A stretch of DNA of 64,000 bases, taken from assembly GCA_016218085.1 (NCBI GenBank), contig JACREY010000020.1, forward strand, positions 248,001 through 312,000, in the 5' to 3' direction. Position numbers and translations under genes: made by a program. The DNA comes from Ignavibacteriota bacterium (GTDB taxonomy: Bacteria > Bacteroidota > Ignavibacteria > Tepidaquicellales > Tepidaquicellaceae). Shown here one piece after another: positions 1 through 64,000 of the stretch. The notes beneath the pieces were generated by a model. It had not been told where the DNA came from. It searched no databases and saw nothing but the letters and a program-made list of their open reading frames with translations. Position 1 is the first letter of the stretch. Every line of letters begins with the position of its first letter.

Positions 1-115
1 AATTGAAGTTAAAAATGCTGAATTAAGCAGGATGAACAGACTATTTGTGGGACGTGAATTAAGAATGATTGAACTCAAGAATAGAATAAAAGAACTTGAA
101 AATAAACTGAAATAA
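1..115 (+). CDS. C-terminal end of a sensor/PAS-type signalling protein (partial)
   Basis: An open frame enters from the left edge (first full codon at 2) and ends at the TAA at 113-115, giving 37 residues. It contains VGRELRMIELK followed by a charged, helix-forming tail rich in Glu, Lys and Leu. In my knowledge this motif recurs at the end of, or just after, PAS/GAF modules in bacterial histidine kinases and diguanylate cyclases, where it forms a signalling helix. The rest of the protein is outside the window, so its output domain cannot be named. It runs in the same direction as the next gene, with a gap of 18 bases. Confidence 0.6.
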   Translation, partial: IEVKNAELSRMNRLFVGRELRMIELKNRIKELENKLK

Positions 116-133
116 TTAATACGGGAAATTTTA

Positions 134-907
134 ATGAAAAAAACTGACACTTATTTTTTATTATTTCTGATAATATTTTTATCATTTAATTCGTTTGCCC
201 AGATGAATAATGAGACAGCAAAGAAATTATCGAATCCGCTGGGATTTATTAGTATTCCGTTTCAAAGCAACTTTGATTTTAATATTCCTCCTAACAACGC
301 TTTCAGGTGGACAATGTATCTGATGCCTATAATACCAATTAGTATAAACAAGGATTTTAATTCATTAAACAGAATCGTGCTACCGGTGATACATCAGAAT
401 GATATATTTAAGGACAAAACACAGACAGGTATTGGTGATTTACTGATAAATGCTTTTTTATCCCCAAAAAGCGAAGAAATAGTATTTGGCATTGGACCTT
501 CAGTATATATTCCAACCGGCTCACCGCTGCAGTTGACTTCCAGAAAATGGGCTGCGGGTCCGGGTGTAATTTCAATGAAATCAGAAGGAAGACTGATATT
601 TGGTGCATTGCTTTTCCATTTGTGGACAGTGACCGGTGATGCATCCAGACCTGACTTCAGTTATACGTATTTTCAGCCGGTATCATTATATAATTTTAAC
701 AAAGGCTGGGGGATTGGTCTGAGCGCAGAAATAAGCAATGAATGGAAAAAGAATGTCACAAACGGCTCGGTGATTTTTCAGGGTTCTAAATTAATGAATT
801 TCTCCGGTCAACTGGTAAATTTTGTTTTAGGTCCGAAGTTTTTTTTTGGAGATTTCAACAGACCTGATTTTGGAATCAGATTTTCTGTAAATTTACTTTT
901 TCCTTAA
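134..907 (+). CDS. Outer-membrane beta-barrel transporter-like protein ('neuromedin U'-misannotated family)
   Basis: The 257-residue protein has a signal peptide (MKKTDTYFLLFLIIFLSFNSFA, cut before Gln23) and then alternating hydrophobic/aromatic strands typical of an outer-membrane barrel. Landmarks I recognise are NPLGFISIPFQSNFDF near residue 35, an RWTMYLMPIIPISIN segment, IGDLLINAFLSPK and KWAAGPGVI. These match a bacterial family often mislabelled 'neuromedin U' and related to phenol-degradation MetA-like barrels. The substrate is unknown. Length is normal for the family. There is no strong Shine-Dalgarno sequence (only GGGA upstream). The sensor kinase at 945 follows after 37 bases and may be co-transcribed. 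Confidence 0.7.
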   Translation: MKKTDTYFLLFLIIFLSFNSFAQMNNETAKKLSNPLGFISIPFQSNFDFNIPPNNAFRWTMYLMPIIPISINKDFNSLNRIVLPVIHQNDIFKDKTQTGIGDLLINAFLSPKSEEIVFGIGPSVYIPTGSPLQLTSRKWAAGPGVISMKSEGRLIFGALLFHLWTVTGDASRPDFSYTYFQPVSLYNFNKGWGIGLSAEISNEWKKNVTNGSVIFQGSKLMNFSGQLVNFVLGPKFFFGDFNRPDFGIRFSVNLLFP

Positions 908-944
908 ATTAATAGATTTCATAAAAATAAAACTGATTGAATAA

Positions 945-2810
945 ATGCAGATAGATATCAGGACACTGGTTTTTATAATTGGAATTACGCATATAATTCA
1001 ATTTATAGTTTTTTATATTCAATTCAAAGTTGTAAGGGTATATAAAGGTCCCGGTTGGTGGCTTTTGTGGAGCGCCGTTGAAGTACTTGGCTTTTTTGTT
1101 ATTTTACTCCGGGATATACCGGCAATTTTTCCTTTAGTAATTATAATACAGAATACAGCAATTATTTCAGGTACAATTTTTCTTTACATTGGTGTAATGA
1201 GATTTCTTAATAAAAAGGAAAATCTGAAATTAATAATTTCTGTATCCTCTATTTATTTGTTCGGTCTTCATTATTTTCTTTTTATCCATAATAGTATTCA
1301 GATACGCTCTATTATAATAAATGCAATGCTAGCTTTTGTTGCTTTTTTAACAGCTATTAGCTTATTTAGATATAAGTTTAATTCCGTAAGAAATGCAGCT
1401 AATTTTAATGCCGTTGTTTTTGTTATTCACGGACTGATATTTTTATACAGGACATTTATGTTTATATCCGGTGTTCGTGTGGAAGATACATTATCTCCTA
1501 CCTTATTTAATGTAATCATATTTTTAGATGCTCTGTTGGTCGGGCTTCTCTGGACTTTTGGTTTTGTAATAATGATTAATCAGAGATTAAATTCGGAAAT
1601 GACCGAAGCTAAGAATCATTTTGAGCTTATTTTCAGTACGAGTCCTGAGGGTGCCGTTATTACAAGAATGGAAGACGGTCTTATTGTAGATGTAAATAAT
1701 GGTTTTACCATGCTTACAGGATATTCCCGCGAGGAATCCGTAAACAAAACTATTTTTGAGACAAATATTTGGAAGAATATAGATGACCGGAATAGTGTAA
1801 TATCCGCATTGAAAAAAAACGGATATTGCTACAATTATGAAGCAATATTTATCAGGAAAGATCGTTCGGAACTGACAGGTCTGATGTCTGCAAAATTAAT
1901 AAAACTTAATGATGTTCAACATATTATTAGTATTACAAGAGATATAACAGAATTAAAAGAATCAGAGGAGAAAATTAAAAAATTAAATGAAGAACTGGAA
2001 AAAAGGGTTACGGAGAGGACATTGGAAATTAATAAAAAGAGCTCTGAACTAAGTGATAATCAAATTGCCCTGATGAATATAGTCGAAGACTTAAATGAAA
2101 AATCTGAATTGCTGAAGCAGAATGCAAGACTTCTCGAAGCATCCAATAAAGAACTGGAAGCATTCAGCTATTCTGTATCGCACGATTTAAGGGCTCCTTT
2201 AAGAAGTATTGACGGATTCAGCCTGGCTTTAATGGAGGATTATTATAAAGACCTGGATGAAAACGCGAAAAATTTTATTCATAGAATCAGGAATGCTACA
2301 ATGCGGATGGATAATCTTATCGACTCTATGTTGAAGCTTTCAAGAGTTACAAGATATGAACTGAGGACCGAAAAAGTAAATTTATCCGGAATGGTTTTTG
2401 AAATTGCTGAAAGACTAAAAACATCTCAGCCCGATAGAAATGCAGAGTTTAATATTCAAGAAAATGTATTTGCTTTAGTTGACCCCTATTTGCTTGGTAT
2501 TGTTATGGATAATCTGCTGAATAATGCATGGAAATATTCCTCCCGAAAAGAAAGGACGGTAATTGAATTTAAGACTGTTATGAAAGATTCAAAAGTAATA
2601 TATTGTGTTAAGGATAATGGCTCGGGCTTTAATATGAAATATTACAATAAATTATTTGGAGCATTTCAGAGACTGCATTCTTCTAAAGACTATCCGGGAA
2701 CCGGAATTGGTCTTGCTACATCCCAGCGCATAATCCGAAGGCACGGAGGTGAAATCTGGGCTGAAAGCATTGAAAATACTGAAACAACATTTTATTTTAC
2801 ACTATATTAA
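945..2810 (+). CDS. 7-TM PAS sensor histidine kinase
   Basis: The 621-residue protein begins with about seven hydrophobic segments (residues 5-215), so the sensor is in the membrane. A PAS domain (about 221-345), a coiled-coil linker (about 345-400), a HisKA dimerisation domain (FSYSVSHDLRAPLRS, phospho-accepting His413) and an HATPase domain follow. The HATPase has the N box NLLNNAWKYS, G1 DNGSGF and G2 GTGIGLAT. This is the phytochrome-like/Cph1 kinase class. Such kinases commonly phosphorylate small Rcp1-type regulators, and one begins 15 bases downstream, so the pair is probably cognate (inference). The N-terminal 7-TM region has no ligand motif I recognise. Confidence 0.9.
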   Translation: MQIDIRTLVFIIGITHIIQFIVFYIQFKVVRVYKGPGWWLLWSAVEVLGFFVILLRDIPAIFPLVIIIQNTAIISGTIFLYIGVMRFLNKKENLKLIISVSSIYLFGLHYFLFIHNSIQIRSIIINAMLAFVAFLTAISLFRYKFNSVRNAANFNAVVFVIHGLIFLYRTFMFISGVRVEDTLSPTLFNVIIFLDALLVGLLWTFGFVIMINQRLNSEMTEAKNHFELIFSTSPEGAVITRMEDGLIVDVNNGFTMLTGYSREESVNKTIFETNIWKNIDDRNSVISALKKNGYCYNYEAIFIRKDRSELTGLMSAKLIKLNDVQHIISITRDITELKESEEKIKKLNEELEKRVTERTLEINKKSSELSDNQIALMNIVEDLNEKSELLKQNARLLEASNKELEAFSYSVSHDLRAPLRSIDGFSLALMEDYYKDLDENAKNFIHRIRNATMRMDNLIDSMLKLSRVTRYELRTEKVNLSGMVFEIAERLKTSQPDRNAEFNIQENVFALVDPYLLGIVMDNLLNNAWKYSSRKERTVIEFKTVMKDSKVIYCVKDNGSGFNMKYYNKLFGAFQRLHSSKDYPGTGIGLATSQRIIRRHGGEIWAESIENTETTFYFTLY

Positions 2811-2825
2811 ATGGAGGGTAATTAA

Positions 2826-3275
2826 ATGGATGAAAGAGTAATTCTTCTTGTAGAAGACAATCCGGATGATGCGGCATTGACAATCCGCGCTTTTGAAAGA
2901 AACAGGATTAAAAATAAGGTAATACTCGCGGAAGACGGTCTTGAAGCACTTGATTATATTTTCAGAAAAGGAAAATTTAAGGAAAGAAACATAAATGAAG
3001 AGCCAGCGCTTATTTTACTTGATTTAAAACTTCCAAAACTGGACGGCTTTGAAGTATTAAAAGCCATCCGTGAAAATGAATTTACGAAATACCTTCCCGT
3101 TGTAATATTGACATCCTCGAAGGAAGAGCAGGATATTATTAAAGGCTATAAAAACGGAGCAAACAGCTACATCCGAAAACCTGTGGATTTCGAAAAATTT
3201 TTTGAAGCGGTTCAGACTCTCGGTCTGTACTGGCTTATCTTAAACGAACCACCAAATCTTTCGAAAAAATTATGA
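2826..3275 (+). CDS. Single-domain response regulator (Rcp1/CheY-like)
   Basis: This is a stand-alone receiver domain of 149 residues with no output domain. The acidic pocket is in LLVEDNPDDA, the phospho-accepting residue is Asp66 (LILLDLKLPKLDG), and the conserved Thr/Ser (ILTSS) and Lys (YIRKP) are present. The long insert after the first helix (AFERNRIKNKVILAEDG) is typical of the Rcp1 group that partners phytochrome-like kinases. A strong Shine-Dalgarno sequence, GGAGG at 2813-2817, fixes the start. The stop overlaps the next gene's ATG by four bases, indicating translational coupling. It probably shuttles phosphate between the flanking kinases or acts allosterically (inference). Confidence 0.92.
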   Translation: MDERVILLVEDNPDDAALTIRAFERNRIKNKVILAEDGLEALDYIFRKGKFKERNINEEPALILLDLKLPKLDGFEVLKAIRENEFTKYLPVVILTSSKEEQDIIKGYKNGANSYIRKPVDFEKFFEAVQTLGLYWLILNEPPNLSKKL

Positions 3276-6200
3276 TTACAGATAAAATAAAGATATTATT
3301 TATCGAAGATAATGAAGATGATTTTTCCCTGATGATGAGGGAATTTAAAAAAGCCCCTTTTGAAATTGATTATACTTTAATTGATAACGCAATAAATCTC
3401 GAAACTGAATTAAATAAGGAATGGGATATCATTATCTCGGATTATGCCCTACCCGGATTTAACGGTTATGAAGCGTTGAAGATTTGCAATAAAAGGGGAA
3501 TAGAAGTTCCTTTTATAGTTGTATCAGGCACGGTAGGTGAAGATATTGCGGTCGATATGATGAAATCCGGTGCTAAAGATTATATTATGAAAAAGAATCT
3601 GGCGCGCCTTGTCCCCGCGGTTCAAAGAGAGCTCAAAGACGCAGAAAATAGAAGAAAAAGCAAATTCATTAAACTCGAAAAAGATGTCTTATTTGCAATA
3701 AACAGGGAAATACTCTTTACAAAAAACATAGATGAACTTTTCGAAAGAATTCATGAAAATGTAAAAAAGGTAATTTTTGCGGAAAACTGTTTTATTGCAT
3801 TGTATGATTCCGAAAATGATGAGATATCATTTCCGTTTTTCAGGGATAAATTCGATAAGAAACCTGCTCCTATGAAAAACAAGAAAACATTAACTGATTA
3901 TGTAATAAGAACCGGAAATTCATTAATTTGTAATAAAGAAGACTTTAATAAATTCGCTAAAAAAAACGGACTGGAGTCGATAGGTGCCGATTCAGAATCC
4001 TGGCTTGGCGTTCCCCTTATTATCAGTGGAAAACCGATTGGAGTGTTTACTGTACAGAGCTATGATAGCAATATAAGGTATGATGAAGACCATAAAAATT
4101 TTCTTGAAGCAATTGCTTCCGATATTGCAATTTCGATTGAACGAAAAATTTCAATGGAAATTCTGGCGGAAAACGAAGAAAGATTCAGAAAAATATCATC
4201 AACAATTTCGGATATTTCTTATTCTTGCAGCGAAGACAAAAACGGTAAGTTTTCGATTTCCTGGATTACCGGAGCTTATGAAAAAATACTTGGGTACAAT
4301 TATAACGAAATGATGGAATTGAAATGCTGGGGAAATTTAGTAATAAAAGAAGATTCCGGAATATTCACTGAAAATGTAATTAACTTGAAATCCGGAGAAA
4401 AGGCAAAATGCGAATTAAGACTATTAAGTAAAAACAACAAAGTAGTTTGGATAGAATCGAATGCAGAATGTTTTGAGAACATAGAGACAAACAATCTGGT
4501 TATAATAGGCTCTATCGTTGACATAACACAAAGAAAAGATTCTGATGACCTGATAAGAAAAACACTTGCACAGCAAAATCTGATTTTAAATTCTCAATCA
4601 ATAATTTTTTATACTACAAGCGTTGATAAAGATTTTAAAACAACATGGATAAGTGAACAAGTCGAGGAAATTACCGGTTATCCCGGTAAACTTTTTACAG
4701 ATGATAATTGCTTCTGGTCTGACAGGATTCACCCTGATGACAAACAGAATACATTAAAAAAATATTCTTCCGTTTTGGATAACGGTTCTTCGGAAATTGA
4801 ATACAGATGGGAATGTGCCGATAAAAAATACAGATGGTTTTTAGATAAAATATCTATTTCATTCGATGATAAGGGCAATCCGAAGGAAATTATCGGGATA
4901 TGGCTGGATATTACAAACAGAAAACAGACTGAACAAAATCTCATAGAAAGCCGTGAACAGTTAAAAGAAGCTCAAAGAATTGGAAAAATAGGTAACTGGG
5001 AATGGATTCCTTCGGAAAATAAGGTAATCTGGTCTGATGAGATGTATGAGATTTTTGGTATAGAAAAAGGAAAATCAATTACAACAGAAGCTTCTATAAA
5101 TGCTTTTCATCCTGACGACAGAAATCTTGTTATTAAGAAAACGCAGGAAGCAATCGAAAAAAAGAAACCCGTAATAATCGAAGCAAGATTGCTAAGACCT
5201 GATGGTGAAATTAGATATGTTTACGGCAGCGGTGAAATGTTCTATGATGAAAAAGGTGAAATTGCCAGGATGGTAGGAATATATCAGGATATTACCGAAA
5301 GAAAAATTTATGAAGACAGTTTAAGAAAAAGCGAAGAAAGATTCAAACTTGCATCTCTTGCTTCAAATGATGTTATTTATGACTGGGATGTTGCAAAAAA
5401 AGAAGGATGGTTCAGCGACAACTACCATAAAGTTTTCGGATATAAAGAGAAAACCGTAAAATTTGATGAGTTTAAAAAAAATATTCATCCGGATGATGTT
5501 GGAAACTCCTTATCAATTACAGAGCCGATTATTTATAAAGGCGGAAGTACCTGGACCTGTGATTACAGGTTCAGGAGGGCGGATGGAACTTATGCATATG
5601 TAATAGACAGCGGTTATGTAATGCGTGATAATGAGGGTAAACCCGTAAGGCTAATTGGCTCTCTGATGGATTTTACCGAGCGCAAGTGGGCTGAAGAAAG
5701 TTTAAAGAAAAGCGAAGAACATTACCGTACATTACTTCGGTCAATTCCGGATTTAATGTTCAGACTTGATTCAAAGGGCAGAATTATTGACTACCATGCG
5801 GAAGATGAATCTGTGCTTTTCGAAACTCCTGAGAAATTTCTGGGAAAACATTATTATGATGTTTTGCCGGAAAATATTTCCGCGTTATTTAAAAAAGTTT
5901 TAAAGGAAACAAAAGAAACAGGTGAAATAGGTAAATTCGAGTATGTAGGTTTTTTAAAAGATAATTCTGTACATAATTATGAAGCACGAGTAACAAACTA
6001 CGAAGAAGAAACCGTTGTAATAATCAGAGATATTACGGATCAAAAGAAAGCTGAAAGAGAAGTTAAAGAAAGCGAAGAAAGATTCAGGAGACTTTTTGAA
6101 GACAGTTCCTTCGGAATAGCCCTGGTAGGTTCTGATTTGAAATTCTTAAGAGTGAATAAAGGATTTTGTGAAATGATAGGTTATACCGAAAGTGAACTTT

Positions 6201-8719
6201 CCGCAATGACATTCAAAGAAATTACCCATCCCGATTATCTCTCGAATGATATATTAAATGTTGAAAAATTATTTAAAGGTGAAATAAATCTTTACAATAC
6301 TGAAAAAAAATATATCAAAAAAGATAAAACTGCAAAATGGGGAGAAGTGAATGTAACAATTGTAAAAAATAATGAGGGCGATTTTCTGTATCTTCTTGCA
6401 ATGATTGAGGATATAACAGCAAGAAAACTTGCAGAGGAAGCGGTTAAGGAAAGTGAAGAGCATTTTAAAAATATAGTACGAAACGCAGAAGCGGCTTATT
6501 TCAGGATTGATAACAAGGGTATCTTTGAAGAGGTCAATAATTCCTGGCTGAAAATGCATAAATATGATTCACAGGAAGAAATTATTGGTAAGCATTTTGC
6601 TGTTACTCAGATTGACTCTGATATAGAAACGGCAAAACAAATTGTAAACTCATTGTTAAAAGGTAAACCAATAGAGACAGGTGAATTCAGCAGAAAGTGC
6701 AAAGATGGTTCTGTAGGATATCATACATTCTCTATCAGTCCTGTAATAACGAAAGGTAAAATAGCAGGTATTGAAGGCTTCTTGATTGATATAACTGAGC
6801 AGAAATCTGCATTGGATGCACTTAAAGAAAGCCAGGAAAGATATAAAATTCTGATAGAAACTATGAACGAAGGATTGATTCTTGTCGACAACAATGATGA
6901 AATTCAGTTTATTAATAAACGCGGATGCGAAATATACGGATATGAACCTGAGGAATTAATCGGCAGAAGAGGGTATCAAATTCTGGTTTACGAAGAAGAC
7001 AGGGATATTATTATTAATAAAAATATATCCAGGCAGTCAGATATATCTGATTCCTATGATGTTCGCGGTAAAACAAAAAAAGGTGAAATAATCTGGCTTA
7101 ATATTAGCGGAGCTCCTGTAAAAGATAAAGATGGCAAGGTAATAGGCTCGGTCGGTTTAATAAGCGATATAACAGAACGGAAAATAGCCGAAGAGGATTT
7201 AATAAAGCTATCAAGAGCAGTACAGCAAAGTCCGGCTTCGATTGTTATCACTGATTTAAAGGGCAATATTGAATATGTCAATCCTAAATTCGTTGAAGTA
7301 ACGGGATACTTGCCTGAAGAGGCAATAGGAAAAAATCCGAGAATATTAAAATCAGGCGAAAAATCTTCGGAAGAATATAAGGAGTTATGGGATACGATTT
7401 CTGCGGGAAATGACTGGTTTGGTGAATTCCATAATAAAAAGAAAAACGGTGATTTTTATTGGGAATTTGCATCAATTTCTCCAATCAGAAAATCTGATGG
7501 AGTAATAACACATTACCTTGCAGTCAAGGAAGATATTACAGATAAAAAAGAAAAAGAACTGGAATTAATAAAAGCAAAAGAAAAAGCAGAGGAATCGGAA
7601 AGGTTGAAATCCAGTTTCCTTGCAAATATGAGCCACGAACTCCGTACACCAATGGTTGGAATACTGGGATTTTCTGAACTTATAAAAAATATTACAGATA
7701 ATAATGAATTGATAGATTTTGCGGACAATATTGCCAAAAGCGGAAAAAGACTCCTTGAAACACTGAACTTGATTCTCGATCTTTCAAGAATCGAAGCAGG
7801 CAGGGTTGAAGTAAAAACAAGTGAGGCAAATATTGTTCAGCTTGCAAAAGAGGTATTTAATAATTATCTGAATGAAGCTAAAAAGAAAAATCTTAATTTA
7901 ACCTTTGAATGTCAGGAAGAGTCCATTACATCTAAAATTGATGAAAGAATGGTATTTGAATCAATTAACAATCTCGTTAATAATGCATTGAAATATACAA
8001 AAAGAGGTGAAATCTGCTTGGCCGTTAAGTCAGATAAACAAAAAGGAATAGCTAAAATAAAAGTATCAGATACGGGAATAGGAATAGCAAAGGAAAACCT
8101 GAATGTGATATTTGAAGAGTTCAGACAGGTGAGCGAAGGATACAGCAGAAGCTTCGAAGGAACAGGGCTTGGACTTACCATTACTAAGAATTTTGTTGAA
8201 AAAAACGGAGGGAAAATATTTGTAGAAAGTGAACTCGGAATTGGAACTGTATTTTCAATAGAATTACCTCTATCTAAATCGGAAAAAGTTTCTTACAGGC
8301 AAGCTAAGGAAATATCAGCGGAAATCCCTGAATTTGAGCATAAAGATGTTGAAATCCTTTGTGTAGATGATGATTCGTTTACCCGTGAATATCTTGAATA
8401 TATTCTTAAGGGAAAATATAATGTATATTTTGCTGAGGATGGTGTAACCGCAATAGAGATTTCGAAAACAAGGAAATTTTCCCTGATTCTTATGGATATA
8501 AACCTTGGTAAAGGTATGGACGGTGTTGAAACAACAAGAAAGATACACAAACTGCCGGGATACGAAGGAATTCCTGTTATTGCAATGACTGCATTTGCGA
8601 TGGTGGGGGATAAAGAAGAGTTCCTTCAGAACGGAATGAATGATTATATTTCAAAACCATTTAAATCAAATGAGTTAATTAAATTAGTGGAACTGTCGCT
8701 TTCAAAAAATAAAAAATAG
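3272..8719 (+). CDS. Giant hybrid sensor histidine kinase, REC-GAF-9xPAS-HisKA-HATPase-REC
   Basis: The 1815-residue cytosolic multi-sensor has an N-terminal receiver (about 5-125, Asp57 in IIISDYALPG) and a GAF domain (about 135-295). Nine consecutive PAS modules follow (about 305 to 1430), each introduced by a variant of ESEERF/SEEHF and most ending in DIT-x-RK. The kinase core has HisKA (LANMSHELRTPM, His1455) and HATPase (NLVNNALKYT, DTGIGI, GTGLGLT). A C-terminal receiver (about 1685-1810, Asp1742 in LILMDINLG, Lys in ISKPF) closes the protein. No transmembrane segment or DNA-binding domain is present. Input may come through the N-terminal receiver, for example from the kinase two genes upstream (inference). 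PAS ligands cannot be assigned from sequence. Confidence 0.93.
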   Translation: MITDKIKILFIEDNEDDFSLMMREFKKAPFEIDYTLIDNAINLETELNKEWDIIISDYALPGFNGYEALKICNKRGIEVPFIVVSGTVGEDIAVDMMKSGAKDYIMKKNLARLVPAVQRELKDAENRRKSKFIKLEKDVLFAINREILFTKNIDELFERIHENVKKVIFAENCFIALYDSENDEISFPFFRDKFDKKPAPMKNKKTLTDYVIRTGNSLICNKEDFNKFAKKNGLESIGADSESWLGVPLIISGKPIGVFTVQSYDSNIRYDEDHKNFLEAIASDIAISIERKISMEILAENEERFRKISSTISDISYSCSEDKNGKFSISWITGAYEKILGYNYNEMMELKCWGNLVIKEDSGIFTENVINLKSGEKAKCELRLLSKNNKVVWIESNAECFENIETNNLVIIGSIVDITQRKDSDDLIRKTLAQQNLILNSQSIIFYTTSVDKDFKTTWISEQVEEITGYPGKLFTDDNCFWSDRIHPDDKQNTLKKYSSVLDNGSSEIEYRWECADKKYRWFLDKISISFDDKGNPKEIIGIWLDITNRKQTEQNLIESREQLKEAQRIGKIGNWEWIPSENKVIWSDEMYEIFGIEKGKSITTEASINAFHPDDRNLVIKKTQEAIEKKKPVIIEARLLRPDGEIRYVYGSGEMFYDEKGEIARMVGIYQDITERKIYEDSLRKSEERFKLASLASNDVIYDWDVAKKEGWFSDNYHKVFGYKEKTVKFDEFKKNIHPDDVGNSLSITEPIIYKGGSTWTCDYRFRRADGTYAYVIDSGYVMRDNEGKPVRLIGSLMDFTERKWAEESLKKSEEHYRTLLRSIPDLMFRLDSKGRIIDYHAEDESVLFETPEKFLGKHYYDVLPENISALFKKVLKETKETGEIGKFEYVGFLKDNSVHNYEARVTNYEEETVVIIRDITDQKKAEREVKESEERFRRLFEDSSFGIALVGSDLKFLRVNKGFCEMIGYTESELSAMTFKEITHPDYLSNDILNVEKLFKGEINLYNTEKKYIKKDKTAKWGEVNVTIVKNNEGDFLYLLAMIEDITARKLAEEAVKESEEHFKNIVRNAEAAYFRIDNKGIFEEVNNSWLKMHKYDSQEEIIGKHFAVTQIDSDIETAKQIVNSLLKGKPIETGEFSRKCKDGSVGYHTFSISPVITKGKIAGIEGFLIDITEQKSALDALKESQERYKILIETMNEGLILVDNNDEIQFINKRGCEIYGYEPEELIGRRGYQILVYEEDRDIIINKNISRQSDISDSYDVRGKTKKGEIIWLNISGAPVKDKDGKVIGSVGLISDITERKIAEEDLIKLSRAVQQSPASIVITDLKGNIEYVNPKFVEVTGYLPEEAIGKNPRILKSGEKSSEEYKELWDTISAGNDWFGEFHNKKKNGDFYWEFASISPIRKSDGVITHYLAVKEDITDKKEKELELIKAKEKAEESERLKSSFLANMSHELRTPMVGILGFSELIKNITDNNELIDFADNIAKSGKRLLETLNLILDLSRIEAGRVEVKTSEANIVQLAKEVFNNYLNEAKKKNLNLTFECQEESITSKIDERMVFESINNLVNNALKYTKRGEICLAVKSDKQKGIAKIKVSDTGIGIAKENLNVIFEEFRQVSEGYSRSFEGTGLGLTITKNFVEKNGGKIFVESELGIGTVFSIELPLSKSEKVSYRQAKEISAEIPEFEHKDVEILCVDDDSFTREYLEYILKGKYNVYFAEDGVTAIEISKTRKFSLILMDINLGKGMDGVETTRKIHKLPGYEGIPVIAMTAFAMVGDKEEFLQNGMNDYISKPFKSNELIKLVELSLSKNKK

Positions 8720-8762
8720 TTTTTTGCTTCAATTCTAATCGGTATAATCAGTATTTATAGTA

Positions 8763-8791
8763 TTGACATAATTATCGAATAAATATACATT
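8763..8791 (+). promoter_or_regulatory. Candidate sigma-70 promoter for the propeller gene at 8856
   Basis: TTGACA at 8763-8768 is followed by a 17-base spacer and TACATT at 8786-8791. This is a near-consensus promoter placed about 65 bases before the start codon. It lies in the 136-base gap after the hybrid kinase, so the propeller gene is probably a separate transcription unit. Support is from sequence pattern only. Confidence 0.55.
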
Positions 8792-8855
8792 CAGTTAATA
8801 TTTCTGTTATCTCTTGTATTAAATATTTTTTATAAACTAATTTAAGGGGGTAATT

Positions 8856-10292
8856 ATGAAATCTCTTCTCTTGTTTTGCATTTTTTTCCTTTCATCTGTT
8901 ATGCTGTATTCTCAGGATGGAATTGAAACATGGTCTCAGTCTTACAGTACTACTTCCAGAGTGTATGCAATGGCAATTAATCCTGTAAATCAGAATATAC
9001 TGTTTGCCGGAACCCTCGACGGTGGGATATTCAAATCGACCAACGAAGGAATTAACTGGGCTGCATCCAATACCGGCATGACATACAACCACGTTCAGTG
9101 TCTTGCCATAAGCGCATCGAATCCGAATATTATTTTTGCAGGAACTGACTCACTCGGTGGCTGGGCGACAAGCGGTGTTTATAAATCAACGGATGCCGGA
9201 GCAACCTGGACACTGGTTTCCCAGGATATTTATGATTCAAAAGGCATTCAGGCGTTAGTTGTACATCCGACAAACCCGAATATTGTATACTGCGGTGTAT
9301 TTAATGCACTGGCTGTTTCTGCTGTAGGATTGTGGAAATCAACTAATGGAGGCGTAAACTGGTTTGCTTCAAGTACCGGAATGGATAACAAGCAGGTTTT
9401 GTGCATTGCTTTGAATCCGCTTAATCCTAATGTTCTCTATTCCGGCACCTCGATGATGAGTCCCAGCGGTAGCACGGGACCCTGCAAAATATTCAAATCC
9501 TGTGACGCCGGTGCTACCTGGACTGCGGCGGTGAACGGCATTCCTCAGCTTTCAACCGATAATAACCCTATCAGATGTCTGAGCATCAGCAATGTCGATA
9601 CAAATTTATTAATTGCAGGAATTTTTATGAATGCTACAGCGCTTACCGGAGGGATGTATAAAACGACTAACGGCGGTCAGATGTGGACTAAAATTCATAC
9701 CGGACTTGTTAATGCTACGGGAACTTTGCCAAGGTCCTGCCTGATAAGGCCCGGTACGACAAATGAATATTTTGTCGGCATGGACAATAGTGCAACCGCA
9801 ACGGCAAAAGGAGTCTTCAGAACAACCGACGGCGGAGCTACATGGACCAGCTTTGTAGGCGGCTCAATGCAGAATACTTATGCTATAAGGGCTATGGTGT
9901 ACAAGACAACAGTCCTGGAAACTCTTTATGCAGGTGACGGAGGTACGGCAACTGCAAATTCCGGTACAGGGATTTATGAATATTCTTACCTCCCATCGAA
10001 TATCGGAAATCCGAATTCAGGTCTCCCTTCAAAATTCGACCTTCTTCAGAATTATCCGAATCCTTTCAATCCGGTAACGAAAATTTCTTATCAGCTTCCG
10101 TCTTCCGGATTTGTGAGACTCACTGTGTATGATATGCTGGGAAGAGAAACTGCAGTTCTGGTTAACGGATACCTGAAAGCAGGCTATTATAATGTAGATT
10201 TTAATGCTGCCGGTATACCGAGCGGAATTTATTTCTACAGGCTTACAGCCGGAAGTTTTATTTCCGTTAAAAAAATGATTCTTGTCAAATAA
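8856..10292 (+). CDS. Secreted beta-propeller (BNR/sortilin-like) protein with T9SS sorting domain
   Basis: The 478-residue exported protein has a signal peptide (about 1-19, ending MLYSQ). Repeated blades follow, with GGIFKSTNEGINW, GVYKSTDAGATW and GLWKSTNGGVNW motifs alternating with NPNIIFAGT-type strands, as in BNR/sialidase or Vps10-like propellers. The last ~80 residues are a type IX secretion C-terminal domain (LLQNYPNPFNPVTKISY, then GIYFYRLTAGSFISVKKMIL). It should cross the outer membrane by T9SS and be released or anchored at the surface. A GGGGG tract at 8846-8850 precedes the ATG. Related propellers are encoded at 26149-30267, but this one is more divergent. Binding partner or enzymatic role is unknown. 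Confidence 0.88.
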   Translation: MKSLLLFCIFFLSSVMLYSQDGIETWSQSYSTTSRVYAMAINPVNQNILFAGTLDGGIFKSTNEGINWAASNTGMTYNHVQCLAISASNPNIIFAGTDSLGGWATSGVYKSTDAGATWTLVSQDIYDSKGIQALVVHPTNPNIVYCGVFNALAVSAVGLWKSTNGGVNWFASSTGMDNKQVLCIALNPLNPNVLYSGTSMMSPSGSTGPCKIFKSCDAGATWTAAVNGIPQLSTDNNPIRCLSISNVDTNLLIAGIFMNATALTGGMYKTTNGGQMWTKIHTGLVNATGTLPRSCLIRPGTTNEYFVGMDNSATATAKGVFRTTDGGATWTSFVGGSMQNTYAIRAMVYKTTVLETLYAGDGGTATANSGTGIYEYSYLPSNIGNPNSGLPSKFDLLQNYPNPFNPVTKISYQLPSSGFVRLTVYDMLGRETAVLVNGYLKAGYYNVDFNAAGIPSGIYFYRLTAGSFISVKKMILVK

Positions 10293-10295
10293 ATA

Positions 10296-10336
10296 AAAAA
10301 AACCGGTAGTGGCATTTGCCATTACCGGTTTTTTAA
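10296..10336. terminator. Bidirectional intrinsic terminator
   Basis: A hairpin with arms ACCGGTAGTGGCA and TGCCATTACCGGT is flanked by an A-run on the left and a T-run on the right. It lies between convergent genes (plus-strand propeller ending 10292, minus-strand ORF ending 10351) and can serve both. Confidence 0.9.
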
Positions 10337-10350
10337 AATTTCCTTAAAAT

Positions 10351-10596
10351 TCAAGAAGTATTGAATATTTCCGGATTGCCGTCTGTCATTAATATCAGAA
10401 TTTTTATGGAAATTAATTCTCTGAATAAATATTCTTTATTGTTTTTTATTATATTAAAGGTCAGTTTGTCTTCTTCCTGGTCTATTTGCCTGACTATCGT
10501 GTGCCTGTATTTAACAGGATTTACAGGTGCCGGCTGATAATATAAATTTAGATTGAATAAAATAAAAATCAGTATTATTATATTCTTTATTCTCAT
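10351..10596 (-). CDS. Small exported hypothetical protein
   Basis: An 81-residue ORF has a hydrophobic N-terminus (MRIKNIIILIFILFNLNLYY) that looks like a signal peptide or single TM anchor. The remaining ~60 residues are polar and match no family I recognise. Support for it being real comes from the shared bidirectional terminator at its 3' end and its lone placement between two plus-strand genes. No clear Shine-Dalgarno sequence precedes the ATG. It could be a chance ORF in AT-rich DNA. Confidence 0.4.
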   Translation of the reverse strand: MRIKNIIILIFILFNLNLYYQPAPVNPVKYRHTIVRQIDQEEDKLTFNIIKNNKEYLFRELISIKILILMTDGNPEIFNTS

Positions 10597-10671
10597 TTCA
10601 TAAAGTTATTAAATTACATTTATATATTCAATGTAAGTATGTAAAATTTCCAAATATAGTGAATATATAAA

Positions 10672-11511
10672 TTGATTATAATTTCTTTTATCGCTAAATT
10701 AATTGTTCATTTAATTACATCAAAAAAATTGCTAATAGGGCTTCTTGTTGGTTTCGTGATTGGCTTTATTTTATCCATGCCGCCTATGGGTCCTACTACT
10801 TTTTCTATAATAGCTAAAGGATTTAAAAACGAAGAAAAAGAGGGGATTGCCATCGGGGTTGGAGCAGCTTTTATGGATTTTATTTATATAATGGCTGCTT
10901 ATGGAGGCGTATCTATCATTAGAGCTTTGCTCCCTCATTCAGTTGATGTTTTTTTCGAGAAGAATGAGCAGACTCTGAAACTTGTTCTTACATTGCTTGG
11001 ATGCTTTGTAGTTGTTTTTTACGGTTTCAAGATTATGAAGATGAAAATCTTTAACGGCAACAACAGCAATGCTCCGCTTACTGAAGATAAAATCGAGAAA
11101 GTTGTGATGGAAAAAGCAGAACCAAGGCTTCACAAAACCGAAAAAGAACTTGATAAAATTCTGCATACCGAAAAGCTTGAAAAGGGGATGTCCGGTCTGA
11201 CAGGCGAGTTTCTTACGGGAATTTTACTTTGCCTTTCATCCGTCACCCTGCCTGCATCATGGTTCGCAATAGTCAGTTACCTTAAAAGTTACGGGGTAAT
11301 TGATTCTCTTTTCCTTTCTGGTCTTGCGCTCGCCGTTGGAGTGCTTATCGGTACTGCGGTTTGGTTTTATATACTGGTGAAATTCATTTCGAAAAATTCA
11401 CACAGAATTAATCCAAAAATGCTTAATAAAATAAATATCAGCGTAGGCGTGGTTCTAATTTTGCTTGGATTATTTTTACTTATTAAGGCATTTGATTTTG
11501 CATTCTTTTAA
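10672..11511 (+). CDS. LysE/RhtB-family translocator
   Basis: The 279-residue inner-membrane protein has six predicted membrane segments. The family hallmark is FILSMPPMGPTTFSIIAKGF (about 36-55), corresponding to the SxPGP motif of amino-acid exporters. A charged cytoplasmic loop (about 125-175, rich in Lys/Glu) is longer than in canonical LysE. The start is TTG: an in-frame stop at 10660-10662 rules out anything further upstream and no ATG precedes the conserved motif. A second in-frame TTG at 10729 (MLIGLLVGFVIGF) would also retain the whole domain. Substrate is unknown; an amino acid or other small metabolite is expected. It is followed after 17 bases by the RING/TPR gene, probably an operon. 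Confidence 0.8.
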   Translation: MIIISFIAKLIVHLITSKKLLIGLLVGFVIGFILSMPPMGPTTFSIIAKGFKNEEKEGIAIGVGAAFMDFIYIMAAYGGVSIIRALLPHSVDVFFEKNEQTLKLVLTLLGCFVVVFYGFKIMKMKIFNGNNSNAPLTEDKIEKVVMEKAEPRLHKTEKELDKILHTEKLEKGMSGLTGEFLTGILLCLSSVTLPASWFAIVSYLKSYGVIDSLFLSGLALAVGVLIGTAVWFYILVKFISKNSHRINPKMLNKINISVGVVLILLGLFLLIKAFDFAFF

Positions 11512-11528
11512 ATCCATCTGACAGGAAA

Positions 11529-13025
11529 TTGGACATCAATAATAAGCAAATACAGCAAAAAAATATTTGCCAGTTCTGCCAGTCAAAAATAAAGACCGGT
11601 GAAGATTTTATTTTATGCCCTTCCTGCACTTCTTCATATCATACTGATTGCTGGTACGAGAACAACGGATGCGCAGTTTATGGGTGCGGATATGAAGTCG
11701 AAGAAAATTCCTATAAAATAAGTTCATTCAGCATTGAAAATATACTTATTAATGCCGAGTATTTCATCAATAAAAAAATGTATTCGGAAGCAGTCAACGA
11801 ATGCAACAGGATATTGAATATCAAACCTGATGAAATCGAGGCAAAAAAGCTCTATAATAAAGCTGTTACTTCGCTCAATGTCAGGCTGAAAATTCTTGCC
11901 GATGCAGATGATGCCTTTAACCGGAAGGATTATTCTGTTGCGGAAATATATTACAGGAATGCTCTTCTATATATGGATGAATCGGGATATTCATTTGTTA
12001 ATTCAAGACTTCGGGTAATAAGTGATGCAATGCCAGCTTTGAAAAGAAGAAGCTTCTACAGGAAATCTGCCGTTTATTTTTTAACTGCAATGATATTTCT
12101 TTCGGTTGTCTTTCTCGGATATTATTTTATTTACCTGGAAGAGGACAGGGAGTTTTATGCAATCACTCGCGATGACAATTTTGATGATGTGCTTTTAATG
12201 GAAAGCCAGATTTTCAGGTATGAGAATTTTATCAGGAAATATGAAAAAGGCAATTTAAGAATAAAAGCAGAAGAGAAAATTACATTTCTTTCATCTTTGA
12301 TAATAAAAAGCGTATATAAAGAAGACTGGAAAACAGCACTGAAATATCTTAATAAGATTGATGAGCGCTCAAACCCAAAACTGCGCGCAGACCTTTTCGG
12401 AATGATTTTTAAAGTTGCTGAAAGTGAATTTATCGGCAATAAAAGCAATGCTAAGAACCTGAACTCTCAGAAAAAGTTCATCGAAGCAAAAGCAGAAACA
12501 GAAAAAGCGATTAATATTGTTAATTACTTTCCCGGAACGGATTTGGAAAAGGAAAAAGTAAGGCTAAATTCAAACCTGAATCTGCTTTCAAAAAAGATTT
12601 CTTCACTCGTTAAATATAAAGATATCGAAAGGGAACTGACTGAGAAGCTCGAAGAGCTCAAAAGAAATAAAGAAACCGAATCAGCAAACCTGGTGAAAGT
12701 GAACGCAATAATTATCGAAGAAAAAAGTCCGACTTATTATCTTGCAAAAAATATTTTTGATGATAATATTTTTGCCCTTAAAACGAATGAAATTTCATAT
12801 TACAAAAAAGGTGATGTAGTAATTCTGGAATGCAATAAAAGCGGTAAAGTTAATATTAAAGACGAAAAACTGGGGGATATGACAGTTCCGCTTTATAAAT
12901 TCGGATTGCCTCAGAAAGATAATTACAACACAGCATCTTATGACCTTGAATCTTTGATACAGCGTATGGATTATCTCAGAAATCAAAGAAATAAAATTGA
13001 CAGTTTGCTTAGCTTAGGTTTATGA
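11529..13025 (+). CDS. RING-like zinc-finger, TPR and single-TM protein of unknown function
   Basis: The 498-residue protein starts with a cysteine/histidine cluster (CQFCQSK, CPSC, YHTDCWYENNGC, YGC; about residues 14-55) arranged like a prokaryotic RING or treble-clef zinc finger. TPR-like helices follow (MYSEAVNECNRILNIKPDEIEAK, about 78-150), then one TM segment (about 178-200: AVYFLTAMIFLSVVFLGYYF), then a ~290-residue mostly helical tail with further TPR-like and coiled-coil stretches. The N-terminus should face the cytoplasm. The start is TTG, because no ATG precedes the zinc finger. The gene lies 17 bases after the LysE-type exporter. A role as an assembly or quality-control scaffold is only a guess. 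Confidence 0.75.
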   Translation: MDINNKQIQQKNICQFCQSKIKTGEDFILCPSCTSSYHTDCWYENNGCAVYGCGYEVEENSYKISSFSIENILINAEYFINKKMYSEAVNECNRILNIKPDEIEAKKLYNKAVTSLNVRLKILADADDAFNRKDYSVAEIYYRNALLYMDESGYSFVNSRLRVISDAMPALKRRSFYRKSAVYFLTAMIFLSVVFLGYYFIYLEEDREFYAITRDDNFDDVLLMESQIFRYENFIRKYEKGNLRIKAEEKITFLSSLIIKSVYKEDWKTALKYLNKIDERSNPKLRADLFGMIFKVAESEFIGNKSNAKNLNSQKKFIEAKAETEKAINIVNYFPGTDLEKEKVRLNSNLNLLSKKISSLVKYKDIERELTEKLEELKRNKETESANLVKVNAIIIEEKSPTYYLAKNIFDDNIFALKTNEISYYKKGDVVILECNKSGKVNIKDEKLGDMTVPLYKFGLPQKDNYNTASYDLESLIQRMDYLRNQRNKIDSLLSLGL

Positions 13026-13203
13026 ATTATTGTTTTTTTATATATTTATAACATTTTGCGTAAAGTATGATGTTTATTGTTTGCATTATCTTTTTTAAAA
13101 CAACAATTATTAGGAAAACAGCAAAAATCTGCATAATAGGTATAAAAATATATTGATTTAAAAATTTGATTTTTATATATTAGATATTTGCTACGAGATT
13201 TTT
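13026..13203. other. Gene-free AT-rich leader of the tRNA cluster
   Basis: The 178 bases between the RING/TPR gene and tRNA-Tyr hold no supported ORF. The only signal I see is the promoter at 13153-13181. Confidence 0.6.
13153..13181 (+). promoter_or_regulatory. Candidate promoter of the tRNA cluster
   Basis: TTGATT at 13153-13158, a 17-base spacer and TATATT at 13176-13181 form a good sigma-70-type promoter. The predicted transcription start (about 13188) is some 15 bases before tRNA-Tyr, as expected for a stable RNA operon. Confidence 0.6.
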
Positions 13204-13286
13204 GGGTAGGTAGCGAAGTGGTTAAACGCATCAGACTGTAAATCTGACGACTGATGTCTTCGGAGGTTCGAATCCTTCCCTACCCA
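13204..13286 (+). tRNA. tRNA-Tyr (GTA)
   Basis: The 83-base type II tRNA has acceptor stem GGGTAGG/CCTACCC with discriminator A. The anticodon stem TCAGA/TCTGA carries GTA, a long variable arm (CGACTGATGTCTTCG) follows, and the T arm is GGAGGTTCGAATCCTTC. No CCA is encoded. First in the cluster, in the order commonly seen before secE/nusG. Confidence 0.95.
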
Positions 13287-13296
13287 CGTGAGTTCA

Positions 13297-13351
13297 TTTT
13301 AAAAATGCGGGAGTAACTCAGTTGGTAGAGTCATCCCGATTCCATCGGGAT
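13297..13351 (+). pseudogene. Partial tRNA-Gly copy (5' half) ending in a palindrome
   Basis: Bases 13297-13333 are an exact 37-base direct repeat of 13372-13408, covering a short AT leader, the acceptor 5' strand and the whole D arm of tRNA-Gly. Identity stops at the start of the anticodon stem. There a perfect 8-bp inverted repeat, ATCCCGAT-TCC-ATCGGGAT (13333-13351), takes over. No anticodon, T arm or acceptor 3' strand follows before the intact tRNA, so this cannot be a functional tRNA. Confidence 0.8.
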
Positions 13352-13381
13352 TGGATGGAAAGAATAAAGTTTTTTAAAAAT

Positions 13382-13454
13382 GCGGGAGTAACTCAGTTGG
13401 TAGAGTCACAGCCTTCCAAGCTGTTGGTCGCGAGTTCGAGTCTCGTCTCCCGCT
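13382..13454 (+). tRNA. tRNA-Gly (TCC)
   Basis: The 73-base cloverleaf has acceptor GCGGGAG/CTCCCGC with discriminator T. The anticodon stem ACAGC/GCTGT carries loop CTTCCAA (anticodon TCC at 13415-13417). The T arm contains GTTCGAGTC. No CCA is encoded. A partial copy of its 5' half lies upstream and a decayed 3'-half-like sequence lies downstream. Confidence 0.95.
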
Positions 13455-13462
13455 CGAGAAAA

Positions 13463-13523
13463 GGAGTATGAGAACTAGTATAGTTGGTCGTTCCGGTGTT
13501 TCTGGATCACTCATCTCCTGCTC
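13463..13523 (+). other. Decayed tRNA-Gly 3'-half-like sequence
   Basis: GTTGGTCG at 13483-13490 repeats the same octamer of tRNA-Gly (13423-13430). CTCATCTCCTGCTC at 13510-13523 matches the tRNA-Gly 3' end (13442-13455) at 12 of 14 bases. The ends GGAGTATGAG and CTCATCTCC can pair with a single bulge. No intact cloverleaf can be drawn. It may be a degenerate copy left by duplication or recombination, or chance similarity. Confidence 0.35.
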
Positions 13524-13543
13524 AACTGAGATAAGAAAACTTT

Positions 13544-13616
<73 letters not shown>

Positions 13617-13741
13617 CGAGTAACAGTTAAAACATTTTTCAGATATTGGAAAACAAAATTTTTTCTTCGCGAGATTTTACTTATTCAATATTTGTTGCGG
13701 ATTTTATATCGAACTTTATTTAAGTTCTTTTTTTTTATTTT

Positions 13742-13814
13742 ACGGGTGTAGCTCAATTGGTAGAGTAGCGGTCTCCAAAACCGTCGGTTGGGGGTTCGAT
13801 TCCTCCCACCCGTG
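13742..13814 (+). tRNA. tRNA-Trp (CCA)
   Basis: The 73-base cloverleaf has acceptor ACGGGTG/CACCCGT with discriminator G. The anticodon stem GCGGT/ACCGT carries loop CTCCAAA (anticodon CCA). The T arm is GGGGGTTCGATTCCTCC. It lies 24 bases upstream of secE, the usual position in FCB-group and many other genomes, and is probably processed from the same transcript. Confidence 0.95.
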
Positions 13815-13838
13815 CAGACTTCTAAATGTTAAAAACAT

Positions 13839-14021
13839 ATGAAAGAAAAAATTATTAATTTTTTCCTGGATATTTACAAGGAAATGAAAAAGGTTACATG
13901 GCCGAAAAAAACCGAGCTAAAAGACTCTACTGTTATAGTGGTTGTTACTATGATAATTTTTGCGGTTTTTGTGTATCTGGTAGATAAAGGCATCAGTGAG
14001 TTTTTAAAAGTAATTTTCTAA
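13839..14021 (+). CDS. secE: Preprotein translocase subunit SecE
   Basis: The 60-residue protein has the short single-TM form of SecE: an amphipathic helix with the conserved EMKKVTWPKKTEL motif (about 15-27) and one membrane segment (about 31-52). It stabilises SecY in the inner-membrane Sec channel. It heads the secE-nusG-rplKAJL-rpoBC operon, directly after tRNA-Trp and six bases before nusG. Length is typical of non-enterobacterial SecE. Confidence 0.95.
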   Translation: MKEKIINFFLDIYKEMKKVTWPKKTELKDSTVIVVVTMIIFAVFVYLVDKGISEFLKVIF

Positions 14022-14027
14022 TAACCA

Positions 14028-14678
14028 ATGTCAGAGAACGAAATCAATAATATTGACGATGAATTGAAACCTGTTGATTCGGAATCGACCGGACAGGATT
14101 CTTCCGACGAAGGCGACCTGCAGTCAGGTATCTATAAATGGTATGCCGTAAGGATTATCTCCGGACACGAGAATAAAGTGAAGGCTTATCTTGATGCGCA
14201 GATAAAGCAGGATGGTCTAGAGCATAAAATCAAAAATGTGCTGATTCCTCTGGAAAAGGTTTTTGAAGTCAAAGGCGGTAAAAAGAAAGTTAAATATAAA
14301 AATTTTCTTCCCGGGTATATTTTAATAGAAGCAGACCTCGATGATAAAATCCGCAGTTTCGTTTCTCAGGCACCCTCCATTCTGAATATGGTTGGTGCAA
14401 AAAGCGTTTCGGGGAAAAGACTGGAGCCGATTCCTCTCAGAGGAACTGAAGTCAAAAGAATTAAAGCAATTCTTAATGACGAAAATCAGAGTGAAAAAAT
14501 TGATTTCAAACTTTTTGTAGGTGACCCGGTAAAAGTAACCAGCGGTCCTTTCAATAATTTCAACGGCAATGTGCTTGAAATAAATATGGAAAAAATGAAA
14601 GTAAAGGTAATGGTGAGCATATTCGGCAGGAAAACCCCAATAGAACTTGAATTTACTCAAATAGAGAAAGAAAAATAA
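14028..14678 (+). CDS. nusG: Transcription termination/antitermination protein NusG
   Basis: The 216-residue protein has an acidic N-terminal extension (about 1-36), an NGN domain (about 37-145: WYAVRIISGHENKVKAYL, KYKNFLPGYILIE) and a C-terminal KOW domain (about 160-216: FVGDPVKVTSGPFNNFNG). NusG binds the RNA polymerase clamp, raises processivity and links to Rho or ribosomal S10. The extension of ~36 mostly acidic and polar residues is longer than in E. coli NusG. rplK starts nine bases after its stop. Confidence 0.95.
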   Translation: MSENEINNIDDELKPVDSESTGQDSSDEGDLQSGIYKWYAVRIISGHENKVKAYLDAQIKQDGLEHKIKNVLIPLEKVFEVKGGKKKVKYKNFLPGYILIEADLDDKIRSFVSQAPSILNMVGAKSVSGKRLEPIPLRGTEVKRIKAILNDENQSEKIDFKLFVGDPVKVTSGPFNNFNGNVLEINMEKMKVKVMVSIFGRKTPIELEFTQIEKEK

Positions 14679-14687
14679 AAATAAATT

Positions 14688-15110
14688 ATGGCAAAAAAAA
14701 TCGTAGGTTTCATCAAACTACAGATTCCGGGAGGGCAAGCCACCATGGCGCCGCCTGTTGGACCGGCTCTTGGACAAAGAGGTGTCAATGGAATGGAATT
14801 CTGTAAGCAGTTTAATGCAAGGACTCAGGATAAGAAAGGTTTAATCGTCCCGGTTGTAATTACCGTTTATTCTGATAAGTCTTTTAGCTTTATAACTAAA
14901 ACTCCGCCCGCAGCTGTATTATTGCTAAAAGCTGCAGGTCTGGAAAAAGGCTCCGGTGTCCCGAACAAAACAAAAGTTGGAAAAGTCACGAAGAAACAGG
15001 TAAAGGAAATTGCCGAATCGAAAATGACCGATTTGAATGCAAGGGATATTGAGCACGCAATGAGCATGGTGGCAGGTACTGCAAGAAGTATGGGCATCAC
15101 AGTTGAATAA
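14688..15110 (+). CDS. rplK: 50S ribosomal protein L11
   Basis: The 140-residue protein is normal length for L11. The N-terminal domain contains [20 protein letters not shown] and [17 protein letters not shown]. The C-terminal rRNA-binding domain contains [20 protein letters not shown] and related signatures. L11 binds 23S rRNA helices 43/44 at the GTPase centre. It lies 31 bases upstream of rplA. Confidence 0.97.
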
Positions 15111-15141
15111 TTATTATTAACATTCAATTATTTTTTATTCT

Positions 15142-15846
15142 ATGAAATTGACAAAAAAGCAAAAAGACATAAAGAAAAACGTAGAGCTTAACAAAGACTA
15201 TAAAATAGCCGAAGCAGTTGCTCTGGTTAAACAATATGCAAAAGCAAAATTTGACGAATCGGTTGATGTTGCGGTGAACCTCGGAGTTGACCCTAAGCAT
15301 GCAGACCAAGTTGTCAGAGGCACTGTATCGTTACCGCACGGTACGGGTAAAACAGTTAAAGTGCTCGTAATTGCTAAACCTGAAAAACAACAGGAAGCAA
15401 TCGATGCAGGAGCGGACCATGTTGGATTCGAGGACTATTTGAAGAAAATACAGGAAGGCTGGACCGATATCGATGTTATAATTGCTGCGCCCGATACTAT
15501 GAGCGAACTCGGTAAGCTCGGAAAAGTACTTGGTCCCAGAGGGCTTATGCCTAATCCTAAAAGCGGAACTGTTACTCCGAACCTCGGACAGGCTGTTAAA
15601 GAAGTAAAAGCAGGAAAGATAGATTTCAGGGTTGACAAAAACGGAACAGTCCACTCTGCAATAGGAAAAGCATCTTTTACTGAGCAAATGCTTCTCGATA
15701 ATCTGTCTGCATTTATCAATATGATTATTAAATTAAAACCCGCTGCGGCAAAAGGCACTTATATAAAAAGTGTTACCGTATCAAGCACAATGGGCCCCGG
15801 AATCAGAATCGACAGGGCACTGACTGATTTGAAAACAGCGGCATAA
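15142..15846 (+). CDS. rplA: 50S ribosomal protein L1
   Basis: The 234-residue protein is full length. Recognisable blocks are [53 protein letters not shown] and the C-terminal [19 protein letters not shown]1 forms the ribosomal stalk near the E site and in many bacteria represses its own operon by binding the mRNA. The 99-base gap that follows holds a structured candidate leader for L10. Confidence 0.97.
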
Positions 15847-15867
15847 TAAAAAAGATTTTACGCACTC

Positions 15868-15924
15868 AACATTAATATAAATAACCGGGTATTGTGAAGA
15901 CCGGGTTATGAAGCTTCTAATGTT
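15868..15924 (+). promoter_or_regulatory. Candidate L10 autoregulatory mRNA leader
   Basis: Between rplA and rplJ an outer stem AACATTA (15868-15874)/TAATGTT (15918-15924) encloses an inner stem ATAACCGGGT (15881-15890)/ACCGGGTTAT (15900-15909). The inner stem has one G-G mismatch, and there is an asymmetric internal loop between the two stems. L10-L7/L12 complexes are known to bind a kink-turn leader just before rplJ in many bacteria. Position and two-stem shape fit, but I cannot test the match to the Rfam L10 leader model. Confidence 0.5.
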
Positions 15925-15945
15925 AAATTAACTTAATACGCAAAA

Positions 15946-16479
15946 ATGGACAAAGGTAAAAAACAAGAGATTATTGATGAGATTAAGGAATTGATGAACG
16001 GCTCTTCAGCATTGTATTTAACCGATTTTACGGGAATGACCGTTGCCCAGGTCGATGATCTCAGGTCGGAATTCTATAAATCAAATGTTAAGTATAAAGT
16101 TGTAAAAAATACTTTGGCCCTCAGAGCTTTGAAGGAATCGAAAAATTATTCGCAGTTTGCGGATAAATTCGATGAATTTTTAATCGGTCCGACAGGAATT
16201 GTCTTCGCTTCTGAAGATCCGGTCGCACCTGCAAAAATTCTCAAAAAGTCCTTCGGGAAAATTGAAAAGCCGAAGTTTAAAGTCGCAGTCGTTGATAATC
16301 AGTTCTACGGCTCGAACAAACTGAACGAGTTAGCATCATTACTCTCAAAAGAAGAATTGATAGCCGGAATACTTTCAAGCCTCGATTCACCGGTTTCGGG
16401 AATTGTCGGTACATTGAATGCGGTTATCAGAGATCTTTCTAGCGTTATCGAAGAGGTTGCCAAGAAAAAAGCGGCCTGA
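15946..16479 (+). CDS. rplJ: 50S ribosomal protein L10
   Basis: The 177-residue protein has the N-terminal rRNA-binding domain (KQEIIDEIKELM, ALYLTDFTGMTVAQVDDLR, VKYKVVKNTLALRAL) and a C-terminal helix that carries L7/L12 dimers. It anchors the L7/L12 stalk on the 50S subunit. Length is normal. A candidate regulatory leader lies immediately upstream and rplL follows after 41 bases. Confidence 0.96.
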   Translation: MDKGKKQEIIDEIKELMNGSSALYLTDFTGMTVAQVDDLRSEFYKSNVKYKVVKNTLALRALKESKNYSQFADKFDEFLIGPTGIVFASEDPVAPAKILKKSFGKIEKPKFKVAVVDNQFYGSNKLNELASLLSKEELIAGILSSLDSPVSGIVGTLNAVIRDLSSVIEEVAKKKAA

Positions 16480-16520
16480 TTTTATTAAATTTAAAAATTA
16501 AAAACTAAAGGATTAATAAC

Positions 16521-16895
16521 ATGTCAGTAGTAGAAGAATTATTAGAAAAGATATCTAATCTTACATTAACTGAAGCATCTGAATTAAAAAAAGCCCTGGA
16601 AGATAAATTCGGCGTAACTGCAGCAGCCCCGGTAATGATGGCAGGCGCAGCAGCAGCACCTGCGGCAGCAGCGGAAGAAGAAAAAACCGAATTCACCGTA
16701 GTTCTTGCAGATATCGGACCTGAAAAAATCAAGGTCATTAAAGTTGTGAAAACCGCAACCGGACTCGGATTAACAGAAGCTAAAGCACTCGTTGAAGGCG
16801 CACCGAAACCGATAAAAGAAAATATTCCCAAGGCTGATGCAGATAAGCTGAAAGCTGAACTGGAAGCAGCCGGTGCAAAAGTTGAAATTAAATAG
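16521..16895 (+). CDS. rplL: 50S ribosomal protein L7/L12
   Basis: The 124-residue protein has an N-terminal dimerisation domain, an Ala-rich hinge (about 35-55) and the C-terminal factor-binding domain ([40 protein letters not shown]). It recruits elongation factors to the ribosome. A compound hairpin separates it from rpoB, consistent with the usual excess of L7/L12 over polymerase subunits. Confidence 0.97.
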
Positions 16896-16921
16896 GCTAT
16901 TTCACTGTTAAGATTATAAGG

Positions 16922-17006
16922 ATTAAAGGTTTAAGGTATGAAAAAATTCAATTAATAGATTGAATCTCACTCCTTAGACCTTTAACCTTTAATTATTTTT
17001 TATGAG
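16922..17006 (+). terminator. rplL-rpoB intergenic attenuator-like hairpin
   Basis: A 15-bp stem with one mismatch joins ATTAAAGGTTTAAGG (16922-16936) to CCTTTAACCTTTAAT (16979-16993). Its loop holds a second perfect hairpin, ATTCAAT/ATTGAAT (16946-16965). Downstream is a T-rich tract including TATTTTTTATG and GTTTTTTT. Position between rplL and rpoB matches the known E. coli attenuator, so partial termination is likely (inference). Both arms are built of TTAAAGG/CCTTTAA heptamers. Confidence 0.55.
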
Positions 17007-17052
17007 TTTTTTTAAAAACCCTTCTTAAATTACAAACATTAAATTTATTTAA

Positions 17053-20000
17053 ATGGATTTAAAAGGAGAAATTTTAGGTCTGAAGGCAATCCATGTGAAG
17101 AATAACAGATTGACCTTTTCAAAATCTGATATCCAGAGAGACCCGCCCGACCTTCTTAATGTTCAATTGCAGTCTTATAAAGATTATCTGCAGGAAGATA
17201 TACCGATTAGTAAAAGAAAATCTGTCGGATTACAGAAAGTCTTCGAGGATAATTTCCCGATTACGGACTCGAGGGAAACTGCTGTACTGGAGTTTATTGA
17301 GTATTATATTGAAAAACCACCTTACTCAATTATTGAATGCCAGGAGCAGGGTCTGACTTTTGCCGTTCCTGTAAAGGTCAAACTCAGATTATCAACAAAA
17401 CCTAATGCAGCTGCAAAAGAATATAACTACAGCATTGAACAGGACGTTTACCTCGGACATTTACCGTATATGACTCCCCGCGGAAGTTTTATCATTAACG
17501 GTGCCGAAAGAGTCATCGTAAGTCAGCTTCACCGCTCGCCCGGCGTTGTATTCAATGAATCAATCCATGCGAACGGCACGAAGCTTTACTCCGCAAGGGT
17601 TATTCCTTACAAGGGCTCATGGGTGGAATTTACCACCGATATAAACGAGCTACTTTATGCCTATGTGGACAGAAAAAAGAAATTCTATTTCTCTACTCTG
17701 CTCAGAGCTTTGAACTATACGGATAAAGTCAAAATGCTGGAACTCTTCGAATTGGTAGAAGAAGTCGAAATCAGCAACAGGAATTATCTGGAATATGTTG
17801 ACAGAATCGTGGCTGAAAATATTGTTGATAAGGAAACCGGAGATGACCTGGGTATTGTCGAGGGAACCCACCTTACAGATGAACTTCTGGTATCTATTTT
17901 GAACTCCAGAGTGAAATCAATTAACCTCCTTAAAAAAGATCCGACTGACGGCGAAAGAATTATTTTTAATACGATTATCAGCGATGAAGAAGAAAGCGAA
18001 CTGCTTCTTGAAAAACCTCAGGTCGATCAGCCTGAAAAAGGAAAAAAATCATCCAATATGACTTTTTCTGACAGCGAAGGCGAAAGCGCAAGAAGCTACA
18101 TAGAAAAATTATTCTTCAACCCAAAGAAATATGATTTAGGCCATGTTGGAAGATATAAGATTAACAGAAAACTGGATTTAAAAATTGATGAACATAAAAC
18201 GATTTTAACGCTTGAAGATATTCAGGCAATCATTCATTATATTAAGGAACTCGTTGACGGTAACAGGGAAGTGGATGATATCGACCACCTTGGTAACAGA
18301 AGAGTCAGAACCGTCAATGAACAGCTGTCACAGCAGTTTGCACTCGGACTTTCCAGAATGACCAGAACCATCAGGGAAAAAATGAGCATTCACGACGAAG
18401 AGAATTTAACTCCTTCAAGACTGGTCAGCTCAAGACCGATAACAAGCGCGCTTGCATCGTTTTTTGGAACCAGTCAGCTTTCGCAGTTTATGGACCAGAC
18501 AAATCCTCTGGCTGAAATGACTCATAAACGCAGAATCAGCGCACTCGGACCCGGAGGTCTTTCCAGGGAAAGAGCCGGATTCGAAGTTCGTGACGTTCAT
18601 TACACTCACTACGGTAGGCTCTGCCCGATTGAAACCCCTGAAGGTCCGAATATCGGACTCATCTCCTCACTCTGTATTCATTCCAGAGTGAATGATTTGG
18701 GCTTCATCGAAACGCCCTATAGAAAAGTGAAAAACGGAAGGGTTACAGATGATATAGAATATCTGTCTGCGGATAAAGAGGATGAATTTATAATTGCACA
18801 GGCAAATGAACCTATCGATGAAAAAGGATATTTTGAAAATGCTAAAGTAAAAGCAAGATTTAAAGGTGATTTCCCGATTATACCGAGGGAAGACGTTGAT
18901 TTTATGGACGTTGCAACAAATCAGATTGTCAGTTCTGCTGCATCGCTCATTCCTTTCCTCGAGCACGACGACGCTAACAGGGCACTGATGGGAAGCAATA
19001 TGCAACGCCAGGCTGTTCCTCTTTTACGGCCCCAGGCTCCGGTTGTCGGTACGGGATTCGAAGAAATTGTTGCACGGGATTCGAGATCTATGATTACGGC
19101 AGAAGCAGACGGTGTAGTGGAATATGTTACCGCTGATAAAATAATAGTAAAATATAATATAAAAGAAGATTCGGAAGAAAGTCTTCTCAGCTTTGAAGAT
19201 AAACGCACTGTGGAATACAAACTTGTAAAGTTCCTCAGAACAAATCAGGATACTTCTATTAACCAGAGGCCTATTGTCAGGGAAGGCCAGAAAATTAAAA
19301 AAGGCGATATACTTGCAGACGGTTCATCAACTCAGAACGGTGAACTTGCACTCGGAAGAAATATCCTCGTAGCATTTATGCCGTGGAGAGGTTTCAATTA
19401 CGAAGACGCCATAGTTATAAGTGAAAAGGTTGTTGCAAAAGACGTGTTTACATCAGTTCATATTGAAGAATTCAGCCTTGAAGTCAGAGACACAAAACGA
19501 GGAGAAGAAGAACTCACAAAGGAAATTCCCAATGTGAGCGAGGAAGCAACAAAAGATCTCGATGAAAACGGTATTGTCAGAATCGGTGCAGAAGTAAAAG
19601 AAGGTGATATCTTAATTGGTAAAGTCACTCCTAAAGGTGAAACAGAACCGACACCTGAAGAAAAACTCCTGAGAGCTATCTTCGGAGATAAAGCCGGCGA
19701 TGTGAAAGACGCCTCTCTTAAAGCTCCTCCGGGACTTAAAGGAATTGTTGTTAATAAAAAATTATTCTCGCGCAAAACAAGAGATACGGAAAGCAAAAAG
19801 GAAGAAAAACGCAGAATAGATAAGCTCGAAGCGGAAAGAAAAAAAGAAATCAGGGATTTGAACACAAAATTTGCCGAAAAACTCGGAATACTGCTTGAAG
19901 GCAAAGAATCAATCGGTGTCAGGGATAACAAGGGAAGCCTTGTTATCAGGAGCGGAGTAACCTTCAAGCGTGAAACGTTCTTCAATCTGATTGAAAACAG

Positions 20001-20898
20001 CGGTTATGACTTCAAGGATTTCAGCTATGAAATTGAATGGTCAAACAGCAAAAAAGCAAATTCTTTGATTCTCGATATATATAAAAACTATTCGTACAAA
20101 TACAACGAAATAGAAGAAAAATACAAGAGATTAAAAGTAAAAGTTACCCTTGGCGATGAACTTCCTACTGGGGTCGTAAAACTTGCAAAAGTTTATGTCG
20201 CAAAGAAAAGAAAATTGTCGGTTGGCGATAAAATGGCGGGAAGACACGGTAATAAAGGTGTCGTTGCAAAAATTGTTCCGCCTGAAGATATGCCGTTTAT
20301 GCCGGACGGAACACCCGTCGATATAGTTCTAAACCCTCTCGGTGTGCCTTCCCGTATGAACCTCGGTCAGCTTTATGAAACTGCTCTCGGTTGGGTAGGT
20401 AAAACCCTCGGAGTAAAATTTGCAACTCCGATTTTTGACGGGGCAACCGTTGATGAAATTCAGGAATCACTTGCGAAAGCGGAATTACCGACTAACTCAA
20501 GAACAGATTTGTACGACGGCCGCACCGGAAATAAATTCGACCAGCAGGTGACTGTTGGGTATATTTATATGCTCAAGCTGTCTCACCTTGTTGATGACAA
20601 GATTCACGCAAGGTCAATCGGTCCGTATTCACTTATCACCCAGCAGCCGCTCGGCGGTAAGGCTCAGTTCGGCGGACAGAGATTCGGAGAAATGGAATGC
20701 TGGGCATTGCAGGGCTACGGCGCAAGCCATGTGCTGCAGGAAATGCTTACAGTGAAAAGCGATGATGTAGTGGGCAGAAGTAAGGTATATGAAGCAATCA
20801 TTAAAGGGGAAAATCTGCCCGAACCAAGCGTTCCTGAAGCTTTTAATGTTATTCTGAAAGAGCTCCAGGGACTCTGTCTCGATATAAATATGGATTAA
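17053..20898 (+). CDS. rpoB: DNA-directed RNA polymerase subunit beta
   Basis: The full-length 1281-residue beta subunit has the rifampicin region FFGTSQLSQFMDQTNPLAEM followed by THKRRISALGPGGL. Residues equivalent to E. coli Asp516, His526 and Ser531 are present, so no resistance substitution is visible. Also clear are GRLCPIETPEGPNIGLI, the catalytic-core KMAGRHGNKGVV and C-terminal SRTDLYDGRTG and GGQRFGEMECWALQGYGA. A Lys/Glu-rich insertion of ~100 residues (about 915-1030, before VKVTLGDELPTGVVK) corresponds to the beta-flap-side insertion shared by Proteobacteria and FCB bacteria. rpoC follows after 56 bases. Confidence 0.98.
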   Translation: MDLKGEILGLKAIHVKNNRLTFSKSDIQRDPPDLLNVQLQSYKDYLQEDIPISKRKSVGLQKVFEDNFPITDSRETAVLEFIEYYIEKPPYSIIECQEQGLTFAVPVKVKLRLSTKPNAAAKEYNYSIEQDVYLGHLPYMTPRGSFIINGAERVIVSQLHRSPGVVFNESIHANGTKLYSARVIPYKGSWVEFTTDINELLYAYVDRKKKFYFSTLLRALNYTDKVKMLELFELVEEVEISNRNYLEYVDRIVAENIVDKETGDDLGIVEGTHLTDELLVSILNSRVKSINLLKKDPTDGERIIFNTIISDEEESELLLEKPQVDQPEKGKKSSNMTFSDSEGESARSYIEKLFFNPKKYDLGHVGRYKINRKLDLKIDEHKTILTLEDIQAIIHYIKELVDGNREVDDIDHLGNRRVRTVNEQLSQQFALGLSRMTRTIREKMSIHDEENLTPSRLVSSRPITSALASFFGTSQLSQFMDQTNPLAEMTHKRRISALGPGGLSRERAGFEVRDVHYTHYGRLCPIETPEGPNIGLISSLCIHSRVNDLGFIETPYRKVKNGRVTDDIEYLSADKEDEFIIAQANEPIDEKGYFENAKVKARFKGDFPIIPREDVDFMDVATNQIVSSAASLIPFLEHDDANRALMGSNMQRQAVPLLRPQAPVVGTGFEEIVARDSRSMITAEADGVVEYVTADKIIVKYNIKEDSEESLLSFEDKRTVEYKLVKFLRTNQDTSINQRPIVREGQKIKKGDILADGSSTQNGELALGRNILVAFMPWRGFNYEDAIVISEKVVAKDVFTSVHIEEFSLEVRDTKRGEEELTKEIPNVSEEATKDLDENGIVRIGAEVKEGDILIGKVTPKGETEPTPEEKLLRAIFGDKAGDVKDASLKAPPGLKGIVVNKKLFSRKTRDTESKKEEKRRIDKLEAERKKEIRDLNTKFAEKLGILLEGKESIGVRDNKGSLVIRSGVTFKRETFFNLIENSGYDFKDFSYEIEWSNSKKANSLILDIYKNYSYKYNEIEEKYKRLKVKVTLGDELPTGVVKLAKVYVAKKRKLSVGDKMAGRHGNKGVVAKIVPPEDMPFMPDGTPVDIVLNPLGVPSRMNLGQLYETALGWVGKTLGVKFATPIFDGATVDEIQESLAKAELPTNSRTDLYDGRTGNKFDQQVTVGYIYMLKLSHLVDDKIHARSIGPYSLITQQPLGGKAQFGGQRFGEMECWALQGYGASHVLQEMLTVKSDDVVGRSKVYEAIIKGENLPEPSVPEAFNVILKELQGLCLDINMD

Positions 20899-20954
20899 AT
20901 TTATTTCGGGAAAAATATTAAATTTAAAATTAACCTTTAACTTTAAAAAATATT

Positions 20955-23900
20955 ATGCCAGTTAAAGTAGAACAAAAAAGGAAACGAATTTCAAAGATTA
21001 CGATTAATCTAGCATCTACTGACTCGATTATTGCTAACTCTTTTGGTGAGGTGACCAAACCGGAAACTATTAATTACCGTACGTTCAAGCCTGATAAGGA
21101 CGGCTTATTCTGCGAAAAGATTTTCGGTCCTGTTAAAGACTGGGAATGCCATTGTGGAAAATATAAAGGCATAAGATACAAAGGTATCGTGTGCGACAGG
21201 TGCGGTGTTGAAATAAATATGAAGAATGTGAGAAGGGACAGGATGGGACATATTGCCCTGTGCGTTCCCGTTGTTCATATCTGGTATTTCAGGTCTCTTC
21301 CTTCAAAAGTGGGATACGTGCTTGGATTGTCTTCAAAAGACCTTGAAAAAATTATTTATTACGAATCATACGTTGTCATAAATCCAGGAAAAACCAAGTT
21401 CCATAAAATGCAGCTTATCACCGAGGAAGAATACCTTGAAGCTCAGGCTAACCTAAGTGACGAAGAAAGAAATCTCGATGATGAGGACCCGAAGAAATTT
21501 CATGTTGACCAGGGAGGTATAGCGATTAAAGAACTCCTTAGAAAAGTCAACATACCTGAAGAAGTTGTAAGACTCAGAGCAGAACTTCAGGATGACCCGT
21601 CCGCGGTAAAAAAAGCCGAAAATATCAAGCGCCTGAGAGTACTTGAATCTTTCAAGCTAAAAGAAGGCGGAAAACCGAATAAACCGGAATGGATGGTACT
21701 GGATGTTGTGCCCGTTATTCCTCCGGAATTGAGACCACTTGTTCCGCTTGAAGGCGGAAGATTTGCTACAAGTGACTTGAATGACTTGTATAGAAGGGTA
21801 ATTATCAGAAACAACAGGCTGAAAAGACTGATGGATATAAAAGCTCCTGAAGTAATTCTCAGAAATGAAAAAAGAATGCTTCAGGAAGCAGTAGATGCAT
21901 TGCTGGACAATTCAAGAAGGGTGACTGCAGTAAAATCGGAAAACCGCGCCCTCAAATCACTATCGGATATTCTGAAGGGTAAACAGGGGAGGTTCAGACA
22001 GAATCTTCTCGGCAAAAGAGTTGATTATTCGGGCAGGTCTGTTATTGTTGTTGGTCCGGAATTAAAACTCCATCAATGCGGTATCCCTAAAGATATGGCG
22101 CTTGAGTTGTTCAAACCCTTTGTCATCCGCAGGCTCATCGACAGAGACTATGTGAAAACTGTGAAGAGCGCAAAGAAGCTTATTGATAAACGTACTCCTG
22201 AAGTATGGGATATTCTTGAATCAGTTATCGATGGACATCCTGTTATGCTGAACCGTGCTCCTACGCTACACAGACTAAGTATTCAGGCTTTCCAGCCCGT
22301 ACTGATTGAAGGAAAAGCAATCACCCTGCATCCGTTTGTATGTATTGCGTTTAACGCTGACTTCGACGGTGACCAGATGGCTGTACACGTGCCACTTTCT
22401 GCTGATGCTCAGCTTGAAGCCGCAGTACTTATGCTTTCTTCGCATAATATTCTCTCTCCGCAGAACGGCAATCCGATTATTGTTCCCAATCAGGAACTCA
22501 TACTCGGATGCTATTACCTCACAAAAGAACTTAGAGGCGACCTCGGAGAAGGCAAAATGTTCTCTTCACCGGAAGAAGTACTCATTGCACATACAAATAA
22601 GAGAGTGGGTATGCACGCCAGGATAAAAGTAAGAATGAATGGCGAAATAGTTACTACGACTACAGGAAGAATTATTTTTAACCAGATAGTTCCTGAAGAA
22701 ATTCCGTATTTGAACGAGTTGCTTAATAAAAAGAAAATTATAAGTATTATTGGAAATATATATAAGAAAGTAGGAAACCAGAAAACTGCCCACTTCCTCG
22801 ACAGGTTGAAAGAAATCGGATATAAATATGCAACGGAAGGCGGACTTTCTGTAAATATTGATGATATAGAAGTACCCGCAACAAAGAAAAGAATTATTGA
22901 AGATGCTTATAAGAGAGTCGAAGTTATCGAAAGGTCGAAATCAAGAGGTATTATTTCGGAAAACGAAAGATACAACAAAGTTATCGATATCTGGACTCAC
23001 GTTCGTGATGCCGTGAAAAATGACCTGATGGATAACCTCAAGAACTCCAAGAACGGCTTCAACTCCCTGCATATGATGATTGACTCAGGTGCCAGAGGCT
23101 CTGCAGAACAGGTATCACAGCTCGCAGGTATGAGAGGTCTTATGCAGAAACCTCAGAAATCACTGACAGGCCAGGCAGGTGAAATTATCGAGAACCCTAT
23201 CATTGCAAACTTTAAGGAAGGTCTTTCGATTCTTGAGTATTTTATTTCCACCCACGGTGCGCGTAAAGGTCTTGCAGATACCGCTTTGAAAACCGCAGAC
23301 GCAGGTTATCTTACGAGAAGACTTGTTGATGTGGCTAATGATGTTATTATTTCCGAAACGGACTGCGGAACTATCCGCGGCGTTTTAACGGAAGCTCTTA
23401 AAGAAGGCGAAGATATAAAAGAATCGCTTGCTGAAAGAATACTCGGAAGAGTTGCCGTACACGATGTAGTCGACCCCCTGACCAAGAAATTGCTTGTGAA
23501 AACCGGTGAGGAAATTACCGAAGAAAAAGCACAGCTTGTTTCAGACAGCCCGATAAATTCTGTCGAAATCCGCTCGGTGCTGACTTGCGAAAGCAAACGC
23601 GGTGTATGTGCAAAATGCTATGGAAGAAACCTTGCAACAGGTAAGCTTGTTGAAGTAGGTGAAGCCGTTGGTATCATTGCTGCGCAGTCAATCGGTGAAC
23701 CCGGAACTCAGCTGACTCTGCGTACATTCCACATCGGAGGTACTGCAAGTAAAATCATTACACAGTCTCAGATTCCTACTAAGTTCGACGGTAAAGTGAA
23801 ATTTGAAAATATCAGATTAATTGAATATAAAGGAGCTGTCGGAAGCACTGTAAAATCACTCAGCAGAAACGGTATTATTAATATTGTGGACGACCACAAC

Positions 23901-25250
23901 GTACAGATTGCAAAATATCAGGTGCCCTACGGTTCTGATTTGAAAGTCAAGAATAACGAAAAAGTAAAGAAAAATGAAATCCTGTATGAATGGGATCCGT
24001 ACAACTCCGTGATTATTGCGGAGCACGATGGTATAATCAACTATTCAGAAATGCAGGAAGGCAAACAGTATGAACTTATAAAAGACGAGCAGACAGGCCA
24101 CTTCCAGAAAACTGTTATAGAATCAAAAGATAAAACTAAGAGTCCTGCAATCCAGATTCTCAGCCCGAAAGGTACAAATAAATTACTCAGCTCATACCTC
24201 ATTCCGGCAAAAGCAAACTTGCTGGTCGACGATGGAATTGAAGTAAAAGCGGGTACTACAATGGTAAAAATTCCGAGAGAATCGGGAAAAACCCGTGATA
24301 TTACAGGCGGTCTTCCCAGAGTAACGGAATTATTCGAAGCACGCTCACCAAGCGACCCTGCAAAGATTGCTGAAATTGACGGTAAAGTAAAAATCGGTGA
24401 CCTCAAAAGAGGAAGCCGCGAACTTTCGCTTACCAGCATGGACGGCTCTAAAGTTGTTGACTATAAAATTCCTATCGGAAAACACATTCTTGTGAGAGAC
24501 GCAGATATCGTTAAAGCCGGCGAACCTCTTACAGGAGGTGCATTTGACCCTGTTGACATTCTGAAAATTAAAGGTGTCGCTGAAGTGCAGGAATATCTTG
24601 TAAACGAAATTCAGGAAGTATATAGAATACAGGGTGTGAAAATTAACGATAAGCACATTGAAGTAATCGTGAGACAGATGCTGCAGAAAGTTAAAGTTAC
24701 AAGCCCGGGCGATACTAACTTCCTCGAAGGCGATGTCGTTCATAAAAACTTCTTTGCCGATGAAAATGAAAAATTAAAAGGCATGGTTGTTGTTATGGAA
24801 AAAGGCGGAAGCGATTCTGTCTATAAAGGCGAAATACTTCCCAAGAAAACCGTTAAGGAACTCAATGCCCAGCTTAAAAAGAAAAGCAAAGACCAGGTCA
24901 AAACAAGAGAAGCTGTACCCGCAACTGCAGATGCAGTTATGCTCGGTATCACACAGACATCTCTTACAACTGACAGCTTCCTCTCTGCTGCATCATTCCA
25001 GGAAACCACAAGGGTTCTTACGGATGCCGCTATCAAGGGAAAAGTCGATACCTTAAATGGTCTTAAAGAAAACGTTATAATCGGTCAGCTCATTCCCGCA
25101 GGTACGGGTCTGAAAAAATACCGCGAAATCCTCGTATCACATGTGGATAAACACATGATGGATGAAGAAGTAACCGCAGTTGAAGAGAAAACCGAACCTG
25201 AAAAGAAAGTAAGAAAACCAAGGGCTAAAGCAAAAACCGAAGAAGAATAA
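20955..25250 (+). CDS. rpoC: DNA-directed RNA polymerase subunit beta'
   Basis: The 1431-residue beta' subunit has an N-terminal zinc ribbon ([20 protein letters not shown]), the rudder/lid region, and the Mg-binding [12 protein letters not shown] with Asp469, 471 and 473. It also has the bridge-helix/trigger-loop region ([20 protein letters not shown], then [20 protein letters not shown]) and the second zinc site ([13 protein letters not shown]). The C-terminus ends in a basic/acidic tail ([17 protein letters not shown]). It closes the operon: a strong terminator follows, and the rpsL-rpsG-fusA-tuf block often found next is not here. Confidence 0.98.
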
Positions 25251-25273
25251 GATAAAGTTAAATATAATAAAAT

Positions 25274-25297
25274 AGCCCGCTTTGGCGGGCTTTTTTA
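25274..25297 (+). terminator. Intrinsic terminator of the rpoBC operon
   Basis: AGCCCGC (25274-25280), a TTTG loop and GCGGGCT (25285-25291) are followed by a T-run. The hairpin overlaps the 3' end of the convergent minus-strand gene and an A-rich stretch on the left may let it work both ways. Confidence 0.92.
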
Positions 25298-26032
25298 TTT
25301 GTGGAAATTATATTCAAAAACCAGTATCAGTGTTACTACAAATGTCAGGTACATTGCGTAACTTAGTATTACTACCGTTAATCCTTTCAAAGCTCCGGAT
25401 AATTTCATGTCACCCGACAACCTTATGGAAGCAAAAGTCAGGAAAATTAAATTAATGAATATCGGTACTACCCATAATTTTACATAAATAAGTGAAAGCA
25501 GCATAAAAATTATTGAAAAAATTAAAGTAACTGATATCCAGTAAAATGAAACAGAAAGACTCTCGGCAAAATTTATCCCGGTTTTTTTCCTGTAGAACAA
25601 ATAGAATATGTAAGCGAAAAATAAAGGTAGCAGGTAATCAAAATCCTTTATATTCTCATTCATAATCTGCTGTATCATTTGCATTTCCTTCCTCTCTGCG
25701 GGATTGTAATCACTCGTTGCAATCTGGTAATTAAAATAATTCTTGCTCAGCCAGTGAAAAAAAATTACGTGAATGGTCTGCCAGGAAAGGAAAAATTTGT
25801 ATGGCTTTATTAAAGATTTTTTTGCTCCTGAAATGTAATTCTTTGCTGTCCTGCCCGGCCACATTAATAGTTGTCTGATTGTATTCAAGCTTGGATTTTC
25901 CCAATGTAAAAACTTATGTGTGCTGTCCTTGAATACCAGCTTTACTGTCATCCGCTTCGGCTCTACTTCCTGTCCGCACTCAGGACAGTATGTCCCGCCC
26001 GATTCAATTCCGCAGTTTTTGCATTTATTCAT
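25295..26032 (-). CDS. DUF3667-type zinc-ribbon membrane protein
   Basis: The 245-residue protein starts with a zinc ribbon (CKNCGIESGGTYCPECGQ, Cys4, 7, 16, 19), then TVKLVFKDSTHKFLHWENPSL, LLMWPGRTAKNYISG and KPYKFFLSWQTIHVIFFHW, all hallmarks I associate with DUF3667. Four to five membrane segments follow in the C-terminal 130 residues. The family is common in Bacteroidetes and relatives and its function is unknown. It converges on rpoC and its last codons lie at the rpoC terminator. Confidence 0.8.
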   Translation of the reverse strand: MNKCKNCGIESGGTYCPECGQEVEPKRMTVKLVFKDSTHKFLHWENPSLNTIRQLLMWPGRTAKNYISGAKKSLIKPYKFFLSWQTIHVIFFHWLSKNYFNYQIATSDYNPAERKEMQMIQQIMNENIKDFDYLLPLFFAYIFYLFYRKKTGINFAESLSVSFYWISVTLIFSIIFMLLSLIYVKLWVVPIFINLIFLTFASIRLSGDMKLSGALKGLTVVILSYAMYLTFVVTLILVFEYNFHK

Positions 26033-26082
26033 TAATTCGCTGTAAATTGTGTTATGGACATAAAATACTTATTATTGTAAAA

Positions 26083-26110
26083 CAAAAAAACCCGTATATT
26101 TACGGGTTTA
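26083..26110 (-). terminator. Intrinsic terminator for the minus-strand propeller gene
   Basis: AAACCCGTA (26088-26096) pairs with TACGGGTTT (26101-26109) across a TATT loop. On the minus strand it is followed by a T-run (the A-run at 26083-26090). It lies about 40 bases after the stop of the propeller gene at 26149. Confidence 0.88.
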
Positions 26111-26148
26111 GTAAAAATAGTTTTTAAAATTCTTTTTAATGCAAAGTA

Positions 26149-26856
26149 TTACTTTATCATCACCATTTTTTTTGTATCCATTCTGATTCCGTCTGCATAT
26201 AAGGAATAATAATAGACTCCGCTTGTATATCCTGTACCTTGCCAGCTGACTTCGTAAGAACCCGGTATTTGTTTCTCGTTTACTAAAATTGATATTTCTT
26301 TTCCCAATATATCATAAACAGATAACTTTATTACTTTATAACTTTTAACTTTATAACTTATTGTCGTAGTCGGATTGAAAGGATTCGGGTAATTCTGATG
26401 TAATTTGAATGATGAAGGGATTTCAAAACCAATATTATTTATTCCGATTACCTCAGATAAAGGACGGCGCCAGACAGAATTCCCATAAGTTCCTGCGAAT
26501 ATGTAATAATTCGCAATTAGTAAAGCAAATACCGGTGGTGTGGCAATGAATCCTTCGTTTTCTTGAAACCAGATTTCACCGTTGTTTGTAGATTGATAGA
26601 CGCCATTACCTGTCCCGGCAAAGATATTATTCCCGGATATTGCAAGAGAATAAACAATTTGATTATTCAAAGTAGTTTGAGCCCAATTCACTCCATTGTC
26701 TGTGGAGCGATAAACACCGTATTGAAAAGTCCCGGCAAAAATATTATCACCGGAAATAGCAAGAGAATAAACAGCACGATTATTCAAAACAGTTTGAGTC
26801 CAGCTTTCTCCATTATTTGTAGATAGATAGATAGATACCATTATGAGTTCCGGCAA
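26149..26856 (-). pseudogene. 3' part of a frame-split T9SS beta-propeller gene (propeller blades plus sorting domain)
   Basis: This is the downstream half (235 codons open) of one gene whose upstream half is at 26813-28159 in another frame. It continues the repeats (YLSTNNGESWTQTVLNNRAV, GVYRSTDNGVNWAQ) and ends in a T9SS sorting domain (FKLHQNYPNPFNPTTTISY, then SGVYYYSLYADG and KKMVMIK). It has no signal peptide, and its apparent TTG start (26854-26856) is fortuitous. Removing one 4-base unit from the ATCT repeat at the junction fuses the halves into a 668-residue protein, close to the 692-residue paralogue next door. As sequenced, the product would lack the secretion signal. Confidence 0.85.
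26820..26837 (-). repeat. Tetranucleotide repeat at the frameshift in the propeller gene
   Basis: The plus strand reads AGAT four times (26821-26836), i.e. ATCT x4 in the coding direction, inside codons for a conserved GIYLSTNNG blade motif. Other blades have non-repetitive sequence here. Three units keep the frame; four units give LSIYK and a stop. One extra unit therefore exactly explains the split gene. Confidence 0.9.
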
Positions 26857-28086
26857 AAATCTTGTTCCCGGAAATGGAAATGGAACACACAGTTTGATTA
26901 TTCAAAGTAGTTTGAACCCAGCTTTCTCCGTTATTTGTGGTTAGGTAGACACCATAAATACCTGTCCCAGCAAAAATAATATTTCCCGAATTCGCAAGAG
27001 AATAGATGGTTCGATTATCTAAGACAGTATGAACCCAGTTCACGCCGTTATTTGTGGATAGATATACACCATTTCCCCATGTCCCCGCAAAAATATTATT
27101 TCCGGAATTTATAAGGGAAAATATATTTTGATTAATAAGAGATGTTTGTGTCCAGCTTCCCCCGTTATTTGTGGAGAGATATACAGCATTAGTTCCTGCA
27201 AAAATATTATTTCCTGAATTGGAAAGGGAATAAATATCAATATTGCAAAATGAAGCCTCGGTCCAGCTTTCTCCATTATTTGAGGAGCGATAGATGCCAT
27301 TTCCGTTTGTGCCTGCATAAATGTAATTCCCCGAGATGACTATGGCACTAACAGTTTGATTATTCAAAGCGTTATGGGACCAGTTTATCCCACTATTTGT
27401 AGAGAGATATACACCATTTATAGTCCCTGCAAAAATACTATTTCCGGTAATAGCGAGAGAATAAACGGCTATATTACTCAAATCAGTTTGAGTCCAGCTG
27501 TCTCCATTGTTTGTGGACAGATGAACCCCACTTGAATTCGATCCGGCAAAAATATTATTCCCTGATATGCAAATGGAACGAATAGTTTGGGTATTCAAAG
27601 TAGTTTGAACCCAGTTTTCTCCGTTGTTTGTAGAGCGAAAGACACCCATATATGTCCCGGCAAAAATATTATTTCCTGAAATGGCTATGGAACGTGCAGT
27701 TTGATTACTCAAAGAAGTTTGAGTCCAGTTTATCCCGTTATTTGTGGAGAGAAAAATACCAGAACTTCCTACTCCTGCGAAAATATTATTTCCTGAAACG
27801 GCAAATGAATATATAGAAATACTAGTTAAAGTAGTTTGAGTCCAGTTTACTCCGTCGTTTGTAGAAAGATAGACGCCATTATCAGTCCCGGCAAGAATGT
27901 TATTACCGGAATTTGTAATAGAATTTATACGTTGGTTAGTCAGGGCAGTTTGAACCCAGCTTCCTCCGCTATTTGAGGATTTATATACACCTCTCATTGA
28001 TGTACCTGCGAAAATATTATTTCCTGAAACAGTAAGCGTATATATTACTCCTCCATACGGTCCGTTTGACTGCACCCATTGGCATT

Positions 28087-28121
28087 TACAATGTTCAATA
28101 TTCAATGTATAATGTACAATT
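28087..28121 (-). repeat. Five heptamer repeats inside a signal-peptide coding region
   Basis: On the plus strand TACAATG, TTCAATA, TTCAATG, TATAATG and TACAATT follow each other without gap. They encode the LIVHYTLNIEHC stretch of the propeller at 26813-28159. The paralogue has unrelated sequence here (FFLFSVNNLSAQ). Confidence 0.75.
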
Positions 28122-28188
28122 AAAAGAACTAACAGCAAAAATAAAAATTTCTTTTTCAAAATTTCATTATTTAATTTTACAAAAGAAT

Positions 28189-30267
28189 TTATTTTATCAG
28201 TAACATCTTCTTTGTTTCAATTCTCTGCCCGTCTGTATACAACGAATAAAAATAAACGCCGCTCGGGTAAGATGACCCGTCCCAGGTTACCTCGTAAGTT
28301 CCTGGAGATTGTTTTTCATTAACTAAGGTCGATAATACTTTTCCCAGAATATTAAAAACAGATAACTTTATAACTTTATAACTTTTAACTTTATAACTTA
28401 TTGTTGTAGTCGGATTAAACGGATTCGGATAATTCTGGGATAAAGAAAAAGTTGAAGGTACCTCCGTGTTGTTTGGATTTATCCCATTAATTAATTCCGA
28501 AAGCGGTCTTCTCCATAATGAATAAGAGTCGGTTCCCGCATAAATATAATTGTTCGCAATTAATAAAGTGTTAACTGTTGGCGTAGTCCCAAATCCTTGA
28601 TTTATTTTTATCCAGTTTTGCCCGTTGTTTGTTGAAAGATATAATCCGCTGTCTTGTGTCCCTGCAATTACATTATCTCCGGTAGCTGCAATTGCTTTAA
28701 TCGTTCGGTTATTTAATGATGTCAATGTCCAGCTAATACCGTTATTCGTAGATATGCAAAGTCCAAAATCTCCGCTTGCAATCGAGTATTTCCTTGTTCC
28801 TGCATATATATTATTTCCGCTTGCGGCAAGAGATATAACTAGTCCGTTTGGATATAGCGATGAACCCGTCCAGTTTACTCCATAATTAGATGTGATGTAT
28901 ACATAGCCGCCGGCAGAACTAGTTCCTAAAAATATATTATTTCCGTAAGATAAAAGTACAGGATTATTTCCGCTGAAACCCGTTGTGTCTATCCAGCTTT
29001 CACCGCTATTTGTTGATCTGTATAAACTAAACCAATCTAAATTTTCTTCAGTAGCAAAAACATAATTACCGTTAACGGCAGCTGAATATACTGGACCACC
29101 CCACGAAAAATGATTTAGCGTCCAGTTCACACCGTTATTTGTCGAGTGGTATAATCCTGAATCTGCACCTGCATAAATATAATTTCCATTTACTGCAAAA
29201 GAATAAACTGACCGATAATATATTGAAGTATGCGTCCAGCTTGCTCCATTGTTTGTTGAGATGTATGCACCATTATTTTCAGTACCTGCAAAGATGCTGC
29301 TTCCGTTTGAAGTCAAAGATTTAATTCTTGGAGTTTTTAAAATCCCAATTTGTTCCCAGTTTATTCCCGAATTTACGGAAAGAAAGAGACCGCCATTGTA
29401 TGTTCCTGCTAAAATATTATTCCCGCTTACTGCGAATGAAAAAACACTGCCGCTGTTAAGGCGTGTTTGTGTCCAGTTTACTCCGTTATCTGTTGTGCGG
29501 TATATTTTCCCGTCATAAAAACCTGTTCCTGCAAAAAGAATATTTCCGTCAGAAAAAAGGGAATTAACATTTTGATTGTTTAAATATATTAATGACCAGT
29601 TGAGTCCGTTATTGGTGGATTTATATAAGCCCCCGGATGCTCCCGCAAATATATTATTCCCGATAATCGCTAAAGATAAAACACTTTGAAAATTAAATGA
29701 AGTTTGAGACCAGTTCGTTCCGTTATTTGATGAGAAATAAATAATTCCTGGATTTGGATAAGTTGATATCCCTGCAAAGACACTATTTTCGCTGACAGCA
29801 ATGGAAGAAATTGGCTGGTTCAGAGGAGTCTGTACCCAATTAAGACCGCTATTTGCAGATACAAATACTCCATTATTTGTTCCGGCATATAAATAATTTC
29901 CGCTTTCAGCAAGATAGTTTGCAGTTTGATTATTCAGAGAAGTCTGAGCCCAGTTAATGCCGTAATTTGTAGAAAGATAAACTCCGCTATTCCAGGTACC
30001 TGCAAAGATGCTGCTTCCGCTTATAATTAATGAACGCACAGTTTTATTGTTCAAATCAGAATGTATCCAATTAACTCCGTTATTTGTGGAAATATATACA
30101 CCGCTGTCAGGTATACCTGCTAAAATATTATTACCTGAGAAGGCTGTTGCATAAATTATCCCGCCAAAAGGTCCGTTGCACTGTACCCACTGCGCCGATA
30201 AATTATTCACTGAAAATAAAAAAAAAGCAAGAAATGAAAATACATTAAGAATGAATTTTTTTTTCAT
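28189..30267 (-). CDS. Secreted beta-propeller repeat protein with T9SS sorting domain
   Basis: The 692-residue protein has a clear signal peptide (MKKKFILNVFSFLAFFLFSV, cleavage after NNLSA). About fourteen ~40-residue repeats follow (GVYISTNNGVNW, SLIISGSSIFAGT and variants), forming one or two beta-propellers. The C-terminal T9SS domain (about 607-692) contains FSLSQNYPNPFNPTTTISY, GVYFYSLYTDG and KKMLLIK. The protein is expected at the cell surface or outside the cell. GGAGG (plus 30273-30277) precedes the ATG closely, and a promoter lies upstream. It is the intact paralogue of the split gene downstream. The repeat type suggests adhesion or carbohydrate/protein binding; no catalytic motif is visible. 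Confidence 0.9.
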   Translation of the reverse strand: MKKKFILNVFSFLAFFLFSVNNLSAQWVQCNGPFGGIIYATAFSGNNILAGIPDSGVYISTNNGVNWIHSDLNNKTVRSLIISGSSIFAGTWNSGVYLSTNYGINWAQTSLNNQTANYLAESGNYLYAGTNNGVFVSANSGLNWVQTPLNQPISSIAVSENSVFAGISTYPNPGIIYFSSNNGTNWSQTSFNFQSVLSLAIIGNNIFAGASGGLYKSTNNGLNWSLIYLNNQNVNSLFSDGNILFAGTGFYDGKIYRTTDNGVNWTQTRLNSGSVFSFAVSGNNILAGTYNGGLFLSVNSGINWEQIGILKTPRIKSLTSNGSSIFAGTENNGAYISTNNGASWTHTSIYYRSVYSFAVNGNYIYAGADSGLYHSTNNGVNWTLNHFSWGGPVYSAAVNGNYVFATEENLDWFSLYRSTNSGESWIDTTGFSGNNPVLLSYGNNIFLGTSSAGGYVYITSNYGVNWTGSSLYPNGLVISLAASGNNIYAGTRKYSIASGDFGLCISTNNGISWTLTSLNNRTIKAIAATGDNVIAGTQDSGLYLSTNNGQNWIKINQGFGTTPTVNTLLIANNYIYAGTDSYSLWRRPLSELINGINPNNTEVPSTFSLSQNYPNPFNPTTTISYKVKSYKVIKLSVFNILGKVLSTLVNEKQSPGTYEVTWDGSSYPSGVYFYSLYTDGQRIETKKMLLIK
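28363..28400 (-). repeat. AAAGTTA-type short tandem repeat within a T9SS-domain coding region
   Basis: In the coding direction AAAGTTA/AAAGTTAT units of 7-8 bases repeat five times and encode YKVKSYKVIKL in the sorting domain. The same array with one change occurs at 26323-26360 in the neighbouring paralogue. In the third propeller protein (8856-10292) this position reads QLPSSGFVRL with the same total length. Confidence 0.65.
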
Positions 30268-30270
30268 GAC

Positions 30271-30332
30271 TTCCTCCGAAAAGTAAATGAATTAATTCAT
30301 ATAAAGATATAGCTCAAAATTTTAATTTGCAA
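30271..30332 (-). promoter_or_regulatory. Promoter and Shine-Dalgarno of the minus-strand propeller gene
   Basis: On the minus strand TTGCAA (plus 30327-30332), a 17-base spacer and TATCTT (plus 30304-30309) form a sigma-70-like promoter. It is followed by GGAGGAA (plus 30271-30277) three bases before the ATG. The spacing puts the transcript start near 30298. Confidence 0.55.
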
Positions 30333-30523
30333 CTTAAAACAATTGGTATTAAAAAAAGATGGAATTATTCGGAATGGAAAACTAATCTCTTACCATATAA
30401 CTTTTAACCTTCAACTTTCAACTGCCCTATCTCCGGTGGGGGACTTTTACTTTTCCCACCCCAACCCCCAAATCCTGTCCTAAAAAAATAATGAAAATAG
30501 CGAAAAAAACCATTTGACATTAA

Positions 30524-30579
30524 ATTTAATTTTCTTATTTTTGTATAAGTGGGAGAAAGTGGGGAAAAGTGGCAGAACC
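30524..30579 (+). promoter_or_regulatory. MraZ-box-like operator and possible dcw promoter
   Basis: Three direct repeats at exact 10-base spacing (TGGGAGAAAG at 30550, TGGGGAAAAG at 30560, TGGCAGAACC at 30570) lie 39-68 bases before mraZ. MraZ of E. coli and Mycoplasma is known to bind TGGGN repeats with such spacing to repress its own operon. Upstream is TTGACA (30524-30529) with TATAAG (30544-30549). That 14-base spacer is short, so the promoter itself is tentative. Confidence 0.7.
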
Positions 30580-30617
30580 TCCCAAAATTTGTACAAAAGT
30601 AAACCAAATTTTAACAA

Positions 30618-31085
30618 ATGTTCCAAGGGCACTCAATTTGCAGTCTGGACGCTAAATCACGACTCGTGCTACCCTCGAAGTTTCGCAAATATATAAAAAG
30701 CGAAGCTAACAATAAACTCATTTTAACGAGGGGTATGGACGAGTGCATCCTGCTATATCCGCAGGACGAATGGGATAAGGTGAAAAACGTTCTTTCCAGC
30801 TATAATGTGTTTAATGCCGAGCAGAGATATTTTATGAGGGAATTTCTGTATTATGTGAACGAAGTCGAGCTCGATTCGCAGAACAGGATTCTCCTTCCTG
30901 CACAGCTCAATGAATTTGCACACATTAAAAAAGAGGTCGTTGTTCTTGGTATGCTTGATAAAATTGAAATCTGGGATCCGGAGACTAAAAAGCTTTACGA
31001 CGAGAAGCGCTACGGAACTTACGAAGATATTGCCCAGAAGGTTTCTGAAACAATCCTTAATAAAAAGTTTGATATTCAAAGCTGA
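30618..31085 (+). CDS. mraZ: Transcriptional regulator MraZ
   Basis: The 155-residue protein has two SpoVT/AbrB-like halves, each with the DxxxR signature: SLDAKSRLVLPSKFR (about 9-23) and ELDSQNRILLPAQL (about 80-93). It is a DNA-binding ring-forming regulator of the dcw cluster, and candidate binding repeats lie just upstream. Length is normal. It is followed after five bases by rsmH. Confidence 0.95.
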   Translation: MFQGHSICSLDAKSRLVLPSKFRKYIKSEANNKLILTRGMDECILLYPQDEWDKVKNVLSSYNVFNAEQRYFMREFLYYVNEVELDSQNRILLPAQLNEFAHIKKEVVVLGMLDKIEIWDPETKKLYDEKRYGTYEDIAQKVSETILNKKFDIQS

Positions 31086-31090
31086 ATGCC

Positions 31091-32029
31091 TTGAATACCG
31101 AATTTCACATCCCCGTTCTTTTAAATAAAGCGGTTGAACTTTTAATTAACCCGGAAATTAAAGAACCCGTCTTCGCAGACGGCACCACAGGCGGAGGTGG
31201 ATACTCCAAAAAAATTTGTGAATCCTGTGAATCACTGAAACTTCTGGTTTGCTTCGATAAAGACCTGAACGCTCTTGAGTTCAGCAGGAAAAAACTTGAA
31301 CAGTATTCCCAAAAAATAAAATTCGTGAACAGAAACTTTGCGGATTTGAAAATTGTCGCAGATGAACTGAAACTGGAAAAGCTCTCCGGGCTTGTACTTG
31401 ACCTCGGACTTTCAAACTACCAGCTTACCGACGAAGAAGGCTTCAGTTACCTGAGGGAAACTAAACTCGATATGAGGGCAGATAAAAGCAAAATGCTTGC
31501 TGCGGCAGAAATCCTGAACTCATATGACAAGGAAAACCTCATCAGAATATTCCGGGATTTCGGAGAAATCGGAAACGAAGAAAGGCTTGCTAATGCAATA
31601 ACGGGAAAAAGGAAGTCGGGAAAAATTGAAACAACATTCGACCTGAACGGCATAATCGAATCCGAATACAGAATAAATTCAACCGCACTTAACAAGTTTC
31701 TATCAAAGATATATCAGGCAATTAGAATCGAAGTCAACGGAGAACTGGAAGACCTGAAAAAAGTACTTGAAGATTCGTTTGAACTGATTGAAAACAAAGG
31801 AAGACTCGTGGTGGTCTCGTACCACTCACTTGAAGATAGAATTGTGAAGAATTTTATAAAAGAAAAAGCGTTCACTCCCTCGGTTTCAAAATACGGCAAA
31901 AAGGAAACAGGCGCAGTGAAAAAATTAAAAATAATAACAAAGAAGGCGCACTTGCCGGATTGGGAAGAAATTAAATCCAATCCGAAATCAAGAAGCGCAA
32001 AACTAAGAGCGGCGGAGATAAATGAATAA
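31091..32029 (+). CDS. rsmH: 16S rRNA (cytosine(1402)-N(4))-methyltransferase RsmH
   Basis: The 312-residue class I SAM methyltransferase (MraW) has HIPVLLNKAVELL at the N-terminus, the SAM loop FADGTTGGGGYSKKI, the LVLDLGLSNYQL motif, EGFSYLRETKLDMRAD and the C-terminal VVVSYHSLEDRIVKNF. It methylates C1402 of 16S rRNA at the P site. The start is TTG at 31091, since the nearby ATG at 31086 is out of frame with an immediate stop. It overlaps ftsL by eight bases. Confidence 0.95.
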   Translation: MNTEFHIPVLLNKAVELLINPEIKEPVFADGTTGGGGYSKKICESCESLKLLVCFDKDLNALEFSRKKLEQYSQKIKFVNRNFADLKIVADELKLEKLSGLVLDLGLSNYQLTDEEGFSYLRETKLDMRADKSKMLAAAEILNSYDKENLIRIFRDFGEIGNEERLANAITGKRKSGKIETTFDLNGIIESEYRINSTALNKFLSKIYQAIRIEVNGELEDLKKVLEDSFELIENKGRLVVVSYHSLEDRIVKNFIKEKAFTPSVSKYGKKETGAVKKLKIITKKAHLPDWEEIKSNPKSRSAKLRAAEINE

Positions 32030-32348
32030 TAACTCTGATAAATTAAAGGCGTCAAAAAGGAAAATCTCGATTTTTCAGCTTCTGATTTTTCTGTTTATTC
32101 TTTCCGGCGTTACGGTTTTTTATATTAATAATATAATTTTAGTTAACCAGCTTATCGGAAAGAATAATGAACTGAAAGAGGCTATAAATAAAGCCGTTCA
32201 GACTAATTATACTTACAGGATTGAAATTGAAAGGCTTTCGAGCTACGACAGGATTAAGCCGATAGCAGTTGAAAAGTTTAATCTTAAGCTTTCCGATACG
32301 GTTGTAAACAGCAATGAATATCTGATAATTAATAAATCTGAATTCTAA
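32022..32348 (+). CDS. ftsL: Cell division protein FtsL-like
   Basis: The 108-residue bitopic protein has a basic cytoplasmic N-terminus, one TM segment (about 18-40: FQLLIFLFILSGVTVFYI) and a periplasmic coiled coil. Sequence conservation in FtsL is weak, so the assignment rests on topology, size and position between rsmH and ftsI. It is expected to work with FtsB/FtsQ in activating septal peptidoglycan synthesis. The start overlaps rsmH; ftsI begins four bases after its stop. Confidence 0.8.
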   Translation: MNNNSDKLKASKRKISIFQLLIFLFILSGVTVFYINNIILVNQLIGKNNELKEAINKAVQTNYTYRIEIERLSSYDRIKPIAVEKFNLKLSDTVVNSNEYLIINKSEF

Positions 32349-32352
32349 AAAA

Positions 32353-34536
32353 ATGTACGAGTTTAACAACAAACCAAAAATTCCGGTAAATGTGAAAAGA
32401 AGGATGAATATCTTCCTGCTTTTTTTTGTCGTTGGCTTCCTGGTTATTGCAGGCAGACTCGTGCAAATTCAGATTCTCGATTCGGAAAAATATATTTATG
32501 TCGCCAAAAAACAATCGCAGTCAAGGGATATAATAATTCCTCCGAGAGGATTAATATTTGACAGGAATATGAATCCGCTTGTTTCAAACCAGTATAAAAT
32601 TACGGTTTCTGCGGATCCGTTTAGAATAAAATCACCTGACAGCGTAGCGGCAATTCTATCATATATTTTTAAAAGAGACAAAAACGAATATCTTGCTTTA
32701 CTCGATAATAAAAACAGTCCGAATGTGTTTCTCGAAAGAAAATCCGATCTTCAGGATTTAAATGGCCTGGATACGCTAAAGATTGACGGATTGAATATTA
32801 TTAAAGAGCCGTCCCGTTACTATAATTACGGCTCTCTTGCCTCACAGATTATCGGATTTACCGATATGGAAAATAAGGGCGTCAGCGGTATTGAACTTGC
32901 CTTTAACAAAGAACTGACCGGCAAAGAAGGTTACCTGATAATGCAGAAGGACGGAAAAGGCAATAAGCGCCCCGACCTCAGCTATAAACAGAAAGAACCC
33001 GTGCAGGGCGATAATATTGTCCTGACGATTGATAAAAACATTCAGCAGTTCGTAGAAGAAGAACTTGAAAGCGGTGTGAAATATTTTAATGCAGACAAGG
33101 GGAAAGTAGTTGTTTTATCGGTTAAAACCGGAGAAATTCTTGCGATGTCATCATATCCGACTTTCAACCCGAATTCAATTAAGGCAGAAGATACAATTGG
33201 AATGAAAAATTCGGTTATTTCGGATATCTACGAGCCGGGCTCGACTTTTAAACTGATTACTGCCGCAGGAATCCTTGAAGAGAACCTTTTGAGTGAAAAT
33301 GTAATCATTTCTACCGACAACGGTTCTTATACCGTTTATGGTATGAAGATTACAGATTCACATACTTCTCCTTCGATGACATTTCAGCAGGTGATTGAAA
33401 ATTCCAGCAATGTCGGTGTTTCAAAACTTTCTCAGAAACTCGGAACGGAAAGGTTTTATAAATATGCCCGTGATTTCGGAATAGGGATATATTCGGGTGT
33501 TGAACTCAGAGGGGAAAATAAAGGATATCTGAAACGTCCTGTGGATTTCACTCCGGGTTCGCTCGAGTTTATGTCAATCGGATATCAAGTTGCGGTTAAT
33601 TTGCTCCAGCTTTCTATGGCCTATGCTTCAGTCGCTAATTCAGGTATGCTGATGAAACCGATGATTGTGAGAAAAGAGTTGTCACCTGCCGGTCAGCTTG
33701 TTTCGGAAAACTATCCTTCGAATATCAGACAGGTAATCTCTCAGCAGACTTCAAAAAGGCTTACACAGATGTTTGCAGGTGTCGTTGACAGGGGAACAGG
33801 TACTGATGCAAGGGTCAAGGGTGTAAATGTGGCCGGAAAAACAGGAACTTCACAGCGCATCGTGCAGGGCGAATATTCGAGTTCTTCGCACAATTCCTCA
33901 TTCATCGGGTATTTTCCTGTGGAGAATCCCGTGATTTTGATTGCTGTCGTGCTCGATGACCCCAAGTCAGGTGAGTTTTACGGTGGTAAGGTAGCAGCTC
34001 CTGTATTTCAGAAAATAGCAACTAAGATTCTTAACTATGCAGGTAATAATGTAAGCACTATGGATTTCCTTAATGTGACTTTTGATAAGAATTTGAATCA
34101 GCAGAATCCTGGAAATATGGACAACAACGGCGATTCAAAAATTGTACCTGTTTTAATTGATATGGATATTGATAATGCAATTGATATACTTAAAGAAAGA
34201 AAAATTAAATTCGAGATTGAAAATTATATTAAAAAAGACAGAAATGCAAAATATGTGATTGCAGAACAGTTTCCGAAACCCGATGAAAAAATTTCAGGAA
34301 GTGAATTCCCTGTCGTGAAGTTGAAAGTTAAGGAAGTATCGTTCAGCCAGTCGAAAACCCTGAAAGTACCCGATGTAAAAAGCATGAGCCTTCGAAAAGC
34401 AATTAATAAAATGGTTTCCGAAGGCTTTGTTGTGGAAATAGTCGGAAGCGGGGAAGTTGTTGACCAGATCCCGAAACCGGGAAATGAAGTTCTGAGCAAA
34501 AGCAAAGTAATTTTATTCTGTAAAAACGAATTGTAA
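32353..34536 (+). CDS. ftsI: Penicillin-binding protein 3 (FtsI) with two PASTA domains
   Basis: The 727-residue septal transpeptidase has an N-terminal TM anchor (about 19-38), a PBP dimerisation domain and a transpeptidase domain. Its active-site motifs are S297TFK, S351SN and K496TG. Two PASTA domains close the protein (about 592-657 and 665-727). The enzyme cross-links septal peptidoglycan with FtsW. C-terminal PASTA domains are usual in Gram-positive and several FCB-group FtsI proteins but absent in E. coli FtsI. murE begins one base after its stop codon. Confidence 0.94.
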   Translation: MYEFNNKPKIPVNVKRRMNIFLLFFVVGFLVIAGRLVQIQILDSEKYIYVAKKQSQSRDIIIPPRGLIFDRNMNPLVSNQYKITVSADPFRIKSPDSVAAILSYIFKRDKNEYLALLDNKNSPNVFLERKSDLQDLNGLDTLKIDGLNIIKEPSRYYNYGSLASQIIGFTDMENKGVSGIELAFNKELTGKEGYLIMQKDGKGNKRPDLSYKQKEPVQGDNIVLTIDKNIQQFVEEELESGVKYFNADKGKVVVLSVKTGEILAMSSYPTFNPNSIKAEDTIGMKNSVISDIYEPGSTFKLITAAGILEENLLSENVIISTDNGSYTVYGMKITDSHTSPSMTFQQVIENSSNVGVSKLSQKLGTERFYKYARDFGIGIYSGVELRGENKGYLKRPVDFTPGSLEFMSIGYQVAVNLLQLSMAYASVANSGMLMKPMIVRKELSPAGQLVSENYPSNIRQVISQQTSKRLTQMFAGVVDRGTGTDARVKGVNVAGKTGTSQRIVQGEYSSSSHNSSFIGYFPVENPVILIAVVLDDPKSGEFYGGKVAAPVFQKIATKILNYAGNNVSTMDFLNVTFDKNLNQQNPGNMDNNGDSKIVPVLIDMDIDNAIDILKERKIKFEIENYIKKDRNAKYVIAEQFPKPDEKISGSEFPVVKLKVKEVSFSQSKTLKVPDVKSMSLRKAINKMVSEGFVVEIVGSGEVVDQIPKPGNEVLSKSKVILFCKNEL

Positions 34537-34537
34537 A

Positions 34538-36010
34538 ATGAAATTATCACAACTGTTAAAAATCGCCGGAATAAAAAACGAACCTGTAAGGGATTTCACG
34601 GTTTCGGGACTAGCTTATGACTCACGCAGGATAAATAGCGGGTTTATCTTCTTCGCAATTAAAGGATTTAAGGAAGATGGTAATAATTATATTAAGAAAG
34701 CTCTTGAAGATGGTGCAAATGCTGTGATTACCGATTCCGAATCGGCAAAAGGAATTAATATCGATAATGTGTTTGGAGTTGATGACGTAAGAAAGACGAT
34801 GGCCCGGATGGCTTTTGAATTTTATGGAAGACCCACGGATAAATTAAATCTCATCGGCGTTACAGGTACAAACGGAAAAACCACGATTACTTATCTGCTC
34901 AGGCATATATTCGAAACTGCGGGATTTAAATGCGGACTGGTCGGTACCATCGATTATGTGACCGGTGCAAAAAAACAGGAATCGAAGCTGACCACCCCTG
35001 ACTCGATTGAAATAAATGCAATGCTTAAGGAAATGGTAGACAACGGCATCGAATACTGCTTTATGGAAGTGTCTTCCATTGCACTTGTTCTGCACAGGGT
35101 TTACGGCCTTGAATATAAAGCAGGAGTCTTTACAAACCTGACTAGCGAACACCTGGACCTTCATAAAAATATGCAGAATTATTTCGAAGCAAAAAAGATT
35201 TTGTTCGACAATCTCGATAGCATTGCAGGAGCGGTTTCCAATATGGACGATATTTACGGAATAGGAATCGTAAAGAATACTAAGGCAAGAAAGATTTATT
35301 ACTCTTTGAATTCCAAAGAAGCGGAATTCCGTGCTGTCAACGAAAAAATCACAATGGACGGGATTTCCTTTGATTTATTGCACAAAAATAAAATGTATGA
35401 ATTTAAATCCGGGCTTACGGGAAGGTTTAATATCTATAATATACTGGCCGCAGTAGGATGTGCGAAATATCTTAAAGTTGATATCGAAACAATTCAGAAG
35501 GCAATTTTATCTTTCGGTGCGGTAAACGGAAGATTCAACAAGATAAAACTTCCGAATGATGCATATGCTGTCATCGATTATTCTCATACATCCGATTCGC
35601 TGAAAAATGCAGTCGAGTCAGCGGTGGAAATAAGAAACCTGAATCCGAGAAAGGGAAGGGTAATTACGATTTTCGGATGCGGCGGAAACAAAGACAGAAC
35701 AAAACGACCGGCTATGGGTGAGATATCAACAACACTGTCGGATTATACCATAATAACTTCCGATAATCCCAGGTTCGAAGACCCCAATGATATTATTAAT
35801 GAAATTCTTGCAGGTGTGAAAACAAAAGATAATTACGAAGTGAATGCAAACCGCGAAGAAGCAATTAAAAGGGGAATTGAAATTTCCCGTAAAGACGATA
35901 TCGTACTTATCTGCGGTAAGGGACACGAAACATACCAGGAAGTCAAGGGTGTGAGGTCTCATTTCGACGATAAGGAAATTGTGGAAAAATATTTTCATCT
36001 GGCAAAATAA
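34538..36010 (+). CDS. murE: UDP-MurNAc-L-Ala-D-Glu:meso-diaminopimelate ligase MurE
   Basis: The 490-residue Mur ligase has an N-terminal UDP-substrate domain (FTVSGLAYDSRRI, FFAIKGFKEDG), the ATP-binding GVTGTNGKTTITYLL (about 108-122), and a C-terminal domain with D409NPR. That tetrad in MurE indicates meso-diaminopimelate rather than lysine. It adds the third residue of the peptidoglycan stem peptide in the cytosol. Length is normal. murF begins one base after its stop. Confidence 0.96.
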   Translation: MKLSQLLKIAGIKNEPVRDFTVSGLAYDSRRINSGFIFFAIKGFKEDGNNYIKKALEDGANAVITDSESAKGINIDNVFGVDDVRKTMARMAFEFYGRPTDKLNLIGVTGTNGKTTITYLLRHIFETAGFKCGLVGTIDYVTGAKKQESKLTTPDSIEINAMLKEMVDNGIEYCFMEVSSIALVLHRVYGLEYKAGVFTNLTSEHLDLHKNMQNYFEAKKILFDNLDSIAGAVSNMDDIYGIGIVKNTKARKIYYSLNSKEAEFRAVNEKITMDGISFDLLHKNKMYEFKSGLTGRFNIYNILAAVGCAKYLKVDIETIQKAILSFGAVNGRFNKIKLPNDAYAVIDYSHTSDSLKNAVESAVEIRNLNPRKGRVITIFGCGGNKDRTKRPAMGEISTTLSDYTIITSDNPRFEDPNDIINEILAGVKTKDNYEVNANREEAIKRGIEISRKDDIVLICGKGHETYQEVKGVRSHFDDKEIVEKYFHLAK

Positions 36011-36011
36011 A

Positions 36012-37406
36012 ATGATAAGTGTAAATAGCATATTGCGGCTCAAATGTAATCACGTGAACTTCGAAAAGGTTACCGTGAAAAACTTTTTCGGGGTTTCGAT
36101 TGATTCGAGAAAAATCCGGAAGGGATTTTTATTCTTCGCTATTAAAGGCGAAAATGCAGACGGTCATGACTTCATTGCCGGAGTGTTTAAAAAAGGCGCA
36201 ACAGCTGCTGTTGTAAACCAAAGCTGGTACTCGAAGAACAAAAATAAATTCAAAGGATATGCTTTTGCTGTGGTAAAAGATACATCAGTATCTCTCGGAG
36301 AACTTGCTAAAATACATCTTAAGAAATTTTCAATTCCTGTGCTCTTTGTCGGCGGCAGCAACGGAAAAACCACGACTAAAGATCTGATAGCCGCAGTCCT
36401 TTCCCGGGGATATAAAGTATTAAAAAACGACGGCAACCTTAATAATCATCTGGGACTTCCCCTTACTGTGCTCGAACTCGATTCGTATCACAATATATGC
36501 GTACTCGAAGCCGGCAGCAATCACTTTGGCGAAATTGAATATCTTTGCAAAATCGGTAATCCCGGTTTTGGTATTGTTACCAATATCGGCAGGGAACACC
36601 TTGAGTTCTTTAAAAATATTAACGGTGTCGCAAAAGAGGAATTTACCCTGTTTGATTATCTGAAAAAAACAGGAGGCAAATGTTTCTTAAATCTCGACGA
36701 TGAATATATCAGGAAGTATAGTTCTGATAATAAACCGCTGAACAGCTTTTCATATTCCTACAATTTTAAATCTGATGTTAAAGCAAAGTTCATTAAATAT
36801 TCTGATAAATTCGAACCCGTGATCGAAATCAGATATGGCTCGGATAAGATTTCTGCAGGAATAAAAACTTTCGGAAAGCATTCCGTGTTTAATGCCCTCG
36901 CTGCAGCCGCAGTAGGTTTGCATTTCGGAATCAGCCTGAAAGAAATAAAATATGCACTTGAAAATTTTAAACAGGCCAGTTCAAAAAGAATGGAAGCAGT
37001 TAAATATAGAGGAATTCTGATAATTAATGATTCCTATAACAGCAATCCTGATTCGGTTAAACTCGGCCTTGAGACACTAAAAGAATATAAGAGCAGCAAT
37101 TCGGTTCATCTTGTGATAGCCGATATGCTCGAACTTGGCAGAAGCAGTAAGAAAGAACATTACGGAATAGGGAAGCTTATTAAAAATATGAAATTTGATA
37201 ATCTTTACACCTTCGGGGGCGAATCAAAAAACATTTTTACGGGTGCAAAAGGAATAAAAAATAATTTTTATTTTGAAAATAAAGAAAATCTTTCTGAATT
37301 GCTGACTGCAAACGTAAAGGAAGGTGATGTGATTTATTTTAAAGGCTCTCGCGGTATGAAGCTCGAGGAGGTTATTGAAAAATTTACTAACGGCTTTATA
37401 ATTTAA
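36012..37406 (+). CDS. murF: UDP-MurNAc-tripeptide:D-Ala-D-Ala ligase MurF
   Basis: The 464-residue Mur ligase has VKNFFGVSIDSRKIRKGFLF at the N-terminus, the ATP loop VGGSNGKTTTKDLIAAVLS, LEAGSNHFGEIEYLC and NDSYNSNPDSVKLGLE. It adds D-Ala-D-Ala to complete the pentapeptide precursor. I chose the ATG at 36012, one base after the murE stop. An in-frame ATG at 35979 would add 11 residues read from the end of murE and has no support. mraY follows after 36 bases. Confidence 0.94.
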   Translation: MISVNSILRLKCNHVNFEKVTVKNFFGVSIDSRKIRKGFLFFAIKGENADGHDFIAGVFKKGATAAVVNQSWYSKNKNKFKGYAFAVVKDTSVSLGELAKIHLKKFSIPVLFVGGSNGKTTTKDLIAAVLSRGYKVLKNDGNLNNHLGLPLTVLELDSYHNICVLEAGSNHFGEIEYLCKIGNPGFGIVTNIGREHLEFFKNINGVAKEEFTLFDYLKKTGGKCFLNLDDEYIRKYSSDNKPLNSFSYSYNFKSDVKAKFIKYSDKFEPVIEIRYGSDKISAGIKTFGKHSVFNALAAAAVGLHFGISLKEIKYALENFKQASSKRMEAVKYRGILIINDSYNSNPDSVKLGLETLKEYKSSNSVHLVIADMLELGRSSKKEHYGIGKLIKNMKFDNLYTFGGESKNIFTGAKGIKNNFYFENKENLSELLTANVKEGDVIYFKGSRGMKLEEVIEKFTNGFII

Positions 37407-37442
37407 ATAAACTGATTATTAAAAAATAATTACTGATTAAAA

Positions 37443-38552
37443 GTGTTATACTACTTAGCGGAATATATAAATTACCTTTGGAATCCTCCGGGATTCGATG
37501 TTTTCCGGTTTCTGACCTTCCGTTCTGCTATCTCGGCTATAACTGCATTGCTGTTCAGCTTCTTAATAGGTCCTAAAATTATTAAGCTGCTAAAGAAGCA
37601 TCAGATTGGAGAAGCAAAAAAGGAAGACGGACCCGAATTTCACTGGTGCAAGGCAGGGACACCTACAATGGGCGGTCTGATAGTCCTTTTCTCCGTTCTG
37701 ATACCTGTGTTTCTGTGGGGCGATTTGAAAAATATGTATATCATACTGATACTTTTTGTAACTATTGCTCTGGGAGCAGTTGGTTTTCTCGATGACTATC
37801 TTAAAGTAGTAAAGAAATACAAGAAGGGATTGCTTGCAAAGTATAAGCTGATGGGGCAGGTTACTGTCGGAATAATTGTAGGAGCAGTAATATATTTCCA
37901 TCCTTTCTTCGACGGAATAAATACAATTACAACTATTCCGTTCCTGAAAAATTATGAATTTGATTTCTCCATCCTGTATATTCCGATTATTGTATTTATT
38001 ATTACCGCTACATCGAATGCGGTAAATCTCACCGACGGTCTAGATGGTCTTGCTACTGGAACGGTAGGTATTGTAACATTTGCAATCGGTATTATTGCAT
38101 ATCTCTCCGGTAATATCGAAACTTCGAAGTATCTTAATATAATTTATCTTAAAGGAAACGGCGAACTCATAGTATATTGCGCGGCACTTACAGGTGCGGC
38201 ACTCGGATTCCTGTGGTATAACTCTCATCCTGCGCAGGTTTTTATGGGAGATACAGGCTCGCTTGCTCTCGGCGGAGCAGTTGGTACTCTCTGCATACTT
38301 GTGAAAAAGGAATTCCTGCTCCCGCTTCTCGGAGGTATTTTCTTTGCCGAAACCGTTTCTGTGATTTTGCAGAGATACTATTTCAAATATACTAAAAAGA
38401 AATACGGCGAAGGCAGGAGAATTTTCAAAATGGCGCCGCTTCATCACCATTTTGAAATGTGCGGCATTCCCGAATCCAAGATTGTGGTTAGGTTTTATAT
38501 AGTTGCAATTTTGCTTGCAATTATGACGCTGGCAACATTTAAAATCAGGTAA
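37443..38552 (+). CDS. mraY: Phospho-N-acetylmuramoyl-pentapeptide transferase MraY
   Basis: The 369-residue integral membrane enzyme has about ten TM helices. It carries the catalytic LDDYLKVVKK motif (about 113-122), NAVNLTDGLDGLATG (about 185-199) and the APLHHHFEMCG loop (about 327-337). It makes lipid I from UDP-MurNAc-pentapeptide and undecaprenyl phosphate. The start codon is GTG (37443), two bases after an AAAA tract with no clear Shine-Dalgarno. The length and N-terminus (YLAEYINYLWNPPGFDVFRFLTFR) fit FCB-group MraY. Confidence 0.96.
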   Translation: MLYYLAEYINYLWNPPGFDVFRFLTFRSAISAITALLFSFLIGPKIIKLLKKHQIGEAKKEDGPEFHWCKAGTPTMGGLIVLFSVLIPVFLWGDLKNMYIILILFVTIALGAVGFLDDYLKVVKKYKKGLLAKYKLMGQVTVGIIVGAVIYFHPFFDGINTITTIPFLKNYEFDFSILYIPIIVFIITATSNAVNLTDGLDGLATGTVGIVTFAIGIIAYLSGNIETSKYLNIIYLKGNGELIVYCAALTGAALGFLWYNSHPAQVFMGDTGSLALGGAVGTLCILVKKEFLLPLLGGIFFAETVSVILQRYYFKYTKKKYGEGRRIFKMAPLHHHFEMCGIPESKIVVRFYIVAILLAIMTLATFKIR

Positions 38553-38556
38553 AAAA

Positions 38557-39945
38557 TTGAAAAAATCAGAAGTAAATAAATACTCGTATGTTATTCTCGG
38601 AGCCGGCAGAAGCGGATTAGGCGCTGCCAAGCTGCTTAAGAAAAACGGCGCAAAAGTTTTCCTGAGCGATAATTCACCTCTCGGTAAGCTTATGTATTTC
38701 GATGATAAAACCCTGAAAAAATTCGGTATTCCCTTCGAAACTGGCGGGCATTCCGATAACATATTCGATTATGATTTTTTTGTTAAGAGCCCGGGAATTC
38801 CTTTGAACAGCCCGGTGATAGAAAAAGCACTCAGCCTGAATAAAAAAGTCATAAGCGAAGTCGAGGTTGCTTACTGGTTCTGCGAATGTCCAATAATTGC
38901 TATTACGGGAACCAACGGAAAAACCACTACAACTGTTCTGACCGGGGAAATTTTTAAAAACGCCGGCATGGATACAAAAGTTTGCGGTAATGTAGGCCTT
39001 GCTTTTTCGGAAGTTGCCGGAGAAACAAAAAATGATTCTGTGGTAGTGCTCGAAGTAAGCAGCTTCCAGCTTGAAAGCACCGAAAACTTCAGGCCTGCTG
39101 TATCTATGTTCCTGACTTTTACCGCCGACCATATCGACTGGCACGGCTCGATGGAAAACTATATGAACGCTAAACTCAAGATCAATAGAAACCAGTCAGA
39201 TGATGATGTGATTGTTTTTAACTATGATGATGAAAAAATAAAAGAACAGATGGTAAACTTTAATGCGAATATCTGCGGATTCAGCACAAAAACTAATCTG
39301 GAAAAAACAAATCTGAATTGCGGATGCTATGTCCTTGATAATGAAATATTCTATTTCAATAAGATGAAAAGTGAGAACTCTGTAATAATGAATACGGAAG
39401 ATATTTTCATAAGAGGTAATCATAATCTTCTTAATTCACTCGCTGCAATTTCGGCAGCTAAATCTTTCGGAGTCAGCAATGTTGTGATTGAAAATACTCT
39501 GAAGATTTTCAAGGGAGTTGAACACAGGATTGAACCTGTAAGGGATTTAAACGGTGTGAAATTTTATAATGATTCGAAAGCAACGAATTTTGATTCTCTC
39601 TATGTGGCACTTGAAAGCTTTTCCGGAAATATTATTCTCATCATGGGCGGCAAGAAAGGTGATAATAAATTCGGATTGGTGGAGGATTTTATAACAAAAA
39701 GAGTTAAGAAGATTTTCGCAATAGGTCAGAGCGGTGAAGCAATAAAAAAATATTTTGATGGAAAAACAGAAGTCGAACAGGCTGGAACGCTTGACGAAGC
39801 TGTAAAAATGGCTTATAAGTCTTCTGTAAACAGTGATGTCGTTCTGTTTTCTCCGGGATACAAGAGCTTTGATATGTTCGATAACTTTGAGCACCGCGGA
39901 AGTGAATTTAAAAAATCTGTAAATAAACTTAAACCGAAAAAATGA
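38557..39945 (+). CDS. murD: UDP-MurNAc-L-Ala:D-Glu ligase MurD
   Basis: The 462-residue Mur ligase has a Rossmann-like N-terminus (YVILGAGRSGLGAAKLL), the ATP loop ITGTNGKTTTTVLTGEIF, the VLEVSSFQLE motif and the C-terminal YNDSKATNFDSLY and FSPGYKSFDMFDNFEHRG. It adds D-Glu to UDP-MurNAc-L-Ala. The start is TTG at 38557, four bases after the mraY stop. Its end overlaps ftsW by four bases. Confidence 0.95.
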   Translation: MKKSEVNKYSYVILGAGRSGLGAAKLLKKNGAKVFLSDNSPLGKLMYFDDKTLKKFGIPFETGGHSDNIFDYDFFVKSPGIPLNSPVIEKALSLNKKVISEVEVAYWFCECPIIAITGTNGKTTTTVLTGEIFKNAGMDTKVCGNVGLAFSEVAGETKNDSVVVLEVSSFQLESTENFRPAVSMFLTFTADHIDWHGSMENYMNAKLKINRNQSDDDVIVFNYDDEKIKEQMVNFNANICGFSTKTNLEKTNLNCGCYVLDNEIFYFNKMKSENSVIMNTEDIFIRGNHNLLNSLAAISAAKSFGVSNVVIENTLKIFKGVEHRIEPVRDLNGVKFYNDSKATNFDSLYVALESFSGNIILIMGGKKGDNKFGLVEDFITKRVKKIFAIGQSGEAIKKYFDGKTEVEQAGTLDEAVKMAYKSSVNSDVVLFSPGYKSFDMFDNFEHRGSEFKKSVNKLKPKK

Positions 39946-41096
39946 AAATCGGCGGATATAAAATAGATATTTGGATTTTAATACCTGTTCTGCTGCTGCT
40001 TATGTTCAGCATCGGTCTCGTATATTCCGCCAGCTCCGATTATTCGATTTCCAAGTTCAAGGACGCAAACTATATGTTCAAGCTTCACCTTATTAAAGTT
40101 CTGATGGCTCTCATTCTGATTTTCATTTTTGCAAAAATTGATTACAAGTACTACCAGAGATACAGCAAGTGGCTTATTCTGCTTTCAGTGCTTTTTCTTG
40201 CTCTTGTCTTTATTATTGGTGTCTCTGTCAAAAACGTAAACCGCTGGATTAATTTCGGACCAATCAGCTTCCAGCCGTCGGACCTTGCAAAGTATACCTT
40301 GATTCTTTTTGTCGCTAACCTGCTTGTAAAGAAAAAATTTAAGCTTACTAACCTGTATCAGGGATACCTTCCGGTAATTATTTCTATTCTTACCGTGTGC
40401 CTGCTGGTTGCTGCTCAGCCGAACTTCTCGACATCCCTGATAATATTCGGATCCTCCATCCTGATGCTGATGATTTCCGAAGTCAGGTTCAAGCATATCC
40501 TGATAACGGGAGTGTCACTGCTTCCCGCTGCAATTATGTTTGTGCTTACTAAATCATATATAAGAAACAGAATCGAAAACTATGCAGATTTTACTTCGAG
40601 CGGAACTGCCCAGCATCAGCTCAATCAGGCAATCATTGGTCTCGGAAACGGAGGAATCATCGGAGTGGGAAGCGGTAATTCACTGCAAAAGCAGTTCTTC
40701 CTTCCCGAAGCTCACGGAGATTTTATTTTCTCTATTATAGGAGAAGAATATGGATTTATCGGCACGCTTGCCGTGCTGTTCCTGTTTGCACTGCTATTAG
40801 TCAGAGGCTATAAGGTTGCTAAAAGTATTCAGGATGAATACGGTAAATATGTTGCTTTCGGTATCACTACCGTGATAAGTGCCTATGCAGTCGTGAATAT
40901 GTCAGTCGCCTGCGGAATTATCCCGACGACAGGTGTCCCTATCCCGTTCATCAGCTACGGCGGTACAGCATTGATCTTTAATTCTATAGCCGTTGGAATA
41001 TTACTGAATATTTCTTCTTTCAGAAATGAACCTTCTGAATCATTTGAAAATTCTGAATCAACTGGAATTAACGAAAATAAATTTGCGGGAATATGA
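39942..41096 (+). CDS. ftsW: Septal peptidoglycan glycosyltransferase FtsW
   Basis: The 384-residue SEDS protein has about ten TM helices. Family motifs are RWINFGPISFQPSDLAKYTL, GVGSGNSLQKQFFLPEAHGD with the catalytic-loop FIFSIIGEEYGF, and PTTGVPIPFISYGGTALI. It polymerises lipid II at the septum with FtsI. It overlaps murD upstream and murG downstream by four bases (ATGA junctions), indicating tight translational coupling. The C-terminal ~25 residues are acidic and Asn/Ser/Glu-rich. Confidence 0.95.
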   Translation: MKIGGYKIDIWILIPVLLLLMFSIGLVYSASSDYSISKFKDANYMFKLHLIKVLMALILIFIFAKIDYKYYQRYSKWLILLSVLFLALVFIIGVSVKNVNRWINFGPISFQPSDLAKYTLILFVANLLVKKKFKLTNLYQGYLPVIISILTVCLLVAAQPNFSTSLIIFGSSILMLMISEVRFKHILITGVSLLPAAIMFVLTKSYIRNRIENYADFTSSGTAQHQLNQAIIGLGNGGIIGVGSGNSLQKQFFLPEAHGDFIFSIIGEEYGFIGTLAVLFLFALLLVRGYKVAKSIQDEYGKYVAFGITTVISAYAVVNMSVACGIIPTTGVPIPFISYGGTALIFNSIAVGILLNISSFRNEPSESFENSESTGINENKFAGI

Positions 41097-42172
41097 GGAT
41101 AATATTTACAGGCGGCGGAACGGGCGGACACATTTTTCCTGCGATTGCGGTGGCGGATGAATTGAGAAAAAGTTTTGAAGGCGTGAAAATATTATTCGTG
41201 GGAGCAAAAGGAAGAATTGAAGAGAAAATCGTACCTGAAAATAATTATAAATTAAGAACCATAGAAATTGTTGGCCTGACTAAAAAAAATATTATTAAGT
41301 TACCTTTTAAATTTTATAAGTCATTGAAAAACTGCAGGGAAATACTGAAAGAATTTAAACCTGATGTAGTGGTTGGAACCGGCGGATTTGCGAGCGGACC
41401 GATGGTCTATTCTGCAGTTAAGAAAAAAATCCCGACAATAGTCCAGGAAGGGAACTCTTTCCCGGGTAAAGTCACTCGCTTTCTGTCGGGTAAAGCAACA
41501 AAAGTAATTGTAAGCTTCGACGAAACAAGGGATTATCTTAAAAGAAAAGATAATGTTGAGAAAATCTCTTACCCCGTGAGAAATTCGCTTGTAAAAACAG
41601 ATAAAATCGGTGCTCTGAATTACTTCGGACTTAATAACGGGTGCAGAACCCTTTTTGTCTTCGGAGGGAGCCAGGGAGCTAAAGGAATAAATGAGGCGGT
41701 GAAAAATAAACTGAAACATATTTACGATGAAAATATTAATCTGATTTGGCAGACCGGCAGTCAATCTTACAGCGGGATAAAAGAATTGTGCAGGATGTAT
41801 GAAGATAAGTTCAAAGTGTTCGAATTTATCGGGAATATGAAATATGCATATTCCGCTTCTGATTTGGTAATCTGCCGTTCAGGTATGAGCAGCATAATGG
41901 AACTTTCCTTCCTGAAAATGCCCGCAGTTCTTGTTCCTTTTCCCGGCTCTGCGGATAACCATCAGGAAAAAAACGCAAGAACGCTTGAAAAAGCTAAAGC
42001 CTGTATTCTGATTTTGCAGGATGATTTGGAATCACAAATGATGAATGTAATTACTAATACTATATTCAATAATGAAACACTAAATATACTTGGCGAAAAT
42101 ATTTTTAAATTCGCGGACCCGGATTCTGCAAGAAAAATTGCAAATTTAATTTATCAGTTAACTTTAAATTAA
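41093..42172 (+). CDS. murG: UDP-GlcNAc:lipid I N-acetylglucosaminyltransferase MurG
   Basis: The 359-residue GT28 glycosyltransferase has the glycine-rich loops FTGGGTGGHIFPAIAVADEL (about 4-23) and VVGTGGFASGP, and the donor site VICRSGMSSIMELSFL with the nearby FPGSADNHQEKNA. It makes lipid II at the inner face of the membrane. ATG overlaps the ftsW stop. The unknown membrane ORF begins six bases after its stop. Confidence 0.95.
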   Translation: MRIIFTGGGTGGHIFPAIAVADELRKSFEGVKILFVGAKGRIEEKIVPENNYKLRTIEIVGLTKKNIIKLPFKFYKSLKNCREILKEFKPDVVVGTGGFASGPMVYSAVKKKIPTIVQEGNSFPGKVTRFLSGKATKVIVSFDETRDYLKRKDNVEKISYPVRNSLVKTDKIGALNYFGLNNGCRTLFVFGGSQGAKGINEAVKNKLKHIYDENINLIWQTGSQSYSGIKELCRMYEDKFKVFEFIGNMKYAYSASDLVICRSGMSSIMELSFLKMPAVLVPFPGSADNHQEKNARTLEKAKACILILQDDLESQMMNVITNTIFNNETLNILGENIFKFADPDSARKIANLIYQLTLN

Positions 42173-42178
42173 AAAATT

Positions 42179-42664
42179 ATGGACGGTAGAATATTTAAGT
42201 ACAAGCTGGATTTTTATTACAAGTCCGTAATAGTGTATATGCTCTTCCTTATCGCGTATATGATGATGAATGGTGTATTCTTTGCAAAACAGTTCTCGGA
42301 TTTATACCACGACCCGATAATTTATATCAGCATCCTTTTTGTTCTTTATACTCTTTTTATTCTTCTGAAAAATGCCGTAAAAGCAAAAGAGTTAATTTTC
42401 GAAAACGATAAATTTATTATTAAAAACAGGTTCGGGCAGAGGGAAATTCTTTTTACGGATGTAATAAATCTGAAGTTTTCAAGAGAAAGAAAATACGGAG
42501 GTAACAGAAAAGGAAGTATTCGCAGAGTCAGAATTAAGCTTAAAGACAGGAAAAGATATCTTAGAATAAGGTTGAGCGAATTTCAGGATGAAAAGAAATT
42601 GTTGAACGAATTTAAAAATCTTACTAAATCTGTTTTTGCAAAAGAAAAAAGTGAACAGCATTAA
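42179..42664 (+). CDS. Unknown two-TM, PH-like-domain protein inside the dcw operon
   Basis: The 161-residue protein has two membrane segments (about 14-36 and 48-65) followed by a ~90-residue soluble part of alternating strands (ELIFENDKFIIKNRFGQREILFTDVINLKF). The soluble part resembles a bacterial PH-like fold by eye only. It is very basic near the C-terminus (RERKYGGNRKGSIRRVRIKL). It sits between murG and murC, six bases after murG and overlapping the murC start, so it is clearly co-translated with wall-synthesis genes. I do not recognise it as a standard dcw gene. Confidence 0.8.
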   Translation: MDGRIFKYKLDFYYKSVIVYMLFLIAYMMMNGVFFAKQFSDLYHDPIIYISILFVLYTLFILLKNAVKAKELIFENDKFIIKNRFGQREILFTDVINLKFSRERKYGGNRKGSIRRVRIKLKDRKRYLRIRLSEFQDEKKLLNEFKNLTKSVFAKEKSEQH

Positions 42665-44042
42665 TTCGAAAATATTGCAGAGTGTTAAAAAAATTCACTT
42701 CATCGGCATCGGCGGAGTGGGAATGAGCGGGATTGCTGAGTATCTCGTGAAAAACGGATATGAAGTGTCTGGCAGCGATTCCGCGCCGGGTGAAATAACC
42801 AATAGGCTATCCTCTTTCGGTGTAAGGATATTTGAAGGACACAACGCCTCAAATGTTAATAAAAATATTGACCTTGTCGTTTACTCAGCCGCGATAAAAG
42901 CTGATAATCCGGAACTTGCGAAAACGCTTGAACTTGGAATTCATAATGTAAAGCGGGCAAAGATGCTCGGCGAAATAGTTAATAATGATTTTCTTATTGC
43001 CGTAAGCGGTACTCACGGCAAAACAAGTACCACTGCAATGGTTGCTAAAGTGCTTATTGACTGCGGTCTCGACCCGACTGTCTTTGTCGGCGGTGCAATT
43101 GATTTTCTCGAAGACGGAAATTCGAGAATCGGAAAAGGAAAATATTCTGTGGTTGAAGCAGATGAATACGACAGAAGCTTTTTAACACTTAAACCTGATA
43201 TTGTGATAATTACTAATGTTGACCTCGACCATACAGATATTTATAAGGACCTCGGTGATTTAAAAAATGCGTTTAAGGAATTTCTCAAAGGCGGAAAAGA
43301 AAATTGCCGCATTATCGGATTCGGAGACGATAGAAATGTTGCGGATTTATTGAACTCGGTAAATAATATTTGCTCTTTTACATACGGTTTCGGTAAACAG
43401 AATAAATACGTTATTGAGGAATCTTATCTGAAAGATTCTAAAATAAGATATGAAATGAACGGCGAATATATTGATTTAAGCGTTCCTGGAAAACATAATG
43501 TGCTGAATTCTGCAGCGTCCTTTATAGCTGGAAGTCTTCTTGAGCTTGATCCGGGAATGATTAAACTAAGTCTGAAAAGTTTTTTCGGAGTGAAAAGACG
43601 GCTTGAATTGAAATATGAAAATGATATCAGAGTTTATGATGATTATGCACATCATCCGACTGAAATTGAATATTCCTTGTTTGCTGTAAAGGAAATCTCA
43701 AAATCGCGAGTCATAACTGTTTTTCAACCCCATACTTATACCAGGACTCGCGACTTTTTCGGAGGATTTGCAAAAGCTCTTAAGGATAATGATATAACAA
43801 TTCTTTTGGACCTGTATCCTGCGCGGGAAAAAGCCATTGAAGGTGTAAGCACGGAATTGATTTATGATAAAATGAAATCTGTGGGACTGGATAATGTTTA
43901 CTACGAAAAGAGTTTTGATAATGCAATAAAAAAACTCGGTGAAATTGTAAAAAAAGACGATACAATAATTTTTCAGGGAGCAGGGGATGTGACGAACCTT
44001 TGCTCTGATTTTGTGAATAAATTGAAAAATACTGAAAATTGA
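42651..44042 (+). CDS. murC: UDP-MurNAc:L-alanine ligase MurC
   Basis: The 463-residue Mur ligase has IHFIGIGGVGMSGIAEYLV at the N-terminus, the ATP loop AVSGTHGKTSTTAMVAKVL, VEADEYDRSFL, and VYDDYAHHPTEIEYSL in the C-terminal domain. It adds the first stem residue to UDP-MurNAc. I prefer the GTG at 42651; an in-frame TTG at 42636 would add five residues. Either overlaps the preceding ORF. It ends in a four-base overlap with ftsQ. murB and ddl, which often follow murC, are absent here. Confidence 0.94.
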   Translation: MNSINSKILQSVKKIHFIGIGGVGMSGIAEYLVKNGYEVSGSDSAPGEITNRLSSFGVRIFEGHNASNVNKNIDLVVYSAAIKADNPELAKTLELGIHNVKRAKMLGEIVNNDFLIAVSGTHGKTSTTAMVAKVLIDCGLDPTVFVGGAIDFLEDGNSRIGKGKYSVVEADEYDRSFLTLKPDIVIITNVDLDHTDIYKDLGDLKNAFKEFLKGGKENCRIIGFGDDRNVADLLNSVNNICSFTYGFGKQNKYVIEESYLKDSKIRYEMNGEYIDLSVPGKHNVLNSAASFIAGSLLELDPGMIKLSLKSFFGVKRRLELKYENDIRVYDDYAHHPTEIEYSLFAVKEISKSRVITVFQPHTYTRTRDFFGGFAKALKDNDITILLDLYPAREKAIEGVSTELIYDKMKSVGLDNVYYEKSFDNAIKKLGEIVKKDDTIIFQGAGDVTNLCSDFVNKLKNTEN

Positions 44043-44812
44043 GTAAACGAAAAGTCATATTGATACTGCTGGTGCTCTCATTTGTGATTGCAGGAACAGT
44101 GTATTTTGCAAATATATGGAGAGAGAATATGACTTATGATAAAATAACCGTTAAGGGCAATATTACACTTACTAAGGATGAAATTCTGCAGGCGGCAAAT
44201 ATAAAATCCGACAGCGTGAATATCGAAGAATTGAACCTTGTCTTTATTCAGGACAGGATTTCAAAACATCCCGAAATCAAGAAAGTATTTGTAAGCAAAA
44301 ATCCTCCGAATGAACTTGTGATAGATGTTTATGAGAAAAGACCTCTTGCAATCGTGAATGTCGGAAATCAGCTGAATCTAGTGGATGAAGAATGCGAACT
44401 CTTCCCATTTAAAAATTTCGAAAAGCTGTATGACCTGCCGGTAATTACCGGAATAAAACAGTTCTCACAGCAGCAGATTGAGGATAAATCCTATATGAAT
44501 GATCTGAAAACAGCAGTCTTTATTACAATTAACGCTTATAAAAAGAGCAAGTTTCTATATAACCAGATTTCCGAAATAAACGTGTCCGATACAGGCAGGA
44601 TTGTTCTTTTTACAAATGATAAATCGGTTCCGGTATATTTCCCGCGCTCGGAAAATAATAATATTTCGGACCCGGTTTATCAGAGAGAAATAACTGACAA
44701 ACTTGTTGTGCTGAAAAACTTTTTCGGAAAATCCTATGAATCACTGAAAGATAAAAAGCTTGACTATGTTGACCTCAGATACAATAACCAGGTAATTGTA
44801 AAAACAAATTAA
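44039..44812 (+). CDS. ftsQ: Cell division protein FtsQ
   Basis: The 257-residue bitopic protein has a TM segment (about 6-23: LILLVLSFVIAGTVYFA), then a POTRA domain (about 34-100: YDKITVKGNITLTKDEILQ to LVIDVYEKRPLAIV) and a C-terminal beta domain. It acts in the periplasm, linking FtsBL and FtsWI to the divisome. The start is TTG at 44039, overlapping the murC stop. The assignment is by POTRA domain and position. Confidence 0.88.
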   Translation: MSKRKVILILLVLSFVIAGTVYFANIWRENMTYDKITVKGNITLTKDEILQAANIKSDSVNIEELNLVFIQDRISKHPEIKKVFVSKNPPNELVIDVYEKRPLAIVNVGNQLNLVDEECELFPFKNFEKLYDLPVITGIKQFSQQQIEDKSYMNDLKTAVFITINAYKKSKFLYNQISEINVSDTGRIVLFTNDKSVPVYFPRSENNNISDPVYQREITDKLVVLKNFFGKSYESLKDKKLDYVDLRYNNQVIVKTN

Positions 44813-44838
44813 AATTGGAAAATTTTAAGGAAAAAATT

Positions 44839-46119
44839 ATGTCAAAAACAAAAAAAATAAAGACAACTGAAAGTGATGTAATAGTAGGCCTGGATGTAGG
44901 CACAACAAAAATATGTGTCATTGTAGCCCGACCGAAAGATGCCAACAATGTCGATATAATCGGAATCGGAAAAGCTCCGTCCGAAGGACTGCATAGGGGA
45001 ATTGTCGTGAACCCCAGCAAAACCGTCGAATCCATTAAATCCGCAATCGCTGATGCGGAAATGAATTCGGGTGTAAAAATCAGGTCTGCTTCGGTCGGTA
45101 TTGCCGGACACCACATCAGATGCATCCAGTCTTCCAGCATCATCGGCATAAATAATCCCGACAGGGTTATTACTGAAGATGATTTGCTCAGGCTTATCGA
45201 ACAGGCTAAATCCATCAGAATCCCCAGCGATACCAGGATTATTGATGTAGTCCCCCAGGAGTATATCATAGACGGTAAGGACGGTATCTATGAAAGCCCG
45301 GTCGGCATGTTCGGCGTCAGGCTTGAAGCAAAAGTCAATATAATATCAGGTCTTGTATCCTCGATAGATGATCTGACTAAATGCGTGATGAGCTGCGATA
45401 TTGATCTTGACGATATCGTGCTCGAACCGATTGCATCTTCATATTCCGTCCTGGACGAAACCGAAAAGAAAGTAGGCGTTGCAATGCTTGATATCGGCGG
45501 CGGCACGACAGATATTGCCGTCTTTAAAAAAGGTGTTCTGAAATATACCGCGGGAATAGGTATCGCAGGTAGCCTGGTGACAAATGACATTGTTGAAGCT
45601 CTCGGAATTTCCGATAAGGAGGCAGAAAGAATAAAAAGAGAATTCGGTTATGCATCCATTTCAGAAATACTTAACGATGATGAAATCACAGTTGAATCTA
45701 TTAAAGGAAAAATTCCCAAGAAGACCAGAAAAAGCATTCTCGCAAGAATCATACAAGCAAGAATGCAGGATATATTCGAACTCTCGGCAATCGAAATTAA
45801 AAATTCGCAGATACATAACGAACTTCACGCCGGTGTGGTTATCACAGGCGGCGGCTCCCTGATAAAAGGAACCAAGGAACTTGCAGAGGAAATTCTTGGT
45901 ACCGAAGTTAATCTCGGTATACCGACCGGCCTCTCCGGAGGACTGATTAAGGAAGTTGAAAGCCCGATATTTGCAACTGGTGTCGGTCTTATTTTGCACA
46001 GGATAAAGACAATGGAAGATGTGAATCACGTTAATTCTTTTGATAAAGGAAGACAGAGAAAGAAAATGACACCGAAAGACTTCATCCTCAAAATAAAAAG
46101 ATGGTTCGACGAGCTTTAA
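44839..46119 (+). CDS. ftsA: Cell division protein FtsA
   Basis: The 426-residue actin-fold ATPase has phosphate loop 1 VGLDVGTTKICVIVA, the SHS2 (1C) domain (about 85-160), GVAMLDIGGGTTDIAVFKKG and GVVITGGGSLIKGTKELAEE. A C-terminal amphipathic helix (DFILKIKRWFDEL) should bind the membrane. It anchors FtsZ filaments. I chose ATG at 44839, preceded by AAGGA at the right distance, over the upstream TTG at 44815 that directly follows ftsQ. ftsZ follows after 69 bases. Confidence 0.95.
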   Translation: MSKTKKIKTTESDVIVGLDVGTTKICVIVARPKDANNVDIIGIGKAPSEGLHRGIVVNPSKTVESIKSAIADAEMNSGVKIRSASVGIAGHHIRCIQSSSIIGINNPDRVITEDDLLRLIEQAKSIRIPSDTRIIDVVPQEYIIDGKDGIYESPVGMFGVRLEAKVNIISGLVSSIDDLTKCVMSCDIDLDDIVLEPIASSYSVLDETEKKVGVAMLDIGGGTTDIAVFKKGVLKYTAGIGIAGSLVTNDIVEALGISDKEAERIKREFGYASISEILNDDEITVESIKGKIPKKTRKSILARIIQARMQDIFELSAIEIKNSQIHNELHAGVVITGGGSLIKGTKELAEEILGTEVNLGIPTGLSGGLIKEVESPIFATGVGLILHRIKTMEDVNHVNSFDKGRQRKKMTPKDFILKIKRWFDEL

Positions 46120-46188
46120 TATTTAATATAAACGTAAAAGAATTAAAATAAGAAAAATAATAACTAATTAAAAAGAAAGGGTCAAACA

Positions 46189-47415
46189 ATGCCAATTCAA
46201 TTAATTCCGGATAGTCTCGACGGTGCGAAAATCAGAGTGGTAGGTGTCGGAGGCGGTGGAGGAAATATTATAAACTCCATGGTGAATAAGGGAATAGAAG
46301 GTGTGGAATTCATAGCCGTAAACACCGACGCACAGGCGTTGGAAATCAGCAAGGCAAATGTAAAAATCCAGATAGGAAAAAACATCACTAAAGGCCTCGG
46401 TACCGGCATGAAAGACGAAATCGGTATGAAAGCCGTTGAGGAATCCCGTGATGCTCTTGAAAAAGCTCTCGCTGGCAGCGATATGGTTTTCATTACTGCC
46501 GGTATGGGCGGCGGAACCGGTACCGGCGGCTCCCCTGAGGTTGCCCATATTGCTAAAAGCCTTAACGCTCTTGTAGTTGCAATCGTCACTAAACCGTTCG
46601 ATTTCGAAGGCAAACCCAGAATGGAAATGGCAAATCAGGGACTTGAAAGACTGAAAGATGAAGTCGACAGCCTGATTGTTATTCCAAACCAGAAAATTTT
46701 CGAACTTATCAGCATCGAAACCGATAAACGCTCTGCTTTCGAACTTGCTAATAAAGTTCTGTACAATGCAACAAAAGGCATTTCACAGATTATTACAAAA
46801 ACCGGTGAAATCAATGTTGACTTTGCAGACGTCAGAACCATAATGAAAGATATGGGCGATGCAATGATTGGAACCGGAATAGCTGAAGGTGAAAACCGCG
46901 CCGAGAAAGCTGCACTTGATGCCCTTTCTAATCCGCTGCTTGACGATATCGACATCGCAGGCTCTAAGTCAGTTCTGGTAAATATCTCCAGCAACGGCTC
47001 TATCAAAATGTCTGAAATAGGAAGAATTAACCAGATAATTCAGGGTAAGGCAGGAGAAGATGCAAAATATATTCTCGGTATCGTGGATGATATGGATATG
47101 AAAGAAGATATTATGGTAACAGTCATAGCAACCGGCTTCCAGAAAGCCGCTGAATCTGCAAAAGCGGAAGAAACCGAAGAGCACGTTAATGTGCATAAAC
47201 CGATAATTACAGAACTGCCGAAAGACCAGAAAGAATACAAGGAACTCGATGTGCCGGCGTGGAAAAGAAGATATGACCAGATTAATATAAACGATGACCT
47301 GAGCGAAGATACGCCTAAGAAAAAAGAGAAAACACTTGATGATCTGGGATTCGATATCAATATTGAAGAGAAATTTCTCAAAACACCGGGATTTTTAAGA
47401 CGTCAAATGGACTAA
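46189..47415 (+). CDS. ftsZ: Cell division protein FtsZ
   Basis: The 408-residue tubulin-like GTPase has VVGVGGGGGNIINSM at the N-terminus, the tubulin signature GGGTGTGGSPEVA (about 106-118), the T7 loop NVDFADVRTIM and the C-terminal conserved peptide KTPGFLRRQMD that contacts FtsA. The usual sequence after GGGTGTG is A(A/S)P; here it reads GSPEVA, a mild variant. A linker (about 325-385) joins the core and tail. An AAAGAAAGGG tract precedes the ATG. It is last in the dcw operon. Confidence 0.97.
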   Translation: MPIQLIPDSLDGAKIRVVGVGGGGGNIINSMVNKGIEGVEFIAVNTDAQALEISKANVKIQIGKNITKGLGTGMKDEIGMKAVEESRDALEKALAGSDMVFITAGMGGGTGTGGSPEVAHIAKSLNALVVAIVTKPFDFEGKPRMEMANQGLERLKDEVDSLIVIPNQKIFELISIETDKRSAFELANKVLYNATKGISQIITKTGEINVDFADVRTIMKDMGDAMIGTGIAEGENRAEKAALDALSNPLLDDIDIAGSKSVLVNISSNGSIKMSEIGRINQIIQGKAGEDAKYILGIVDDMDMKEDIMVTVIATGFQKAAESAKAEETEEHVNVHKPIITELPKDQKEYKELDVPAWKRRYDQININDDLSEDTPKKKEKTLDDLGFDINIEEKFLKTPGFLRRQMD

Positions 47416-47440
47416 ATATATAGATTGTTCTATCACTAAC

Positions 47441-47487
47441 TTTGCTGTTCAGCCATTCCTCTGCCGAGAATGGTTGAAACCTGCAAA
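47441..47487 (+). other. Structured 3' untranslated region of ftsZ
   Basis: TTCAGCCATTC (47448-47458) pairs with GAATGGTTGAA (47468-47478, one G-U), and TTTGC (47441-47445) can pair with GCAAA (47483-47487) outside it. It lies directly before the operon terminator and may affect 3' end stability. Confidence 0.45.
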
Positions 47488-47494
47488 CTCCCAC

Positions 47495-47524
47495 AACGGG
47501 GCCCCCCACGGCCCCGTTTCTTAT
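47495..47524 (+). terminator. Intrinsic terminator of the dcw operon
   Basis: AACGGGGCC (47495-47503) pairs perfectly with GGCCCCGTT (47510-47518), followed by TTTCTTATTTT. It lies 80 bases after the ftsZ stop. Confidence 0.9.
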
Positions 47525-47542
47525 TTTACCATTTTATTAGAA

Positions 47543-47571
47543 TTGTATCCGAAAAATAAATGTAGTAATTT
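47543..47571 (+). promoter_or_regulatory. Candidate promoter of the S46 peptidase pair
   Basis: TTGTAT (47543-47548), a 17-base spacer and TAATTT (47566-47571) lie 40 bases before the first peptidase start and just after the ftsZ terminator. The hexamers are moderate matches. Confidence 0.4.
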
Positions 47572-47610
47572 ACATTTTGTTCTGTATATTTTAAAAACCT
47601 TAGATTTTAT

Positions 47611-49707
47611 ATGAAAAAATACAAGATTTTTCTGCTGTTACTAATATTTGCTTCTTCACTGAACCCATTCTTCTCCTATTCCCAAAATCTTTACAACGGT
47701 ATTGATCTCGATACTGTTAAAGCCCGGAAATTCGATATGGGTAAAATGTGGACTTTCGATTATCCACCCGTGGACTATCTGACCGAAACTTATAATTTTA
47801 CCCCGTCAAAAGAATGGCTGGATAATGTAAGAATGTCTGCTCTTAAATTTGCCGACTACTGCTCGGCTTCATTCATCTCCGAAGACGGACTCGTGATGAC
47901 AAACCATCATTGCGGCAGGGAATCGGTTACTTCAGTTGAAAATCCCGGTGAAGAACTCCACAAAAACGGATTCTATGCAGAATCAATAGATAAAGAGCGG
48001 AAGGTAAAAGATTTGTTTGTCGAACAGCTTATAAAAATTACTGATGTAACTAAGGAAATTAATGATGCAATAGATGCCGGCTCGACACCGGAAGAAAAAA
48101 TCGATAATAAAACCAAAAAAATAAAAGAACTCGAACAGAATGCATCTCAGGAATCAGGCTTGCGCTGCCAGGTAGTCACTCTCTTTAACGGCGGCCTTTA
48201 TTCGCTTTATTATTATAAAAGATTCAACGATGTACGCCTCGTGTTCGCTCCTGAAGACCAGGCCGGGTTCTTCGGCGGAGACCCTGATAATTTTACTTAT
48301 CCGAGATATAATCTCGACTGTACTTTCTTCAGGGTATATGATGAAAATGGTAAACCTCTTAAATCTCCAAATTATTTTAAATGGAGCGCCGGCGGCGCAA
48401 CTCTGGGCGAACCTGTTTTCGTTGTCGGAAATCCCGCTTCCACTAACAGGCTTAATACAATCGCCCAGCTCGAATATAAACGCGATGTTGAATATCCGCA
48501 GGAGCTTGCATTGATAAATAAATATATAAACATACTCGAAGATTTCTGCAGCCAGAATCCCGAAATGGCAAAATTTTTCAACGACCAGATTTTCAGCCTT
48601 AAAAACTCACAGAAGGTGTATGTCGGAATGATTAAAGGGCTTAGCAATCCTTACCTTATGGCAAGAAAAAAAGATTTCGAAAAGAATTTTATGGAAGCTG
48701 TTGAGTCAAATCCGCTACTGAAAGATAAATACGGCAGCGTATGGAATGAAATCAATGATATAAGAAAAGAATTGAAAAGTATTAATCCTTTCTTAAATGC
48801 TTTTTCAGTCTCGATGAATTCATCTTCATATATGTACCTTGCCGATACACTCATAAAAGCTTCAAAAGTAAATGAAAAACTCAGCAAATCTTTTGTATCA
48901 GGGCTTTTCTCTAATGACATTTTCGGAGAAAATATTCTTAGAATCGAACTCGCTTACCTTATTGATAATATCGGCTATGAAAATAAATATGTGAACGATT
49001 TTATCGGTACCCGTACACTGGATGAAGCAGTAGATTACCTGAAGAAAAATTCGGCGCTTACAAGCGAGCAGGGTGCAAAGGATTTTATTAAAAAATCACC
49101 CGAAGAAATACTTGCTTCGGATGACCCGCTTATAAAATTCCTTCTGTCAACTGCAGATACACTGAAATCGCTTAAAGAGAGAAACGCAAAACTTCTGAAA
49201 GCGGAAGATCTTGCAAATCAAAAGCTCGGAAATGCTGTCTTTGAAGTATACGGGAATACTATACCGCCTGATGCCACTTTTACTTTGAGGATTTCCGACG
49301 GTGTAATCAAACCGTATGAGTATAACGGTACTATAGCCCCGCCGAAAACCACGTTTTACGGTATGTACGACAGATATTATTCTTTTGAAAAAAAGAATCC
49401 GTGGGACCTTGCAAAAATCTGGATTAATCCCCCGAAGGAATTCAGACTCGAAACTCCGTTTAATTTCATCTCCACCTGCGATATCAGCGGTGGAAACTCT
49501 GGCAGCCCGGTAATAAATAAAAATGCCGAAATAGTCGGTCTTGCTTTCGACGGAAATATCGAAAGCCTGCCGGGTGATTTTATCTATACCTCGGAAACTC
49601 CCACAACCGTATCAGTTGATTCTGAAGGACTGAAGGAAGCAATAAAGAATCTGTATAAAGCTCACAGGCTCAGCGAAGAAATTAGAACAGGGAAGTTAGT
49701 AAAATAA
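47611..49707 (+). CDS. S46-family dipeptidyl-peptidase (DPP7/DPP11-like), copy 1
   Basis: The 698-residue periplasmic serine peptidase has a signal peptide (about 1-25, ending FFSYSQ) and a chymotrypsin-like double barrel split by a helical domain. Catalytic landmarks are MTNHHCGRESV (about 97-107), GGDPDNFTYPRYNLDC carrying the Asp, and GGNSGSPVINKNAEIVGLAFDGN with Ser630. S46 enzymes release dipeptides from the N-terminus of peptides taken up as carbon and nitrogen sources. The residue after AFD is Gly, as in DPP7-type enzymes with hydrophobic preference, whereas DPP11 has Arg there. A second copy starts 38 bases downstream. Confidence 0.92.
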   Translation: MKKYKIFLLLLIFASSLNPFFSYSQNLYNGIDLDTVKARKFDMGKMWTFDYPPVDYLTETYNFTPSKEWLDNVRMSALKFADYCSASFISEDGLVMTNHHCGRESVTSVENPGEELHKNGFYAESIDKERKVKDLFVEQLIKITDVTKEINDAIDAGSTPEEKIDNKTKKIKELEQNASQESGLRCQVVTLFNGGLYSLYYYKRFNDVRLVFAPEDQAGFFGGDPDNFTYPRYNLDCTFFRVYDENGKPLKSPNYFKWSAGGATLGEPVFVVGNPASTNRLNTIAQLEYKRDVEYPQELALINKYINILEDFCSQNPEMAKFFNDQIFSLKNSQKVYVGMIKGLSNPYLMARKKDFEKNFMEAVESNPLLKDKYGSVWNEINDIRKELKSINPFLNAFSVSMNSSSYMYLADTLIKASKVNEKLSKSFVSGLFSNDIFGENILRIELAYLIDNIGYENKYVNDFIGTRTLDEAVDYLKKNSALTSEQGAKDFIKKSPEEILASDDPLIKFLLSTADTLKSLKERNAKLLKAEDLANQKLGNAVFEVYGNTIPPDATFTLRISDGVIKPYEYNGTIAPPKTTFYGMYDRYYSFEKKNPWDLAKIWINPPKEFRLETPFNFISTCDISGGNSGSPVINKNAEIVGLAFDGNIESLPGDFIYTSETPTTVSVDSEGLKEAIKNLYKAHRLSEEIRTGKLVK

Positions 49708-49745
49708 TATTTAATATATTAAATCAAACTAATTAAATTAAACAT

Positions 49746-51827
49746 ATGACAAAAAAATTATCAACATTCTTTTTACTGGTGTTGTTTGTATTCTCGCTTG
49801 GAAATCTCGGTGCGCAGAATCTCGATACCGTAAAAGCAGGGAAGTTCGACAATGGAAAAATGTGGACTTTCGACTATCCGCCAGCGGATTACCTTTATGA
49901 AACATACGGCTTCCGCCCCTCCCAGGAATGGCTGGATAACGTAAGAATGGCAGCGCTCCGCTTTGCTACTTATTGCTCCGCTTCATTCGTTTCAGCCGAC
50001 GGTCTCGTAATGACTAACCATCACTGCGGACGTGAATCAGTAACCGAAGTCGAACAGAAAGGCGAAGATCTGCATAAAAACGGATTCCTCGCAATTAAAC
50101 TCGAGGACGAAAGAAAAGTGCCCGGCTTGTTCGTCGACCAGCTGGTGAAAATTACCGATGTCACAAAAGAAATTCAGGATGCAATCAACTCCGGCACAAC
50201 CAACGAAGAAAAACTGAAAAACAAAGAAGCCAAAATAAAAGATATCGAAAAGCAGAATACACTGCCCGGAGTAAAGGCGCAGGTTGTTACCCTGTACAGC
50301 GGAGGTCTTTATTCGCTTTACATTTACAAAAGATACAATGACGTGCGCCTCGTGTTCGCTCCCGAAGACCAGGCAGGATTTTTCGGCGGAGATTATGACA
50401 ATTTCACTTATCCCCGCTATAATCTCGACTGCACTTTCTTCAGAGTATATGACGAAGCAGGCAAGCCGCTTAAAACCGAACACTACTACAGATGGAGCCC
50501 GAAAGGCGCAGGACCCGGTGAACCGATTTTTGTGGTCGGAAATCCCGGCAGGACAAGCCGACTGAATACCGTTGCACAGCTTGAATACAAGCGTGATGTT
50601 TCTTATCCCGATATTTCGAAATTCCTGGATTTCATGGTCGATTATTACAAAGACGTAATAGCAAAAGACCCTTCGAAAGCAAAAGAACTTAACGACAGAT
50701 TATTCTCTTATGCAAACTCTCAGAAAGTTTACAAGGGAATCACAAAAGGTCTTAACGATGCTGTTATCATGGCAAAGAAAAAAGACTTCGAAAGAAAATT
50801 CAAGGATGCCGTGATGTCAAATCCCACGCTTCAGGCAAAGTACTCAAAGGTTTGGGATAACATTGCAGAAGTGAATAAAGAAGTTGCAAAAGTATATCCT
50901 GAATATTACAGCTACCGTGTGAATCCGAATCTCAATCCTTCATTCTTCGTTGCCGCTGATAAGATAATTGCTGTTTTCAAATCAGGCGGAACGCCGGCTG
51001 ATAAAGATTACAAAGTCTTAATCACAAATGCCGACAAGGATTATGATGTAAAAGTTCTTGAATTCCTCGTGTCGCAGTATATCAAAAAACTCGGCTCGGA
51101 TAATCCGAACGTAAAAGCACTCACAAACGGACTCACTGGAACCGATGCTGTTAATTACATTCTGAACAACACAGTATTGACATCATACGAAAAGACAAAA
51201 GAGCTTGTCGAAAAAGGCGCCGATGCTTTTATTAATTCAGGCGATCCTGTTATAACCTGGGTTGCAAATACAAGAGCAAGATACGATGAAGTAAATAAGA
51301 AAATAACCGAGCTTCGCGATGTCGAAAAAGTAAATATCGAGCTCCTCGGTCAGGCAATATATGATGTATTCGGAACCACCATTCCGCCCGATGCCACTTT
51401 CACGCTCAGGATTTCAGACGGTGTTATCAAGACATACGATTACAACGGAACAATCGCTCCTCCGAAAACCACGTTCTACGGTATCTACGACAGGTACTAT
51501 TCATTCGGCAAGGAATATCCGTTTACTCTGCCCGACAGGTGGATAAATCCTCCGAAGGAATTCAACCTTTCCGCACCGTTCGATTTCATTTCCACAAATG
51601 ATATCATCGGCGGAAACTCAGGCAGCCCGGTTATAAATAAAAATGCCGAAATAGTAGGACTCGCATTCGACGGCAATATCGAAAGTCTTACGGATGAAAT
51701 CATTTACCTCGACGATAAACCGCATACGGTCAGCGTTGACTCCGAAGGCCTTATCGAAACGGTAAAGAATCTCTATAAGATTGACCGCCTTGCGTACGAA
51801 ATGCGCAACGGCAAAATGCCAAAGTAA
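49746..51827 (+). CDS. S46-family dipeptidyl-peptidase (DPP7/DPP11-like), copy 2
   Basis: The 693-residue protein is a close paralogue of the preceding gene. It has a signal peptide (about 1-23, ending LGNLGAQ), MTNHHCGRESV, GGDYDNFTYPRYNLDC, and GGNSGSPV with Ser625 followed by LAFDGNIESLTDEI. The catalytic parts and the C-terminal barrel are nearly identical between the copies, while the central helical domain (about 300-520) has diverged. This pattern fits duplication followed by specialisation (inference). The substrate-pocket residue is Gly in both. Its codon use is slightly more GC-rich than copy 1. Confidence 0.92.
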   Translation: MTKKLSTFFLLVLFVFSLGNLGAQNLDTVKAGKFDNGKMWTFDYPPADYLYETYGFRPSQEWLDNVRMAALRFATYCSASFVSADGLVMTNHHCGRESVTEVEQKGEDLHKNGFLAIKLEDERKVPGLFVDQLVKITDVTKEIQDAINSGTTNEEKLKNKEAKIKDIEKQNTLPGVKAQVVTLYSGGLYSLYIYKRYNDVRLVFAPEDQAGFFGGDYDNFTYPRYNLDCTFFRVYDEAGKPLKTEHYYRWSPKGAGPGEPIFVVGNPGRTSRLNTVAQLEYKRDVSYPDISKFLDFMVDYYKDVIAKDPSKAKELNDRLFSYANSQKVYKGITKGLNDAVIMAKKKDFERKFKDAVMSNPTLQAKYSKVWDNIAEVNKEVAKVYPEYYSYRVNPNLNPSFFVAADKIIAVFKSGGTPADKDYKVLITNADKDYDVKVLEFLVSQYIKKLGSDNPNVKALTNGLTGTDAVNYILNNTVLTSYEKTKELVEKGADAFINSGDPVITWVANTRARYDEVNKKITELRDVEKVNIELLGQAIYDVFGTTIPPDATFTLRISDGVIKTYDYNGTIAPPKTTFYGIYDRYYSFGKEYPFTLPDRWINPPKEFNLSAPFDFISTNDIIGGNSGSPVINKNAEIVGLAFDGNIESLTDEIIYLDDKPHTVSVDSEGLIETVKNLYKIDRLAYEMRNGKMPK

Positions 51828-51832
51828 TTTGC

Positions 51833-51881
51833 AAATAGCAAATAACAGATAACAGATAACAAATAGCAAATAATAAATAGC
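51833..51881. repeat. Heptamer tandem repeat, (A/G)AATA(A/G)C-type x7
   Basis: Seven consecutive 7-base units (AAATAGC, AAATAAC, AGATAAC, AGATAAC, AAATAGC, AAATAAT, AAATAGC) begin six bases after the second peptidase stop. The 7-base phase is kept without any gap despite substitutions. Confidence 0.85.
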
Positions 51882-51895
51882 AATAAGAATTTCAG

Positions 51896-51931
51896 CGTTC
51901 CCAATGTAAAAGTTGGGAACGTTTTTTTTTA
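51896..51931 (+). terminator. Intrinsic terminator of the S46 peptidase operon
   Basis: CGTTCCCAA (51896-51904) pairs perfectly with TTGGGAACG (51913-51921), followed by nine T residues. Confidence 0.95.
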
Positions 51932-51984
51932 TGTGAAAGAAACCGTCACAGCAGATTAATTCAGATACCTTTCAGCACCCTTGT

Positions 51985-52010
51985 CACCCCTGCATGCATT
52001 AGGCAGGGGT
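51985..52010. repeat. GC-rich palindrome A (REP-like)
   Basis: ACCCCTGC (51986-51993) pairs with GCAGGGGT (52003-52010) around the loop ATGCATTAG. It shares GCATTAG followed by CAGGG with palindrome B at 52067, suggesting a repeat family. It has no T-run and lies 55 bases past the terminator. Confidence 0.6.
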
Positions 52011-52066
52011 CTCGCTATTCCGCTCTTCATTCAGAATTATTTAAATTTTTATTTATTTTATTTCTC

Positions 52067-52106
52067 GTGTCGGGGAGTATCCCGCATTAGCAGGGACTCC
52101 CGACAC
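52067..52106. repeat. GC-rich palindrome B (REP-like)
   Basis: GTGTCGGGGAGT (52067-52078) pairs with ACTCCCGACAC (52096-52106) with one bulged G. An inner CCCGC/GCAGGG-type stem surrounds ATTA. It is much more GC-rich than its surroundings. It shares GCATTAG-CAGGG with palindrome A. Confidence 0.65.
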
Positions 52107-52308
52107 TAACTAAATATCACTCTTTCGGGGTTTTATTTTTCGATTACTTTCTTTTCTATAATACTCTCACCCCTTCGGGGTTTCCGTTCTTAAAATGAAA
52201 AAAGAAGTGGCAAAATGCTCTTGCTCATCTATTCCCGCTCTTTGCTCTTAGCCTTCAAAAAAATAATTGGAAATCCGTATAATCTGCGTTCAAAAGATTT
52301 TGCTCTTC

Positions 52309-52336
52309 TATTCACGATTGACTATTGACGATTCAC
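52309..52336. repeat. Heptamer tandem repeat, (T/G)ATT(C/G)AC x4
   Basis: TATTCAC, GATTGAC, TATTGAC and GATTCAC follow each other without gaps. This is a second heptamer family in the same intergenic region, differing in sequence but not in unit length from the array at 51833. Confidence 0.75.
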
Positions 52337-52440
52337 GCTCTCCGCTATTTCTTAATAACCTTAAAAACTTTACAAACTTTATGAACTTTAATATTAATAT
52401 TTATATTTATTTTAATAATTATCATTAATACTTTGCATTT

Positions 52441-54258
52441 ATGAAAAACTTTCTGGAATATATAAAAGAAAAAATTATCGTCTTCGACGGAGCGACCGGA
52501 TCGACTCTGCAGACATATAATCTTAATCCTGATGACTTCGGCGGAAAGGACCTCGAAGGGTGCAATGAATATCTCTGCAAAACCAAACCTGACGTGGTTA
52601 AGCGGCTTCATTCATATTTTCTCGAAGCGGGCGCGGATGTGATTGAAACAAATTCTTTCGGCTCGACCTCAATAGTGCTGAACGAATATAACATCGCAAA
52701 TATGGATTATGAGCTTTCCAGGAAATCCGCGGAACTTGCTAAGCAGTGCGCGATGGAATTTTCGACAAATGCAAAGCCGAGATTCGTTGCCGGCTCCATT
52801 GGCCCGACTACAAAGCTACCTTCGCTGGGACACATCGGTTATGATGAAATGACGGAAAGTTTTTACCGCCAGATGATGGGGCTTTTCGATGGAGGCGCCG
52901 ATATATTCTGCATAGAAACCTGCCAGGATATTCTGCAGACAAAATCAGCCCTATCCGCTGCTATGAGGATTTTCAGAGAGAAAAGAAAAAAGCTTCCGGT
53001 GATAACTTCAGTCACGGTGGAAACAATGGGCACGATGCTTATGGGCACTGAGATTTCAGCCGCGCTTACCACGCTGGAGCCCTATGATATAATAGATGTA
53101 ATCGGAATGAACTGCGCAACAGGTCCGAAGGAAATGGAAGAGAATATCAGATACTTATGTCAGAATTCTCCGAAGCCGGTTTTTTGTATGCCGAATGCGG
53201 GCATTCCCGAAAATGTCGGCGGCAAGGCGCATTACCAACTGACTCCTGAAGAAATGGAAAAGTGGATGACGCTTTTTACTCACGAGCTTGGAGTGAATGT
53301 GGTGGGCGGTTGCTGCGGAACGAATGCAGAGCATATCAAAAGATTGTCTTCCGTTTCGGAAAGATTTACACCTAAGGAAAGAAAATTCGAATATTCACCG
53401 TCGCTGTCTTCGCTTTATTCGATAGCTCCGATGACGATAGAACCTCCTCCCGTGCTGATAGGGGAACGGTGCAATGCAAACGGCTCGAAGCAGTTCAAGG
53501 AACTTTTGGTAAAAGAGGATTACGATGCAATGGTGAATATGGGCAAGGAGCAGATTAAGGAAGGTGCGCACGTGCTGGATATATGCGTGGCATACGTAGG
53601 ACGCGATGAAGCAAGGGATATGGCAGAAGTGGTGAAAAGGTTTAATACTGCCGTCAGCATTCCGCTTATGTTCGATTCTACGGAAGTGAATGTGATTGAA
53701 ACCGCGCTTAAACTTTATGCGGGCAGGTCAATAATAAACTCTATTAACTTCGAAGAAGGCACCAAGAAAGCGGATAAGATTCTTGCTCTTGCAAAGGAAT
53801 TTGGCGCCGCTGTTGTATGCTTATCGATAGATGAAGAAGGACAGGCATATTCGCTGGAGAAAAAAGTTTCTATCGCAAAGCGAATCCGCGACCACGCCGT
53901 GAATGTGCACGGGATGAGGGAAGAGGATTTGATATTCGATACGCTTACTTTTCCGCTGGGCTCGGGACAGGAAGACCTCCGCAACAGCGGTATGAACACT
54001 ATCAACGCCATACGCGAAATAAAGAAAATAATGCCGAAGGCAAAAACCATTCTTGGAATAAGTAACTGCTCATTCGGACTAAACCTGAAAATCCGGCACG
54101 TACTGAATTCGGTGTTCCTGCATTATGCAATAGAAGCCGGACTCGATATGTGTATAGTGCACGCAGGGAAGATAATGCCGCTGTATAAAATTGACGGGCG
54201 CGGCAGGGAAATCTGCCGAGAACTAATTTTTGACGAGAGAAAGTTTCAGGAACTGTAA
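52441..54258 (+). CDS. metH: Methionine synthase MetH, homocysteine- and folate-binding half only
   Basis: The 605-residue protein has a homocysteine S-methyltransferase barrel (about 1-305) with zinc ligands Cys225 (GMNCATGP) and Cys291/Cys292 (GGCCGTN). A pterin-binding barrel follows (about 333-600: IGERCNANGSKQFKE, DTLTFPLGSGQEDLRN, ILGISNCSFGL). It matches the first half of cobalamin-dependent MetH. The cobalamin-binding and reactivation domains (another ~550 residues in E. coli) are missing: the protein ends just after GLDMCIVHAGK, where the cap domain would start. No B12-domain ORF follows. It needs a separate corrinoid partner to be active, or is truncated. Confidence 0.88.
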   Translation: MKNFLEYIKEKIIVFDGATGSTLQTYNLNPDDFGGKDLEGCNEYLCKTKPDVVKRLHSYFLEAGADVIETNSFGSTSIVLNEYNIANMDYELSRKSAELAKQCAMEFSTNAKPRFVAGSIGPTTKLPSLGHIGYDEMTESFYRQMMGLFDGGADIFCIETCQDILQTKSALSAAMRIFREKRKKLPVITSVTVETMGTMLMGTEISAALTTLEPYDIIDVIGMNCATGPKEMEENIRYLCQNSPKPVFCMPNAGIPENVGGKAHYQLTPEEMEKWMTLFTHELGVNVVGGCCGTNAEHIKRLSSVSERFTPKERKFEYSPSLSSLYSIAPMTIEPPPVLIGERCNANGSKQFKELLVKEDYDAMVNMGKEQIKEGAHVLDICVAYVGRDEARDMAEVVKRFNTAVSIPLMFDSTEVNVIETALKLYAGRSIINSINFEEGTKKADKILALAKEFGAAVVCLSIDEEGQAYSLEKKVSIAKRIRDHAVNVHGMREEDLIFDTLTFPLGSGQEDLRNSGMNTINAIREIKKIMPKAKTILGISNCSFGLNLKIRHVLNSVFLHYAIEAGLDMCIVHAGKIMPLYKIDGRGREICRELIFDERKFQEL

Positions 54259-54267
54259 AAAGAATTA

Positions 54268-54335
<68 letters not shown>

Positions 54336-54377
54336 GCTCTTATACTTCTTAACTTCTTTAACTTCTTAACCTCTGAA

Positions 54378-55532
54378 TTAAAGAGGTATTTTTATAAAGA
54401 ACTTCGTTCCGTCTTTTTCGTTTGTAGTGAATGAAACTTTTCCGCCAAGGTATTTTTCGCCGAGAAGTTTCATTGAATATGTTCCTAACCCGCGGTTGCT
54501 TCCCTTTGTAGAAAATGAACGCAGGAAAATCTGCATTTGAACTTCTTTTTTTATGAATGAAGGATTGCTTACCCAGATTGTAATGTAATAATCATCATTT
54601 GTACAGCCGACTTTTACTTTGCCGTGCTCGGGAGTGGCTTCCAGCGCATTTTTCAGCATGTTAAGTATTATTCTTCTCAGGAGTCTTATGTCAGTAGTGA
54701 AAGTCAGTTCGCTCGAATTCTTGTCTATTATAACCGAGCGGTCAACTGCAATAGGATGATACAGTATCTGTACAACGACATCACGAATAAGATCAATAGA
54801 AAATACAGGCACACGTTGGACTCTAAGTTCATTATTCTCTGCCGCAACCAGTTCTCTTTGGGAAAGTATTTCGTCGACAAGGTCTTTGCTGGTAGTATCT
54901 GCAATCGAAATAAATCTCCTTAGTTCTTTGTCATCGTCGATATCCTTCATCAGCTCGATAATACCTTTGAGCGTTCCTGCAGTGTTTATAACATCGTGGA
55001 AAAATATTCTTTCCAGAGCTTTTTTTCTTTTTTCGCTGCTTATATCAGTCAAAGTCAGTATAATGTACTGAATCCCTTTTATATAAAAAGGAGATGCAGT
55101 TACCAGCAGGTCAAAATTCATCTGCTCACCATTAACTTTAGAAGCTATCCTGCATTCATCCACAATTTTCTTATTTGTTTCCTGGCATTTCAGGATTGTA
55201 TTTACAGCACCGCAGAATTTACAGCTTTCAGAAGTTCCGCATCCTCCACCGGTTTCATCGGAGTGAATGCAGTTTATTGCTTCACCGGGTCTGTATCCGA
55301 GTAGTTCTTCCACGGAACTGATATTCAGCATTTTCAGGAGACTCTCATTTGAATAAACTATTTGCCTTTGGTGATTTAAAATTGCCGCTATGTATGGCAG
55401 AGCGTTCAGGATTTCTTTTACATTGCTTAAATCTTTGAATAAATTATAATCATTCAAAAGACTTTCGGTGTCTGCTCTTTCAGAAGATGCATAATTTGTT
55501 TCAAGACTGTTTTCTCCGGATTTAGATTTCAT
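54378..55532 (-). CDS. PAS histidine kinase with cysteine-rich PAS insertion
   Basis: The 384-residue soluble kinase has a PAS domain (about 35-165) containing GYRPGEAINCIH and then GGGCGTSESCKFCGA (Cys88, His90, Cys98, Cys104, Cys107). The dimerisation segment is FFHDVINTAGTLKG with likely phospho-His179. The HATPase domain (about 270-384) has NMLKNALEAT and RGLGTYSMKLL. The Cys motif recurs in PAS domains of FCB and deltaproteobacterial kinases and is suggestive of metal, haem or redox sensing, which is not proven. No TM segment is present. No response regulator is adjacent, so its partner is unknown. It is convergent with metH. Confidence 0.88.
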   Translation of the reverse strand: MKSKSGENSLETNYASSERADTESLLNDYNLFKDLSNVKEILNALPYIAAILNHQRQIVYSNESLLKMLNISSVEELLGYRPGEAINCIHSDETGGGCGTSESCKFCGAVNTILKCQETNKKIVDECRIASKVNGEQMNFDLLVTASPFYIKGIQYIILTLTDISSEKRKKALERIFFHDVINTAGTLKGIIELMKDIDDDKELRRFISIADTTSKDLVDEILSQRELVAAENNELRVQRVPVFSIDLIRDVVVQILYHPIAVDRSVIIDKNSSELTFTTDIRLLRRIILNMLKNALEATPEHGKVKVGCTNDDYYITIWVSNPSFIKKEVQMQIFLRSFSTKGSNRGLGTYSMKLLGEKYLGGKVSFTTNEKDGTKFFIKIPL

Positions 55533-55765
55533 AGAATAATCAATTGAATAATTTATAAGTATACAAAAAAATAATTTCTAAAACAGCATATAAAGTACCG
55601 GGAATCAGAAAATGTTTCGTATATTATTGCATGCATTATATGAACGAATTTCCTTAAATTAAACTGATAAATATGCGTCAAATTAAATCCGATAAAAAAA
55701 GTCGTATTTAAGGAACTATACAAGAATTGTGTCGGTTTTCAAAGTTGAAAACCAATAAAAATTTT

Positions 55766-58057
55766 ATGAAAAATATAAATATATTAATATTAATCATTAC
55801 TTTATTTGCATATAATGCATTTTCGCAACAGAAAGGTGAAGTAAACGGAAGAGTTACAGATAAATACACTCAGCAGCCGCTTCCCGGTGCTGTAATAGAA
55901 GTCACAGAACTGAAACTCAGGACCGGCTCAGATGACGACGGTTATTTTGTATTAACTGATATTCCTTCGGGAATATATTCGGTTAAATTCAGTTATATTG
56001 GATATATACCGCTTGTCAAGGATTTTGTCGCAGTTAATTCAGGAAGTTCGCTGAATCTTCTTGCTGAATTGGAACTCGCATCTACGGATGCTATAAATGT
56101 CGAGGCACAGAGATTTGATAAACCTTTGGACATATCAAATTCATTCAAGAATTTATCCTACGAAGAAATCAGAAGGAGTCCGGGCGGATTTGAAGATATC
56201 GGAAGAGTAATTCAGACTCTTCCCGGAGTCTCATTCGTAAATGACGGCAGAAATGATTTGATTGTAAGAGGCGGTTCACCTTCGGAAAATTTATTCCTTG
56301 TAGATGGTGCTCCGATTCCGAATATAAACCACTTTGGTTCACAGGGTGCAACAGGTGGCCCGGTAAGTCTTATTGACCTTAACTTCATAAGAGATGTAAA
56401 TTTTATTACTGGTGGTTTTTCTCCAAGATATGGGGACAAGCTGTCTTCGGTGCTTGATATAAAACTAAGGGAAGGTAACAGAAAAAGCTTTATGGGTAAT
56501 CTTAACCTTAGCGCTACAGGACTGGGAGGAATACTTGAAGGACCTCTAGGGAAATCCGGTGAAGGTTCATGGCTCTTCAGTCTTCGCAGAAGTTATCTTG
56601 ACTTCATATTCAAAGCCGCAGGATTCGGTTTTGTGCCCGAATATAATTCGCTGCAATTTAAAGGTGTATATGATCTGGATGAACATAATATTTTAACTTA
56701 TAATTTTATCGGAAATCTCGATAAAGTGATTTTTAATAATGACGATACGGAAAACAGGCAGGATAATGAAAATATTCTGAAAAATAACCAGTATGGATAC
56801 ACAAATTCTTTTGAACTTAAATCATTGCTTACAGATTTTTCATATTCCAGAATAGCTTTTTCAAGAAGCTTTACAAATTTCGATTATTCCGGGAGGGATG
56901 CGAACTTCGTGGAGAGATTTAAAAACGCTTCAGAAGAAAGCGAGAACATTTTAAAGGCTGAATATAATGTGCTTCCATCCAACAACACTGAAATTTCCGC
57001 AGGGGTTGAAGGCAAACTAATCAGATTTGCAAATGTAATTAAAACCGAACAGGATACGCTTTATACAATTGACCCGAATACAGGACAAAGATACATTTTA
57101 CCGGCACTGGATTTCGATAAAAACACCCTCACATATAAAGCTGCGGCTTTTTTACAGGTGAGTCAGAAATTCCTGAACTTTATAAAGATTAATGCCGGTT
57201 TCAGGTATGATTATTTTGATTTTATTAATGTTAAGAATTATATATCCCCAAGAGCTTCTGTATCTGTTAGCTTACTGAATAATTTTAACCTGAATTTCAG
57301 CTACGGTATATTTTACCAGTCGCCATCATACGTTTGGCTGGTGTCAAATGACAGAAACCGTGACCTTAAAAACATTCGTGCAGATCATTACATTGCCGGT
57401 ATCGAATATCTTCCAACAAAAGATACTAAGGCAACAGTTGAGGTATATTATAAAAAATACAGGAATTATCCCGTAAGCACGCTGAGGCCATATTTTATTC
57501 TTGCAAACAACGGAGGTAACTTTGAAAATACTACGAATTTCGGTTTAGAGCCGCTGATTACGGCAGGAACAGGATATGCACAGGGTATCGAATTCTTTTT
57601 CCAGAAGACTCTTTCTGAAAAATTTTATACTACTGTAAACCTTTCTCTTTTCAAAGCAAGGTACACATCGCTTGATGGTGTTGAAAGACAAAGCGATTTT
57701 GATAACAGAGTGCTCTTTGTCACAAACGGCGGATACATTGCAGGCAAAGGCTGGGAACTCTCTACAAAATTCAGATATCTCGGGGGAAGACCATACACCC
57801 CTATAAGCATTGTCGACGGGGTACAGTTCATTACACAGTACAATTCTGCCAGATTGCCGGATTACTACAGCCTGGATATTAGGGTTGATAAAAGATGGAA
57901 TTTTGCAAAGTGGACACTTGTAACCTATATCGATATTCAGAATATAACAGGAAGGAAAAATATTACTGCATATAACTGGAATAAATATAAGAATATTATT
58001 GAAGAAAATAAGAGTCTTGGTGTATTTCCAACTATCGGAATAAATGCGATGTTTTAG
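55766..58057 (+). CDS. TonB-dependent receptor with CarboxypepD-regulatory-like domain
   Basis: The 763-residue outer-membrane receptor has a signal peptide (about 1-20, ending AYNAFSQ) and a carboxypeptidase-regulatory-like domain (about 24-110: GEVNGRVTDKYTQQPLPGAV). A plug follows (about 120-230: IGRVIQTLPGVSFVNDG, IVRGGSPSENLFLVDGAP), then a 22-strand-type barrel ending in a C-terminal Phe. I chose ATG 55766; the upstream in-frame TTG at 55727 would put 13 polar residues before the signal peptide. The substrate is unknown and no SusD partner is adjacent. A small barrel protein follows after 83 bases. Confidence 0.92.
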   Translation: MKNINILILIITLFAYNAFSQQKGEVNGRVTDKYTQQPLPGAVIEVTELKLRTGSDDDGYFVLTDIPSGIYSVKFSYIGYIPLVKDFVAVNSGSSLNLLAELELASTDAINVEAQRFDKPLDISNSFKNLSYEEIRRSPGGFEDIGRVIQTLPGVSFVNDGRNDLIVRGGSPSENLFLVDGAPIPNINHFGSQGATGGPVSLIDLNFIRDVNFITGGFSPRYGDKLSSVLDIKLREGNRKSFMGNLNLSATGLGGILEGPLGKSGEGSWLFSLRRSYLDFIFKAAGFGFVPEYNSLQFKGVYDLDEHNILTYNFIGNLDKVIFNNDDTENRQDNENILKNNQYGYTNSFELKSLLTDFSYSRIAFSRSFTNFDYSGRDANFVERFKNASEESENILKAEYNVLPSNNTEISAGVEGKLIRFANVIKTEQDTLYTIDPNTGQRYILPALDFDKNTLTYKAAAFLQVSQKFLNFIKINAGFRYDYFDFINVKNYISPRASVSVSLLNNFNLNFSYGIFYQSPSYVWLVSNDRNRDLKNIRADHYIAGIEYLPTKDTKATVEVYYKKYRNYPVSTLRPYFILANNGGNFENTTNFGLEPLITAGTGYAQGIEFFFQKTLSEKFYTTVNLSLFKARYTSLDGVERQSDFDNRVLFVTNGGYIAGKGWELSTKFRYLGGRPYTPISIVDGVQFITQYNSARLPDYYSLDIRVDKRWNFAKWTLVTYIDIQNITGRKNITAYNWNKYKNIIEENKSLGVFPTIGINAMF

Positions 58058-58140
58058 ATATAATCAAAGTTTCGCATAAATTATTAACTTTTAAAAGTGA
58101 GTTAAATTTTTTACGTTAAATGAATATAAAATAAAATATT

Positions 58141-58863
58141 ATGAAACGGAATTTTATTATTGTAGGGGTCTTTCTACTGTTAATTTCAAATATATCAAAT
58201 GCCCAATTTTTCAATAAATTCTCTCTTTTCGGCGGACCGATGGTTGGCTGGCAGGTGCCGAATGTAACTGATTTAAATACTGAGATTAAAAAGCTCGGAA
58301 TACCCGAATTTTCAAACAGCGGCTACCTGACGCTCGGCGGAGGTGGCTATATTGACGTACCTCTGGTTGCCGGATTGAGAATAGGCGCCTTTGGAACCGG
58401 ATTTACAGAAGACAGGGTTTATACTCCGACAACAAATACTTCGACATTCAAGACTGCAAAGTTTTCACTGCGCTATGCGGCTATTTCTGTAGAATTCAAT
58501 AAGAAATTTTCAAAACATTTCGATTACACTATTGGCGGTAATATCGGAGTAGGTTCAACAAAACTTGCAGTATCACAGTTTAATCAGAATTCAGGAACCT
58601 GGAACCTCTCGAATGATACATTGCTGACAAGCAGTTTTACAAATTCTTTTACGGCTACAACTTATACTTTCAATCCTCAAATAGGTGTTGGATATAATGT
58701 GACAAAATTTATGTATCTGAAACTAAATGCAGGGTATATGTTCACTTTAAGGGGTGACTGGAAGCTTAATGATGTTCTGACAGTAACAAATGTCCCGTCC
58801 GGAATCAAGGCTGACGGATTTAATTTTAACCTCGGTTTAAATTTCGGTTTGTTTACCGATTAA
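58141..58863 (+). CDS. Outer-membrane beta-barrel protein
   Basis: The 240-residue protein has a signal peptide (MKRNFIIVGVFLLLISNISNA, cut before Gln) and about eight to ten amphipathic strands, typical of a porin-family or OmpW/OprF-like small barrel. Strand landmarks are GGPMVGWQV, GGGGYIDVPLVAGLRIG, FSLRYAAISVEFNKKF and FNFNLGLNFGLF. No specific family can be named with confidence. It follows the TonB receptor on the same strand and may be co-expressed. rfbB starts 20 bases after its stop. Confidence 0.75.
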   Translation: MKRNFIIVGVFLLLISNISNAQFFNKFSLFGGPMVGWQVPNVTDLNTEIKKLGIPEFSNSGYLTLGGGGYIDVPLVAGLRIGAFGTGFTEDRVYTPTTNTSTFKTAKFSLRYAAISVEFNKKFSKHFDYTIGGNIGVGSTKLAVSQFNQNSGTWNLSNDTLLTSSFTNSFTATTYTFNPQIGVGYNVTKFMYLKLNAGYMFTLRGDWKLNDVLTVTNVPSGIKADGFNFNLGLNFGLFTD

Positions 58864-58883
58864 ATTTTATTAAATATTAAGAA

Positions 58884-59909
58884 ATGAAAAATATACTTGT
58901 AACCGGTGGAGCCGGTTTTATAGGAAGTAATTTTGTAAAATATGTATTAAAGAAATATGATTATACTATTATTAATTATGACAAACTGACATACGCCGGA
59001 AACCTTGAAAACCTTACTGATATTGAGAGACACCCGAATTATAAATTCGTTAAAGGTGATATCTGCGATAAGGATATGGTTGAAAAAACCCTTAAAGATT
59101 ATTCGATAGATACAATCGTAAACTTTGCTGCTGAATCGCACGTTGACAGGAGTATATTGGGTTCGAGAGAATTTATTGTTACCAATATTCTTGGAACTCA
59201 GACTTTGCTGGATGTTGCCAAATCAATCGGAATAGAAAAATACCTGCAGGTTTCCACTGATGAAGTTTACGGTTCATTGCCGGAAGATAAAAAAGAAATT
59301 TTATTCACCGAAAAAACTCCCATAACGACAAACAGCCCTTATTCTGCCAGCAAGGCGTCGGCTGATTTGCTTTGTAATTCTTATTATCATACTCATAAAT
59401 TTCCCGTATTAATAACGAGATGCTCGAATAATTATGGCCCTTATCAGTTTCCCGAAAAGCTTATTCCGCTTATGATAGCCAAGGCACTTGACGGACAGAA
59501 ACTTCCGGTATACGGAGACGGAAAAAATGTACGTGACTGGCTTTATGTAGAAGACCATTGCTCGGCGATTTGTGAGGTTCTGCACAAAGGAAAAATCGGA
59601 GAGGTATATAATATTGGAGGGAATAACGAGTGGTATAATATAGATATTGTAAAAATAATTTTGAAGCTACTAGGTAAAACAGAAGAGCAGATTACTTACG
59701 TAAAAGACAGACCAGGGCACGACAGAAGATATGCAATAGATTCGACTAAGATACAGACTGAGCTGGGCTGGAAGCCTGCTTATCAATTTGAAGGCGGTAT
59801 TGAGGCCACGATAAAATGGTACGTTGAAAATGAGAATTGGTGGAGAAAGGTAATGAGCGGGGAGTATCAGAAATATTATGAAAAAAATTATTCCACCAAA
59901 ATGGTTTGA
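58884..59909 (+). CDS. rfbB: dTDP-glucose 4,6-dehydratase
   Basis: The 341-residue extended short-chain dehydrogenase has the NAD-binding TGGAGFIGSNFVKYVL (about 7-22), NFAAESHVDRSI, VSTDEVYGSLP (catalytic Asp/Glu pair) and Tyr153-xxx-Lys157 in YSASKAS. Further family blocks are TRCSNNYGPYQFPEKLIPL, KNVRDWLYVEDHC and GHDRRYAID. It makes dTDP-4-keto-6-deoxyglucose for rhamnose and related sugars. rfbA, rfbC and rfbD are not adjacent, so it is isolated from the rest of its pathway here. Confidence 0.95.
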   Translation: MKNILVTGGAGFIGSNFVKYVLKKYDYTIINYDKLTYAGNLENLTDIERHPNYKFVKGDICDKDMVEKTLKDYSIDTIVNFAAESHVDRSILGSREFIVTNILGTQTLLDVAKSIGIEKYLQVSTDEVYGSLPEDKKEILFTEKTPITTNSPYSASKASADLLCNSYYHTHKFPVLITRCSNNYGPYQFPEKLIPLMIAKALDGQKLPVYGDGKNVRDWLYVEDHCSAICEVLHKGKIGEVYNIGGNNEWYNIDIVKIILKLLGKTEEQITYVKDRPGHDRRYAIDSTKIQTELGWKPAYQFEGGIEATIKWYVENENWWRKVMSGEYQKYYEKNYSTKMV

Positions 59910-59957
59910 AAATTTTAAAAATTCACATTAAATTTACAGTTATTCAAAAATAATATT

Positions 59958-60902
59958 ATGTCAATAAAGATAGAAAATTTAACGAAATCTTACGGGAATT
60001 TTCTCGCAGTAAAGGATATTTCCTTTGAAGTAAAAACAGGTGAAATTGTCGGATTTCTGGGACCTAACGGAGCAGGAAAAACAACGACAATGAAGCTTAT
60101 AACAACATATCTGACTCAAAACAGCGGCAAGATATTTGTAGATGGTATCGATACCGAAACAGATTCACTCGCAGTCAGAAAAAAAATCGGTTATCTGCCG
60201 GAACAAAATCCGCTTTATCCCGATATGAATGTGATTGATTATCTGAAGTATGCTGCAGAGCTTCAGTCTGTCGAAAAATCAAAAATCGACGAGTCGGTAA
60301 AGAAAATGGTCAGGGTTTGCGGACTCGAAGATGTAAAACATAAAGACATCGGTGAACTTTCTAAAGGTTACAGGCAGAGAGTGGGGCTTGCTCAGGCGAT
60401 GATACACAATCCTGAAGTACTTTTGCTGGACGAGCCGACATCAGGTCTTGACCCGAACCAGATAATTGAAATCAGAAAACTTATCAGGGACCTCGGAAAG
60501 CAAAAGACGCTTATACTTTCGACGCACATCCTGCAGGAAGTTCAGGCTACCTGCGACAGGGTTATTATTATAAATAACGGGAAAATTGTTGCAGACGGAA
60601 CGACAGATTCGCTACAGAAGAAATTCCAGGGGCAGCTTACTATCAGTCTTACGCTTAAAAAGGACCCGAAAGCAGGAAAAGAGAAAATTATGAGCATGTT
60701 TGATTCCGTAAACGGAGTAGAGAAAGTCAAGATTGTGTCAGATGACAATGATGTATGGAAAATTGATATTTCTGCAAATAAAGGAGAAGATGTCCGCGAT
60801 GCAATATTTAAAAAAGTTGTTTCTAATGATATGGTACTCCTGAACCTTCACCAGGAAGAAACTTCACTGGAAGATATTTTCAGAAAATTAACAACGCATT
60901 AA
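59958..60902 (+). CDS. ABC transporter ATP-binding protein, GldA-like
   Basis: The 314-residue ATPase has Walker A GPNGAGKTTTMK (about 36-47), Q loop GYLPEQNPLYPD, signature LSKGYRQRVGLAQAM, Walker B VLLLDEPTSGLDPNQ and the H loop LSTHILQEV. About 90 C-terminal residues form the accessory domain. In the Bacteroidetes gliding apparatus GldA energises GldF/GldG; here the two following genes are GldF- and GldG-like. Such ABC sets also occur in non-gliding bacteria, so motility is not implied. The permease follows after ten bases. Confidence 0.9.
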   Translation: MSIKIENLTKSYGNFLAVKDISFEVKTGEIVGFLGPNGAGKTTTMKLITTYLTQNSGKIFVDGIDTETDSLAVRKKIGYLPEQNPLYPDMNVIDYLKYAAELQSVEKSKIDESVKKMVRVCGLEDVKHKDIGELSKGYRQRVGLAQAMIHNPEVLLLDEPTSGLDPNQIIEIRKLIRDLGKQKTLILSTHILQEVQATCDRVIIINNGKIVADGTTDSLQKKFQGQLTISLTLKKDPKAGKEKIMSMFDSVNGVEKVKIVSDDNDVWKIDISANKGEDVRDAIFKKVVSNDMVLLNLHQEETSLEDIFRKLTTH

Positions 60903-60912
60903 TAATACAAAT

Positions 60913-61620
60913 ATGAATAATATATTAACAATATTTAAAAAAGAATTAAAATCTTATTTCTATTCGCCGGTTGCTTACATAGTAATTGTCGTATTTCTTA
61001 TTATTACAGGCTGGTTTTTTACCAGCAGCCTTTTTGTAGCGGGTGTGATAACAATGAGAAATGTGTTCGATATAATTCCTTTTATATTTCTTTTCTTCAT
61101 TCCTGCTATTTCTATGAGGACTTTTTCTGAAGAGAAGAAAGCAGGCACTATTGAACTGCTGCTTACAAAACCTATTACGGATTTTGAAATCGTACTAGGG
61201 AAATTTTTCTCAACATTCGGACTTGCAGCACTTACTCTTGCACCGACTGTTATTTACGTATTCAGTCTCAGGATGCTGGGACCGGTTGATTTCGGATCAA
61301 TATTCGGAGCATATATCGGGCTTCTTCTTATGAGCGGACTGTATATCGGAATCGGAATATTCGCTTCCTCAATGACTGAAAACCAGGTGATATCTTTCAT
61401 CATAAGTTTTCTGATAATTTTTGCGCTGTTTATGATGAATAAAATTCTGATGTTCATTCCCGCTCCAATTGTTCCCATTGTTGAATATCTGAGTTCAGAT
61501 TATCATTTCTCAAGCATTACAAGAGGTGTCATAGATTCAAAGGACCTTATTTATTATTTCAGCGGTATTTATATAATGCTTCTGCTTACCAAGACTTCAC
61601 TTGAAGCAAGAAAATGGTAA
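60913..61620 (+). CDS. ABC-2 type permease, GldF-like
   Basis: The 235-residue protein has six TM helices, starting ILTIFKKELKSYFYSPVAYI, with the ABC-2 family RTFSEEKKAGTIELLLTKPITDFEIVLGKF (a stretch spanning about 67-96) between helices 2 and 3. It is the membrane channel partner of the upstream ATPase. Size and order (ATPase, permease, GldG-like) match gldA-gldF-gldG, though in Flavobacterium gldA is usually unlinked from gldFG. Confidence 0.88.
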   Translation: MNNILTIFKKELKSYFYSPVAYIVIVVFLIITGWFFTSSLFVAGVITMRNVFDIIPFIFLFFIPAISMRTFSEEKKAGTIELLLTKPITDFEIVLGKFFSTFGLAALTLAPTVIYVFSLRMLGPVDFGSIFGAYIGLLLMSGLYIGIGIFASSMTENQVISFIISFLIIFALFMMNKILMFIPAPIVPIVEYLSSDYHFSSITRGVIDSKDLIYYFSGIYIMLLLTKTSLEARKW

Positions 61621-61662
61621 ATTAGTTTTTATTCTTTATTAAAAGAGCAAACAAAAAATTTT

Positions 61663-63279
61663 ATGAATAAAAAAGATATAAAAAAAGATATTCTGATTAA
61701 ATTAGTTATAATAATCGGAATCGTTATAGTGATAAACGTTATTTCCAAAAGGGTATTTACCAGATTGGACCTGACTAAAAATAAAAGCTATACTTTATCC
61801 AATATCAGCAAGGATGTAGTGAAAAACCTTAGCGATAACCTTGTAGTAAAGGCATATTTCAGTGATAACCTACCTGCACCTTATAATAACCTTAGGAGAA
61901 ATATTCAGGACATATTGAATGACTACAGGTCTTATTCAAACGGAAACCTGAATTATGAATTCCTCAATCCAACGGGTGAAGGTGAGCAAGGTGAGCTTGA
62001 AAAAGAAGCCGCCAAGTACGGAATTCAGCCTGTTCAAATCCAGGTAGTGGATAATGACAAGCTTGAAGTAAAAAAAGCATTTCTCGGTCTTGTTTTCCTC
62101 TATCAGGGTAAACAGGAAGTAATTCCTGTGGTTCAGTCTGTCGGAAATATAGAGTATGAAATTACCTCAATGGTAAAAAGACTAACTACGGAGAAGAAGA
62201 AAAAAATAGGATTTCTACAGGGACATGGGGAATATGACTACTCAAAGTGGCAGCAAATTAATGCAATATTGTCGCCACAATATGATATTGTAAGGGTAGA
62301 TGTAAGCAAATACCAGCCTGTTCCGGAAGATCTGAGTGTTCTAATAGTCATGGGACCAAGGTCAGACTTTCCCGAATCCCATAAATTCATTATTGATCAG
62401 TTTATAATGAAAGGCGGAAACGTTGCCTGGCTGATTAATAAAATTGTTCCTAACTTCCAGCAGCAGATGGTTATTGGTGATGAAATAAAAGCAAACCTCG
62501 ATGATATGTTTGCAAATTACGGAATAGTATTGAATTCTGACCTTATCAGGGACCGTCAGTGTTCTGCTGTACAGGTTCAGTCACAGATTGGGATTCCGAT
62601 TTCGATAAATTATCCTTTGTTCCCAAACGTTACTAATATTGACAGGGAAAATCCGGCTTTTAAAAACATACAGGCGGTTGTTCTTTCTTTTGTCAGTTCG
62701 CTTGACTTAAGCCAGGCAGCTACAAAAAATATTATAGCAAAACCGCTTCTGACTACTTCAGAGAAATCAGGCAGAATGGACGGAGGATTCTTTATTTTGA
62801 ATCTCGAACAGTTCCAGAATCTGGATAAAAAAGCTATGGATACGCTTTTCAATCAAAAAGGATATATTGTCGGAGCTTCTTACACAGGAAAATTCAGCAG
62901 TTTGTATGCAGGCAGGGAAGTGCCCAAAGATACGGCAAAAGATGCCCCGATTTATACGGGTTCCAAGCTTGATATTGCAACTAAGGAATCAAAACAGATT
63001 GTTATCGGTGACGGAGATTTTGCAAACGAAGAGCAGAGACCTCCAAAAGACAATATTCTTTTCTTCATTAATATGATTGATTTTCTTGCCGATGATATGG
63101 GATTATCCGAAATCAGGGGTAAAGACACATCAGAAGCCCCGATTGAAGAAGTAACAGATACTACAAAGAAGTTCATTAAATATTTTAACCTGATAGTACC
63201 TCCGGCAGTAGTTCTTCTGGCGGGATTTTTTATCTGGAATAAACGAAAATTAAAAAAGAAAAATTTACAGTCTAAATAA
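61663..63279 (+). CDS. GldG-like ABC transporter auxiliary protein
   Basis: The 538-residue protein has an N-terminal TM helix (about 9-28: ILIKLVIIIGIVIVINVIS), a large periplasmic part and a C-terminal TM helix (about 511-528) followed by a basic tail. Family landmarks are RLDLTKNKSYTLSNISKDVV, KKKIGFLQGHGEYDY, and GDGDFANEEQRPPKDNILFF with INMIDFLADD. This is the ABC-type uncharacterised transport (GldG) family. It sits 42 bases after the permease and two bases before the DUF4340 gene, so all four form one operon. Confidence 0.88.
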   Translation: MNKKDIKKDILIKLVIIIGIVIVINVISKRVFTRLDLTKNKSYTLSNISKDVVKNLSDNLVVKAYFSDNLPAPYNNLRRNIQDILNDYRSYSNGNLNYEFLNPTGEGEQGELEKEAAKYGIQPVQIQVVDNDKLEVKKAFLGLVFLYQGKQEVIPVVQSVGNIEYEITSMVKRLTTEKKKKIGFLQGHGEYDYSKWQQINAILSPQYDIVRVDVSKYQPVPEDLSVLIVMGPRSDFPESHKFIIDQFIMKGGNVAWLINKIVPNFQQQMVIGDEIKANLDDMFANYGIVLNSDLIRDRQCSAVQVQSQIGIPISINYPLFPNVTNIDRENPAFKNIQAVVLSFVSSLDLSQAATKNIIAKPLLTTSEKSGRMDGGFFILNLEQFQNLDKKAMDTLFNQKGYIVGASYTGKFSSLYAGREVPKDTAKDAPIYTGSKLDIATKESKQIVIGDGDFANEEQRPPKDNILFFINMIDFLADDMGLSEIRGKDTSEAPIEEVTDTTKKFIKYFNLIVPPAVVLLAGFFIWNKRKLKKKNLQSK

Positions 63280-63281
63280 CT

Positions 63282-64000
63282 ATGAAATCGAATAAAACAT
63301 ATTTACTTGCATTTATTTTTATAGCACTGGCTGTAATAGCATACTTTATTACTGCAGACAGGGGCGAAAAAACAGCAACATATAAAATAAAGGAAAAGCA
63401 GTTTTTTACAATTGACTCTGCGTCCGTTGATAAGTTTACTCTTGAAAGAAACGGAAAGAAAGTAACTTTGAGCAAGGTCGGTACAATATGGAGAGTGACG
63501 GAACCTGTTGATTATCCTGCTTTTTCACAGTTTATAATTCAGGTAATAGCCAATCTTAAAAGATATAAAATTGAAAGCCGGGTTTCCGATAATCCTTCGA
63601 ATAAAGACAAGTTCGGATTCAACGATACAAATTATGTAAAGCTCACTGTTTTTCAGGGCGGAAACCAGCTCGGAGTTATGCTGATAGGCGGCATGTCTCC
63701 CGGTGCCGGGCAGACCTTTGTAAAGAAAACCGATTCTGATGAAATATTTCTTGCCGGTGAATTCGTAAGAAATGATTTTGTAAAGGAAGATTTTGTAAAT
63801 GACTGGAGGGATAAAATAATAGTATCCATTCCGAGAAATAAAATGAAATCAATTGAATTCATTTCATCATCTGATAATTATAAAATCGAAATGGATTCAT
63901 CAGGTAAATATATTTCAGGAAAAGATTCACTCAATACAGCAGTTCTCGACGGAGTCCTGAATATGTTCCAGAGTCTGAATACACAGAGCTATATAGATTC
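63282..64000 (+). CDS. DUF4340-type protein, 3' end outside the window (partial)
   Basis: An ATG at 63282, two bases after the GldG-like stop, opens a frame that runs to the window end (239 codons). It begins MKSNKTYLLAFIFIALAVIA, a TM anchor. FFTIDSASVDKFTLERNGKKVTLSKVGTIWRVTEPVDYPA follows in segments typical of DUF4340, then KFGFNDTNYVKLTVFQGG, VKKTDSDEIFLAGEF and WRDKIIVSIPRNKMKSIEF. DUF4340 proteins are regularly encoded next to GldG-like genes. A periplasmic accessory role is likely; the exact function is unknown. Confidence 0.8.
   Translation, partial: MKSNKTYLLAFIFIALAVIAYFITADRGEKTATYKIKEKQFFTIDSASVDKFTLERNGKKVTLSKVGTIWRVTEPVDYPAFSQFIIQVIANLKRYKIESRVSDNPSNKDKFGFNDTNYVKLTVFQGGNQLGVMLIGGMSPGAGQTFVKKTDSDEIFLAGEFVRNDFVKEDFVNDWRDKIIVSIPRNKMKSIEFISSSDNYKIEMDSSGKYISGKDSLNTAVLDGVLNMFQSLNTQSYID

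Follow-up and report, generated by a model that had tools for sequence, protein, structure and literature searches.

Why should an intact bacterial tRNA gene stand between two broken pieces of itself? The question is raised by a tRNA-Gly(TCC) gene of an Ignavibacteriota bacterium, located in the 64,000-nucleotide stretch of DNA that we analysed (the window), which lies on contig C15 of a genome of 3.3 Mb in 22 contigs (G000). Here, we compare the two pieces with the rest of this genome, with related genomes and with the loci of a family of small nucleases. We consider it quite probable that both are remains, now without an ORF, of a small chromosomal element that homes into tRNA genes by means of a freestanding GIY-YIG endonuclease some 80 residues long.

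The tRNA-Gly locus

The gene is part of a cluster in the order Tyr, Gly(TCC), Thr, Trp (ARAGORN and Rfam; Table 1). The sequence-only reading of the window had noticed that its leader and 5' half are repeated exactly, and we found the 37-bp unit TTTTAAAAATGCGGGAGTAACTCAGTTGGTAGAGTCA twice without a mismatch. Chance is ruled out as the source of two exact copies 75 bp apart at a tRNA-Gly gene, and the sole tRNA call over the two copies falls on the second. The first copy, as had also been described, breaks off at the anticodon arm into a perfect hairpin, followed by TTGG and then by sequence unrelated to tRNA-Gly. With a computed energy of −9.6 kcal/mol, this hairpin is matched in folding by 3 of 200 shuffles, and in silico folding yielded no cloverleaf for the 5' remnant. 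Reading the hairpin as a terminator was rejected, as the next letters are TGGATGG, without a T run. A search of Rfam at the gathering threshold likewise led us to reject any RNA other than the four tRNAs.

Table 1 Features of the tRNA-Gly locus (positions in the window).
Feature	Position	Strand	Called by
tRNA-Tyr(GTA), neighbour upstream of tRNA-Gly	13204..13287	+	ARAGORN/Rfam
37-bp exact repeat, copy 1 (10-nt leader and tRNA-Gly nt 1-27)	13297..13333	+	
5'-type tRNA-Gly remnant upstream; palindrome replaces anticodon arm, remainder gone after TTGG	13307..13354	+	
Perfect palindrome ATCCCGAT-TCC-ATCGGGAT at the anticodon-arm place of the 5' remnant	13333..13351	+	
37-bp exact repeat, copy 2	13372..13408	+	
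tRNA-Gly(TCC), intact	13382..13455	+	ARAGORN/Rfam
Decayed 3'-type tRNA-Gly remnant downstream	13486..13523	+	Match to G005 remnant
tRNA-Thr(GGT), neighbour downstream of tRNA-Gly	13544..13617	+	ARAGORN/Rfam
tRNA-Trp(CCA), last of the cluster	13742..13815	+	ARAGORN/Rfam

A second remnant had been suspected downstream of the gene, and a related genome bore this out. The piece consists of GGTCG, a decayed 16-nt palindrome (13491-13506) and a decayed 17-nt tRNA 3' end (13507-13523). Compared with the intact tRNA alone, it gave p = 0.06 (strict) or 0.0035 (lenient) in 2000 Markov shuffles. The palindrome-bearing Gly remnant of a same-family genome (G005; L010), which reads GGTCG-TCCCGAGTGGTCGGGA-AGTCTCGTCTCCCGCTC at the equivalent place, shares 26 of 38 ungapped positions with it, a score that 20,000 shuffles never attained and that is unique to this place when both strands of the window are scanned. 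The scar form GGTCG-TCCCGA..TCGGGA-AGYC also occurs at tRNA-Asp of the own genome (L043) and in two further genomes (three times at L203, and at L210).

Among 18 same-family relatives, none has the 5' copy and one (G005) has the 3' copy, so that the state of the window is either recent or often lost. The contig of a same-genus genome (G001) ends within tRNA-Gly, leaving the window without a close empty site. A GIY-YIG ORF is absent from the window locus; the eight PF01541 matches of the own genome all lie off contig C15.

Partial tRNA copies elsewhere in the genome

We scanned the 48 distinct tRNA sequences of the own genome with flanks of up to 1200 bp and found partial self-copies at 11 of the genes, namely Gly-TCC, Asp, Cys, Pro-TGG, Leu-TAA, Leu-GAG, Thr-TGT, Glu, Ala-GGC, Arg-ACG and Ser-GGA (not counted are Thr-GGT, a cross-match, and Ala-TGC, whose match spans 11 nt). 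The copies keep to a strict side rule: a 12-mer scan located 5'-half copies upstream of seven genes, with the Thr-GGT cross-match among them, and 3'-half copies downstream of seven, with zero copies on the wrong side, on the opposite strand or in the reversed control. Most of them carry a palindrome in, or in place of, one arm. At tRNA-Asp, the intact gene has a GIY-YIG ORF on either side (one of the two contains an in-frame TAG), and tRNA-Cys has a single such ORF downstream; each of the three has the intact gene on one side and a palindrome-bearing piece on the other.

The tRNA-Arg(ACG) gene (G000:C15:195087-195158; L108) is followed by a DUF433 and DUF5615 gene pair, which we take to be toxin-antitoxin-like, and then by 30 nt that repeat the 3' end of the tRNA exactly and, unlike most partial copies in this genome, hold no palindrome. 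Should the pieces at tRNA-Gly, then, be read as attachment-site scars of a lost integrase-type element, be it a phage, an ICE or a genomic island? The two-gene cassette at tRNA-Arg(ACG) fits such a reading, and tRNA fragments are common at integration sites according to the part of the published account consulted (PMC9897764). We nevertheless regard this origin as very unlikely, given that 5'-part copies lie upstream of six tRNA genes, that palindromes sit inside the remnants and that the repeat units of the arrays read, with about 300-450 bp including the nuclease ORF, offer little space for more.

The same architecture in related genomes

The sequence-only reading had proposed a comparison of the locus among related genomes. 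The Gly pattern GGTAGAGTC-ATCCCG..CGGGAT is present in 10 of 149 genomes of the class (reversed pattern: none), and the replacement palindrome of this form often retains the 17-nt length of the anticodon arm. A GIY-YIG ORF lies between tRNA-Gly and the palindrome-bearing remnant in five of the ten (G030, G033, G036, G064, G154). G031 has an ORF-like stretch after tRNA-Gly, and G068 carries five Gly remnant units at 96-bp spacing without an ORF. The distribution is patchy and includes both empty and occupied sites; it is thus not that of an unrelated structured RNA conserved across the phylum, the outcome that had been named as speaking against the remnant interpretation.

Nine genomes other than that of the window share the Gly architecture, and nuclease loci are spread across many phyla (see below), which led us to reject the notion of a single-genome oddity. 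The recurrence also makes an assembly artefact in a repeat-rich contig less likely. Although the genome is split into 22 contigs and G001 offers an example of a contig ending inside this very tRNA gene, the 3' remnant has diverged from the intact gene, and we give an artefact hardly any credence.

How the pieces came to their positions can be read from G036, which has the element, and G038, which lacks it. Their flanks are nearly identical: the 5' remnant of G036 is preceded by what is the leader of tRNA-Gly in G038, and the 3' remnant of G036 is followed by the trailer of that G038 gene, so that the remnants hold the original outer positions. The intact tRNA-Gly of G036 has a new leader, and the nuclease ORF is next downstream.

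In the genus of G229, we searched 25 genomes and read eight tRNA-Leu(TAA) loci. Four of these are free of ORF and remnant (G264, G274, G275, G284), three hold one unit (G269, G270, G283) and one holds three (G229). Insertion and stacking are shown by the occupied and empty sites and by copy numbers of zero, one or three in a single genus. Further arrays were found in G212, which has three units ahead of tRNA-Arg and, on another contig, eight GIY-YIG matches, and in G254, with two units before tRNA-Ser. Two further loci (L256 on G212:C34 and L259 on G196:C14) hold arrays, both of GIY-YIG-remnant units and of numerous ORF-less 3' remnants with ATCCCGACACGTCGGGAT, and no intact tRNA lies in the fetched stretch.

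In the four genomes whose Leu locus is occupied, copies of the tRNA-derived part plus terminator have a mean identity of 0.98 within a genome (9 pairs) and of 0.68 between genomes (36 pairs), and the ORFs have 64-73% DNA identity. The tRNA-derived parts are thus homogenised per genome, indicating that the duplicated part there tracks the host and not a foreign donor. Either gene conversion between the copies or duplication of host sequence at each insertion would produce this pattern.

A family of small GIY-YIG nucleases linked to tRNA genes

Five tRNA-linked ORFs match PF01541 with 53-64 bits, at a curated cut-off of 22.6. An AlphaFold2 model (pLDDT 95.4) adopts the GIY-YIG fold, and its best structural matches are UPF0213 proteins, Slx1, I-TevI and UvrC (VIA-align; matches with Z under 5, ribosomal proteins among them, were disregarded). 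In an alignment of 48 rows, Y5, Y16, G18, R26 and H30 are present in all and E62 in 47; we presume catalytic roles for the conserved tyrosines, arginine, histidine and glutamate. The ORF is under purifying selection (pN/pS 0.17-0.31, six pairs) and lies outside the intact tRNA gene, beside it.

A protein-similarity scan of 84,980 species genomes, blind to context, yielded 68 family loci. At 59 of them, a tRNA gene on the same strand lies within 400 bp of the ORF, with many isoacceptor types represented, and nine have no tRNA within this distance. Represented among the 68 loci are Ignavibacteria, other Bacteroidota, Patescibacteria groups, Omnitrophota, Neomarinimicrobiota, Elusimicrobia, Nitrospirae, Cloacimonadota and Planctomycetota. 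A partial copy of the neighbouring tRNA across the ORF beats all 100 shuffles at 37 of the 59 loci (counting L119, where the match is a cross-match with a copy resembling tRNA-Gly), and the other 22 have no partial copy above all shuffles. An independent sample of the phylum contained the family in 69 of 118 genomes. A near tRNA was seen at 24 of 30 fetched family loci in that sample (L201, L214, L219, L220, L222 and L225 being scored as without one). For another small GIY-YIG family, taken as a control, the count was 1 of 30, and that locus (L248) coincides with the family locus L210.

No vehicle came to light, with zero family matches among 72,556 plasmid records and one weak match among 50,697 phage records. 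A second small GIY-YIG family occurs in the own genome at C2:82268 (L044), C3:117233 (L048) and C8:117908 (L045), flanked by inverted REP-like repeats GTCATCCC..GGGATGAC and away from tRNA genes; 29 of its 30 loci in the phylum sample lack a nearby tRNA.

Palindromes and break points

The hairpin of the window had been suspected to be a mobile palindrome, and a search of the own genome confirmed that it is of a repeated kind: TCCCGA..TCGGGA palindromes occur at 29 places, the reversed control pattern at none. By coordinates, seven of these lie within tRNA remnants and 22 outside known ones (sequence context was read for 15 of the 29 places). The palindrome is thus not specific to tRNA genes, and we rejected it as the sole cause of the tRNA remnants. 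A tandem repeat around TCCCGAAACATCGGGA was also seen in this genome, with its copies 67 bp apart (G000:C3:1677 and 1744; L183, L184), and a link to tRNA genes was not seen there.

Nuclease loci are enriched in palindromes. With a stem of at least 6 containing at least 4 GC as criterion, the far side of the ORF holds a palindrome at 33 of 55 loci (the 59 tRNA-adjacent loci minus four with short flanks), compared with 3.9 expected from shuffles and with 13 of 363 control windows located 0.7-1.7 kb away; the far side of the other 22 loci has none by this criterion.

To locate the break points, we combined all 68 protein-similarity loci with 21 of the 30 phylum-sample loci (L198 duplicates L116), and 47 of these 89 loci have remnants anchored at a tRNA end. 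Half of the 3'-type remnants (13 of 26) break 17-19 nt from the 3' end, that is, in the T-loop, mostly as GGGTTC/palindrome/GAATCC, and eight of the 21 5'-type remnants break off where the D-loop ends, at 21-23 nt. Other remnants, the 5' remnant of the window among them, have the anticodon arm replaced. In nine T-loop remnants examined by eye (L135, L138, L145, L155, L171, L206, L209, L216, L224), tRNA letters stand on both sides of the palindrome, which is therefore an insertion there; several of the nine insertions, again by eye, are double hairpins. One of them (L145) is a nearly full-length tRNA-Glu interrupted by the palindrome at the T-loop.

A remnant whose palindrome arm folds and cannot decode might be a functional tRNA-like RNA under selection, for example a decoy, an attenuator or an antidote to a tRNA-directed enzyme. 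The arm-length replacement of the Gly form and the near-identity of remnants and host tRNA in one genus would suit such an RNA. On the other hand, palindromes are found equally in the T-loop, the D-loop or the anticodon arm, the distribution is patchy (10 of 149 genomes of the class; 5' copy in 0 of 18 same-family relatives), the 3' copy of the window is decayed and its 5' remnant does not fold into a cloverleaf. We thus hold a selected RNA function to be highly improbable.

A further explanation invokes ordinary tandem duplication of tRNA parts plus an independent, REP-like mobile palindrome, with the GIY-YIG genes as bystanders that tolerate tRNA neighbourhoods. It draws on the 22 of 29 palindromes outside known tRNA remnants, on several remnants without an ORF, including those of the window, and on concerted evolution at the Leu loci of one genus. 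Bystanders, however, would not explain why family ORFs are found at tRNA genes so consistently (59 of 68 and 24 of 30 loci) when the control family is not, and the recurrence of palindromes at the same loops of different tRNAs and the side rule, with 5' parts upstream and 3' parts downstream, also argue against this explanation, which we judge unlikely. Insertion directed at tRNA genes, one of the origins considered in the sequence-only reading, stands, while plain unequal recombination and classical integration by an integrase do not agree with the nuclease link, the many tRNAs and phyla involved and the side rule.

A proposed tRNA-homing element and its relatives

For the tRNA-homing element that we favour, we propose the following course of events. 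The nuclease would cut an element-free tRNA gene in or near a conserved loop, and recombinational repair would install the element, duplicating the interrupted tRNA part or bringing it along; occupied loci have one intact tRNA gene restored beside the nuclease gene, together with the duplicated part. The displaced original piece is found outermost, a 5' piece upstream or a 3' piece downstream, usually with a GC-rich palindrome that sits in one arm or takes its place and that would abolish the cut site and silence the remnant. Repeated entry at one tRNA gene would stack remnant-nuclease units into arrays such as those described above. Loss of the nuclease gene, as suggested by ORF-bearing and ORF-less forms at the same tRNA gene, would finally leave bare remnants like those of the window, which are best read as a 5'-type and a 3'-type relic beside the same tRNA-Gly gene. 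Several observations weigh against this course of events: the window locus has no GIY-YIG ORF, some family loci have no near tRNA, partial copy or palindrome, the tRNA-derived parts at the Leu loci of one genus follow the host, and plasmid and phage records gave no vehicle.

Parallels exist in several known systems. ORF360 of Allomyces at atp6 exemplifies intronless homing in which a substitute for part of the gene is delivered. As in the present loci, an endonuclease ORF lies between the restored gene and the displaced gene fragment; the Allomyces element is mitochondrial and resides at a protein gene, whereas the present one concerns bacterial tRNA genes and palindromes. The RtT repeats at E. 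coli tyrT are tandem repeats with the tRNA gene 3' end and thus resemble our arrays in having tRNA 3' ends in tandem, but to our knowledge they contain neither a GIY-YIG gene nor a palindrome scar.

The nearest precedent is SegB of phages T4 and T6, a freestanding GIY-YIG homing endonuclease in a tRNA cluster (PMC13096335; PMC2988022) and in that respect, by the portions of these accounts at hand, like the present family. The first of these accounts reports that SegB cuts inside tRNA genes, that 23 of 83 cut sites show the motif RAWTSGAAC and that tRNA-segB units form tandem arrays (PMC13096335). The reverse complement of this motif, GTTCSAWTY (derived here), corresponds to the tRNA T-loop, where the 3'-type scars cluster. 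SegB, however, is phage-borne and no palindrome scar is described for it in those portions, whereas the present family is chromosomal and extends over many phyla and tRNA types. Mitochondrial hairpin elements, single and double, are small insertions in genes and spacers, some of them in tandem pairs (PMC2800124), and resemble the remnant palindromes in these respects; the part of that account consulted describes no unit of tRNA remnant and nuclease. REP/REPIN sequences and RAYT likewise combine short palindromes with a dedicated single-ORF enzyme, but RAYT is a tyrosine transposase and REP/REPIN are extragenic and not tRNA-directed, as far as the consulted part of the source goes (PMC3116915). 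The open-access literature searched yielded no account of a GIY-YIG element that homes into tRNA genes of bacterial chromosomes, and we assign the window to the freestanding homing endonuclease elements, as an ORF-less relic of a variant not described before.

In its widest form, a claim to which we give an even chance, the hypothesis states that a mobile element crosses bacterial phyla with a nuclease of about 80 residues that would enter almost any tRNA gene via its conserved loops, restore the gene and mark the displaced copy with a palindrome against re-cutting, so that tRNA genes would be stacking points recording serial invasions. The scar poses the question whether mobile palindromes might be made by the nuclease or by repair of its cuts. 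The hypothesis also calls for caution in that tRNA fragments adjoining tRNA genes are not necessarily integrase scars. If the hypothesis is true, a whole class of bacterial tRNA half-copies and GC-rich palindromes would be accounted for, small ORFs annotated as 'GIY-YIG family' would gain a biology and bacteria would provide a model for intronless homing into essential genes.
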